Positions 1 through 39,935 of a DNA stretch of 39,935 nucleotides are shown here, piece by piece. The DNA lies in the NCBI GenBank assembly GCA_031270465.1, contig JAISXP010000136.1:1-39935 (forward strand). Direction: 5' to 3'. The notes beneath the pieces were generated by a model. It was not told the DNA's origin. It saw only the letters and a list, made by a program, of their open reading frames with translations, and did no database searches. The translations under genes were made by a program, and so were the position numbers. This DNA is from Tannerella sp. (lineage in GTDB: Bacteria; Bacteroidota; Bacteroidia; Bacteroidales; Tannerellaceae). Positions within the stretch are counted from its first letter, which is position 1, and every line of letters starts with the position of its first letter.

Positions 1-2
1 TA

Positions 3-278
3 TTTCCGTTAAGAAAAGGAATTTACAGGAGTGAGGGGTTTGGTGATGCCCGGAACTGTTACCGGCTTAACATCCGTGAAGAGAACAACTATTCGCTGCA
101 CTACAAAGATATTCTCCTGCCCGAAGGCAAATGGCAGAGAGATAAAAACGTGCTGGCGCTTTACGATGTACACCTGCAACATTCCTTCTACCTGCTGATT
201 GACGAAAAGGGCCTGGTCAGCAAGTATCTGCCGGGAGAATATCAGGGCTGTTCGCTGTGGTACGGTCAGGAACCGTAA
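3..278 (+). CDS. 3' end of a truncated CDS, product unknown (…NYSLHYKDILLPEGKWQRDKNVLALYDVHLQHSFYLLIDEKGLVSKYLPGEYQGCSLWYGQEP*)
   Basis: Open in frame 3 from the window edge to TAA at 276-278; the composition looks like protein. The start lies outside the window. Confidence 0.55.
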   Translation, partial: FPLRKGIYRSEGFGDARNCYRLNIREENNYSLHYKDILLPEGKWQRDKNVLALYDVHLQHSFYLLIDEKGLVSKYLPGEYQGCSLWYGQEP

Positions 279-352
279 TAAGGTTTTGCAGGAAAATAAC
301 TTGAAAGAGAAATATTTTCCGGTTCGGTAAGGTTGCCGTTGAGAAAAAAGCA

Positions 353-360
353 TATCTTTG
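353..360 (+). promoter_or_regulatory. Putative Bacteroidetes -7 box (TATCTTTG)
   Basis: Exact match to TAnnTTTG. No convincing -33 element at standard spacing. No clear gene follows. Confidence 0.35.
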
Positions 361-856
361 CTGCAAAAATAATGAAAAGATGAAAAAGTTGTGTAGGTTA
401 TACGGCAAAGGCGCTGTGGTCTGTTGGCATTCCAAATTTAGGAGGGATACACCCTTATTGGTTGCAATTCCAAATGACAACCAGACAAATAGGTATTTAT
501 TCAAGTCCATATTTATATCAAATCCCATAAAGTTGAAACAATATGAAAATATTAATAATAAGTTTAGAAATGTTTGTATTCAGTTGTTTTCCCATTTATA
601 AATGTAACTCAAATGACATAATGGAACAAACAAATAAAGATAATTTATTGTTGGACGAAACAGAGGGCGCATATCTCAATTTGAAAAAATAATCAAAAGG
701 CTGAATGACAAACGTTAAAAACGCAATATTATTATTTGGACGTAATCCGCTACGCAGCCAGACGGTAACCTGCACCTCGTTTGAGCGTCCGTCAACCATT
801 ACCGAAAATAACTGTCATGTCCTGTCCTGATATAAGTTTACAAAACGATGAATAAT

Positions 857-1024
857 GGGCATCTGCCTTTTCCTTTCGGGCATCTGCCTTTTCCTTTCGG
901 GCATCTGCCTTTTCCTTTCGGGCATCTGCCTTTTCCCTTCGGGCATCTGCCTTTTTCCTTCGGGCATCTGCCTTTTTCCTTCGGGCATCTGCCTTTTCCT
1001 TTCGGGCATCTGCCTTTTCGTTCC
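857..1024. repeat. 21-bp minisatellite, 8 tandem units (GGGCATCTGCCTTTTCCTTTC and variants)
   Basis: Eight consecutive 21-bp units counted directly. Units differ only in the TTTTCCTTTC segment. All translated frames in the ORF track show heptapeptide periodicity (GHLPFPF, GICLFLS, KRQMPEG). Confidence 0.95.
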
Positions 1025-1136
1025 GGGAAAATGTTTTTGAGTGTATTTCATTTCAAATATTGTCGCATAATAGAAGTTTTACCGCAAAGGTTACAAGCAA
1101 TTAGCGTCCTTTGCGAAAACCCGGCGTCCTTTGCGG

Positions 1137-1187
1137 TTAACCCACATTGCAGTTCTTGCCGAAACTATTGGCTGCAATGTGGGTTAA
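1137..1187. repeat. Perfect 16-bp inverted repeat (TTAACCCACATTGCAG / CTGCAATGTGGGTTAA) with 19-nt loop
   Basis: Arms at 1137-1152 and 1172-1187, exact reverse complements. Confidence 0.9.
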
Positions 1188-1253
1188 GTTAAAAAACGAC
1201 ATTCCGGAATACACCCGAAAATCACGCAGCCACAGAAATGCAATTTTATTTCA

Positions 1254-1261
1254 TATCTTTG
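1254..1261 (+). promoter_or_regulatory. Putative -7 box (TATCTTTG) for ftsY
   Basis: TAnnTTTG match 17-35 nt upstream of the candidate ftsY starts (1278 or 1296). Confidence 0.5.
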
Positions 1262-1277
1262 CACTGTTTTTTCAGAA

Positions 1278-2249
1278 ATGCATACAAAAAAGATTATGAA
1301 GCTATTCGATTTATTCAACAGAGAAAGGAAGGAAACGCTCGACAGGGGGCTTGCCAAAACAAAACAGAGCGTATTTGCCAAGCTGACGAAAGCCATTGTC
1401 GGGCGGAGCAGAATCGACGACGCCATCCTCGACGAACTGGAAGAAATACTGATCTCTTCGGACGTCGGCGTAGATACGACCCTCAAAATCATCGAACGCA
1501 TCGAAAAGCGCGCCGCATCCGACAGATACGTCTCCACGGACGAACTGACAGCCATCCTGCGCGAAGAGATTGCCGCACTGCTGACCGAAAACAGAACGGA
1601 AGACATGGACGATTTCACCCTCCCCGCCGACTGCCGTCCATACGTCATCATGGTCGTAGGAGTAAACGGGGTAGGGAAGACGACGACCATTGGCAAACTG
1701 GCATACCAGTTCAGAAAAAAGGAAAAGAAAGTCTTTCTGGGCGCGGCCGACACGTTCCGCGCGGCAGCCGTCGAGCAACTGACCGTCTGGAGCGAGCGCA
1801 TCGGCGTTTCTATCGTGAAACAGAAGATGGGAGCCGATCCCGCCTCGGTAGCCTACGATACGCTCAACTCGGCCAAAGCCAACAGTGCGGATGTGGTGAT
1901 CATCGACACGGCCGGGCGCCTGCACAACAAAATCGGCCTGATGAACGAACTGACCAAGATAAAGCAGGTGATGAAAAAAGTCGTCCCCGACGCGCCACAC
2001 GAAGTCCTGCTCGTCCTCGACGGCTCGACAGGACAGAACGCCTTCGAACAGGCACGGCAGTTTACCGCCGCAACCGAAGTCAATGCTCTGGCCATTACCA
2101 AACTGGACGGAACGGCAAAGGGTGGGGTCGTAATCGGCATATCCGACCATTTCCGTATACCCGTCAAATACATCGGGCTGGGCGAAGGCGTGGAAGACTT
2201 GCATGTCTTCAACAAAAAGGCATTTGTCGATTCCCTGTTTGGCGAATGA
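1278..2249 (+). CDS. ftsY: Signal recognition particle receptor FtsY
   Basis: SRP GTPase motifs GVNGVGKTTTIGKLA, GAADTFRAAAVEQL, DTAGRLHNK, TKLDGTAKGG. The true start may be the internal ATG at 1296 (MKLFDLFNRERKETLDRGL). Confidence 0.95.
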   Translation: MHTKKIMKLFDLFNRERKETLDRGLAKTKQSVFAKLTKAIVGRSRIDDAILDELEEILISSDVGVDTTLKIIERIEKRAASDRYVSTDELTAILREEIAALLTENRTEDMDDFTLPADCRPYVIMVVGVNGVGKTTTIGKLAYQFRKKEKKVFLGAADTFRAAAVEQLTVWSERIGVSIVKQKMGADPASVAYDTLNSAKANSADVVIIDTAGRLHNKIGLMNELTKIKQVMKKVVPDAPHEVLLVLDGSTGQNAFEQARQFTAATEVNALAITKLDGTAKGGVVIGISDHFRIPVKYIGLGEGVEDLHVFNKKAFVDSLFGE

Positions 2250-3586
2250 GAAAAAACAGAGTCGACATCATCACGCTGGGCTGCTCCAAAAACCTTGTCG
2301 ATACGGAACGGCTGATGTGCCAGTTCCGCCTGAACGGATATACCGTTGCCCACGACCCGGCGAAGGTGAACGGCGAAATCGTCATCGTCAACACATGCGC
2401 CTTCATCGGCGACGCACAGGAAGAATCCGTCAACGCCATCCTTGACCTCGAAGACGCAAAACGGCGGGGCAGCATCGGCAAACTGTTCGTCATGGGATGC
2501 CTGTCCGAACGCTTCAGGGACGAGTTGCAGAAAGAACTGCCTTTCGTCGACAGGTTTTACGGCAAATTCAACTGGAAGGAACTCCTGCACGACCTCGGCA
2601 AGCCCTATCATCAGACACATGCCGCTGACCGCGTCATTACCACGCCGCCGCACTACGCCTATCTGAAAATCTCGGAAGGCTGCGACCGTACATGCGCCTA
2701 CTGCTCCATTCCCTTCATCACGGGCAGGCACAGGTCGCGCCACGAAGAAGATATCCTCGACGAAGTCAGACGGCTGGTCGACAGAGGTGTGAAGGAATTT
2801 CAACTGATCGCGCAGGACCTGACGTACTACGGCATGGATCTGTATCACAAACCGTCGCTGCCCGCGCTGGTAGAAAAAATCTCGGACGTGCAGGGCGTAG
2901 AATGGATTCGCCTGCACTATGCCTATCCGTCGCACTTTCCCTTCGATTTGCTCCGTGTGATGCGCGAGCGCGACAACGTCTGCCGCTACCTCGACATCGC
3001 CCTGCAACACATCAGCGACCCGGTACTGCAGCGAATGCGCCGCAACACAAGCCGCCGCGAAACGTGGCAACTGATCGAACGGCTGCGCGACGAAGTGCCC
3101 GGCATACACCTCCGCACCACGCTGATGACAGGCTTCCCGGGCGAAACCGAACGCGATTTCGATGAATTGCTGCAATTTGTCCGCGAAGTCCGGTTCGAGC
3201 GCCTGGGCGCCTTCGCTTACAGCCACGAAAGCGGCACCTACGCCGGCGAAAACTGCTGCGACGACGTGCCCGACGACGTCAAGCGGGAACGTCTCGACTG
3301 CCTGATGCACATACAGGAAATCATCGCACGGGAACTGAACGATGAAAAAACAGGCCGCATCTATAAAACCGTCGTCGACCGCGAAGAAAGCGATTATTTC
3401 GTCGGAAGAACCGAGTTCGATTCACCCGAAGTTGACCCCGAAGTGCTGATTTCCAAAGAAAGAAGACTGAAGACAGGATGCTTCTACGATGTGGAAATCA
3501 AGTCCGCCGAAGCCTTTGAATTGTATGGTAAAATATTGAATTATCATAAAAAAAATAAACCCGCTTGCCGTATTGTGAAAAAATAA
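2246..3586 (+). CDS. rimO: Ribosomal protein S12 methylthiotransferase RimO
   Basis: N-terminal VDIITLGCSKNLVDTERL, radical SAM motif CDRTCAYCSIP, C-terminal TRAM-like end. Overlaps the ftsY stop (ATGA). Confidence 0.95.
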   Translation: MRKNRVDIITLGCSKNLVDTERLMCQFRLNGYTVAHDPAKVNGEIVIVNTCAFIGDAQEESVNAILDLEDAKRRGSIGKLFVMGCLSERFRDELQKELPFVDRFYGKFNWKELLHDLGKPYHQTHAADRVITTPPHYAYLKISEGCDRTCAYCSIPFITGRHRSRHEEDILDEVRRLVDRGVKEFQLIAQDLTYYGMDLYHKPSLPALVEKISDVQGVEWIRLHYAYPSHFPFDLLRVMRERDNVCRYLDIALQHISDPVLQRMRRNTSRRETWQLIERLRDEVPGIHLRTTLMTGFPGETERDFDELLQFVREVRFERLGAFAYSHESGTYAGENCCDDVPDDVKRERLDCLMHIQEIIARELNDEKTGRIYKTVVDREESDYFVGRTEFDSPEVDPEVLISKERRLKTGCFYDVEIKSAEAFELYGKILNYHKKNKPACRIVKK

Positions 3587-3687
3587 CTAATATTGAGGCA
3601 AATTTCAGGCCGCCTGCCACACAAATGCCGTAGACGGGAATTGAAGGCATCGGGCGCCGGCCGAAAAACAAAAAACGAAGAAACGAA

Positions 3688-3993
3688 TTGAACGTACATA
3701 ATATGAAAGATGTAAATGTAACCGAAACATTGTCCTCTCGCCTCGACTGGGAAACAAAAGAAGTGGAAAGGATACTGGACGCCTTTGGCGCCATCGTCGG
3801 CGAAAAGCTGGCAAACAACGATGTGCTCAGCATGCACGGACTGGGGCAGTTTGAAGCCCGTAAAAAGGCAGAACGCGAATCCGTCAACCCCACCAACGGC
3901 AAACGTTACCTCATTCCTCCCAAATTGATCCCCGTGTTCAAACCCGTCTCGTCTTTTAAAACTTACCTTAAAATATTAGACAACAATGGATGA
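3688..3993 (+). CDS. HU/IHF-family DNA-binding protein
   Basis: About 100 aa with the HU-like pattern LSMHGLGQFEARKKAERESVNPTNGKRYLIPPKLIPVFKPVSSFK. The start may be the ATG at 3703. Confidence 0.85.
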   Translation: MNVHNMKDVNVTETLSSRLDWETKEVERILDAFGAIVGEKLANNDVLSMHGLGQFEARKKAERESVNPTNGKRYLIPPKLIPVFKPVSSFKTYLKILDNNG

Positions 3994-5614
3994 GAGATTT
4001 TCACTGTACAACATTGCAGAAATACTGTCCGAAAAGACGGGTATCAGTACGCAGGACGCGGAAAAATTCCTCGACGAACTGATCGCTGTCATCAACGAAG
4101 GAATACGGCATGACCGTTTTGTTAAGGTCAGAGGGCTTGGCGCTTTCAAAATCATACTTATGAAGGAAAGAGAGAGCGTACACGTCAATACGGGCGAACG
4201 CATCGTCATTCCCGAACACCACAAACTGGCATTTTTCCCCGAAAAAGAATTGAAAGACACGGTAAACAAACCGTTCTCGATGTTCATTCCGGAGCAGCTT
4301 CCCGACAGACCGTTATCGGAAGGCAGTCTGGTGACCGACATGCGATACGAAGGCGACGAACACGACGAAGATTTGCAAATGTTACCGGAGGAAGATACGG
4401 TACTGTTGCCTCCTCCCGTGCCGGAAAACGTGCCGCAGGAAGATGCGGACGAAGAAACCTCGCTTGTCACTCCACCGCCACCGCCGGCGCTGAAAGAAAC
4501 CGTGTCGGAGGAAGATACGGTACTGCTGCCTCCTCCCGCGCCGGAAACCGTGCCGCAGGAAGATTCGGACGAAGAAACCTCGCTTGTCATTCCGCCGCCG
4601 CCTCCACAGCTGAAAGAAACCGTGCCGGAGGAAGATACGGTACTGCTGCCTCCTCCCGTGCCGGAAACCGTGTCGCAGGAAGATGCGGACGAAGAAACCT
4701 CGCTTGTCACTCCGCCGCCCCCGCCGCCGCTGAAAGAAACCGTGTCGGAGGAAGATACAGTACTGCTGCCTCCTCCCGCGCCGGAAAACGAGCCGCAGGA
4801 AGATGCGGACGAAGATACCTCGCTTGTCACTCCGCCACCTCCTCCGCCGCTGAAAGAAACCGTACCGGAGGAAGATGCGGACAGCGAAAAAACTTCGCTT
4901 GTCATTTCTCTTAATGCCGTCACGTCGCCTTCGCCGGGCATTGAAAGTGGCGGGGAAGAAACCGTCGTATCGACGCCTGAAAAAGAAGAACAGGCAATAG
5001 GCGATACACCGGAGGCGATGCCGAAAACGGGGAAAAAAGTGTTGTGGCCGCTGTTTGTCATTCTGGGTCTCCTGTTGCTGATTTTGGGTGGAGGCGTATG
5101 GTATTTGCTCTCGGACAACTATAACAGAAATACGATAATACGCGGCGAATCGTTTGTCTTGCCGGGCGATTCGGATGTAATAAGAGACGCGCAGGAAAAA
5201 GCCGAAGCGGCGATCTTGCCCGATTCGGCGGCTGCCGACTCCACGAAAACGTCGACGCCACCGCCTCCGGCCGGAAAAGAAAATGCAGGCAAAAAAGTAA
5301 ATACGAAACAGGCCACACCGATAACGTCGCAGTCAGGTGACGCATCGAACGGCAACGAGATAATAGCCAAAGTGAAAATGACGCAGGGACAGCGACTGAC
5401 GCTGCTCTCGCTGAAATATTACGAAAACAAGATTTTTTGGGTATACATATATGAATACAACAAGTCGAAAATAGGCGCCGACCCGAACAGGATTCCCGTC
5501 GGGATGGAAATATCGATTCCGGCAAAGCGCATTTACGGTATTGATGCCAATAATGAGGCGTCGGTCAGAAAAGCGCAACAACGGCAGGACACAATCATTT
5601 CAGGACTGAAATAA
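3986..5614 (+). CDS. HU-domain protein with Pro/Glu repeat linker, one TM helix and C-terminal LysM-like domain
   Basis: N-terminal HU pattern (VKVRGLGAFKIILMKERESVHVNTGERIVIPEHHKLAFFPEKELKD). Four-plus 40-aa repeats. TM segment VLWPLFVILGLLLLILGGGVWYLL. C-terminal MTQGQRLTLLSLKYYENKIFWVYIYEYNKSKIGADPNRIPVGMEISIP resembles LysM. Confidence 0.85.
   Translation: MDERFSLYNIAEILSEKTGISTQDAEKFLDELIAVINEGIRHDRFVKVRGLGAFKIILMKERESVHVNTGERIVIPEHHKLAFFPEKELKDTVNKPFSMFIPEQLPDRPLSEGSLVTDMRYEGDEHDEDLQMLPEEDTVLLPPPVPENVPQEDADEETSLVTPPPPPALKETVSEEDTVLLPPPAPETVPQEDSDEETSLVIPPPPPQLKETVPEEDTVLLPPPVPETVSQEDADEETSLVTPPPPPPLKETVSEEDTVLLPPPAPENEPQEDADEDTSLVTPPPPPPLKETVPEEDADSEKTSLVISLNAVTSPSPGIESGGEETVVSTPEKEEQAIGDTPEAMPKTGKKVLWPLFVILGLLLLILGGGVWYLLSDNYNRNTIIRGESFVLPGDSDVIRDAQEKAEAAILPDSAAADSTKTSTPPPPAGKENAGKKVNTKQATPITSQSGDASNGNEIIAKVKMTQGQRLTLLSLKYYENKIFWVYIYEYNKSKIGADPNRIPVGMEISIPAKRIYGIDANNEASVRKAQQRQDTIISGLK
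4388..4915 (+). repeat. 120-bp in-frame coding repeat (about 4.4 units) encoding EEDTVLLPPPxPExxPQEDADEETSLVxPPPPPxLKETVx
   Basis: Units at 4388-4507, 4508-4627, 4628-4747 and 4748-4867, plus a partial unit, by direct alignment. Confidence 0.93.
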
Positions 5615-5693
5615 GTGTGAAGTATTAAAAATGATATATAGACAGTTAGTAATATTTAACGCCACAAAATAAAATCGTATGGCGATACGTTTT

Positions 5694-5701
5694 TAATTTT
5701 G
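5694..5701 (+). promoter_or_regulatory. Putative -7 box (TAATTTTG) for the moxR/bat operon
   Basis: TAnnTTTG match 54 nt upstream of the moxR ATG, just downstream of the CGTAT-GGCG-ATACG palindrome. Confidence 0.45.
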
Positions 5702-5754
5702 CAATTCGAAAAAAACAAAAGACAGTAACATATTAAGAATTAATTAATAGCTTT

Positions 5755-6750
5755 ATGAATCAGACAGTAGATATCAGAGAATTGAATGAACGAATAGAAA
5801 ACAACAGTTCGTTCGTGAATGTGATTACGATGGGAATGAATCAGGTAATCGTAGGTCAGAAACATTTGATTGAATCGTTGTTGATAGGATTGCTTTCTGA
5901 CGGACATATTCTCCTCGAAGGCGTTCCCGGACTGGCTAAGACGTTGGCAATAAAGACGCTTTCGTCGCTGATTGACGCCAAATACAGCCGTATACAGTTT
6001 ACCCCAGACCTGTTGCCGGCAGACGTCATCGGCACGATGATATACAGCCAGAAAAGTGAAGAGTTTTTGGTAAAGCAGGGGCCTGTTTTCGCTAATTTTA
6101 TTCTTGCGGACGAAATCAACCGTGCGCCGGCTAAGGTTCAGAGCGCACTGCTCGAGGCCATGCAGGAGCATCAGGTGACCATCGGCGAAACAACCTACAA
6201 ACTGCCCGAACCGTTCCTCGTGATGGCTACGCAAAATCCCATCGAACAGGAAGGTACGTATCCGTTGCCCGAAGCGCAAGTCGACCGTTTCATGCTGAAA
6301 GTAGTTATTAATTATCCGAACAAGGAAGAAGAAAAACAAATTATCCGTCAGAACATTTCGGGCGAGACGATTACGCCCAAACCCGTTCTGGATGCGCAGA
6401 AGATTCTCGAAGCGCGCAAAATCGTCCGCGAAGTCTATCTGGACGAAAAAATCGGACGCTATATTGTCGACATCGTTTTTGCGACACGCTACCCGAATGA
6501 ACATAACCTTCCCGGGCTTGCAAACATGATTGCCTTTGCGGCATCGCCCCGTGCCTCCATCAACCTTGCCGCCGCAGCCCGCGCATACGCCTTTATCAAG
6601 CGCAGGGGATATGTGATTCCCGAAGACGTGCGCACCGTGTGTCACGACGTGATGCGACACCGCATCGGGCTGAGCTACGAAGCCGAAGCCAACAACCTGA
6701 CGGCCGATGAAATCGTCAGTGAAATATTAAACAAAATCGAAGTCCCTTGA
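5755..6750 (+). CDS. MoxR-family AAA+ ATPase
   Basis: LLEGVPGLAKTLAIKTL, FVLADEINRAPAK-type Walker motifs (FILADEINRAPAKVQSALLEAMQE), ATQNPIEQEGTYPLPEAQVDRFMLK. Confidence 0.95.
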   Translation: MNQTVDIRELNERIENNSSFVNVITMGMNQVIVGQKHLIESLLIGLLSDGHILLEGVPGLAKTLAIKTLSSLIDAKYSRIQFTPDLLPADVIGTMIYSQKSEEFLVKQGPVFANFILADEINRAPAKVQSALLEAMQEHQVTIGETTYKLPEPFLVMATQNPIEQEGTYPLPEAQVDRFMLKVVINYPNKEEEKQIIRQNISGETITPKPVLDAQKILEARKIVREVYLDEKIGRYIVDIVFATRYPNEHNLPGLANMIAFAASPRASINLAAAARAYAFIKRRGYVIPEDVRTVCHDVMRHRIGLSYEAEANNLTADEIVSEILNKIEVP

Positions 6751-6792
6751 TAGATTTATAGTTCAAAATTCAATGATTCAGTAATTTGAATA

Positions 6793-7662
6793 ATGGAAGC
6801 AAGTGAACTGCTAAAAAAAGTCCGACAGATTGAAATCAAGACGCGGGGGCTTTCGCGCAACGTCTTTGCCGGCCAATATCATTCCGCTTTCAAAGGCAGG
6901 GGAATGGCCTTCAGCGAAGTGCGCGAATACCAGTTTGGCGACGACGTCAGGGATATTGACTGGAACGTCACGGCCCGCTACGTGCGCCCGTATGTTAAGA
7001 TTTATGAAGAAGAACGAGAATTGACCGTGGTGCTTATGATCGACGTATCCGGCAGCAAGGATTTCGGTACCGTGTCGCAGATGAAAAAAGATGTAGTCAC
7101 CGAAATAGCTGCTACGCTGGCATTCTCGGCTATACAGAACAACGATAAAATCGGCGTAATCTTCTTCTCGGACAAGATAGAGAAATTCATTCCCCCGCAA
7201 AAGGGACGGCGACATATCCTGTATATCATACGCGAATTAATTGATTTTCATCCCGACGATAAAAAGACGGACATCAGTCAGGCGTTGAAATACCTGACCA
7301 ATGCCATCAAAAAACGAAGTACGGCATTCCTGATTTCCGATTTCATTGATAAAAACAGTTATCAGGACGCCCTCACCATTGCCAACCGCAAACACGATGT
7401 AGTTGCCATTCAGGTATATGACGGTCGTGAAACGGAATTGCCGAAAGTCGGACTTGTCAAAATAAAGGATGCCGAGACCGGCGCCGAACGGTGGATAGAC
7501 AGTTCGTCGAGACGTGTCCGCGACGCCTACAAAACGTGGTGGAACAAACGGCAGGAAGAGATGGAAAATTCGTTTAAGAAATGCCGGGTTGACGCTGTTT
7601 CGGTACGGACGGAAGACGATTACGTGAAAGCGCTGCTTACACTTTTCAGTAAACGAAATTGA
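6793..7662 (+). CDS. DUF58 domain-containing protein
   Basis: GRGMAFSEVREYQFGDDVRDIDWNVTARYVRPYVKIYEEERELTVVLMIDVSGS is typical of DUF58; it follows moxR. Confidence 0.93.
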   Translation: MEASELLKKVRQIEIKTRGLSRNVFAGQYHSAFKGRGMAFSEVREYQFGDDVRDIDWNVTARYVRPYVKIYEEERELTVVLMIDVSGSKDFGTVSQMKKDVVTEIAATLAFSAIQNNDKIGVIFFSDKIEKFIPPQKGRRHILYIIRELIDFHPDDKKTDISQALKYLTNAIKKRSTAFLISDFIDKNSYQDALTIANRKHDVVAIQVYDGRETELPKVGLVKIKDAETGAERWIDSSSRRVRDAYKTWWNKRQEEMENSFKKCRVDAVSVRTEDDYVKALLTLFSKRN

Positions 7663-7668
7663 TGCGGT

Positions 7669-8691
7669 ATGAAATTAAACAAACATATAATATTATGTTC
7701 CGTATTGCTGCCGGCGCTGATGTGGCAGAGCACGAAGGCCGGCGCCCTCGAAAGCCAGATCGGCGTCCGAATCGACACCGCCGAAATTCTTATCGGCGAT
7801 CAGACGACGCTTTTCCTCAACATTACGACCGACAGAGGAAAAACGGTATACTGGCCTGTCCCTGCCGATACGTTAATAACCGGTGTGGAAGTATTGTCGC
7901 TCTCGACGCCGGACACTATCGACATAGGTAATAACCGGATAGAAATCAGGCAAAACATCCTAATAACCTCTTTCGATTCTGCGCTCTACCTGTTGCCGCC
8001 CTTCATGGTGATCGATAACGGAGACACGACCTACTCCGAACAGGTGGCGCTAAAAGTGTCGACCCTCCCTGCCAATACGGATGCCCCGAACGAATTTTTC
8101 GACATCAAAGGCGTCTGGAAGCCGCCGTTCGTATGGGCGGATTACTATCCGGTTATTTTGGGCATTTTGCTGGCGGTCATTCTGGCCATTGCTATTATTT
8201 ATATCGTCAGGCGGCTGAAAAACAGGAAGCCGCTGATTCCTGTCCGGAAAAAGGAACCGCCTCTGCTGCCTCACGAAGAGGCCGTCAGGCGATTAGACGC
8301 CATCAAGCAGCAAAAGTTATGGCAGCAGGGGAAAAACAAGGAATACCATACGCAGGTTACGGATACCCTCCGCCATTACATTTTCAGACGCTACAGAGTT
8401 AACGCAATGGAAATGACTACAAACGAGATTCTGACCGTCCTCCGGCACGAATTTGAAACCCGTTCGGCTCACGATCCGCTACGACAAATCCTGCTGCTGG
8501 CAGACTTTGTGAAATTTGCCAAACTTCATCCGCTGCCCGACGAAAACGATTTAAGTTTGAAAAATGCATATCTGTTTGTCAACCAGACCAAACAAGTTGA
8601 GGTTGTCAAGCCGTCCGAAGAATCGCCGATACAGCAGACCGGCGACGGCGAAACGAACACTACAAATTCCGGAGGAGGGGAAACGCTATGA
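7669..8691 (+). CDS. Membrane protein of the bat operon, single TM with BatD-like N-terminal region
   Basis: Signal peptide, beta-rich periplasmic part, TM VILGILLAVILAIAIIYIVRRL, cytoplasmic tail. Sits between DUF58 and batA. Confidence 0.75.
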   Translation: MKLNKHIILCSVLLPALMWQSTKAGALESQIGVRIDTAEILIGDQTTLFLNITTDRGKTVYWPVPADTLITGVEVLSLSTPDTIDIGNNRIEIRQNILITSFDSALYLLPPFMVIDNGDTTYSEQVALKVSTLPANTDAPNEFFDIKGVWKPPFVWADYYPVILGILLAVILAIAIIYIVRRLKNRKPLIPVRKKEPPLLPHEEAVRRLDAIKQQKLWQQGKNKEYHTQVTDTLRHYIFRRYRVNAMEMTTNEILTVLRHEFETRSAHDPLRQILLLADFVKFAKLHPLPDENDLSLKNAYLFVNQTKQVEVVKPSEESPIQQTGDGETNTTNSGGGETL

Positions 8692-9692
8692 ACAGTATAA
8701 TATTTGCAAATTCAGCTTACCTGTACTTGTTGCTGTTGCTTATTCCGCTGACGGGCTGGTATGTATGGAAGATGCACAGAAATCATGCAAGCATACAGTT
8801 CTCCTCGTCGCAGGCTTTTGACGCGCCGGGGACGTCGACTTTGAAGGTCTGGCTGCGCCATTTGCCCTTTGCATTGCGTACGCTTGCCATCGCCTGCCTG
8901 ATAGTGGTGCTGGCGCGACCTCAATCTACCAACAGCTGGCAAAGCTCTACGACCGAGGGTATTGACATCATGCTTACGCTGGATATTTCGGCAAGCATGC
9001 TGGCAGAAGACTTGAAACCCAACCGTCTCGAAGCTGCAAAAAACGTGGCGGCCTCGTTCATCAACGGACGGCCGACCGACAACATCGGCTTAGTCATTTT
9101 TGCCGGCGAGAGTTTTACGCAGTGCCCGCTCACGATTGACCATGCCATCCTGCTGAATTTCTTCAACGACATCAACCGGAACATGATAAGCATGTTGACA
9201 GATGGCACGGCTATCGGACTGGGACTGGCAAATGCCGTCAGCCGCATCAAGGACAGCCAGGCCAAGTCGAAAGTCATCATTCTGCTGACGGACGGCTCTA
9301 ACAACAGAGGAGAAATCGCCCCCGTGACGGCTGCAGAAATAGCCAAAACTTTCGGCATCAGGGTATACACCATCGGCGTAGGAAAAAAAGGCGAAGCGCC
9401 GTATCCTTTCCAGACAGCTAATGGTGTAATTTACAGGAATGTACCTGTGGATATCGACGAAAATACGTTGCAGCAGATAGCGACTGCCACGGGCGGACAG
9501 TATTTCCGTGCAACGGACAACGCCAGCCTGCGAGACATCTACGCCGAAATTGACCGAATGGAAAAAACAAAGATAAACGTGCAGGAATACAGCAAAAAAC
9601 AGGAAGAATACAAATACGCGGCGCTTATCGTGTTCGGCCTGCTGCTGCTCGAAATACTGCTCAGATATACATTATTTAGAAAGATACCGTAA
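8688..9692 (+). CDS. batA: Aerotolerance protein BatA, VWA domain
   Basis: IDIMLTLDISASMLAEDLKPNRLEAAK (MIDAS DxSxS), N- and C-terminal TM segments, position in operon. Confidence 0.9.
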   Translation: MNSIIFANSAYLYLLLLLIPLTGWYVWKMHRNHASIQFSSSQAFDAPGTSTLKVWLRHLPFALRTLAIACLIVVLARPQSTNSWQSSTTEGIDIMLTLDISASMLAEDLKPNRLEAAKNVAASFINGRPTDNIGLVIFAGESFTQCPLTIDHAILLNFFNDINRNMISMLTDGTAIGLGLANAVSRIKDSQAKSKVIILLTDGSNNRGEIAPVTAAEIAKTFGIRVYTIGVGKKGEAPYPFQTANGVIYRNVPVDIDENTLQQIATATGGQYFRATDNASLRDIYAEIDRMEKTKINVQEYSKKQEEYKYAALIVFGLLLLEILLRYTLFRKIP

Positions 9693-9710
9693 CAAAAAAG
9701 GAGAAAAATC

Positions 9711-10727
9711 ATGTTTCGTTTTGCAAATCCCGAATTTCTGTATCTGCTCTCGGCACTTCCCGTGCTGATTGTATTATATATATATGTAGTCCTTGCAAAC
9801 AGGAAGGCGCTCCGAAAATACGGCGAACCCGCGCTTATTTCGCAGCTGATGCCCGAAGTATCGCCCAAAAGACAGCATGCAAAATTCTGGCTGCTGTTCA
9901 CTGCCATAGCTGTTACTGTTTTTGTGATTGCAGGGCCGCAGTTTGGCTCTAAGCTGGAAACTGTCAAGCGTCAGGGCATCGAAATCGTAGTCTGTTTGGA
10001 TGTCTCCAATTCGATGATGGCGGAAGATATCAGACCCAACCGCCTCGAGAAAGCCAAACAGATGCTATCCATCATGACGGACGGCTTCTCGAACGACAAG
10101 GTCGGACTGATCGTCTTTGCAGGCGATGCCTTTACGCAGTTGCCGATTACGTCCGATTACATCTCCGCCAAGATGTTTCTCTCGTCCATCAATCCCTCGA
10201 TGGTTTCGTCGCAGGGAACGGCGATTGAAAGAGCTATCAGCCTCGCCGAGCGTTCGTTTACGCCGAACGAAGCATCAAGCAAGGCCATTCTGATTATTAC
10301 CGACGGCGAAAACCACGAAGGAGATGCCGTGAAGGCAGCAACCAATGCAGCAGAAAAAAACATCAAGATACATGTCGTAGGCATCGGCTCTCCGCAGGGC
10401 GAACCCATCCCCGTCGACGGGAACAATTTCATGAAAGACAGCGAAGGCAATACCGTAGTGACGAAACTGAACGAACAGATGTGTAAAGAGATTGCGGCCG
10501 CGGGACAGGGCATTTATGTGCGTGCCGAAAACAACAACGCAGCATTGCGTACGCTTCAGGCCGAAATAAATAAAATGGACAAGACCGAAATGGACAGCAA
10601 AGTCTATTCGGAATACGACGAACAGTTCCACGTGCTGGCATGGCTCGCTTTGGCGCTGCTGACAGTCGAACTCCTGATGCTGGAACGTAAAAACAGATTA
10701 TTCAGAAAAGTGAAATTATTTTCTTAA
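9711..10727 (+). CDS. batB: Aerotolerance protein BatB, VWA domain
   Basis: IEIVVCLDVSNSMMAEDIRPNRLEKAKQ, paralogous to BatA; operon order. Confidence 0.9.
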   Translation: MFRFANPEFLYLLSALPVLIVLYIYVVLANRKALRKYGEPALISQLMPEVSPKRQHAKFWLLFTAIAVTVFVIAGPQFGSKLETVKRQGIEIVVCLDVSNSMMAEDIRPNRLEKAKQMLSIMTDGFSNDKVGLIVFAGDAFTQLPITSDYISAKMFLSSINPSMVSSQGTAIERAISLAERSFTPNEASSKAILIITDGENHEGDAVKAATNAAEKNIKIHVVGIGSPQGEPIPVDGNNFMKDSEGNTVVTKLNEQMCKEIAAAGQGIYVRAENNNAALRTLQAEINKMDKTEMDSKVYSEYDEQFHVLAWLALALLTVELLMLERKNRLFRKVKLFS

Positions 10728-10736
10728 TGGATTGAA

Positions 10737-11504
10737 ATGATGAAGATAACGCGTACGACAATTATTGGATCAGCAGCCTGCTTTCTGTGTGTTGGCATGA
10801 CATTCGGACAGAAAGCCGAACGCAAGCATATCCGCGAAGGGAATAAGTTGTATAGGAACGAAAAATATACCGAAGCGGAGATTGCATATCGAAAAAGCAA
10901 GGACGTAAATCCCCGCTCGATAGAAGGTGCATACGATTTGGGAAACGCGCTGTACAGGCAGCAGAAATTTCCCGAAGCCGCCGAACAGTACAAGTCGGTG
11001 AGCGACCAGAAACAGCGTCTGATAGAGGAAGACAAAGCGAAGAATACCCTCCGCATGGCGCAGGTCTACCACAATACGGGCAATATCGGCATGAACGCTG
11101 CGCTTACAGCCCGCAACGCCGGCGATATCGGTGCGAGCAATCAGGAGTATGCCAAAAGCATCGAAGCATACAAGGCGTCGCTGCGTCTGAATCCGAAAGA
11201 CGACGAAACGCGCTACAACCTCGCCCTGGCGCAAAAAATGCTTCAAAACCAGCAAAATGAAGACCAGCAGCAGCAACAGCAGGATCAACAGGACAAGCAA
11301 AACGAGGAACAGCAGCAACAACAACAACAGCAGCAGGACCAGCCTCAAAAAACGCAGGAAGAACAAAAGCAAAACGAACAAATGAGCGAAGACAATGCCC
11401 AACAGATTCTGGACGCCTTCCTGCAGGATGAAAAAGATACGCAGGAAAAAATAAAACAGGCGCAGAAACAGCAGCAGCGTCGCCGGTCGGATAAACAATG
11501 GTAA
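10737..11504 (+). CDS. batC: BatC, TPR protein with poly-Gln tail
   Basis: TPR pattern (ALYRQQKFPEAAEQYKS…, SIEAYKASLRLNPKDDETRYNLALAQ) with a Q-rich C-terminus; operon order. Confidence 0.87.
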   Translation: MMKITRTTIIGSAACFLCVGMTFGQKAERKHIREGNKLYRNEKYTEAEIAYRKSKDVNPRSIEGAYDLGNALYRQQKFPEAAEQYKSVSDQKQRLIEEDKAKNTLRMAQVYHNTGNIGMNAALTARNAGDIGASNQEYAKSIEAYKASLRLNPKDDETRYNLALAQKMLQNQQNEDQQQQQQDQQDKQNEEQQQQQQQQQDQPQKTQEEQKQNEQMSEDNAQQILDAFLQDEKDTQEKIKQAQKQQQRRRSDKQW

Positions 11505-11521
11505 AATATAAAAGACAAGAT

Positions 11522-13345
11522 ATGAGACAACGGTTCATCTTCTTATTAATAATACTCTTATCTTTGGGTGGCACGCAACTGAAAGCGGACGACGTGGTTT
11601 TCAAAGCCTCCGCCCCCGAAGCCGTCCCCATGGGCGAACAATTCAGGCTGACTTATCAAATCAATTCCGAAGCCACAGAACTCCGTGCGCCCGACATGAA
11701 CGATTTTGAAGTACTGACAGGTCCCCATTCTTCGACGAGCAGGAACATACAGATTAGCGGCAGTTCGTCAACAAGCGTATTTTCGTTGACATTCACATAT
11801 ATCCTGATGCCCAAAAGTGAAGGAACCTTCAATATTCCGCCCGCAACCATCAAGGTGAAAAATTCGACATACACATCCAATGCACTTGTAATAAAGGTGC
11901 TGCCTCCCAATTCCAAAACTTCCGGCGGACAAAGTCAGAGCGGCGTATCCGTCGGAAACATCACGAACGATGACCTGTTCGTCCGCATGATCGTCTCGAA
12001 CAGGAACATGTACGAACAGGAAGGCATCCTCGTCACTTTCAAACTTTACGTGGCGGCCGAAGGACTGAACGAGGTAAGCATTCCGAATCTGAAATATCCT
12101 GAATTTGAAGGTTTTTTTGTGAACGACATCGACATTGGCCAGTCGCAGTGGAAACTGGAAAACTACAACGGACGGAACTACAACACCGCCGTCATGAAAC
12201 AATCCATCCTGTTTCCGCAACATTCCGGAAAAATCACGATCGGAAGCGGTCGTTTCGAGGCCGTCGTACGCGTCCGGACGCAAAAGCGGGTGCGCAGTTT
12301 TTTTGACGATAGATTCTCCTATCAGGATTTCAACAAGGAACTTGTGAGCCAGCCAGTCACCATCGACGTCAAGCCGCTGCCTTCGGGCAAGCCTGCTTCG
12401 TTTTCGGGCGCGGTCGGAAACTATACGATGAAAACCACCATAAATTCCAGCCACATAAAAGCAAATGAAGCCGTTACTGTCAAAGTGGTGCTCAACGGAA
12501 CAGGCAACATCAAAGTAGTCAAAAATCCCGAAGTCGTCTTTCCGAATGATTTCGACATATACGATCCCAAAGTCGACTCGAAAATCACAACGACAGCAGG
12601 TGGCACAAACGGTACGAAGACAATCGAATACATGGCGATTCCCCGATACGGGGGCGATTTTGAAATCCCGGCCGTGAAATTTTCCTATTTCGATCCACAG
12701 TCGGGAACATACAAAACCCTTAGCTCGGAATCGTTTAATTTACAGGTAGATAAAGAAGAGGGTAGGGGAGGGGAGTCCTCGCCGGTCGTATCCAATTTCA
12801 GCAACAGGCAGAACCTGAACCTCCTCGGCGAGGACATCCGCTACATCAAATTGTTGAACGTGCATTTCGTGCAGAGCAGGGATATTTTCTTCGGCTCAGT
12901 CACTTACGTCCTGTCGTATGCAGTCGTTGCCTTTCTTTTCATTCTGTTTTTCTTTATTTACCGTAAACAGGTGAAAGAGAATGCAAACATCGCTCTGGTA
13001 CGGACGAAAAAAGCCAACAAAACGGCTGTGCGGCGATTGAAGGCAGCGAAAAAACTGCTCAAGGAACACAGAAAGGAAGCATTTTACGAAGAAATACTTC
13101 GCACCGTATGGGGCTATTTGAGCGACAAGTTGAATATTCCGCTTGCCGATTTGACAAGAGAAAACATCGAGGCAGAACTCTTTAAATACGGCGTAGATGA
13201 ATCGCTGTCAAAAGAATATATGGATATTCTGAATGTCTGTGAATTTGCCCGTTATGCGCCGAGTCAGGTGTCGGACACCATGGATCAATTGTTCAAACAA
13301 ACGGGAGATGCCATATCCAAAATGGAAAATACCATTAAAAAATGA
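11522..13345 (+). CDS. batD: BatD protein
   Basis: Signal peptide MRQRFIFLLIILLSLGGTQLKADD, large beta-rich periplasmic region, C-terminal TM. The ORF track starts at 11498; 11522 is preferred because it begins the signal peptide. Confidence 0.88.
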   Translation: MRQRFIFLLIILLSLGGTQLKADDVVFKASAPEAVPMGEQFRLTYQINSEATELRAPDMNDFEVLTGPHSSTSRNIQISGSSSTSVFSLTFTYILMPKSEGTFNIPPATIKVKNSTYTSNALVIKVLPPNSKTSGGQSQSGVSVGNITNDDLFVRMIVSNRNMYEQEGILVTFKLYVAAEGLNEVSIPNLKYPEFEGFFVNDIDIGQSQWKLENYNGRNYNTAVMKQSILFPQHSGKITIGSGRFEAVVRVRTQKRVRSFFDDRFSYQDFNKELVSQPVTIDVKPLPSGKPASFSGAVGNYTMKTTINSSHIKANEAVTVKVVLNGTGNIKVVKNPEVVFPNDFDIYDPKVDSKITTTAGGTNGTKTIEYMAIPRYGGDFEIPAVKFSYFDPQSGTYKTLSSESFNLQVDKEEGRGGESSPVVSNFSNRQNLNLLGEDIRYIKLLNVHFVQSRDIFFGSVTYVLSYAVVAFLFILFFFIYRKQVKENANIALVRTKKANKTAVRRLKAAKKLLKEHRKEAFYEEILRTVWGYLSDKLNIPLADLTRENIEAELFKYGVDESLSKEYMDILNVCEFARYAPSQVSDTMDQLFKQTGDAISKMENTIKK

Positions 13346-14110
13346 TTGATTATGAATAGTATAAAGAAACTCTTTTTGATGCTGTCCCTGCTGGCGCTGA
13401 CATGTGGCCTGCCGGCGCAGGAAACCATGCTCAAGGAAGCGGAAACAGCCTATACGAATGAAGATTATACCCGGGCTGCCGAACTGTATGAAGACATCCT
13501 GAAGACTTACGGCGCTTCACCTTCGGTTTACTATAACCTGGGAAACGCCTACTACAAGGCCGGAAAGACTGCATCCGCTATCCTGAACTACGAACGCGCG
13601 TTGCTGATTAATCCGGGCGACAAGGATTTGCGTCATAATCTGACGGTTGCCAAACTTCGGACAACCGATAAGATCGAGCCGGTCGGCGAGTTTTTCCTGA
13701 TAGAATGGTTCCGTACGGTGCAAAACATGTACAGTGTCGATACGTGGGCAACCATCGGTCTTGCCTGTTTCGCACTGTTCATCGGCTGCCTGGCGCTTTA
13801 TTTCTTCTCCAAGCGCATGGCTCTGAAAAAGAGCGGTTTTTATGCGGGCGTAATTTTGCTCGTGCTGGTGATTGCGGCAAATGTCTTTGCCCGGAATCAG
13901 AAGCGGGCGTTGCAGGACAGGAATGGCGCCATCGTCTTTGCGCCGACCGTGACCGTCAAAAGTTCGCCTGACAACAGCGGCATGGATTTGTTCATTCTGC
14001 ACGAAGGCACGAAAGTATTTATCAAAAGCGCCGTCGGCGAATGGAACGAAATTGAACTCGAAGATGGCAACGTCGGGTGGATGCGGCAAAAAGACTTGGA
14101 AAAAATATAA
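13346..14110 (+). CDS. batE: BatE, TPR plus C-terminal SH3-like domain
   Basis: TPR pattern AYTNEDYTRAAELYEDILKTYG…VYYNLGNAYYKAGKTASAILNYERALLINPGD, two TM segments, SH3-like C-terminus (DGNVGWMRQKDLEKI). Confidence 0.88.
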   Translation: MIMNSIKKLFLMLSLLALTCGLPAQETMLKEAETAYTNEDYTRAAELYEDILKTYGASPSVYYNLGNAYYKAGKTASAILNYERALLINPGDKDLRHNLTVAKLRTTDKIEPVGEFFLIEWFRTVQNMYSVDTWATIGLACFALFIGCLALYFFSKRMALKKSGFYAGVILLVLVIAANVFARNQKRALQDRNGAIVFAPTVTVKSSPDNSGMDLFILHEGTKVFIKSAVGEWNEIELEDGNVGWMRQKDLEKI

Positions 14111-14119
14111 CCTGTCGTC

Positions 14120-14869
14120 ATGTTGGAACGCATATTGAATATTGAGAGAGACGCCTTTTTGTGGCTTAATGGCGGACATACGCCGTTTTGGGACAGTTTC
14201 ATGTGGCTCTATTCGGGCAAGACGGTCTGGATACCGGTGTCGGCGCTTATTCTTTTCATGCTGTTTTACAGGAAAAAACCGAAGGAATCACTCCTGATCG
14301 TGCTGTTTCTCGTGCTTGCTCTCACCTTGTGCGACCAGTTTGCCTCCAGCGTCTGCAAGCCTTTTTTCCTGCGTCTGCGACCTACGCAGCATCCTGATTT
14401 CATGAACGATGTGCAGACCGTATACGGCTATCGGGGCGGCAAATACGGTTTCATTTCGAGCCATGCCGCCAACGCGTTAGGCTTCGCAACGTTTACGCTG
14501 TTGCTGTTTCGCGACCGGTGGTATGCAACCGGCATTCTACTCTGGGCTGCAACTATGTGCTATTCGCGCATTTATCTTGGCGTGCATTTCGTATCGGACA
14601 TTGTACCTGGAATGATTGCGGGGACGCTGTTCGGATTTTTATGCTACAAACTTTATTCGCTCGTCCGTACAAAAGGTTTGAAATGGACGGGAGACATGGC
14701 CGGCATGTTTCCTGCCATTCAAAAACGGCTTATCCTGTACGGCCTTTTGACGACAATTTGTTATATGCTAATATACAGCTATATAAATATAAATATTTTG
14801 CATAATGTACATGCCGGAACGCCGAATCGAGAATGTGTTGTAAAACATGATTGTAAAATATGGATATAA
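14120..14869 (+). CDS. PAP2-superfamily phosphatase
   Basis: KPFFLRLRPTQHP, GFISSHAANALGFATF and SRIYLGVHFVSDIVPGMIAG match the three PAP2 motifs. Confidence 0.92.
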   Translation: MLERILNIERDAFLWLNGGHTPFWDSFMWLYSGKTVWIPVSALILFMLFYRKKPKESLLIVLFLVLALTLCDQFASSVCKPFFLRLRPTQHPDFMNDVQTVYGYRGGKYGFISSHAANALGFATFTLLLFRDRWYATGILLWAATMCYSRIYLGVHFVSDIVPGMIAGTLFGFLCYKLYSLVRTKGLKWTGDMAGMFPAIQKRLILYGLLTTICYMLIYSYININILHNVHAGTPNRECVVKHDCKIWI

Positions 14870-14973
14870 AGATGATTTTTTCAGCGAAAAATTTTGTCGG
14901 TTCAAAATTTATGCGTATATTCGAAGCATGAATGTAACAAACTTAATTGTATAATAATAAAAACAGATTTATC

Positions 14974-15249
14974 ATGACGAAAACAATCACGTTCAATGAA
15001 CTCCGAGCAATCAAGGACAGTTTGCCGGACGGTACGATTCACTGTATTGCCGACGAATTGGGAATAAGTGTAGAAACCGTCCGGAATTATTTTGGAGGAC
15101 AGAATTTTAAGGAAGGTAAATGTTGCGGGGTACATATCGAGCCCGGCCCCGACGGCGGAATAGTTGTCCTTAGTGACACTTCCATCCTGGAACGAGCTTT
15201 GGAAATTCTGAAAGAGAAGCAAAAAGCGCCCGCGATGGCCGAGGCATAA
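14974..15249 (+). CDS. Small HTH DNA-binding protein
   Basis: MTKTITFNELRAIKDSLPDGTIHCIADELGISVETVRNYFGG; the helix-turn-helix pattern is evident. The ORF-track start at 14947 is less likely. Confidence 0.75.
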   Translation: MTKTITFNELRAIKDSLPDGTIHCIADELGISVETVRNYFGGQNFKEGKCCGVHIEPGPDGGIVVLSDTSILERALEILKEKQKAPAMAEA

Positions 15250-15286
15250 GTTTTTTCCGAAACCGGACAAAAAACAATTTTCCGAA

Positions 15287-15335
15287 AAATCCCGTAGCAA
15301 ACCTGTCCTTTACCCGTTTGCCAGGGGATTTTTTT
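15287..15335 (+). terminator. Intrinsic terminator-like hairpin plus T-tract
   Basis: AAATCCC-gta-GCAAAC … GTTTGC-cag-GGGATTT followed by T-run. Confidence 0.65.
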
Positions 15336-15363
15336 ATTCAAAAACAAGATAAAAATTACAATT

Positions 15364-16482
15364 ATGGAAGAAGAAAGATTAATCACATTGGCGATACACA
15401 CCTATGAAAAGGCGCAGATCCTGAAAACCATCCTTGAATCCGAGGAGATAGACGTCTATATTCATAACGTAAATCAGATTCAGCCGGTTATTTCGGCCGG
15501 AGTGCGTGTGCGTATCAAGGAAAGCGATTTGCCGCACGCTTTGCGGATAATAAATGACGTCAAATGGCAGGACGACAGCAGTGTAGAAGAAACGCCGGCA
15601 AGCAGGGAGAAGACGATACTGATACCGGTCGACTTCTCCGAATATTCCCATAAAGCGTGCGAACTTGGCTTCAACTACGCTCACCTGACGGGCGCGGAAG
15701 TCATACTGCTGCACGTCTATTTTAATACCTTTATTCCGTCGGTTTTTCCCTATTTGAACAACGAAATCAACAAAAATCTCGAGGACGAATCCATTCACGC
15801 CGTATACAATCGCGTGAAGGAAGACCTCGGCAAACTTTGCGGATTGATTAACAGGAAAGTCAGCAACGGCGAATTGCCGTCGGTCAAGTATGACTGTGCG
15901 CTTCGCGAAGGCTTGCCCGAAGAAGAAATAATCGCGTATATCAAAGAGCATCAGCCAACAATGATTATTATGGGCACGCGCGGCAACAAGCAAAAAAATG
16001 CCGACCTGATAGGCAGCGTGACGGGCGAAGTGATTGAATTGACGAAAGCGCCGCTTTTGGCTATTCCCGAACATATTCCGTTTAGCGACCTCGGCAAGAT
16101 GCGACGGATGGCGTTCGGCACATCGTTCACGCAGGACGACCTCGTGGCATTCGACCGGCTTGTGGAACTGGTAAAAGATATGAAAGATATTCAAATTCAG
16201 CTGTTTAACATCTCGACCAGCCGGAATGAATGGAACGAAATCCGCCTGACCGGATTCAAGGAATACCTGAAAAAGCAATATCCCGACCTCGCCATCGACT
16301 TTGCGGTTACACCTGACGGCGATTTGCTGGAAGCGGTTAATAAATTCGTGCAGGATAAACAGATAGACGTCATTGCCTTCAGTTCGCACCGCCGTAGCGT
16401 CATCATGCGCGTGTTCAACCCGAGCATTGCGCACAAGATGCTGTTTCACAGCAATACGCCACTGCTGGTAATTCCGGTTTAG
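15364..16482 (+). CDS. Universal stress protein with N-terminal DUF2007-like domain
   Basis: N-terminal HTYEKAQILKTILESEEIDVYIHN…VRIKESDLPHALRIIND resembles DUF2007. Usp domain KTILIPVDFSEYSHKACELGFNYAHLTGAEVILLHVY and IIMGTRGNKQKNADLIGSVTGEVIELTKAPLLAIPE. Confidence 0.9.
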   Translation: MEEERLITLAIHTYEKAQILKTILESEEIDVYIHNVNQIQPVISAGVRVRIKESDLPHALRIINDVKWQDDSSVEETPASREKTILIPVDFSEYSHKACELGFNYAHLTGAEVILLHVYFNTFIPSVFPYLNNEINKNLEDESIHAVYNRVKEDLGKLCGLINRKVSNGELPSVKYDCALREGLPEEEIIAYIKEHQPTMIIMGTRGNKQKNADLIGSVTGEVIELTKAPLLAIPEHIPFSDLGKMRRMAFGTSFTQDDLVAFDRLVELVKDMKDIQIQLFNISTSRNEWNEIRLTGFKEYLKKQYPDLAIDFAVTPDGDLLEAVNKFVQDKQIDVIAFSSHRRSVIMRVFNPSIAHKMLFHSNTPLLVIPV

Positions 16483-16559
16483 CGAATTGTGACAAAAGTT
16501 GTTATTTGACGTATTTGTACAAAGACAGGTAATCATTAAACCCGGCTACATCTTCTAAT

Positions 16560-16582
16560 CCAGAAAAAACAGTTTTTTCCGG
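16560..16582. terminator. Short hairpin CCAGAAAAAAC-A-GTTTTTTCCGG in a convergent intergenic region
   Basis: Arms complementary with one mismatch; lies between the + strand usp stop and the - strand gcvP stop. Confidence 0.4.
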
Positions 16583-16593
16583 TTGCCATCTTT

Positions 16594-16652
16594 TTCCAGA
16601 ATTACAGAATTTGCAGAATGAACAGTTTTTTGTAAATTCTGTAATTCTGGAA
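16594..16652. repeat. Perfect 19-bp inverted repeat (TTCCAGAATTACAGAATTT / AAATTCTGTAATTCTGGAA), 21-nt loop
   Basis: Arms at 16594-16612 and 16634-16652 are exact reverse complements; 9 bp from the gcvP stop. Confidence 0.9.
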
Positions 16653-16660
16653 ATGCTGTA

Positions 16661-19519
16661 TCAGGAAACTTCGCAGGCCACGCAGGCGGAAGCGACCAGG
16701 TTCCTGTCGCCATACGCATTGTTCACGCGGGCGACGTTGATCCAGAATTTGCCGTCGTGCAGCCATTCCAGCGGAAACGCCGCCTTGGCGCGCGAATACG
16801 GATGCGTCCATTCGTCGGCCGTGACTGCATATTCGGGATGCGGTGCATTTTTCAGCACATTGTCGTCCTTCGATGCGGCGCCTTCTTCTATTTCCGCGAT
16901 TTCCCGGCGGATACATTTCATCGCTTCGACGAAGCGGTCCAGTTCCGCTTTGCTTTCGCTCTCGGTCGGCTCGACCATCAGCGTGCCGTGCACGGGAAAC
17001 GAAAGGGTGGGGGCGTGATAACCGAAGTCTATCAGCCGTTTGGCAATATCGTTTTCGTCGACGCCCGTTTTTTCCCTGAACGTGCGACACTCCAGAATCA
17101 GTTCGTGCCCGACGCGTCCGCTGTCGCCCGTATACACGACACCGTATGCATCTTTCAGTCGAATAGCCAGGTAGTTAGCGTTCAGGATGGCCGTTTTCGT
17201 CGCGTCGGTCAATCCTTCGGCGCCCAACATGCGGATGTATGCATACGTGATCGGCAGGATGCCCGCACTGCCGTATGGCGCTGCCGCTACGGCATTGTGA
17301 CCGTCGCCGAACGCCACGGGATGAGCCGGCAGGAACGGAATCAGATGAGCCGCAACGCATACAGGCCCGACACCCGGACCGCCACCGCCATGAGGCGAGG
17401 CAAACGTCTTGTGCAAGTTCAGGTGACACACGTCCGCCCCGATAGCGCCGGGATTGGTCAATCCTACCTGGGCATTCATGTTTGCTCCGTCCATGTAAAA
17501 CTGTCCGCCACAGGCATGTACGATGTCTGCCATTTCGCGGATGCCGACTTCGAAAATGCCGTGCGTCGAAGGATACGTAATCATGCTTGCAGCGAGGTTT
17601 GCTTTATGCTCCTCCGCTTTCAGACGGAAGTCGGCGAGGTCGATGTTTCCCCTTTCGTCGCAACGAACAGTGACGGTCGTATAGCCGCACTGAATGGCGC
17701 TTGCGGGGTTTGTGCCGTGCGCCGATGCAGGCAGCAGAACGATGTGGCGATGTCCCTGTCCGATACTTTCGAGATACGACCGGATGATGCGCAGTCCTGC
17801 GTATTCGCCCGCCGCACCCGAATTAGGTTGCAGACTGATGCCTTTCAACCCCGTGATTTCGAGCAGGAAGACCGACAGGTTTTCAATCATCTCCAGATAT
17901 CCGACTGTCTGGTCGGCGGGAGCGTAGGGATGGATATTCTGAAACTCGGGACGGCTCAGCGGCAGCAGTTCGGATGCCGCATTGAGCTTCATGGTGCACG
18001 AGCCCAGCGAAATCATCGAGTGCGTGAGCGAAATGTCCCTGCGTTCCAGCCGCTTGATATAGCGCATCAGTTCCGTTTCCGTATGGTATTTATTGAATAT
18101 CTCCTGCCGGAGAAAACCGGATGTGCGTGCAAATTCCGCATCGAAATACGTCTGTTGCGGAATATTGTCTTCCAGGAGATAATCCACGCCTGCCGCGCCC
18201 GAAAATATGTACAGCAGCGTGCCGATGTCGGTCACCTGCGTCGTTTCGTCGATGCTGACGCCGATTTGTCCGCCGGCGAAATAGCGCAGGTTCACACTGC
18301 ATTCCAGCGCAATTTCGCGTACGGCATCAATGGACACATTTGCGGGAAGTCCGATGCGAAGCGTATCGAAATAGTTGATGTTCAACTGCTTGTAACCAAG
18401 TTTTTCAAGTTCGCGAGCCAGAAACCCGGCCTGGGTGTGAATCCGGTTTGCGATGTGCCGCAAGCCGTCGGGGCCATGATAGACGGCATAAAAACCGGCC
18501 ATCGTGGCGAGCAGCGCCTGTGCCGTACATATATTGGATGTCGCCTTTTCGCGTTTGATATGCTGTTCGCGTGTTTGCAACGCCAGCCGGTAAGCCGGCC
18601 GGCCGGATGCGTCGACGGAAAGACCGATGATGCGTCCGGGTATATTGCGTTTATATTCATCCTTTACGGCGAAAAATGCCGCCGAGGGGCCGCCGTAGAA
18701 CATGGGGATGCCAAAGCGCTGGCTGCTGCCGAAAACGACGTCGGCGCCCCATTCGCCTGGAGGTGTCAGCAGCGCCAAACTCATCAGGTCGGCGGCCACG
18801 GCCACACGTATGCCGCGGCTGTGCGCTTCGGCCGCAAACGATTTGCAGTCGGTCACTTCGCCGTTGCCGTCGGGATACTGTACAATCGCACCGAACACAC
18901 GGTCGGAGAAGGTAAAGCGGCGGTAATCGTCCACGACCACTTCGATACCCTGCGGAATCATGCGCGTGAGGATCACGGCCAGCGTCGACGGAAATACATT
19001 TTCGTCCACAAAAAGGATGTTGGCGCCGGCTTTGGCCTGTTCGCGGCTGCGCGTCGTGAAAAGCATCGACGCGGCTTCGGCGGCTGCCGTCGCTTCGTCG
19101 AGCAGCGAGCAGTTGGCAAGAGTCATGCCCGTGAGTTCGCAGACAACTGTCTGAAAATTGAACAGCGCTTCCAGCCGTCCCTGTGATACTTCGGCCTGAT
19201 AGGGAGTGTAAGACGTATACCAGACGGGATTTTCGAACACGTTGCGCAGGATGGGTGGCGGACAAACGGTGTCGTACCAGCCCATGCCTGTATACGACGT
19301 GAAAACTCTGTTTTTCGATGCCAGCTCGGCAATGTGTTCGGCAAATTCGCGCTCAGTCATCGGCTCGGGCAGGTTCAGCGGCGTTTTCAGGCGTATGTCC
19401 GATGGAATGGTTTGCGCTATCAATTCGTCGACAGACGACACTCCGATGGATTCGAGCATCGAGGGCATATCTTTGGCTGCAATGCCGATATGACGGTTGG
19501 CAAATTTATTCGTATCCAT
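16661..19519 (-). CDS. gcvP: Glycine dehydrogenase (aminomethyl-transferring), P protein
   Basis: 952 aa starting FANRHIG; SLGSCTMKLNAASEL, PLP-lysine region HLNLHKTFASPHGGGGPGVGPV. Confidence 0.97.
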   Translation of the reverse strand: MDTNKFANRHIGIAAKDMPSMLESIGVSSVDELIAQTIPSDIRLKTPLNLPEPMTEREFAEHIAELASKNRVFTSYTGMGWYDTVCPPPILRNVFENPVWYTSYTPYQAEVSQGRLEALFNFQTVVCELTGMTLANCSLLDEATAAAEAASMLFTTRSREQAKAGANILFVDENVFPSTLAVILTRMIPQGIEVVVDDYRRFTFSDRVFGAIVQYPDGNGEVTDCKSFAAEAHSRGIRVAVAADLMSLALLTPPGEWGADVVFGSSQRFGIPMFYGGPSAAFFAVKDEYKRNIPGRIIGLSVDASGRPAYRLALQTREQHIKREKATSNICTAQALLATMAGFYAVYHGPDGLRHIANRIHTQAGFLARELEKLGYKQLNINYFDTLRIGLPANVSIDAVREIALECSVNLRYFAGGQIGVSIDETTQVTDIGTLLYIFSGAAGVDYLLEDNIPQQTYFDAEFARTSGFLRQEIFNKYHTETELMRYIKRLERRDISLTHSMISLGSCTMKLNAASELLPLSRPEFQNIHPYAPADQTVGYLEMIENLSVFLLEITGLKGISLQPNSGAAGEYAGLRIIRSYLESIGQGHRHIVLLPASAHGTNPASAIQCGYTTVTVRCDERGNIDLADFRLKAEEHKANLAASMITYPSTHGIFEVGIREMADIVHACGGQFYMDGANMNAQVGLTNPGAIGADVCHLNLHKTFASPHGGGGPGVGPVCVAAHLIPFLPAHPVAFGDGHNAVAAAPYGSAGILPITYAYIRMLGAEGLTDATKTAILNANYLAIRLKDAYGVVYTGDSGRVGHELILECRTFREKTGVDENDIAKRLIDFGYHAPTLSFPVHGTLMVEPTESESKAELDRFVEAMKCIRREIAEIEEGAASKDDNVLKNAPHPEYAVTADEWTHPYSRAKAAFPLEWLHDGKFWINVARVNNAYGDRNLVASACVACEVS

Positions 19520-19523
19520 AGGT

Positions 19524-20174
19524 TTAATAATTATTGGTTAAAAATGGATTATTGATTCTTTCATGAATCACGGTGGTAGACGGACCGTGTCCCGGATAGA
19601 TGATGGTTTCGTCGGGAAGCGACAGGATTTTGTCGCGTATGACGGCTATCAGCAAATCGAAGTTTCCACCCCAAAGGTCAGTCCGTCCGATACTTCCCCT
19701 GAACAGGGTATCGCCGACCATGATAAATCCGTCTTTCCTGCTGTAAAAAGCCAGACTGCCGGGCGAATGTCCCGGAACGAGCAGCGAAGTCAGTTCGGAT
19801 TCACCGAAGCGGATGGATTCGTTCCCGACGATAAACTTGCCGGGAGACGTTTCCTGCACCGCAAAGCGCGTCTTGAACAGCTTGATTTGCTCCTTTATCG
19901 AAGGAATGGCATCTGCCTCTTTCTGATGCACTTCGGGCTTGATGCCGTACTTCTTGCAGATGAACGTGTTACCTATCACATGGTCGAAATGCAGGTGCGT
20001 ACACAACAGGCGTTTCAGTTGAAGGTTGTTGTGTAAAATAAAATCCGACAGCATTTTTTCTTCCGCCGCGGTCATGCAGCCACAGTCGATAAGTATCGCT
20101 TCTTTTGTTTCGTCGTAAAGCAAATAGGCGTTTTCTTCAAACGGATTAAATACGAATGTTTTGACAGTAATCAT
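19524..20174 (-). CDS. MBL-fold metallo-hydrolase
   Basis: CTHLHFDHVIGN, VPGHSPGSLAFY, GDTLFRGSIGRTDL, IYPGHGPSTTV: glyoxalase II-like MBL signature. Confidence 0.93.
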   Translation of the reverse strand: MITVKTFVFNPFEENAYLLYDETKEAILIDCGCMTAAEEKMLSDFILHNNLQLKRLLCTHLHFDHVIGNTFICKKYGIKPEVHQKEADAIPSIKEQIKLFKTRFAVQETSPGKFIVGNESIRFGESELTSLLVPGHSPGSLAFYSRKDGFIMVGDTLFRGSIGRTDLWGGNFDLLIAVIRDKILSLPDETIIYPGHGPSTTVIHERINNPFLTNNY

Positions 20175-20830
20175 AAATATATAAATATTACTTTTTTAGT
20201 ATAAAAAAACGGTTCTTTGAAATAATCGGACAAGTCGATGTCGATCATTTGTTTGCGGAAAGGGGCAACTTCGTTTTGCACGTCGCCGCCTTTCAAACAG
20301 ATCAGTCCGTTCGGCAGCGCATTGCTGTGCTCCCGGCGGATATTTTTTTTCACCTGTGCCAGCAATCGAGGCAAAGGCATGACGGCGCGAGTGACGATGA
20401 AATCGAATTTTCCCTTTTCGTCTTCGACGCGGCGCTGGCATGTGTCGACATTCGTCAAACCGACGACGTCTGCTATGGCCTGAGCCACTTTGATTTTCTT
20501 CCCGACGCCGTCTATCAGATGGAACGAGACTTCGGGAAACAGAATCGCCAGAGGAATACCTGGAAACCCGCCTCCCGTCCCGACATCCATTACAGATGTA
20601 TTTGCCTTGAATCGAATCATTTTCTCTATTCCCAGCGAATGAAGTACGTGATGTACGTACAGATTTTCAATGTCTTTGCGCGATATTACGTTGATTTTCG
20701 CATTCCAGTCTGTATACAGTTCATTGAGCAGTGCAAATTGCCTAATCTGCTTTTCACTCAATGCCGGATAATAATGCCGTATAACTTCCACGCCAGGTTC
20801 CTCCCTCTTACTTGAACGCAATCTTTGCAA
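20171..20830 (-). CDS. rsmG: 16S rRNA (guanine527-N7)-methyltransferase RsmG
   Basis: NAKINVISRKDIENLYVHHVLHSLGI, MDVGTGGGFPGIPLAILFPEV, VTRAVMPLPRLL. Confidence 0.93.
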   Translation of the reverse strand: MQRLRSSKREEPGVEVIRHYYPALSEKQIRQFALLNELYTDWNAKINVISRKDIENLYVHHVLHSLGIEKMIRFKANTSVMDVGTGGGFPGIPLAILFPEVSFHLIDGVGKKIKVAQAIADVVGLTNVDTCQRRVEDEKGKFDFIVTRAVMPLPRLLAQVKKNIRREHSNALPNGLICLKGGDVQNEVAPFRKQMIDIDLSDYFKEPFFYTKKVIFIYL

Positions 20831-21659
20831 GAGGCCCTTCGCGACGAAGGAGATGGCGAATTTTATCGTATGGAAGCTGCACGGAAACGGCGCCTACGAC
20901 ATACGCGGCAATCTCGTATTCATTAAATGTATAGGTGATACCGGTACCGTCCACATAAAAATTCCTGTTCGGCGCAATCTCATTGACGTCGAAAAATCCG
21001 ATGGTTTCCAGTTCCCGAGCATCTTTTACGTCATTCATTCTGACGATTTCATCGACCAGTATGCGCGACAGTTCCTCCTTGTATTTGTCTGCAAAAATTT
21101 CGTTTTCCAAAATGTACTGCCCTGTTTTGATGTCCAGCACGCAGTTCTCGATGATGTGCGCACCGTGCGCGCCTCCCGCGTAGTACGACACATGGACGGC
21201 AAAACTCAGCAAACCGGCCTTATTGTAAATGATTTCGTTGCTTCTGGACATTTCGTATGTAAACCATATCCTGTCAGGCTGAACGTCATGAAGCTTGATT
21301 TCTGCCTGATATTCCTTTTCTTCTTCTTTAAAATCATTGATATAGTTTTCGATATACCGGGCAGAGGCTTCTGCCGGCGTGACATGGCTGGTATCGCCAA
21401 AAAATGACCTGATAAATTGCCGCTGAAGTTTTTCCAGTATCTCCCTGTTCTCGAAGCCGGCGGGATATGTGAACTTGATTTGCAACGAACATCCCGGATT
21501 GGTTTCCACATTATCAATATGATACGATTTATCGGCAAATAGAGAATCAAAAGTAATGCTGTTCTCCGCTGGTTGTCCCAAATTTGCACTGCAACAGGCA
21601 AGGAACAATATCGCATTACATAAAACGACGCTTCTCAATAATAACGACACAAATTTCAT
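20808..21659 (-). CDS. Putative lipoprotein with PdaC/DUF4163 and RsiV/DUF3298-like regions
   Basis: Lipobox-like MKFVSLLLRSVVLCNAILFLACCS; central SYYAGGAHGAHIIENCVLDIKTGQYILENEIF pattern; C-terminal YTFNEYEIAAYVVGAVSVQLPYDKI. The ORF track extends to 21716. Confidence 0.75.
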   Translation of the reverse strand: MKFVSLLLRSVVLCNAILFLACCSANLGQPAENSITFDSLFADKSYHIDNVETNPGCSLQIKFTYPAGFENREILEKLQRQFIRSFFGDTSHVTPAEASARYIENYINDFKEEEKEYQAEIKLHDVQPDRIWFTYEMSRSNEIIYNKAGLLSFAVHVSYYAGGAHGAHIIENCVLDIKTGQYILENEIFADKYKEELSRILVDEIVRMNDVKDARELETIGFFDVNEIAPNRNFYVDGTGITYTFNEYEIAAYVVGAVSVQLPYDKIRHLLRREGPLAKIAFK

Positions 21660-21944
21660 TACATTATAATATTTAGAATTGCGGTGCAAAAATAAGCGTT
21701 TTATCGGTTGTATCAAATGTATTCCGGCATAAGAATACGAAAAAAAAATAAATTATTCAGTATATAATTAATATATACCATATTACGCCTCATGCTTTTC
21801 CTCATTTGCAAAAGCGGTAAAATTTCGTTCAATATATTTTGCATTTTTTTCCCGTAAACATCATTGCCATGAAATGAAAAAGCCGTACATTAGCATGTTT
21901 TTTTGAGAACAGTTTTGGTAAGAAATAATAACAGATATAACTAA

Positions 21945-24512
21945 ATGACAGAACAAGACAGAATTATCCCGGTCAACATTGACGAGGTAATGAAATCGGC
22001 ATACATAGATTATTCGATGTCGGTTATCGTTTCGCGTGCACTCCCTGATGTCAGGGACGGTTTTAAACCGGTGCACCGGCGCGTGTTGTACGGGATGAAC
22101 GAATTGGGAAATACATCCGACAAACCATATAAGAAATCCGCCAGAATTGTAGGCGAAGTATTGGGTAAATATCATCCGCACGGCGATTCGTCGGTATACG
22201 GCGCCATGGTGCGCATGGCACAGACGTGGTCGCTCCGTTATCCGCTGGTTGACGGACAGGGCAATTTCGGATCGGTCGACGGCGACAGTCCTGCGGCCAT
22301 GCGTTATACCGAAGCGCGCCTGAGCCGGATGGCCGAAGAAATGTTGCAGGACATCGACAAGGATACCGTAGATTTTCAATTCAACTTCGATGATACGTTA
22401 AGGGAACCGACAGTTTTGCCGACGCGCCTGCCCAATCTGCTGATCAACGGCGCTTCCGGTATTGCCGTGGGTATGGCTACCAACATGCCGCCTCACAATA
22501 TCGGCGAAGTGGCGGACGCATGTGTAGCCTACATTGAAGCCAAAGGACAAATCGGTATCGACGAACTCATGCACTGCGTCAAGGCGCCCGATTTCCCGAC
22601 AGGCGCCACAATATACGGTTACGCCGGCGTGAAAGAAGCTTTCGAGACCGGCAAAGGGCGCATCGTAATACGGGGCAAGGCCGAAATCGAAACGGACAGT
22701 ACGCACGAAAAAATCGTCATATCCGAAATCCCGTATATGGTGAACAAGGCGGAACTGATTAAAAATATCGCCGACCTGGTGAACGAAAAGCGTTTGGACG
22801 GCATATCGAACGTAAACGATGAATCCGACCGCAGCGGCATGCGTATCGTCGTCGATGTGAAACGCGATGCAAACTCCAATGTCGTACTGAACAAGCTGTA
22901 CAAACTCACCCCGCTGCAATCGTCGTTCAGTGTGAACAACATCGCGCTGGTGAACGGACGTCCCAGGCTGCTGAACCTTTATGACATGATTTCGCTGTTC
23001 ATCAACCATCGCAAGGACGTCGTCACACGCCGTACGCAGTTTGAACTGAAGAAAGCGGAAGAACGCGCCCACATTCTGGAAGGACTGCTCATCGCATCGG
23101 ACAATATCGACGAAGTCATCGCCATCATCCGCGCATCAGGCAGCCCGCAGGAAGCCATCGAACGGCTTATGGAACGCTTCTCGCTGTCCGAAGTGCAGTC
23201 GAGAGCTATCGTCGAAATGCGCTTGCGGCAGTTGACCGGACTCGAACAGAACAAACTGCATGCCGAATACGCAGAAATAGAGAAACTGATTGTGCGGCTG
23301 AAGGAAATACTTGAAAATGAAGATGTCCTGATGCAACTTATCAAGACGGAAATACAGGAAGTCAAAAACAAATACGGCGACGGACGCCGTACGGACATCG
23401 TATATGCTTCGGAAGAACTTAATCCCGAAGATTTCTACGCCGACGACGAGATGATTATCACCATCTCGCACATGGGATACATCAAGCGGACGCCGCTGAG
23501 CGAGTTCCGGGCGCAAGGCCGCGGCGGGGTAGGGGTCAAAGGCTCGGAAACGCGCGACGAAGACTTCGTCGAATACATCTATCCGGCCTCCATGCATGCT
23601 ACTATCCTGTTTTTTACCGCTAAAGGACGTTGTTTCTGGAAAAAGGTGTTTGAAATACCCGAAGGCGCCAGAAACTCCAAGGGCAGAGCCATACAGAATC
23701 TGCTAAACATCGACTCCGACGACAGTGTGAACGCCTTTATCCGCGTAAAAAACCTGACGAACGATACCGCGTTCATCAACTCGCACTATTTATTATTCTG
23801 TACGCGCAAAGGAGTTATCAAGAAGACACTGCTCGAATCCTATTCGCGCCCGCGCCAGAACGGTGTCAATGCCATTACGCTGCGCGAAGACGACGGACTG
23901 ATACAGGTGCGCATGACGAACGGCAACAACGAAGTACTGATAGCCAATCGCAACGGGCGCGCCATCCGCTTTCACGAAAGCAAAGTGCGCACGATGGGAC
24001 GAACGGCAGCCGGTGTGCGCGGAATGACGCTCGACGGCAGCGACGACGAAGTGATCGGCATGGTATGCATCAAGGATGCGGAAAAGGAATCCATCATGGT
24101 CATCTCGGAACAGGGATACGGAAAACGTTCTAAAATAGACGACTACCGCATCACGAACCGCGGCGGCAAAGGCGTGAAGACCATCAACGTCACCGAAAAG
24201 ACAGGTAAGCTTGTCGGCATCAAGACGGTTACGGACGAAAACGACCTGATGATTATAAACAAATCGGGTATCACGATACGCATGAATGTGGCAGACCTGC
24301 ACATCATCGGCCGTGCAACGCAAGGCGTCCGCCTGATTAATCTGGAGAAACGCAACGATGAAATCGCCTCGGTTTGCAAGGTCATGTCCGAAAAGGAAGA
24401 AGACAAAATGACCGGCAATACCGAAAACGAAGATGAAGCGATATCGGACGAAGGATTCACAGCCGAAAACGAGAACGCCGGCGCGGAAGAAAAAAACGAA
24501 ACAAACAAATAA
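21945..24512 (+). CDS. gyrA: DNA gyrase subunit A
   Basis: [60 protein letters not shown]; GyrA-box region [10 protein letters not shown]; acidic tail. Confidence 0.97.
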
Positions 24513-24551
24513 AAAAATAAAATAGAGTATTAATTCAAATTTTGAACAACA

Positions 24552-25763
24552 ATGAAAAATGTATTATTGATTATTGGTTTAAGTTTGGTGACCGTCACCG
24601 CTTTTGCGCAGAAGAAAAACGTAAGCGCAGCAGAACGTATTTCGAAAGAAGCAAAGCCCAATTACGACGAAGCCAGAAACTTGATTAAAAGTGCGCTGGA
24701 AGATCCGGAGACGAAAAACGACGCGAAAACATGGTATATCGCCGGAAAAGTCGAAGATGCCCAGTTTACGGCCGAAAATATGAAGCAGATTCTCGGTCAG
24801 CAACCGAACGAACCCGTTATGTACGAAGCGCTGGCAAACAGTCTGCCGTATTTTATGAAAGCCTACGAGCTTGACCAGCAGCCGGATGAAAAAGGAAAAG
24901 TGAAACCCAAGTTTGCAAAAAACATCCTGGGTACGCTAAGTTCCAATCATGTGTACTATTTGAACGGGGGAGCCTACTATTTTGACCAGAGAGATTACAA
25001 GAAAGCTTGCGATTTCTTCGAACAGTATCTGGACATTTCGGATTCACCGTATTTCAAAGGCGAGAAAATCGCAGAAAAGGATTCCAGCTACATGATCGTA
25101 CAGTTCTACCTGGCAGTAGCTTCGACACAACTGGGCGACAGCGAAACAGCCATCAGAAATCTGGTGCGTGCAAAAGATACCCCGTATCGTCAAGACGATG
25201 TATATCACTATCTTTGCTACGAATACTCGCAGGTTCAGGATTCCATCAATCTGGAAAAAACATTCGAAGAAGGATTGGCCGTTTTCCCCGATTCGAGTTA
25301 TTATCTGCTGAATCTCATATCGATGTATATCAACAGCAATCGCAACGAGAAAGCAATTCAGTATCTAAATACGGCCATTGCACTCGATCCGAACAACCCG
25401 GATTTGTATCAGGCAATGGGAAGCGTATTTGAATCGGAAAAAAACTACGATAAAGCTGAAGAAAACTATTTGAAAGCAGTAGAACTTGCCCCGGAAAATC
25501 CGATGGCGCTTTCGAATATCGGGCGCGTGTATTACAATCAGGGTGTAGCCAAACTGGGCGAAGCCAATCTGATTTCGGATGCGGCGCTTTACAATCAGGA
25601 GAAAAACATTGCCAAAGATTTGTTCAAGAAAGCATTGCCGTATTTTGAAAAAGCATACCAGCTCAATCCCGATGAACGTGAAAATATGGTTGCCCTCAGA
25701 GGCATATACTATAATCTGGATATGAAGGAATTTGACGAAATTGATGCTAAAATGAATCAGTAA
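24552..25763 (+). CDS. TPR-repeat secreted/periplasmic protein
   Basis: Signal peptide MKNVLLIIGLSLVTVTAFAQ; multiple TPR units (NPDLYQAMGSVFESEKNYDKAEENYLKAVELAPENPMALSNIGRVYY). Confidence 0.85.
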   Translation: MKNVLLIIGLSLVTVTAFAQKKNVSAAERISKEAKPNYDEARNLIKSALEDPETKNDAKTWYIAGKVEDAQFTAENMKQILGQQPNEPVMYEALANSLPYFMKAYELDQQPDEKGKVKPKFAKNILGTLSSNHVYYLNGGAYYFDQRDYKKACDFFEQYLDISDSPYFKGEKIAEKDSSYMIVQFYLAVASTQLGDSETAIRNLVRAKDTPYRQDDVYHYLCYEYSQVQDSINLEKTFEEGLAVFPDSSYYLLNLISMYINSNRNEKAIQYLNTAIALDPNNPDLYQAMGSVFESEKNYDKAEENYLKAVELAPENPMALSNIGRVYYNQGVAKLGEANLISDAALYNQEKNIAKDLFKKALPYFEKAYQLNPDERENMVALRGIYYNLDMKEFDEIDAKMNQ

Positions 25764-25807
25764 GTTTTGCCCGTATTTTTATTTCATATTCATTTTTTTT
25801 AGTTGAT

Positions 25808-25837
25808 CCCTCGGCGGCTTGTCCGTCGAGGGTTTTT
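25808..25837 (+). terminator. Intrinsic terminator
   Basis: CCCTCGGCGG-cttgt-CCGTCGAGGG (one G:U) then TTTTT, downstream of the TPR gene. Confidence 0.8.
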
Positions 25838-26055
25838 CGTCGAAAGATTCTATACAGACAGAAAATGATGTTCATTGACACACTTCGAATTCGTGCAGCA
25901 CGTAGTAAACGCAAATGCAAAGACACGAAGAAAGAAAGGAGCGAGAAAGCTGAATATGAGAAGATTCAAATAGTCTATTTAACATAATAGTAATTATGGA
26001 GAATATGCGGAGGATAAACGTGTTTATTGATACACAGGGCACTTCTGACGAAAAC

Positions 26056-26088
26056 CATTGAATCGTTGAACGGTTTGTTCAATCAATG
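26056..26088 (-). terminator. Weak hairpin downstream of the DUF3256 gene
   Basis: CATTGA-atcg-TTGAAC-ggttt-GTTCAA-TCAATG; only a short T-run on the - strand. Confidence 0.35.
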
Positions 26089-26132
26089 CATAAAATCATG
26101 CCGCGCGCAGTATAAAGCTGTTTCAATGAAAT

Positions 26133-26768
26133 TTATTCTTCAAATCGTCCCGTCCGCCACAGATAAACTTTCGGCGAATCCGTCAGGAATGGCGTTATCT
26201 TTTCACGTTCTTCGGCGGCGAGGTATTGCGGCGTGACATATTCGGCCGACAAAGTCAGGCTGTCGGCGCTCAGGCGATAATGAATCAGATCCATGTCGAG
26301 ATACGATGTGGCTTCGAGGAAGGCTTCGTTGTGCCGGTTGGCATCCTTGCGGATATACCATTCGCCTTCGGGCGGCAGCCACAGGCCTGAAGCTTCCAGC
26401 GGTTTCCAGTCTGTTGTGTAAAATGTCACACGGCTGTCGGCCACAGGTGCGCTGACGGTTGTCACCACACAGACAATATATGTCCGATTGATTAACGGCA
26501 GGAATTTCATTTCCACCGTGCTGCGTTCGGTCGTCTGCAACAGCATGTAGTCCTGCGTCAGTTTCAGCAGCGTGGAGCGGCCGTTCATCGTATTTTCCAG
26601 CGTGGCAGGTTTGCTCGCCCGATAAAGGTCAACCAGATCTTTCCGCCAGGCATCTTCGAGCTGAGGGATATACTCGTCCGGCATCCCGATAAAAAAAGCG
26701 GCCATGTCCTGCGCCCGGACTGCAGGCAACATTGTAATACACAGAATCATTAATAACAGATGTTTCAT
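26133..26768 (-). CDS. DUF3256-like secreted protein
   Basis: Signal peptide; AFFIGMPDEYIPQLEDAWRKDLVDLYRA…NTMNGRSTLLKLTQDYMLLQTTERSTVEMKFLPLINRTYIVCVV is Bacteroidales DUF3256-like. Confidence 0.7.
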   Translation of the reverse strand: MKHLLLMILCITMLPAVRAQDMAAFFIGMPDEYIPQLEDAWRKDLVDLYRASKPATLENTMNGRSTLLKLTQDYMLLQTTERSTVEMKFLPLINRTYIVCVVTTVSAPVADSRVTFYTTDWKPLEASGLWLPPEGEWYIRKDANRHNEAFLEATSYLDMDLIHYRLSADSLTLSAEYVTPQYLAAEEREKITPFLTDSPKVYLWRTGRFEE

Positions 26769-26777
26769 ATTGCGTCT

Positions 26778-27674
26778 TTATTTTGTGCCCAAATATAAGA
26801 ATATCATTCCTAATAAAACAAGAAAAAGATCGATTGCCTTGTTCTTTAAGTTTTTTTCATGAAAAAGCATAGCGCCTGCCAGGAAGGTAATCAGCACATT
26901 GCTGCGTCTTATCATGGATACGATCGAAATCATCGCTCCGGGGAAACTCAGGGCGTAGAAATATACCCAGTCGCCGGCGGCGAGTGAAAGTGAGACAAGT
27001 ACGATACTCCACCGCCAGCGGCACGGCGTCGTCTGCCGCCGCCTGGGATACCACAACAGCAGCAATACGAACGTCATGATAAACAGCTGATAAATATTGA
27101 ACCATACCTGCACGGTCATCACGTCCAGCGAAGCCATCAGATGTTTGTCATACAATCCGCTCACGGCGCCCAGTACGACCGAAAACACGGCGTAGACAAT
27201 CCAGATGTTGTGCGAAAAACGGATACCTTCCTTCTTTCCCGACGTCGAGAGCAGGAAAAACGACAACAGCGCCAGCAGCACGCCCGTCCACTGATACAGG
27301 TTGAGCCGTTCGCCGAAGATGAGCATCGCGCCGACAAGCGTCATCACGGGCTGCGTAGCCTTGATAGGGCCTGTGATGGTCAGAGGCAAATGTTTGACGG
27401 AGAAATAACCGCTTATCCACGAACATGATACAATAATGGATTTCAGAAATATGCCGGCATGTGTTTCTATCGAAGCCTGCGGAACGTACAGCATTGTGCC
27501 GTCCAGCCAGTCCGTCGCACGGGACAGAAGAATGAAAGGCGCAAACAGCAGGCCGGAAACAAGCGAGTTCAGAAACAAAACGGGGATAACGGCATTGCTG
27601 TTCAGCGCATGTTTCTTGCCGATTTCATAACATCCCAACGCGAATGCCGATATAAAAGCGAAGGTCATCCACAT
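26778..27674 (-). CDS. EamA/DMT-family transporter
   Basis: About ten hydrophobic segments; ITGPIKATQPVMTLVGAMLIFGERLNLYQWTGVLLALLSFFLL. Confidence 0.87.
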   Translation of the reverse strand: MWMTFAFISAFALGCYEIGKKHALNSNAVIPVLFLNSLVSGLLFAPFILLSRATDWLDGTMLYVPQASIETHAGIFLKSIIVSCSWISGYFSVKHLPLTITGPIKATQPVMTLVGAMLIFGERLNLYQWTGVLLALLSFFLLSTSGKKEGIRFSHNIWIVYAVFSVVLGAVSGLYDKHLMASLDVMTVQVWFNIYQLFIMTFVLLLLWYPRRRQTTPCRWRWSIVLVSLSLAAGDWVYFYALSFPGAMISIVSMIRRSNVLITFLAGAMLFHEKNLKNKAIDLFLVLLGMIFLYLGTK

Positions 27675-27679
27675 GACAG

Positions 27680-28432
27680 TCAGATAAATATATCGTCGGG
27701 ATAAGTTATATCGACGAGGGCAAGCCCTTTCGCGTCCGCTGAAGTCCCTGCCTGCCGGCGGTCTTTTGCCTCAATCAACCGTGCAAAGTTGTCGACGGAA
27801 CGTCTCCCCCGCCCTACTTCGAACAATGTGCCGACGACAGCCCGCACCATGTTCCGCAGAAAACGGTCTGCACGAATGGTAAAGACCCATAAATCACCTT
27901 CCTGCGTCCATCCGGCATAGTCGACGCGGCAATTGTTCGTTTTCACACCGGTATGCAGCTTGCTGAAACTCGTAAAGTCAGTATATCTGCACAACACGCG
28001 GCAGGCTTCGTTCATCTGCGCAAAATCCATTCCCCTGAGTGACATGCGACATACCCATTCGTGGTTGAAGGGGCTTTTTACGCCGGTGACGGTATAGCGA
28101 TATGTCCGCGCAAGCGCATCGAAACGGGCATGTGCATCCGGGCGGACAGAGACAATTCGACTCACGGCAATGTCATGCGGTAACAGGCGGTTCAGTTTTT
28201 CTGCAAGGAAAGGCACTTCGTCCGGTGGCATTTCCGCATCCATGTGTGCGACCATCAGACGGGCATGGACGCCGGTATCCGTACGGCCTGCTCCGGTGAC
28301 GGGCGTCGGGCGGCGCAATATCGTCGCCAGCGCCTCTTCGAGGCGTTGCTGCACGCTCGTTCCGTTCGGCTGGTTCTGCCATCCGCAATACGCCGCGCCG
28401 CTGTATGACATGTAAATAAAATATCTGTACAT
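27680..28432 (-). CDS. truA: tRNA pseudouridine(38-40) synthase TruA
   Basis: [62 protein letters not shown]. The ORF track starts at 28453. Confidence 0.95.
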
Positions 28433-28488
28433 AACTGTCGAAAAACGCGGCAAAGATAGTCAAATTTCATGTATTTTTTCTACGTCTT

Positions 28489-28521
28489 CTTCGACTCTCC
28501 TTCGACCTTCCTTCGACGATA
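28489..28521. repeat. Three 11-bp direct repeats with CTTCGAC core
   Basis: CTTCGACTCTC / CTTCGACCTTC / CTTCGACGATA; cores at 28489, 28500 and 28511. Confidence 0.7.
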
Positions 28522-28633
28522 TCATATCCGGCAGACGAAGTTATCGAACTGAAAATTGACAAAGTGAGCTAAGAACTATTATTTTTATATTTATTTAACC
28601 TTTGCTTTTACTCCTGTTTTCCCGAAAAACAAA

Positions 28634-28641
28634 TATCTTTG
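28634..28641 (+). promoter_or_regulatory. Putative -7 box (TATCTTTG)
   Basis: Exact TAnnTTTG match upstream of the ATG at 28667 and the acyltransferase. Confidence 0.45.
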
Positions 28642-28950
28642 CCACAAATAAAATAATGTCAATGCAATGAATTGCAATATTAAACAAAGTGTTTATAAAT
28701 GTATTAGAATGTTAATGGGGGGGGGCAAATTTCTTATGCACAGTCTGTTAGATGTCTGTCCGGTTCTTTGCAGGCATGTGTGTCCAGCCTTGTTTGCGCT
28801 GTCTGTCCGCCTTACCGTTGTCTGTTCCCGTCTCCATCAGCCTGTCGTCTTGTGACATACACTGCTGCTCATCCGCCGACACTGCATGTGACGGCAGGAC
28901 ATGATCGCGGCGGGGAAAAAGCCGGTGACGTCCTGTCTGTTCGTCCGCCT

Positions 28951-29799
28951 ATGCTGAGCGGAGGAGGTTTGTATGTGCCGGTGTATCTGTTGAGTCTGCT
29001 TCCGATGTCATTTTTATACGGATTGTCCGGGTTAATGTACCTGTTCATCTTTCACCTGTTTGCCTACCGGAAAACGGTCGTGATACAGAACATTTCCCGC
29101 TCTTTTCCCGAAAAACAATATGGGGAGGTTGAGTCGATTATGAAGACTTTCTATCGTACATTCTGCGATAATCTGATGGAGATCGTGAAGTCCGTTTCCA
29201 TTCCGGAACCGCTTCAAAAGGCAAAAGTTGAGCTGACCGGTTTTGAACTGGCTACAAATCAAATAAAACAGGGAAAGCATGTAATCGCAAGCATGGGACA
29301 CTGTGGAAACTGGGAAATATTGAATATCCTTCCTTTCCTGTTTGATACGGGCGTGTATGCGGCATATAAACCCCTCTCGGTAAAATGCGTGGACAGGCTG
29401 TTTTTGAAAATCCGTTCCCGTTTCGGCTTGAAACTGATACCCAACAAATCCGTTGCCCGTCATTTCATGTCGAACCGGAATCCATCACTGTATTTATTTC
29501 TTGCCGACCAGTGTCCCGCAACTGTAAACAATACGTACCGGCTGGACTTCCTGCATCAGAAGACGAGTGTATTTCCGGGTGTGGAGAAATTAGCCCGCAA
29601 GGCCAATGCCTGTGTGGTATATCTCCATACCGTCCGCATTTCGCGCGGACGGTACCGTGTAGAATGCAGGGAAATCACCACCGATTCCCAATCCACTGCG
29701 GAAACGGAAATCACCCGCCGCTATATCCGTCTTCTGGAGCAGAACATCCGCGAGAATCCGGGTGGATGGCTCTGGTCGCACAAGCGGTGGAAACGATAA
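28951..29799 (+). CDS. LpxL/HtrB-type lysophospholipid (lipid A) acyltransferase
   Basis: YLLSLLPMSFLYGLSGLMYLFIFHLFAYRKTVVIQNISRSFPEK, ASMGHCGNWEIL (HX4-D/E-like block), ADQCP, NPGGWLWSHKRWKR. The ORF track starts at TTG 28768; ATG 28951 fits the family N-terminus better. Confidence 0.88.
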   Translation: MLSGGGLYVPVYLLSLLPMSFLYGLSGLMYLFIFHLFAYRKTVVIQNISRSFPEKQYGEVESIMKTFYRTFCDNLMEIVKSVSIPEPLQKAKVELTGFELATNQIKQGKHVIASMGHCGNWEILNILPFLFDTGVYAAYKPLSVKCVDRLFLKIRSRFGLKLIPNKSVARHFMSNRNPSLYLFLADQCPATVNNTYRLDFLHQKTSVFPGVEKLARKANACVVYLHTVRISRGRYRVECREITTDSQSTAETEITRRYIRLLEQNIRENPGGWLWSHKRWKR

Positions 29800-29841
29800 A
29801 AATCCAGAGAAATCTGTGGAAGGTTCCTTCCATTGAGCAGT

Positions 29842-31227
29842 TCAGGGATGCAACGCCTCCGTGTTTCCCGTATCTTCGTGTTGAAAATTCAGCATGTCGG
29901 CCGTCGGCACTGCATCTTCATCGGTATCCATCAGTTCGTTGAGCACATCCGCATGATCGGCTGGCTGTTCTTCGAGTTTGCGAAAGAAATTTTTCACAAA
30001 AAGAGTCTTCTTCTCGTTGAAAGGGTCGTTTCTGGATCTGAAACTGTTGTATACGGTATGGATATAGTCGAGATGCAGTTCGTCGTAGAGGACTTGCCTG
30101 AGTACGGGAATCTGTGCGATGTCGACTTCGTAAAAGAAACTGAGCTTGTCCATTCCCAGATACTTCATGTCTTCGGGCGAGAGTTGCAGACGCTCGTGGA
30201 GGATACGTCCTTCGGGTACATTGCGGCTGAGCAGGGGAAGGAGGGTGAGGACGAGCAGGTTGTCGCCGTCTATCGTGAAGGCGAAATATCCGATCGTCTT
30301 TTCTCCGTTTTCGGAGGGCATGATGCAGGCTATCAGTTGCATTCCATTAGGGGCGCGCACCACGCGCTGCACCATCATGAGCGAGAGGACGAAAAATTCG
30401 TTTCGCAGGATAGGGTATAGCGTGTCGATGCGTTCCTTGAAGCGGTGGATGGCGTGCGACTGTATGTAGATATTCAGCTGCCTGTCGTGCGCTATGCCCG
30501 GAAATATCTTGCTCATTGCGATGGTGGCGCCCGTGTAGGGCGTATTCATAAACTGGCCGGTGGCTATGCGGAAGGCCGTGCGTTCCCTGTTGTGGTATTT
30601 GAAGCGCAGCGACTGGCTTTCGTGCGTCGTGATGCGTACGGTCTGAATGAGGCAGGCCCTGCCTGTGGGCATATGCTCGCCTATGTACTGTCCGTAGATG
30701 CGGAAATTCGGCTGCGAGAGCATCATCAGCGTGGTTTTGATATGCCCGGCCATCGTTTCCTGAACACGGATGAAGATGTCCTGCTCATCGAACGCCTTGT
30801 GCAGCCGTTCCACTACTTCGCGCTGCGGCGCCAGCAGGTTTGCGGCAAACGATTCCAGAGCGAACATCAGCAGCATCGACTGGCCGACGGTGACCATGTC
30901 CATCCACGTCACACCCGCTTCCTCGTCGAAATATACCCGCTTCAGATACTGTATCAACTCCTCTTGTATGTAGCGGATATATTGTCTCGGCACCATGTGG
31001 CCGGACATGGCCGCAATGCGCGGAGGTAACGTCATGACACGGAAAATGTCCTGTTTCTGACGTTTGGTGAATATGTCGAACGCTGCCTCATCTTCGCCTA
31101 TCGCCCGGAAGATACGCCGCGCCATGGCATAACACGCCTCCAGATAGGTCTGGGAATGCTTTACCAGCACAGGTTTCTTCAGATGATGTGTCGGCTGTAC
31201 TTTCTTTCTTTTCTTGTTTTTAGCCAT
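29842..31227 (-). CDS. Protein of unknown function, 461 aa
   Basis: Full-length ORF with a Lys-rich N-terminus (MAKNKKRKKVQPTHHLKK) and protein-like composition; family not recognised. Confidence 0.8.
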   Translation of the reverse strand: MAKNKKRKKVQPTHHLKKPVLVKHSQTYLEACYAMARRIFRAIGEDEAAFDIFTKRQKQDIFRVMTLPPRIAAMSGHMVPRQYIRYIQEELIQYLKRVYFDEEAGVTWMDMVTVGQSMLLMFALESFAANLLAPQREVVERLHKAFDEQDIFIRVQETMAGHIKTTLMMLSQPNFRIYGQYIGEHMPTGRACLIQTVRITTHESQSLRFKYHNRERTAFRIATGQFMNTPYTGATIAMSKIFPGIAHDRQLNIYIQSHAIHRFKERIDTLYPILRNEFFVLSLMMVQRVVRAPNGMQLIACIMPSENGEKTIGYFAFTIDGDNLLVLTLLPLLSRNVPEGRILHERLQLSPEDMKYLGMDKLSFFYEVDIAQIPVLRQVLYDELHLDYIHTVYNSFRSRNDPFNEKKTLFVKNFFRKLEEQPADHADVLNELMDTDEDAVPTADMLNFQHEDTGNTEALHP

Positions 31228-31420
31228 ATTGCCGGACTTTCAATTAAACTAAACGCGTCCAAAAATACGTTTTTTTTCCAGTCCGGCACAATAAAAATGC
31301 ACTTTTTTTTTCGCAGGCATACATAACCGAGGGATTCTCGCTCTGTTCGGATGAGGCACTGTCCCGTCCGAACGGGAGATGCGACGAACCGAATCTCTAT
31401 ATGCCATGCCGGAGGATGAA

Positions 31421-32419
31421 TCATTTCGGCCTGTATTTCGATTTAGTCAGAATGTCCTGAAAATCGGAACTGTTCATCAATTCCGGTATGGAGGCTTTCG
31501 TTTTTTCCATATACCGCGAAACGATTTGCCAGCCCGTCCAGATGCCAAGGCAGCCCGGAGCATCGTCGGAAATAAAGGTGGAGGGAGCATCGGAAAAATA
31601 TTTCATGACAGTCACATGATCAGGCGTATACAAATGCTTTCGTTCAATAATCAGGCGCCACAGTTCACCTTCGTTCCGCTTGCACCACCGGAAGTCATCC
31701 GCCGTATACCCCATCAACGTTTCCGGAGCGACGTGCGGAAGCATCCGGCTGACAGCAAACTTTATTTTCCCTTCGTAAATCATCCGTTCGAGCAACACAC
31801 GGTCGTTGCCACGAAAAGGATATTCCGAAAGCAGCCATGCCGTCAGGTAGTCTGCGGCGACGTTTTCGGGTTTCATCCTTTGTCGCTGATACGGATAGAA
31901 AAAATTCTGATAGAGCGGGTAATCTTCACCCATGTATTTGTCGATGGAGAGAGAAAGCAGGCTGTCGTCGACAAGCAGGTTTTGCCCGAAACCGGACACG
32001 TGCATGTATACGGCAGGGATTTGCATCGTCGGAAAAACGTCATGCAGGCGGGCAAAACCCTCTCCCAGTTCCGCTTCCAGAGATTCGATGCGGTCATATT
32101 TACTCAGCGCATCTTCGTAGAGATTGTACAGTGCAGGTTCCGAGTAGTAATTGAACAGGCGGTCGTAAAAATCGGCTGTCTGCGTATCCTGTCTTTTGAA
32201 GATGCCCAGTCCGACGACTTTCAGCATTGCCGCATATTCGGCAGTGAACCGTTCGTCCGGTTCGGGCGCGTTCGACGAAATCAGACGAAACAGGTCTTTG
32301 TCGAAACGGTGGATGTGCATCGGTCTCGCGGTATTGTTTTCGCTTTTGACGGTAGCGGAACGGTTGCATCCGGCGAACAGGCATACCGCAACGAGCGCCT
32401 GAATGATTCGTTTATTCAT
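31421..32419 (-). CDS. gldB: GldB-like lipoprotein
   Basis: Lipobox LVAVCLFAGCN; FDKDLFRL, MQIPAVYMHVSGFGQNLLVDDSLLSLSIDKYMGEDYPLY, PENVAADYLTAWLLSEYPF; GldB-family layout. Confidence 0.8.
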   Translation of the reverse strand: MNKRIIQALVAVCLFAGCNRSATVKSENNTARPMHIHRFDKDLFRLISSNAPEPDERFTAEYAAMLKVVGLGIFKRQDTQTADFYDRLFNYYSEPALYNLYEDALSKYDRIESLEAELGEGFARLHDVFPTMQIPAVYMHVSGFGQNLLVDDSLLSLSIDKYMGEDYPLYQNFFYPYQRQRMKPENVAADYLTAWLLSEYPFRGNDRVLLERMIYEGKIKFAVSRMLPHVAPETLMGYTADDFRWCKRNEGELWRLIIERKHLYTPDHVTVMKYFSDAPSTFISDDAPGCLGIWTGWQIVSRYMEKTKASIPELMNSSDFQDILTKSKYRPK

Positions 32420-32421
32420 TT

Positions 32422-33558
32422 TTATTGTCCTTTTTTTCTGATTAATACGGTAATATGCAGGGAGAGATCGAAAAAGACCATTTTCGAATTGACATTTTGA
32501 GCGATGTGCCGTTCCGCTTCAGTCAATTCACTGATAAACTCAAAGACATTCATTTCGTTTATATATTCCGCAAAATTTGCGGAGAATGCTGCTTCTTCCC
32601 GATTCATATAATTTATTTCTTCGGCATGAAAACGGTACATGAAATTTTCGCGTATAAGCCGCTGGCAATATCTCAGGAAGCGTATTTGCTTGTCTCGGCC
32701 AAATCTGTCCACTTTTTCCGTCAAGGCTTTCATATCTTTCACGTTCCTCGTCCAGGCGTTACGCATGACGTTCATAAACAGTTCCAGAAATAATTTGTTT
32801 TCCTCGCCGGTCTGTATGACGTCTGCCAGTTTCAGACAGTCGCCCTGCGCAATGTGTGCGAACTGCTGTGATTGCGACGGGTCAACGCCAAATTTCTCTT
32901 CGGCGACGCGGGCAAGGGCGTCCGTCTCGACAGGCGTGAGATTTGTCCGCTGCAGGCGCGACAGGACTGTACCGAGTATATTGTCAGGCTCTTCCGACAC
33001 CATAAAGATAAGCGTGTTTTTAGGAGGTTCTTCGATGATTTTAAGCAGTTTGTTGGCACATTCGTCTTTCATGCGTTCAGGTATCCAGATAAACAGCACA
33101 CGGTAATCCGCCTCGTAAATCTTCATGCTGACTTTGTGGAACAGCACATTGCCTTCATTCGCATAAATCACCGCCCTCTTGTTGGTATTCAAATAGTTCT
33201 GCCATTCGCTAAAATCAAAGTAGGTACGTGTTTTCAGGAAATCGCGCCATTCGGACAGGCGATTGTCACAGCAAACATCTTCATCCTTTTCCCTGTCGGT
33301 TTTCGCCATCGGAAACGCAAAATGCAGGTCAGGGTGTGCAAGAGCATTGTATTTCAGGCACGACGGACAGTGTCCGCAACTGTCCGTGTCCGTCCGTTCA
33401 CGACAGTTCAGGTAGCGGGCGTAAGCCAGCGCCAATGGAAAAGCGCCGTAGCCTGCCGGTCCGCAAAACAGCCTTGCGTGCGGAATAAATCCCTCTTGCG
33501 CCAGCCGAATCAGCTGCCGTTTCAATTTGTCCTGACCTGTGACATCTCTGAAAAACAT
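32422..33558 (-). CDS. holB: DNA polymerase III subunit delta' (clamp-loader family)
   Basis: FRDVTGQDKLKRQLIRLAQEGFIPHARLFCGPAGYG, CRERTDTDSCGHCPSCLKYNALAHPDLHF, KLLKIIEEPPKNTLIFMVSEEPDNILGTVLSRLQ. Confidence 0.9.
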   Translation of the reverse strand: MFFRDVTGQDKLKRQLIRLAQEGFIPHARLFCGPAGYGAFPLALAYARYLNCRERTDTDSCGHCPSCLKYNALAHPDLHFAFPMAKTDREKDEDVCCDNRLSEWRDFLKTRTYFDFSEWQNYLNTNKRAVIYANEGNVLFHKVSMKIYEADYRVLFIWIPERMKDECANKLLKIIEEPPKNTLIFMVSEEPDNILGTVLSRLQRTNLTPVETDALARVAEEKFGVDPSQSQQFAHIAQGDCLKLADVIQTGEENKLFLELFMNVMRNAWTRNVKDMKALTEKVDRFGRDKQIRFLRYCQRLIRENFMYRFHAEEINYMNREEAAFSANFAEYINEMNVFEFISELTEAERHIAQNVNSKMVFFDLSLHITVLIRKKGQ

Positions 33559-33601
33559 CGTACGTATATTATATAGAGTGAATACACTGTTTCCTGCCCG
33601 T

Positions 33602-34552
33602 TCAGTAAACCGCTTTTGCGATTTGATACACGCTTTCGCTTGCCAGATACGTGTAAAAATGCAGACTGGGCACGCCGTGCGAAATCAAATCCCGGCACTG
33701 CCGTATCGACCATTCGATGCCGACAGCCCGGACTTCGTCGTCGGTACGGCATTTCCGCACTTCCGATGCCAGCGGCTCGGGAATATCCGTACGGAACACC
33801 TTGGGCAATACGGTCAACTGATTCCTGAAAACGATGGGTTTAATGCCCGGAATAATCGGTACGTTGATGCCGTCGCTACGCATGCGTTCCACAAAGGCGT
33901 AATATTTCGCGTTGTCGAAAAACATTTGCGTAACCAGATAGTCCGCACCGTTTTTCACTTTTTCCTTTGCATAATAAATGTCCGACTCCATGTTGGGCGC
34001 CTCTTCATGTTTTTCGGGATAACATGCCATGCCATACGAGAAAGGTGTCTCAAAACGGTCAAAGACAGAGTCGTCCAGTGCAATACCCTGATTGAAGCGG
34101 TTTATTTGCTGCTGCAGGTCGGTCGCATGTTCGTGATACAATTCCGCGTTCTGACCCGCATCAAACGACTTGACGTCGCCGCGCAGCAACAGCAAATCGC
34201 ATACGCCCAGAAAATTCAAATCTATCAGGGCATATTCCGTTTCCTCCTTCGTAAAGCCCTTGCAGATGACATGCGGCACGGCCGTAATCCCGTAACGGTT
34301 CTGTATCGCAGAGGCAATCGCTACCGAACCGGGGCGTTTCCGCACGTTTACTTTGCGGAGGTAACCATTTGGTGCCACTTTCTCAACGTACTCGCTGTGA
34401 TGCGACGTGATATTGATATATTTCGGATCAAACTCGCGCAATCTGTCTATCACCTTGTATACGTTCGTGATATTGTGCCCCTTAAGCGGTGGCAATATCT
34501 CGAACGAGAACGCTGTTGTCCTGCTTTCTTTTATCAGATCTATAACTTTCAT
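33602..34552 (-). CDS. metF: Methylenetetrahydrofolate reductase [NAD(P)H]
   Basis: MKVIDLIKESRTTAFSFEILPPLKGHNI, LRGDVKSFDAG, KVKNGADYLVTQMFFDNAKYYAFVERM, IPIIPGIKPI. The ORF track starts at 34606. Confidence 0.95.
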   Translation of the reverse strand: MKVIDLIKESRTTAFSFEILPPLKGHNITNVYKVIDRLREFDPKYINITSHHSEYVEKVAPNGYLRKVNVRKRPGSVAIASAIQNRYGITAVPHVICKGFTKEETEYALIDLNFLGVCDLLLLRGDVKSFDAGQNAELYHEHATDLQQQINRFNQGIALDDSVFDRFETPFSYGMACYPEKHEEAPNMESDIYYAKEKVKNGADYLVTQMFFDNAKYYAFVERMRSDGINVPIIPGIKPIVFRNQLTVLPKVFRTDIPEPLASEVRKCRTDDEVRAVGIEWSIRQCRDLISHGVPSLHFYTYLASESVYQIAKAVY

Positions 34553-35079
34553 ACTGATTGTCTGTATTTTATGCTCGAACATCCGCACGCAGGCTTCAAT
34601 CCGCATGCAAATGTAGGAAAATTTACTATAAAATGGTTCGGATATTGTTTTTTTGCGAATATTCTCATCGCGATTTTCGAATTAAATAATCATCTAACCT
34701 CCATATATCACACATTGCGGATTGAAATATCGGACAAATTTGTTAGCATATATTGACATAAAAAATACTATCGTAATAAATCGTATCATTTTCGTGATAA
34801 ATCGAGAAATTGCGTCTTTCCAGCATAATTTTCCCTGATAACGGTTTTATTGCTTAAAAAAAATGACAGGTACGATTGCTTTTTTTATACATTAAAATGA
34901 CTGATAATCAAAAATATATATGAGCTAACTCCGTGCAGCACAATATCCCTGATAGGATGCAGGCTTTAAGCATTTGATTACAAGTGCTATAGGGGTCATT
35001 TTTTCTATTTGTAACAAATTATTCATCAGATATCGGAAAAATAAAGTTGATTTAAGAAAAATAATTGTCAAAAAAGTTG

Positions 35080-35087
35080 TAACTTTG
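35080..35087 (+). promoter_or_regulatory. Putative -7 box (TAACTTTG) about 500 nt upstream of the AraC-type gene
   Basis: TAnnTTTG match in AT-rich intergenic DNA; -33 element not clear. Confidence 0.4.
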
Positions 35088-35582
35088 TACTGTATAAACA
35101 AAGCGGATGAGCGAAGTTTGAGAAAAGTAAAGAAAATAAGATAAAGAAGATATTTTTTAGTTAAATGTTTAATGAAAAATGTTATTAAAAAAAACAGTGT
35201 GTTTTTTGAATAACAACAAACAAAAGAAAGGAGGATAATAGATGAAGGAGCAGTAACAGACGTGATTTTAATGGTTTACGATGAGATTTTGACAGTTTTT
35301 GCAAATTGCGGTACGGTGTAATTGACGGAAATAGCCGTTATGTTTGATAATGAAAAGGTTGTGACGGAGATTTTCATTCCTGCAAAGAAAAACAGGATAA
35401 TTTACGCAAAGAGTGCATCAATGCGCAGTTTATGCGAAATCTAAAAGCGCGCTTGCCTGACGTTTTGATCGGGCATACTCTGATAATTAAAGTAGAATTA
35501 TTTGAGGTACAGAAAACTCAGGTAATTTAATGAATAAGAATGTGAATTTTAAAATGTAGTGAATTAAATAAAAAATAATGGT

Positions 35583-36458
35583 ATGATGAATTATGAAAAT
35601 GAATTCCTTAGCTGCAACAACGAGATGACAGACGAATTTTTCGGTTTCAAACACATCAAGGTGAATGCAGAAGGAACAATTAATTTTAACAGTGAGAAGA
35701 ATCACAATCTTTTATTTCTGCTGGATGGAAATATCCATTTTCACACGGTAGAAGTCGTAACGAGGAAATTGTCGTCCAACGGCGTTATCCTGATACCTAA
35801 AGGTTGTGTATTTTCGTACGAAGTGAGACAAGACAGCGAGCTGATGCTCTTTTCATTCAAAATGTTGCGGTCGGTTTGCGACAAATTATTCATCCAGCAG
35901 ATGGGCAATGATTTCGACGATTTCGAACCGCTGAGTTCTATTCCTATCCGCTATCCGCTAGACAACTTCTTGAGCGGCATGATATTTTATCTGCGGGAGG
36001 GATTGAATTGCGAACATTTGCATGAAATCAAGGAGAAGGAACTGTTCTTGATTTTCCGGGCATTTTACAGCAGAAAAGAACTGACCAAACTGTTTCATGA
36101 AATAGTTGGCGAATCGGACTTCAGAAGTCTTATCATGCATAACTATATGAATGTGAAAAATGTAGGCGAACTGGCTTCTCTTGCGAATATGGGGCGGACT
36201 ACGTTCGACTGCAAATTCAAAAGTGTTTTCGGTACTTCTGCCCGACAGTGGATGTTGAACCAGATAGCCAGGCACGTGAAAATCAAGGCTATGGATCCTG
36301 ATATTACCATCAGCGACCTCATGGAAGAATTTAACTTCAATTCGGCCACGCATTTCAACTGGTTTTGCAAGAGGCAATTCCACTGTACGCCTCTCGAACT
36401 CATCCGCAGTTGCAGGAGAAGTTTGAAACAGGATAAAGGCCGGAAGAGTAAACCCTGA
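35583..36458 (+). CDS. AraC-family transcriptional regulator
   Basis: C-terminal two-HTH pattern NVGELASLANMGRTTFDCKFKSVFGTSARQWMLNQIARHVKIKAMDPDITISDLMEEFNFNSATHFNWFCKRQFHCTPLELI. Confidence 0.9.
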   Translation: MMNYENEFLSCNNEMTDEFFGFKHIKVNAEGTINFNSEKNHNLLFLLDGNIHFHTVEVVTRKLSSNGVILIPKGCVFSYEVRQDSELMLFSFKMLRSVCDKLFIQQMGNDFDDFEPLSSIPIRYPLDNFLSGMIFYLREGLNCEHLHEIKEKELFLIFRAFYSRKELTKLFHEIVGESDFRSLIMHNYMNVKNVGELASLANMGRTTFDCKFKSVFGTSARQWMLNQIARHVKIKAMDPDITISDLMEEFNFNSATHFNWFCKRQFHCTPLELIRSCRRSLKQDKGRKSKP

Positions 36459-36549
36459 CAAAAGAAACAACAGTTCCGATAAGAAAGATTGTTTCTTATT
36501 ATATTAAACCGGACATGTCTGTTCAAACAAACGGTTCGGTGATTGAACG

Positions 36550-36590
36550 ACCGGTAGCGACATTTCGCATGTTCGCTACCGGTTTTTTTT
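36550..36590 (+). terminator. Strong intrinsic terminator after the AraC gene
   Basis: Perfect 11-bp stem ACCGGTAGCGA / TCGCTACCGGT followed by T8. Confidence 0.9.
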
Positions 36591-36632
36591 ACCTGACAAA
36601 CGGCGCTTTCAGCAGGTATTCGGCGTAACCTT

Positions 36633-37289
36633 TCACTCCTTCGATTCGTCGAAAATCCATAATAAGAATGGTTTATCGCTGTTTTTCAGCAGTTCGTCGG
36701 CTGCACTCATCATCACATTCGAAACGACGGGACATCCCGCACTGTAGCCCAGCGGCAGATAAAAGGGATATATCTCGCTGTCAGGGATATGGCCGTACGA
36801 ATGTAGCACGACGATGCGTTCATAGGCATTGCTGTTGGTCGGTTCCAGCCCGTGCAGTTTGTAATGTATGTGGATGCCCCACTGACTGTATGACGATATG
36901 CCTGTTTTATAGCGCCCCGGCGACGAACAGAAACTGCCTGCCTTATTGCTGTATTCCGGCTTGCCTGGCGTACTGTTCCCGCCGTAACCATGCGCGCACA
37001 AACCGGAACGGACGACCGTGTCGTTCTCGAAATCCCAGATAAAAAAACGATCTTTCCCCGAGTGAATGCCGAAATTGACCAGAAAACAGTATTTCTCGCT
37101 TAAACCGCTGTCTTTGCAGTATTGAAGCGCAGAATCGGCCTTGAGCCTCAGGCAGGCAACAAGGGATTCTCTGTCCGGCCGGTTTTCCATGCCGATTACG
37201 CCCGACGCCTGCAAAACAGGAAACAATCCCGCCACAACAGTCAGTATGGCAAAAACAGCGATCGACAGACGCAGGTGTTGCGTTTTCAC
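36633..37289 (-). CDS. Murein L,D-transpeptidase catalytic domain family protein
   Basis: VNFGIHSGKDRFFIWDFENDTVVRSGLCAHGYGG… SAGCPVVS with catalytic H…G-x2-S-x-GC pattern. GTG start overlaps the upstream GH43 stop (GTGA). Confidence 0.85.
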   Translation of the reverse strand: MKTQHLRLSIAVFAILTVVAGLFPVLQASGVIGMENRPDRESLVACLRLKADSALQYCKDSGLSEKYCFLVNFGIHSGKDRFFIWDFENDTVVRSGLCAHGYGGNSTPGKPEYSNKAGSFCSSPGRYKTGISSYSQWGIHIHYKLHGLEPTNSNAYERIVVLHSYGHIPDSEIYPFYLPLGYSAGCPVVSNVMMSAADELLKNSDKPFLLWIFDESKE

Positions 37290-38293
37290 GGGATACGTTT
37301 TTGTTCAACACTTTCGAACGTGATTTTCACCGGCTTGATTCGTCCGTTTTCGTCGAAGAAAAGCCTGTCGATACACGTCACACGATGGTTGGCATGTGTT
37401 TCTCCCACTGGACGGCGGTGATACACAATGTAGTAATCGTCCGTTCCGGGAAGGTGAATCACCGAATGATGCCCGGCGCCGGTGGCGACAGTCGTGTCCT
37501 GCTGCAATATCTTCCCTTCGCGGCGGAAAGGGCCGAAAGGCGAATCGGAAATGGCGTATGCTACCGAATAGTCCGGCCCCGTCCATCCGCCTTCGCTCCA
37601 CATGAAGTAATATTTTCCGTTCTTCTTGAACATGAACGGGCCTTCGACGTAATTTTCGGGTGTTATTTCCCTGTATACCGTACCGTCGTCGTGCGGGACG
37701 GGGGCGGTGAAATCGTCGTTCAGGCGTATCACATTGCAGTGTCGCCATCCGCCGTAGTACATGTAATACGTGCCGTCGTCGTCGAGGAAAACAAACTGGT
37801 CGATGGGCTGTGCGCCGTTCACAATGCTGTTGACAAGCGGTTTGCCAAGCAGGTCTCTGTACGGTCCCTCGGGACGGTCGCCGACAGCTACGCCGATACC
37901 GCCTGTTTCGCCTTCGTGCACGTCGTTGGCCGAAAAGAAAAAGTAATATTTCCCGTCTTTGCGGATGACCGAGGGCGCCCACATCGCCCGTTTTGCCCAG
38001 CGGACTTCGGCAGTGTCGATGATGCGTGCATGTTTTGTCCAGTGTACCAAATCTTCGGACGAAAAACAGTCGAAAAAGACTTGCCGCTCGTAAACGTCGC
38101 TGTACGTCGGATAAATCCAGTACGTGCTGTCGTAAATAATGCCTTCAGGGTCGGCATACCAGCCTTCGAAGACGGGATTGCCGCTGTGCAGGATTTCTTC
38201 CGTCGTCCTGCCTGCCTGCCTGCCGCACGATACGGTGGACAATATGGCGATTACCGTGAGAACCGTTTGCCTGTTCATTATTGATTTCATCAT
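37286..38293 (-). CDS. Glycoside hydrolase family 43-like lipoprotein
   Basis: Lipobox IAILSTVSCGR; NPVFEGWYADPEGIIYDSTYWIYPTYS, GAQPIDQFVFLDDDGTYYMYYGG, EGPFMFKKNGKYYFMWSEGGW: GH43 five-blade propeller motifs. Confidence 0.9.
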   Translation of the reverse strand: MMKSIMNRQTVLTVIAILSTVSCGRQAGRTTEEILHSGNPVFEGWYADPEGIIYDSTYWIYPTYSDVYERQVFFDCFSSEDLVHWTKHARIIDTAEVRWAKRAMWAPSVIRKDGKYYFFFSANDVHEGETGGIGVAVGDRPEGPYRDLLGKPLVNSIVNGAQPIDQFVFLDDDGTYYMYYGGWRHCNVIRLNDDFTAPVPHDDGTVYREITPENYVEGPFMFKKNGKYYFMWSEGGWTGPDYSVAYAISDSPFGPFRREGKILQQDTTVATGAGHHSVIHLPGTDDYYIVYHRRPVGETHANHRVTCIDRLFFDENGRIKPVKITFESVEQKRIP

Positions 38294-38315
38294 GATTTTA
38301 TTAATTGGGTTTTGA

Positions 38316-39278
38316 TTATTTATCCGTTTTCGTCCGTGTTTTCAGGGTGGCGAGTTCGGTGAGAAGCGCTTCTTTCTCGGCCTGTTCACGGGCTATGATT
38401 TTGTCTTTTTCTGTTATGACAGCATCCTTTTCTGTTATGATTGCGTCTTTTTCGGTTATGATTGCATCTTTTTCGGCGAGTTGAAACCGTGTCATTCTTT
38501 CTTCTATGCGGAAGTGTTCCAGAATGTCGTCTTCCATTTGCATGGCTTCGCGTACGTTCCTGTCCGAGGCGGCCTGCTGCAGCCGGCGGATGATGGGTCG
38601 GTATTTTTCCGGGAAACGTTCTTCCCTGATGTTGAGAATATGGTGATCGCTCATCCGGTTGGCCTGGTCGAAAATGCTCAGCAGTATTTCCAGGTCGTTT
38701 CGCCGGCGTCCTTTCAGTTCAGGTATCTGTACGATCCACGAACGGTGATGAAGGCTTTCGACAAATTCGTTGCGCAGATCTTTCAGTACCTGGCGGGTTG
38801 CCACGTCTTCGGTTTGCGGATTGACTGCCATCACCGGGACGCCCTTTACGCTCAGTCCTTCGCCGATGAAGAAAATGCAGTAAATAGGCATGGCGTGCAC
38901 GGCGCCTTCCGGATCTGTATAACTGTTGTCCCTGTTCCGGTACTGACCGCCAAGGTAATACCTGAAGCGCATGATGTCGGTACGGAGGGATACCTTCTGC
39001 ACTTCTATCATCACGACTTTTGAACCGTCGTCCGTACGTATCCGCGCAAGGAAATCGAGACGGTAGATGCTGAAACTTTTTTCCGCAGCATCCACCTCCC
39101 TCACGTATTCCTGAGGCGCAAAAGACAGTTCGGTTACATCCTCGCCGATAATGGCCGAAATAAACTTGCGCGCGACCTTGTTGTCCTCCATCAGGTATTT
39201 GAACACGTGGTCATAAATGGGATTGGCTATGAGCGCTTCCTCTCGCTCGGTACTGTCCGTTTTTGCTTTTCTGTTCAT
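38316..39278 (-). CDS. Rpn/PD-(D/E)XK nuclease-family transposase-like protein
   Basis: NPIYDHVFKYLMEDNKVARKFISAIIGE, LDFLARIRTDDGSKVVMIEVQK (D…ExQK nuclease core), heptad C-terminus. The ORF track starts at 39332. Confidence 0.88.
   Translation of the reverse strand: MNRKAKTDSTEREEALIANPIYDHVFKYLMEDNKVARKFISAIIGEDVTELSFAPQEYVREVDAAEKSFSIYRLDFLARIRTDDGSKVVMIEVQKVSLRTDIMRFRYYLGGQYRNRDNSYTDPEGAVHAMPIYCIFFIGEGLSVKGVPVMAVNPQTEDVATRQVLKDLRNEFVESLHHRSWIVQIPELKGRRRNDLEILLSIFDQANRMSDHHILNIREERFPEKYRPIIRRLQQAASDRNVREAMQMEDDILEHFRIEERMTRFQLAEKDAIITEKDAIITEKDAVITEKDKIIAREQAEKEALLTELATLKTRTKTDK
38391..38474 (-). repeat. 21-bp coding repeat, 4 units, encoding EKDAIIT heptads
   Basis: Units at 38391-38411, 38412-38432, 38433-38453 and 38454-38474. 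Confidence 0.9.
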
Positions 39279-39305
39279 CTTTGCATCATGCGTTGTATTA
39301 CTCTG

Positions 39306-39313
39306 CAAAATTA
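39306..39313 (-). promoter_or_regulatory. Putative -7 box (TAATTTTG on - strand) for the Rpn-family gene
   Basis: CAAAATTA on + strand, 28 nt upstream of the ATG at 39278. Confidence 0.4.
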
Positions 39314-39591
39314 GTGTTTTTTTTAGAATCAAATCATGCAGCGAGCGTTTTTTTGGGGGAATACCGTAAAAATGTTCGAGCCTTGCGTTGCCTCCGACAT
39401 CAAATTAACTGTTCAAAGGTTTAAGAGTTTTCGGCAGAAGCACCCCGTATGTTGTGTTGATGAACAAGTTTACACCCTGTACAATAATTCATGCCGTGCA
39501 ACAATTTGAGTTGTACCCCGCACAATATAAAATTTGGCTGTATGAAAAAAAACGACTACCTTCGTCGAACAAAACATAGATTTGAAACAGC

Positions 39592-39935
39592 ATGAACGGA
39601 AAAATCTTTACAATACTGGTATTATGGCTGTCGGCGGCCGGGCTGACAGCGGTAAATCCCGAACGGAAAAGTCTCCTGACCGGCGGACACGAACGCGAAT
39701 ACCTTATTTATACACCTCAAAACGAGCTTGCCGGCAAACCGGATGGCATCATCGTCGCCCTGCATGGCTTCAACCGGACGATGGACAATTTTTTCGAAGA
39801 ATATTCGATCACCTCTATTGCCGATTCTCTGAACTGCATCATTCTGGCGCCGCAGGCGCTTCCCGAACAAAACGAAATGCTTGTCGGCGAATCCGAAGTT
39901 TTAAACTTGATTCTGGGGAAAAAGATAAATCTGGA
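39592..39935 (+). CDS. Partial alpha/beta-hydrolase, poly(3-hydroxybutyrate)-depolymerase/LpqC-like esterase
   Basis: Signal peptide MNGKIFTILVLWLSAAGLTA; REYLIYTPQNELAGKPDGIIVALHGFNRTMDNF. Runs off the window end. Confidence 0.75.
   Translation, partial: MNGKIFTILVLWLSAAGLTAVNPERKSLLTGGHEREYLIYTPQNELAGKPDGIIVALHGFNRTMDNFFEEYSITSIADSLNCIILAPQALPEQNEMLVGESEVLNLILGKKINL

Follow-up and report, generated by a model that had tools for sequence, protein, structure and literature searches.

The window analysed here, a stretch of 39,935 nucleotides from Tannerella sp., contains two overlapping genes whose products may together form an HU heterodimer that links the nucleoid to the cell envelope, a reading on which we are about evenly divided. 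The first gene encodes a free small HU/IHF-family protein, and the second encodes a protein, here called the tether, in which an HU domain, an acidic linker, a transmembrane helix and a LysM domain follow each other on one polypeptide (Table 1). The folds at both ends of the tether, its single transmembrane segment, its N-in orientation (by the charge rule), the gene overlap and the co-inheritance of the two genes are all read from the sequence or from structural models. The sequence-only reading had seen in the tether one polypeptide that could connect nucleoid and wall; the anatomy fits this idea, but the unit probably consists of two proteins, the tether and the free HU, and the free HU gene directly upstream had been absent from that reading.

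Table 1. Features of the HU gene pair and its neighbours (nucleotide positions in the window; residue numbers refer to the tether)
Feature	Positions	Strand	Basis and remarks
ftsY, conserved upstream neighbour in Bacteroidales	1278..2249	+	TIGR00064 E=6.4e-105; synteny
rimO (start approximate), conserved upstream neighbour	2243..3586	+	TIGR01125 E=1.6e-129; synteny
Small HU/IHF-family protein of 96 aa, free; upstream gene of the pair	3703..3993	+	PF00216 E=3.8e-18; best PDB match Thermotoga HU 1riy
8-nt overlap of the free HU and tether genes	3986..3993	+	ATGGATGA: start of tether, stop of small HU
Tether protein (HU, acidic linker, TM, LysM)	3986..5614	+	542 aa; ORF and full-length AlphaFold model
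HU/IHF domain of the tether	3986..4285	+	residues 1-100; PF00216 E=6.8e-18; arm tip HVNTGE instead of NPxTGx
Acidic/Pro-rich cytoplasmic linker, disordered	4286..5038	+	residues 101-351; pLDDT mostly <55; composition
Four 120-nt (40-aa) tandem repeats in the linker	4385..4880	+	TRF: 4.1 copies, 90% matches, score 817
Transmembrane helix	5045..5122	+	residues 354-379, KTGKK just before; hydropathy, K/R flank counts, model helix
Predicted periplasmic spacer, Ala/Ser/Thr/Pro-rich	5123..5350	+	mostly low pLDDT
LysM domain	5360..5536	+	residues 459-517, VKMTQGQRLTLLSLKYYENKIFWVYIYEYNK..IPVGMEISIP; profile vs PDB, AlphaFold, Foldseek
Conserved C-terminal helix after LysM	5555..5608	+	residues 524-541; model; S526, A530, Q534 invariant or nearly so
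MoxR-type AAA ATPase, at the start of the Bat-like cluster downstream	5755..6750	+	PF07726 E=1.4e-66; synteny

The order of domains that had been proposed for 3986-5614, with an HU domain, a linker, a transmembrane helix and a LysM-like segment, holds on the evidence of one 542-aa ORF, of Pfam and of AlphaFold. The ORF is intact and begins with an ATG, and M1 is invariant in an alignment of 70 sequences of relatives. In the AlphaFold model, which was built with 70 family members, the HU domain (residues 11-90) and the C-terminal domain (459-541) are confident, residues 105-350 are disordered, and a transmembrane helix spans 354-379. Relatives were found by alignment query; a single-protein contig scan gave none, its patterns lying largely in the variable linker. 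A long antisense ORF (3976-5118, minus strand), which faces the GC-rich repeats on the other strand, was not accepted as a gene, and a weak LPXTG-anchor-like match of the tether in NCBIfam was set aside as a chance match from the transmembrane and Pro-rich stretch. A literature search for HU together with LysM or CCDC81 in Bacteroidetes turned up no relevant paper, and the papers on Porphyromonas HU held nothing bearing on the tether gene.

The coupling of the two genes is strict. In every one of the 78 relatives measured, the small HU gene immediately precedes the tether gene, and the two overlap by 8 nt in 66 and by 4 nt in 9 of these 78, while in the control measurements the gap from rimO to the small HU gene has an SD of 235 nt, with 46 values at 73 loci, and that from the tether to MoxR an SD of 147 nt, with 39 values at 63 loci. 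The same arrangement was seen at 48 further tether loci, which come from other Bacteroidales families and from a family of another Bacteroidota class (f24), and a few of which duplicate earlier members: the small HU gene is upstream on the same strand in 48/48, and nearly all overlap by 4, 8 or 11 nt. In a tree of the HU domains, the tethered copies (58/58) form one clade (0.98) and the free copies (58/58) another (0.79), and both clades span both classes. From these sequences, the free HU and the tether share a long history of joint inheritance or joint transfer. Because the overlap is conserved and the two co-inherited proteins are members of a dimer-forming family, we infer that they probably form an obligate heterodimer, for which IHF, in which two related subunits likewise depend on each other for dimer formation, offers a parallel.

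The N-terminal HU/IHF-type fold of the tether, noted before from the letters of the DNA, is borne out by its Pfam match, which spans residues 10-94, and by an AlphaFold core with pLDDT of about 93-97; the fold covers approximately residues 1-97 with the helix-helix-sheet-arm pattern, and the only other Pfam match in the tether is a weak one to HU-HIG. The arms of the two HU proteins have diverged. The intercalating proline at the arm tip is present in 75/79 free HUs and in only 1/79 tethered ones, which carry V, I or A instead in Bacteroidales according to the column statistics, and this pattern reads as complementary specialisation. The arm-tip proline is not universal among HU-fold proteins, and its loss in the tether limits the claim of DNA bending, not the membership in PF00216. 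For the other residues we used the DNA-contact positions that we take from general knowledge of HU-DNA complexes, in an alignment with solved HUs. The tethered HU of the window retains R62, K87 and K90, equivalent to HU R58, K83 and K86, and has I, M, V and F at the positions equivalent to HU 53, 55, 61 and 80, so that the arm arginines at 53, 55 and 61 are missing. The outcome for the DNA-binding residues, on which the sequence-only reading had staked its proposal, is therefore split, since the fold and three basic residues were kept whereas the intercalating proline and the arm arginines were lost. In view of these losses, DNA binding by the tethered HU domain alone is doubtful, and the nearly neutral or acidic character of a domain lacking most arm arginines (net charge -2 in the window, family mean +1.4) counts against the proposed linker. 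The free HU of the window, in turn, keeps the basic residues equivalent to HU 53, 55, 58, 80 and 86 along with the arm-tip proline, and its net charge is +3 (family mean +5). It retains most of the features lost in the tether and is likely the DNA-binding partner, and the simplest reading would be an asymmetric dimer with the canonical arm on the free subunit.

The same losses can be taken further, and the tethered HU may have given up DNA binding altogether. It would then serve in protein interaction, either by bringing the free HU or a different HU/IHF protein to the membrane or by organising an envelope complex. CCDC81-type HU domains have been proposed as protein-interaction domains, and the tethered arm carries a motif that is different yet highly conserved (R62, S64, H66, T69, G70, R72, H78, K80), which indicates that the arm is under selection for something. 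We nevertheless regard a purely docking role as unlikely, as R62, K87 and K90 are conserved, the new basic or histidine positions K55, R72, H78 and K80 are near-invariant, and the tethers of the other class still have NPQTGE in their HU domain. Moreover, the canonical arm kept by the partner HU could still allow the heterodimer to bind DNA.

Between the HU domain and the membrane lies a linker with a net charge of -52 over residues 105-351. The 40-aa repeats reported there are real, but they extend over about 165 aa (residues about 134-299) and not over the approximately 175 aa first given. The repeat unit is strain-specific, with a few relatives carrying other units and others none, whereas the linker is acidic in every one of 79 proteins (mean 30% D/E and 9% K/R) at lengths of 63-293 aa. 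By this comparison, the 40-aa repeat is a local way to a long acidic spacer and not its essence. The strong transmembrane helix after KTGKK was likewise recovered as the one strong hydrophobic segment and as a helix in the model, and essentially always a single hydrophobic segment is present in the 79 family members. The 15 residues before this segment contain more K/R than the 15 after it in 55 of the 79 proteins, fewer in 9 and equal numbers in 15, with means of 3.9 and 1.9, respectively, and one transmembrane segment with a K/R-rich N-flank is also found at nearly all of the 48 further loci. As the N-flank is K/R-rich and no signal peptide precedes the HU domain, HU is expected inside and LysM outside. 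The N-in topology assumed earlier is thus predicted for the whole family by the positive-inside rule, which speaks against a protein with both ends in the cytoplasm.

The C-terminus of the tether is a LysM fold, in agreement with the LysM-like segment first suspected there, although Pfam is silent on the window protein: PF01476 gave no match in it even at E<=1, and NCBIfam gave none for LysM either. Three independent lines lead to the fold. At E<=0.1, PF01476 matched 6/46 close relatives and 5/24 distant ones, the latter mostly of another class. The fold is further identified by a family profile of 69 C-terminal domains, which matched Kbp (7pvc, E=6.4e-7), a phiCD508 phage tail LysM (6.1e-6) and Ecp6 (4.2e-5) in the PDB, by the beta-alpha-alpha-beta order of the AlphaFold domain at pLDDT 94-98, and by Foldseek, whose top-ranked PDB matches are LysM-containing chains with probabilities near 1 and E-values of only 0.01-0.05. 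The modest E-values are explained by the small size of the domain; we count them, and the fact that the best sequence match is Kbp, against the proposed linker. Kbp, the nearest solved relative by sequence, is a potassium-binding protein, and the conserved core FWVYIY differs from the classic LysM motif, with a variant xLWPLIY in the other class. On these grounds the ligand may be something other than peptidoglycan, such as K+ (the ligand of Kbp), a glycoprotein or another protein, and the anchoring of DNA would then reach no further than the inner membrane or an envelope complex. We consider this quite improbable, since glycan-binding LysM proteins (Ecp6, a chitinase LysM, AtlA and the P60 LysM) are among the lower-ranked matches, and a domain placed in the periplasm at the end of a long spacer is well suited to a wall ligand. 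In one Tannerellaceae tether (L059/L174:4078-5766), LysM occurs in two or three tandem copies, with query residues 458-533 matched repeatedly and the contig ending there; some other Tannerellaceae members (L162, L169, L173 and L056) continue after LysM in long low-complexity tails rich in Tyr, Asn, Gly and Gln, which are predicted to lie in the periplasm. Another locus (L197; G493:C1 around 706695-707006, minus strand) has HU, the transmembrane segment and the overlapping small HU gene with no recognisable LysM, and it may end before the protein does.

In Bacteroidales, synteny places the HU pair between ftsY-rimO and a MoxR/DUF58/Bat-like cluster, whose genes at 6793-13345 are named from their position and general knowledge. 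Neither ftsY-rimO nor MoxR-Bat was detected beside the pair at the other-class loci examined, where the pair itself was retained. The pair is thus the likely functional unit, and ftsY-rimO and the Bat genes were rejected as parts of the system. The adjacent envelope cluster is one reason to think of a transmembrane regulator instead of a mechanical tether, in which LysM would sense wall glycan or damage and alter how the HU pair binds DNA or assembles, thereby changing transcription or local chromosome structure. The anatomy in the AlphaFold model, with HU inside, a single transmembrane helix and LysM outside, would be the same, and the strongly acidic linker could act as an autoinhibitor. Yet no adjacent target operon is conserved across the classes, where the neighbours change and the pair stays, HU proteins normally bind DNA with low specificity, and the tether has no signalling domain; we give the regulator little credence. 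A few features of the neighbourhood may be recorded separately. Upstream of ftsY, at 857-1027, eight 21-bp tandem repeats (GGGCATCTGCCTTTTCCTTTC) are 96% alike and represent a minisatellite with a frame open by chance. An IS256-type transposase-like gene, recognised by eye, lies between tether and MoxR in one genome (L189:8369-9607, f2), and in one Tannerella MAG about 1.3 kb separate the two genes (L163:8582-9897 and L054), compared with about 160 bp in relatives.

The suggestion that the architecture may recur in Bacteroidetes was confirmed. The tether is present in all 51 good genomes of the window's GTDB family, the Tannerellaceae, with Parabacteroides, Tannerella and Massilibacteroides as its named members; the window is most like MAGs of Tannerella type with neighbouring accessions, which probably come from termite guts. 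Beyond this family the distribution of the tether is patchy, with occurrences in further, scattered families of Bacteroidales and in a single family belonging to a different class of Bacteroidota: it was found in 22/148 genomes of the order-level sample, in 7/197 of the class-level sample (the window itself included) and, in the phylum sample, in 22 genomes of f24. The absence of the cassette from most sampled Bacteroidota counts against the proposed linker, and it means that chromosome anchoring in general does not depend on the cassette.

We propose the following mechanism, in which heterodimerisation, DNA binding, peptidoglycan binding and the biological role in nucleoid anchoring or segregation are inferred. 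The small HU protein encoded at 3703-3993 and the HU domain of the tether most likely pair in the cytoplasm as an asymmetric dimer of the HU/IHF type, to which the free subunit would contribute the canonical intercalating arm, and the tethered subunit the modified arm, the long disordered acidic spacer and the one transmembrane helix. The spacer probably gives reach, and as a competitor for the HU surface it may also make DNA binding weaker or subject to gating. On the periplasmic side, LysM would attach the complex to peptidoglycan, or else to a different glycan or a protein of the envelope, and the net effect would be that chromosomal DNA is kept near membrane and wall. In its strongest form, the proposal says that an obligate asymmetric HU heterodimer, half of which resides in a trans-envelope protein, fastens a nucleoid-packing complex through the inner membrane to peptidoglycan; this we advance tentatively, with somewhat less than even confidence.

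The tether resembles in outline the HU-CCDC81_bac-TM-SPOR proteins of Bacteroidetes (PF18174/PF18175 and PF05036), which likewise have an HU fold inside, one transmembrane segment and a peptidoglycan-associated domain outside; the single transmembrane segment with an N-terminal HU inside is found in the tether by K/R flanks and model. A role in chromosome partition was reportedly predicted for these proteins by Burroughs et al. in Cell Cycle in 2017. They have two divergent tandem HU domains and SPOR, whereas the tether combines a single canonical PF00216 HU with LysM and a long acidic linker, and a second HU is encoded separately by the overlapping gene. In the window tether, Pfam gave no match to PF18175, tandem CCDC81-type HU domains were not found, and at the C-terminus there was no SPOR domain but the LysM fold. 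The tether therefore stands outside this group, and the separate overlapping HU subunit and LysM are additions. The Tannerella genome itself encodes, on another contig (C98, L001:274-1335, minus strand), a second predicted HU-to-wall tether with HU-CCDC81_bac_1 and bac_2, a hydrophobic segment and SPOR (PF18174 1.3e-22, PF18175 1.9e-12, PF05036 1.6e-5). With the nucleoid proteins HU and IHF, the pair shares fold and Pfam family, but a membrane anchor and a wall-binding domain are fused to one subunit, whose arm tip is not proline. With LysM proteins such as Kbp/YgaU, phage tail LysM and MltD-type enzymes, the tether shares the C-terminal beta-alpha-alpha-beta fold; it differs from them in the divergent FWVYIY core, the extra conserved C-terminal helix, the lack of an enzyme domain and the cytoplasmic HU joined on. 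The RacA, SpoIIIE/FtsK and PopZ/TipN systems are chromosome-envelope tethers to which we see an analogy of function only, with no sequence relation claimed, and to our knowledge none of the known tethers of this kind uses an HU domain together with a cell-wall-binding domain.

Little is known of how the chromosome is placed relative to the envelope in bacteria that lack well-studied systems of the Min, RacA or PopZ type, and the Bacteroidota are dominant gut bacteria. A gene pair that is universal in Tannerellaceae, is present in culturable Parabacteroides and Tannerella, and would join an HU dimer to a wall-binding domain is a direct and testable candidate. Given how strictly the two genes overlap, heterodimerisation is a sharp and cheap prediction. 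Fusion of HU to the wall would occur in at least two predicted forms, with SPOR and with LysM, within one genome. If the proposal is true, histone-like proteins would here connect the chromosome directly to the cell wall.
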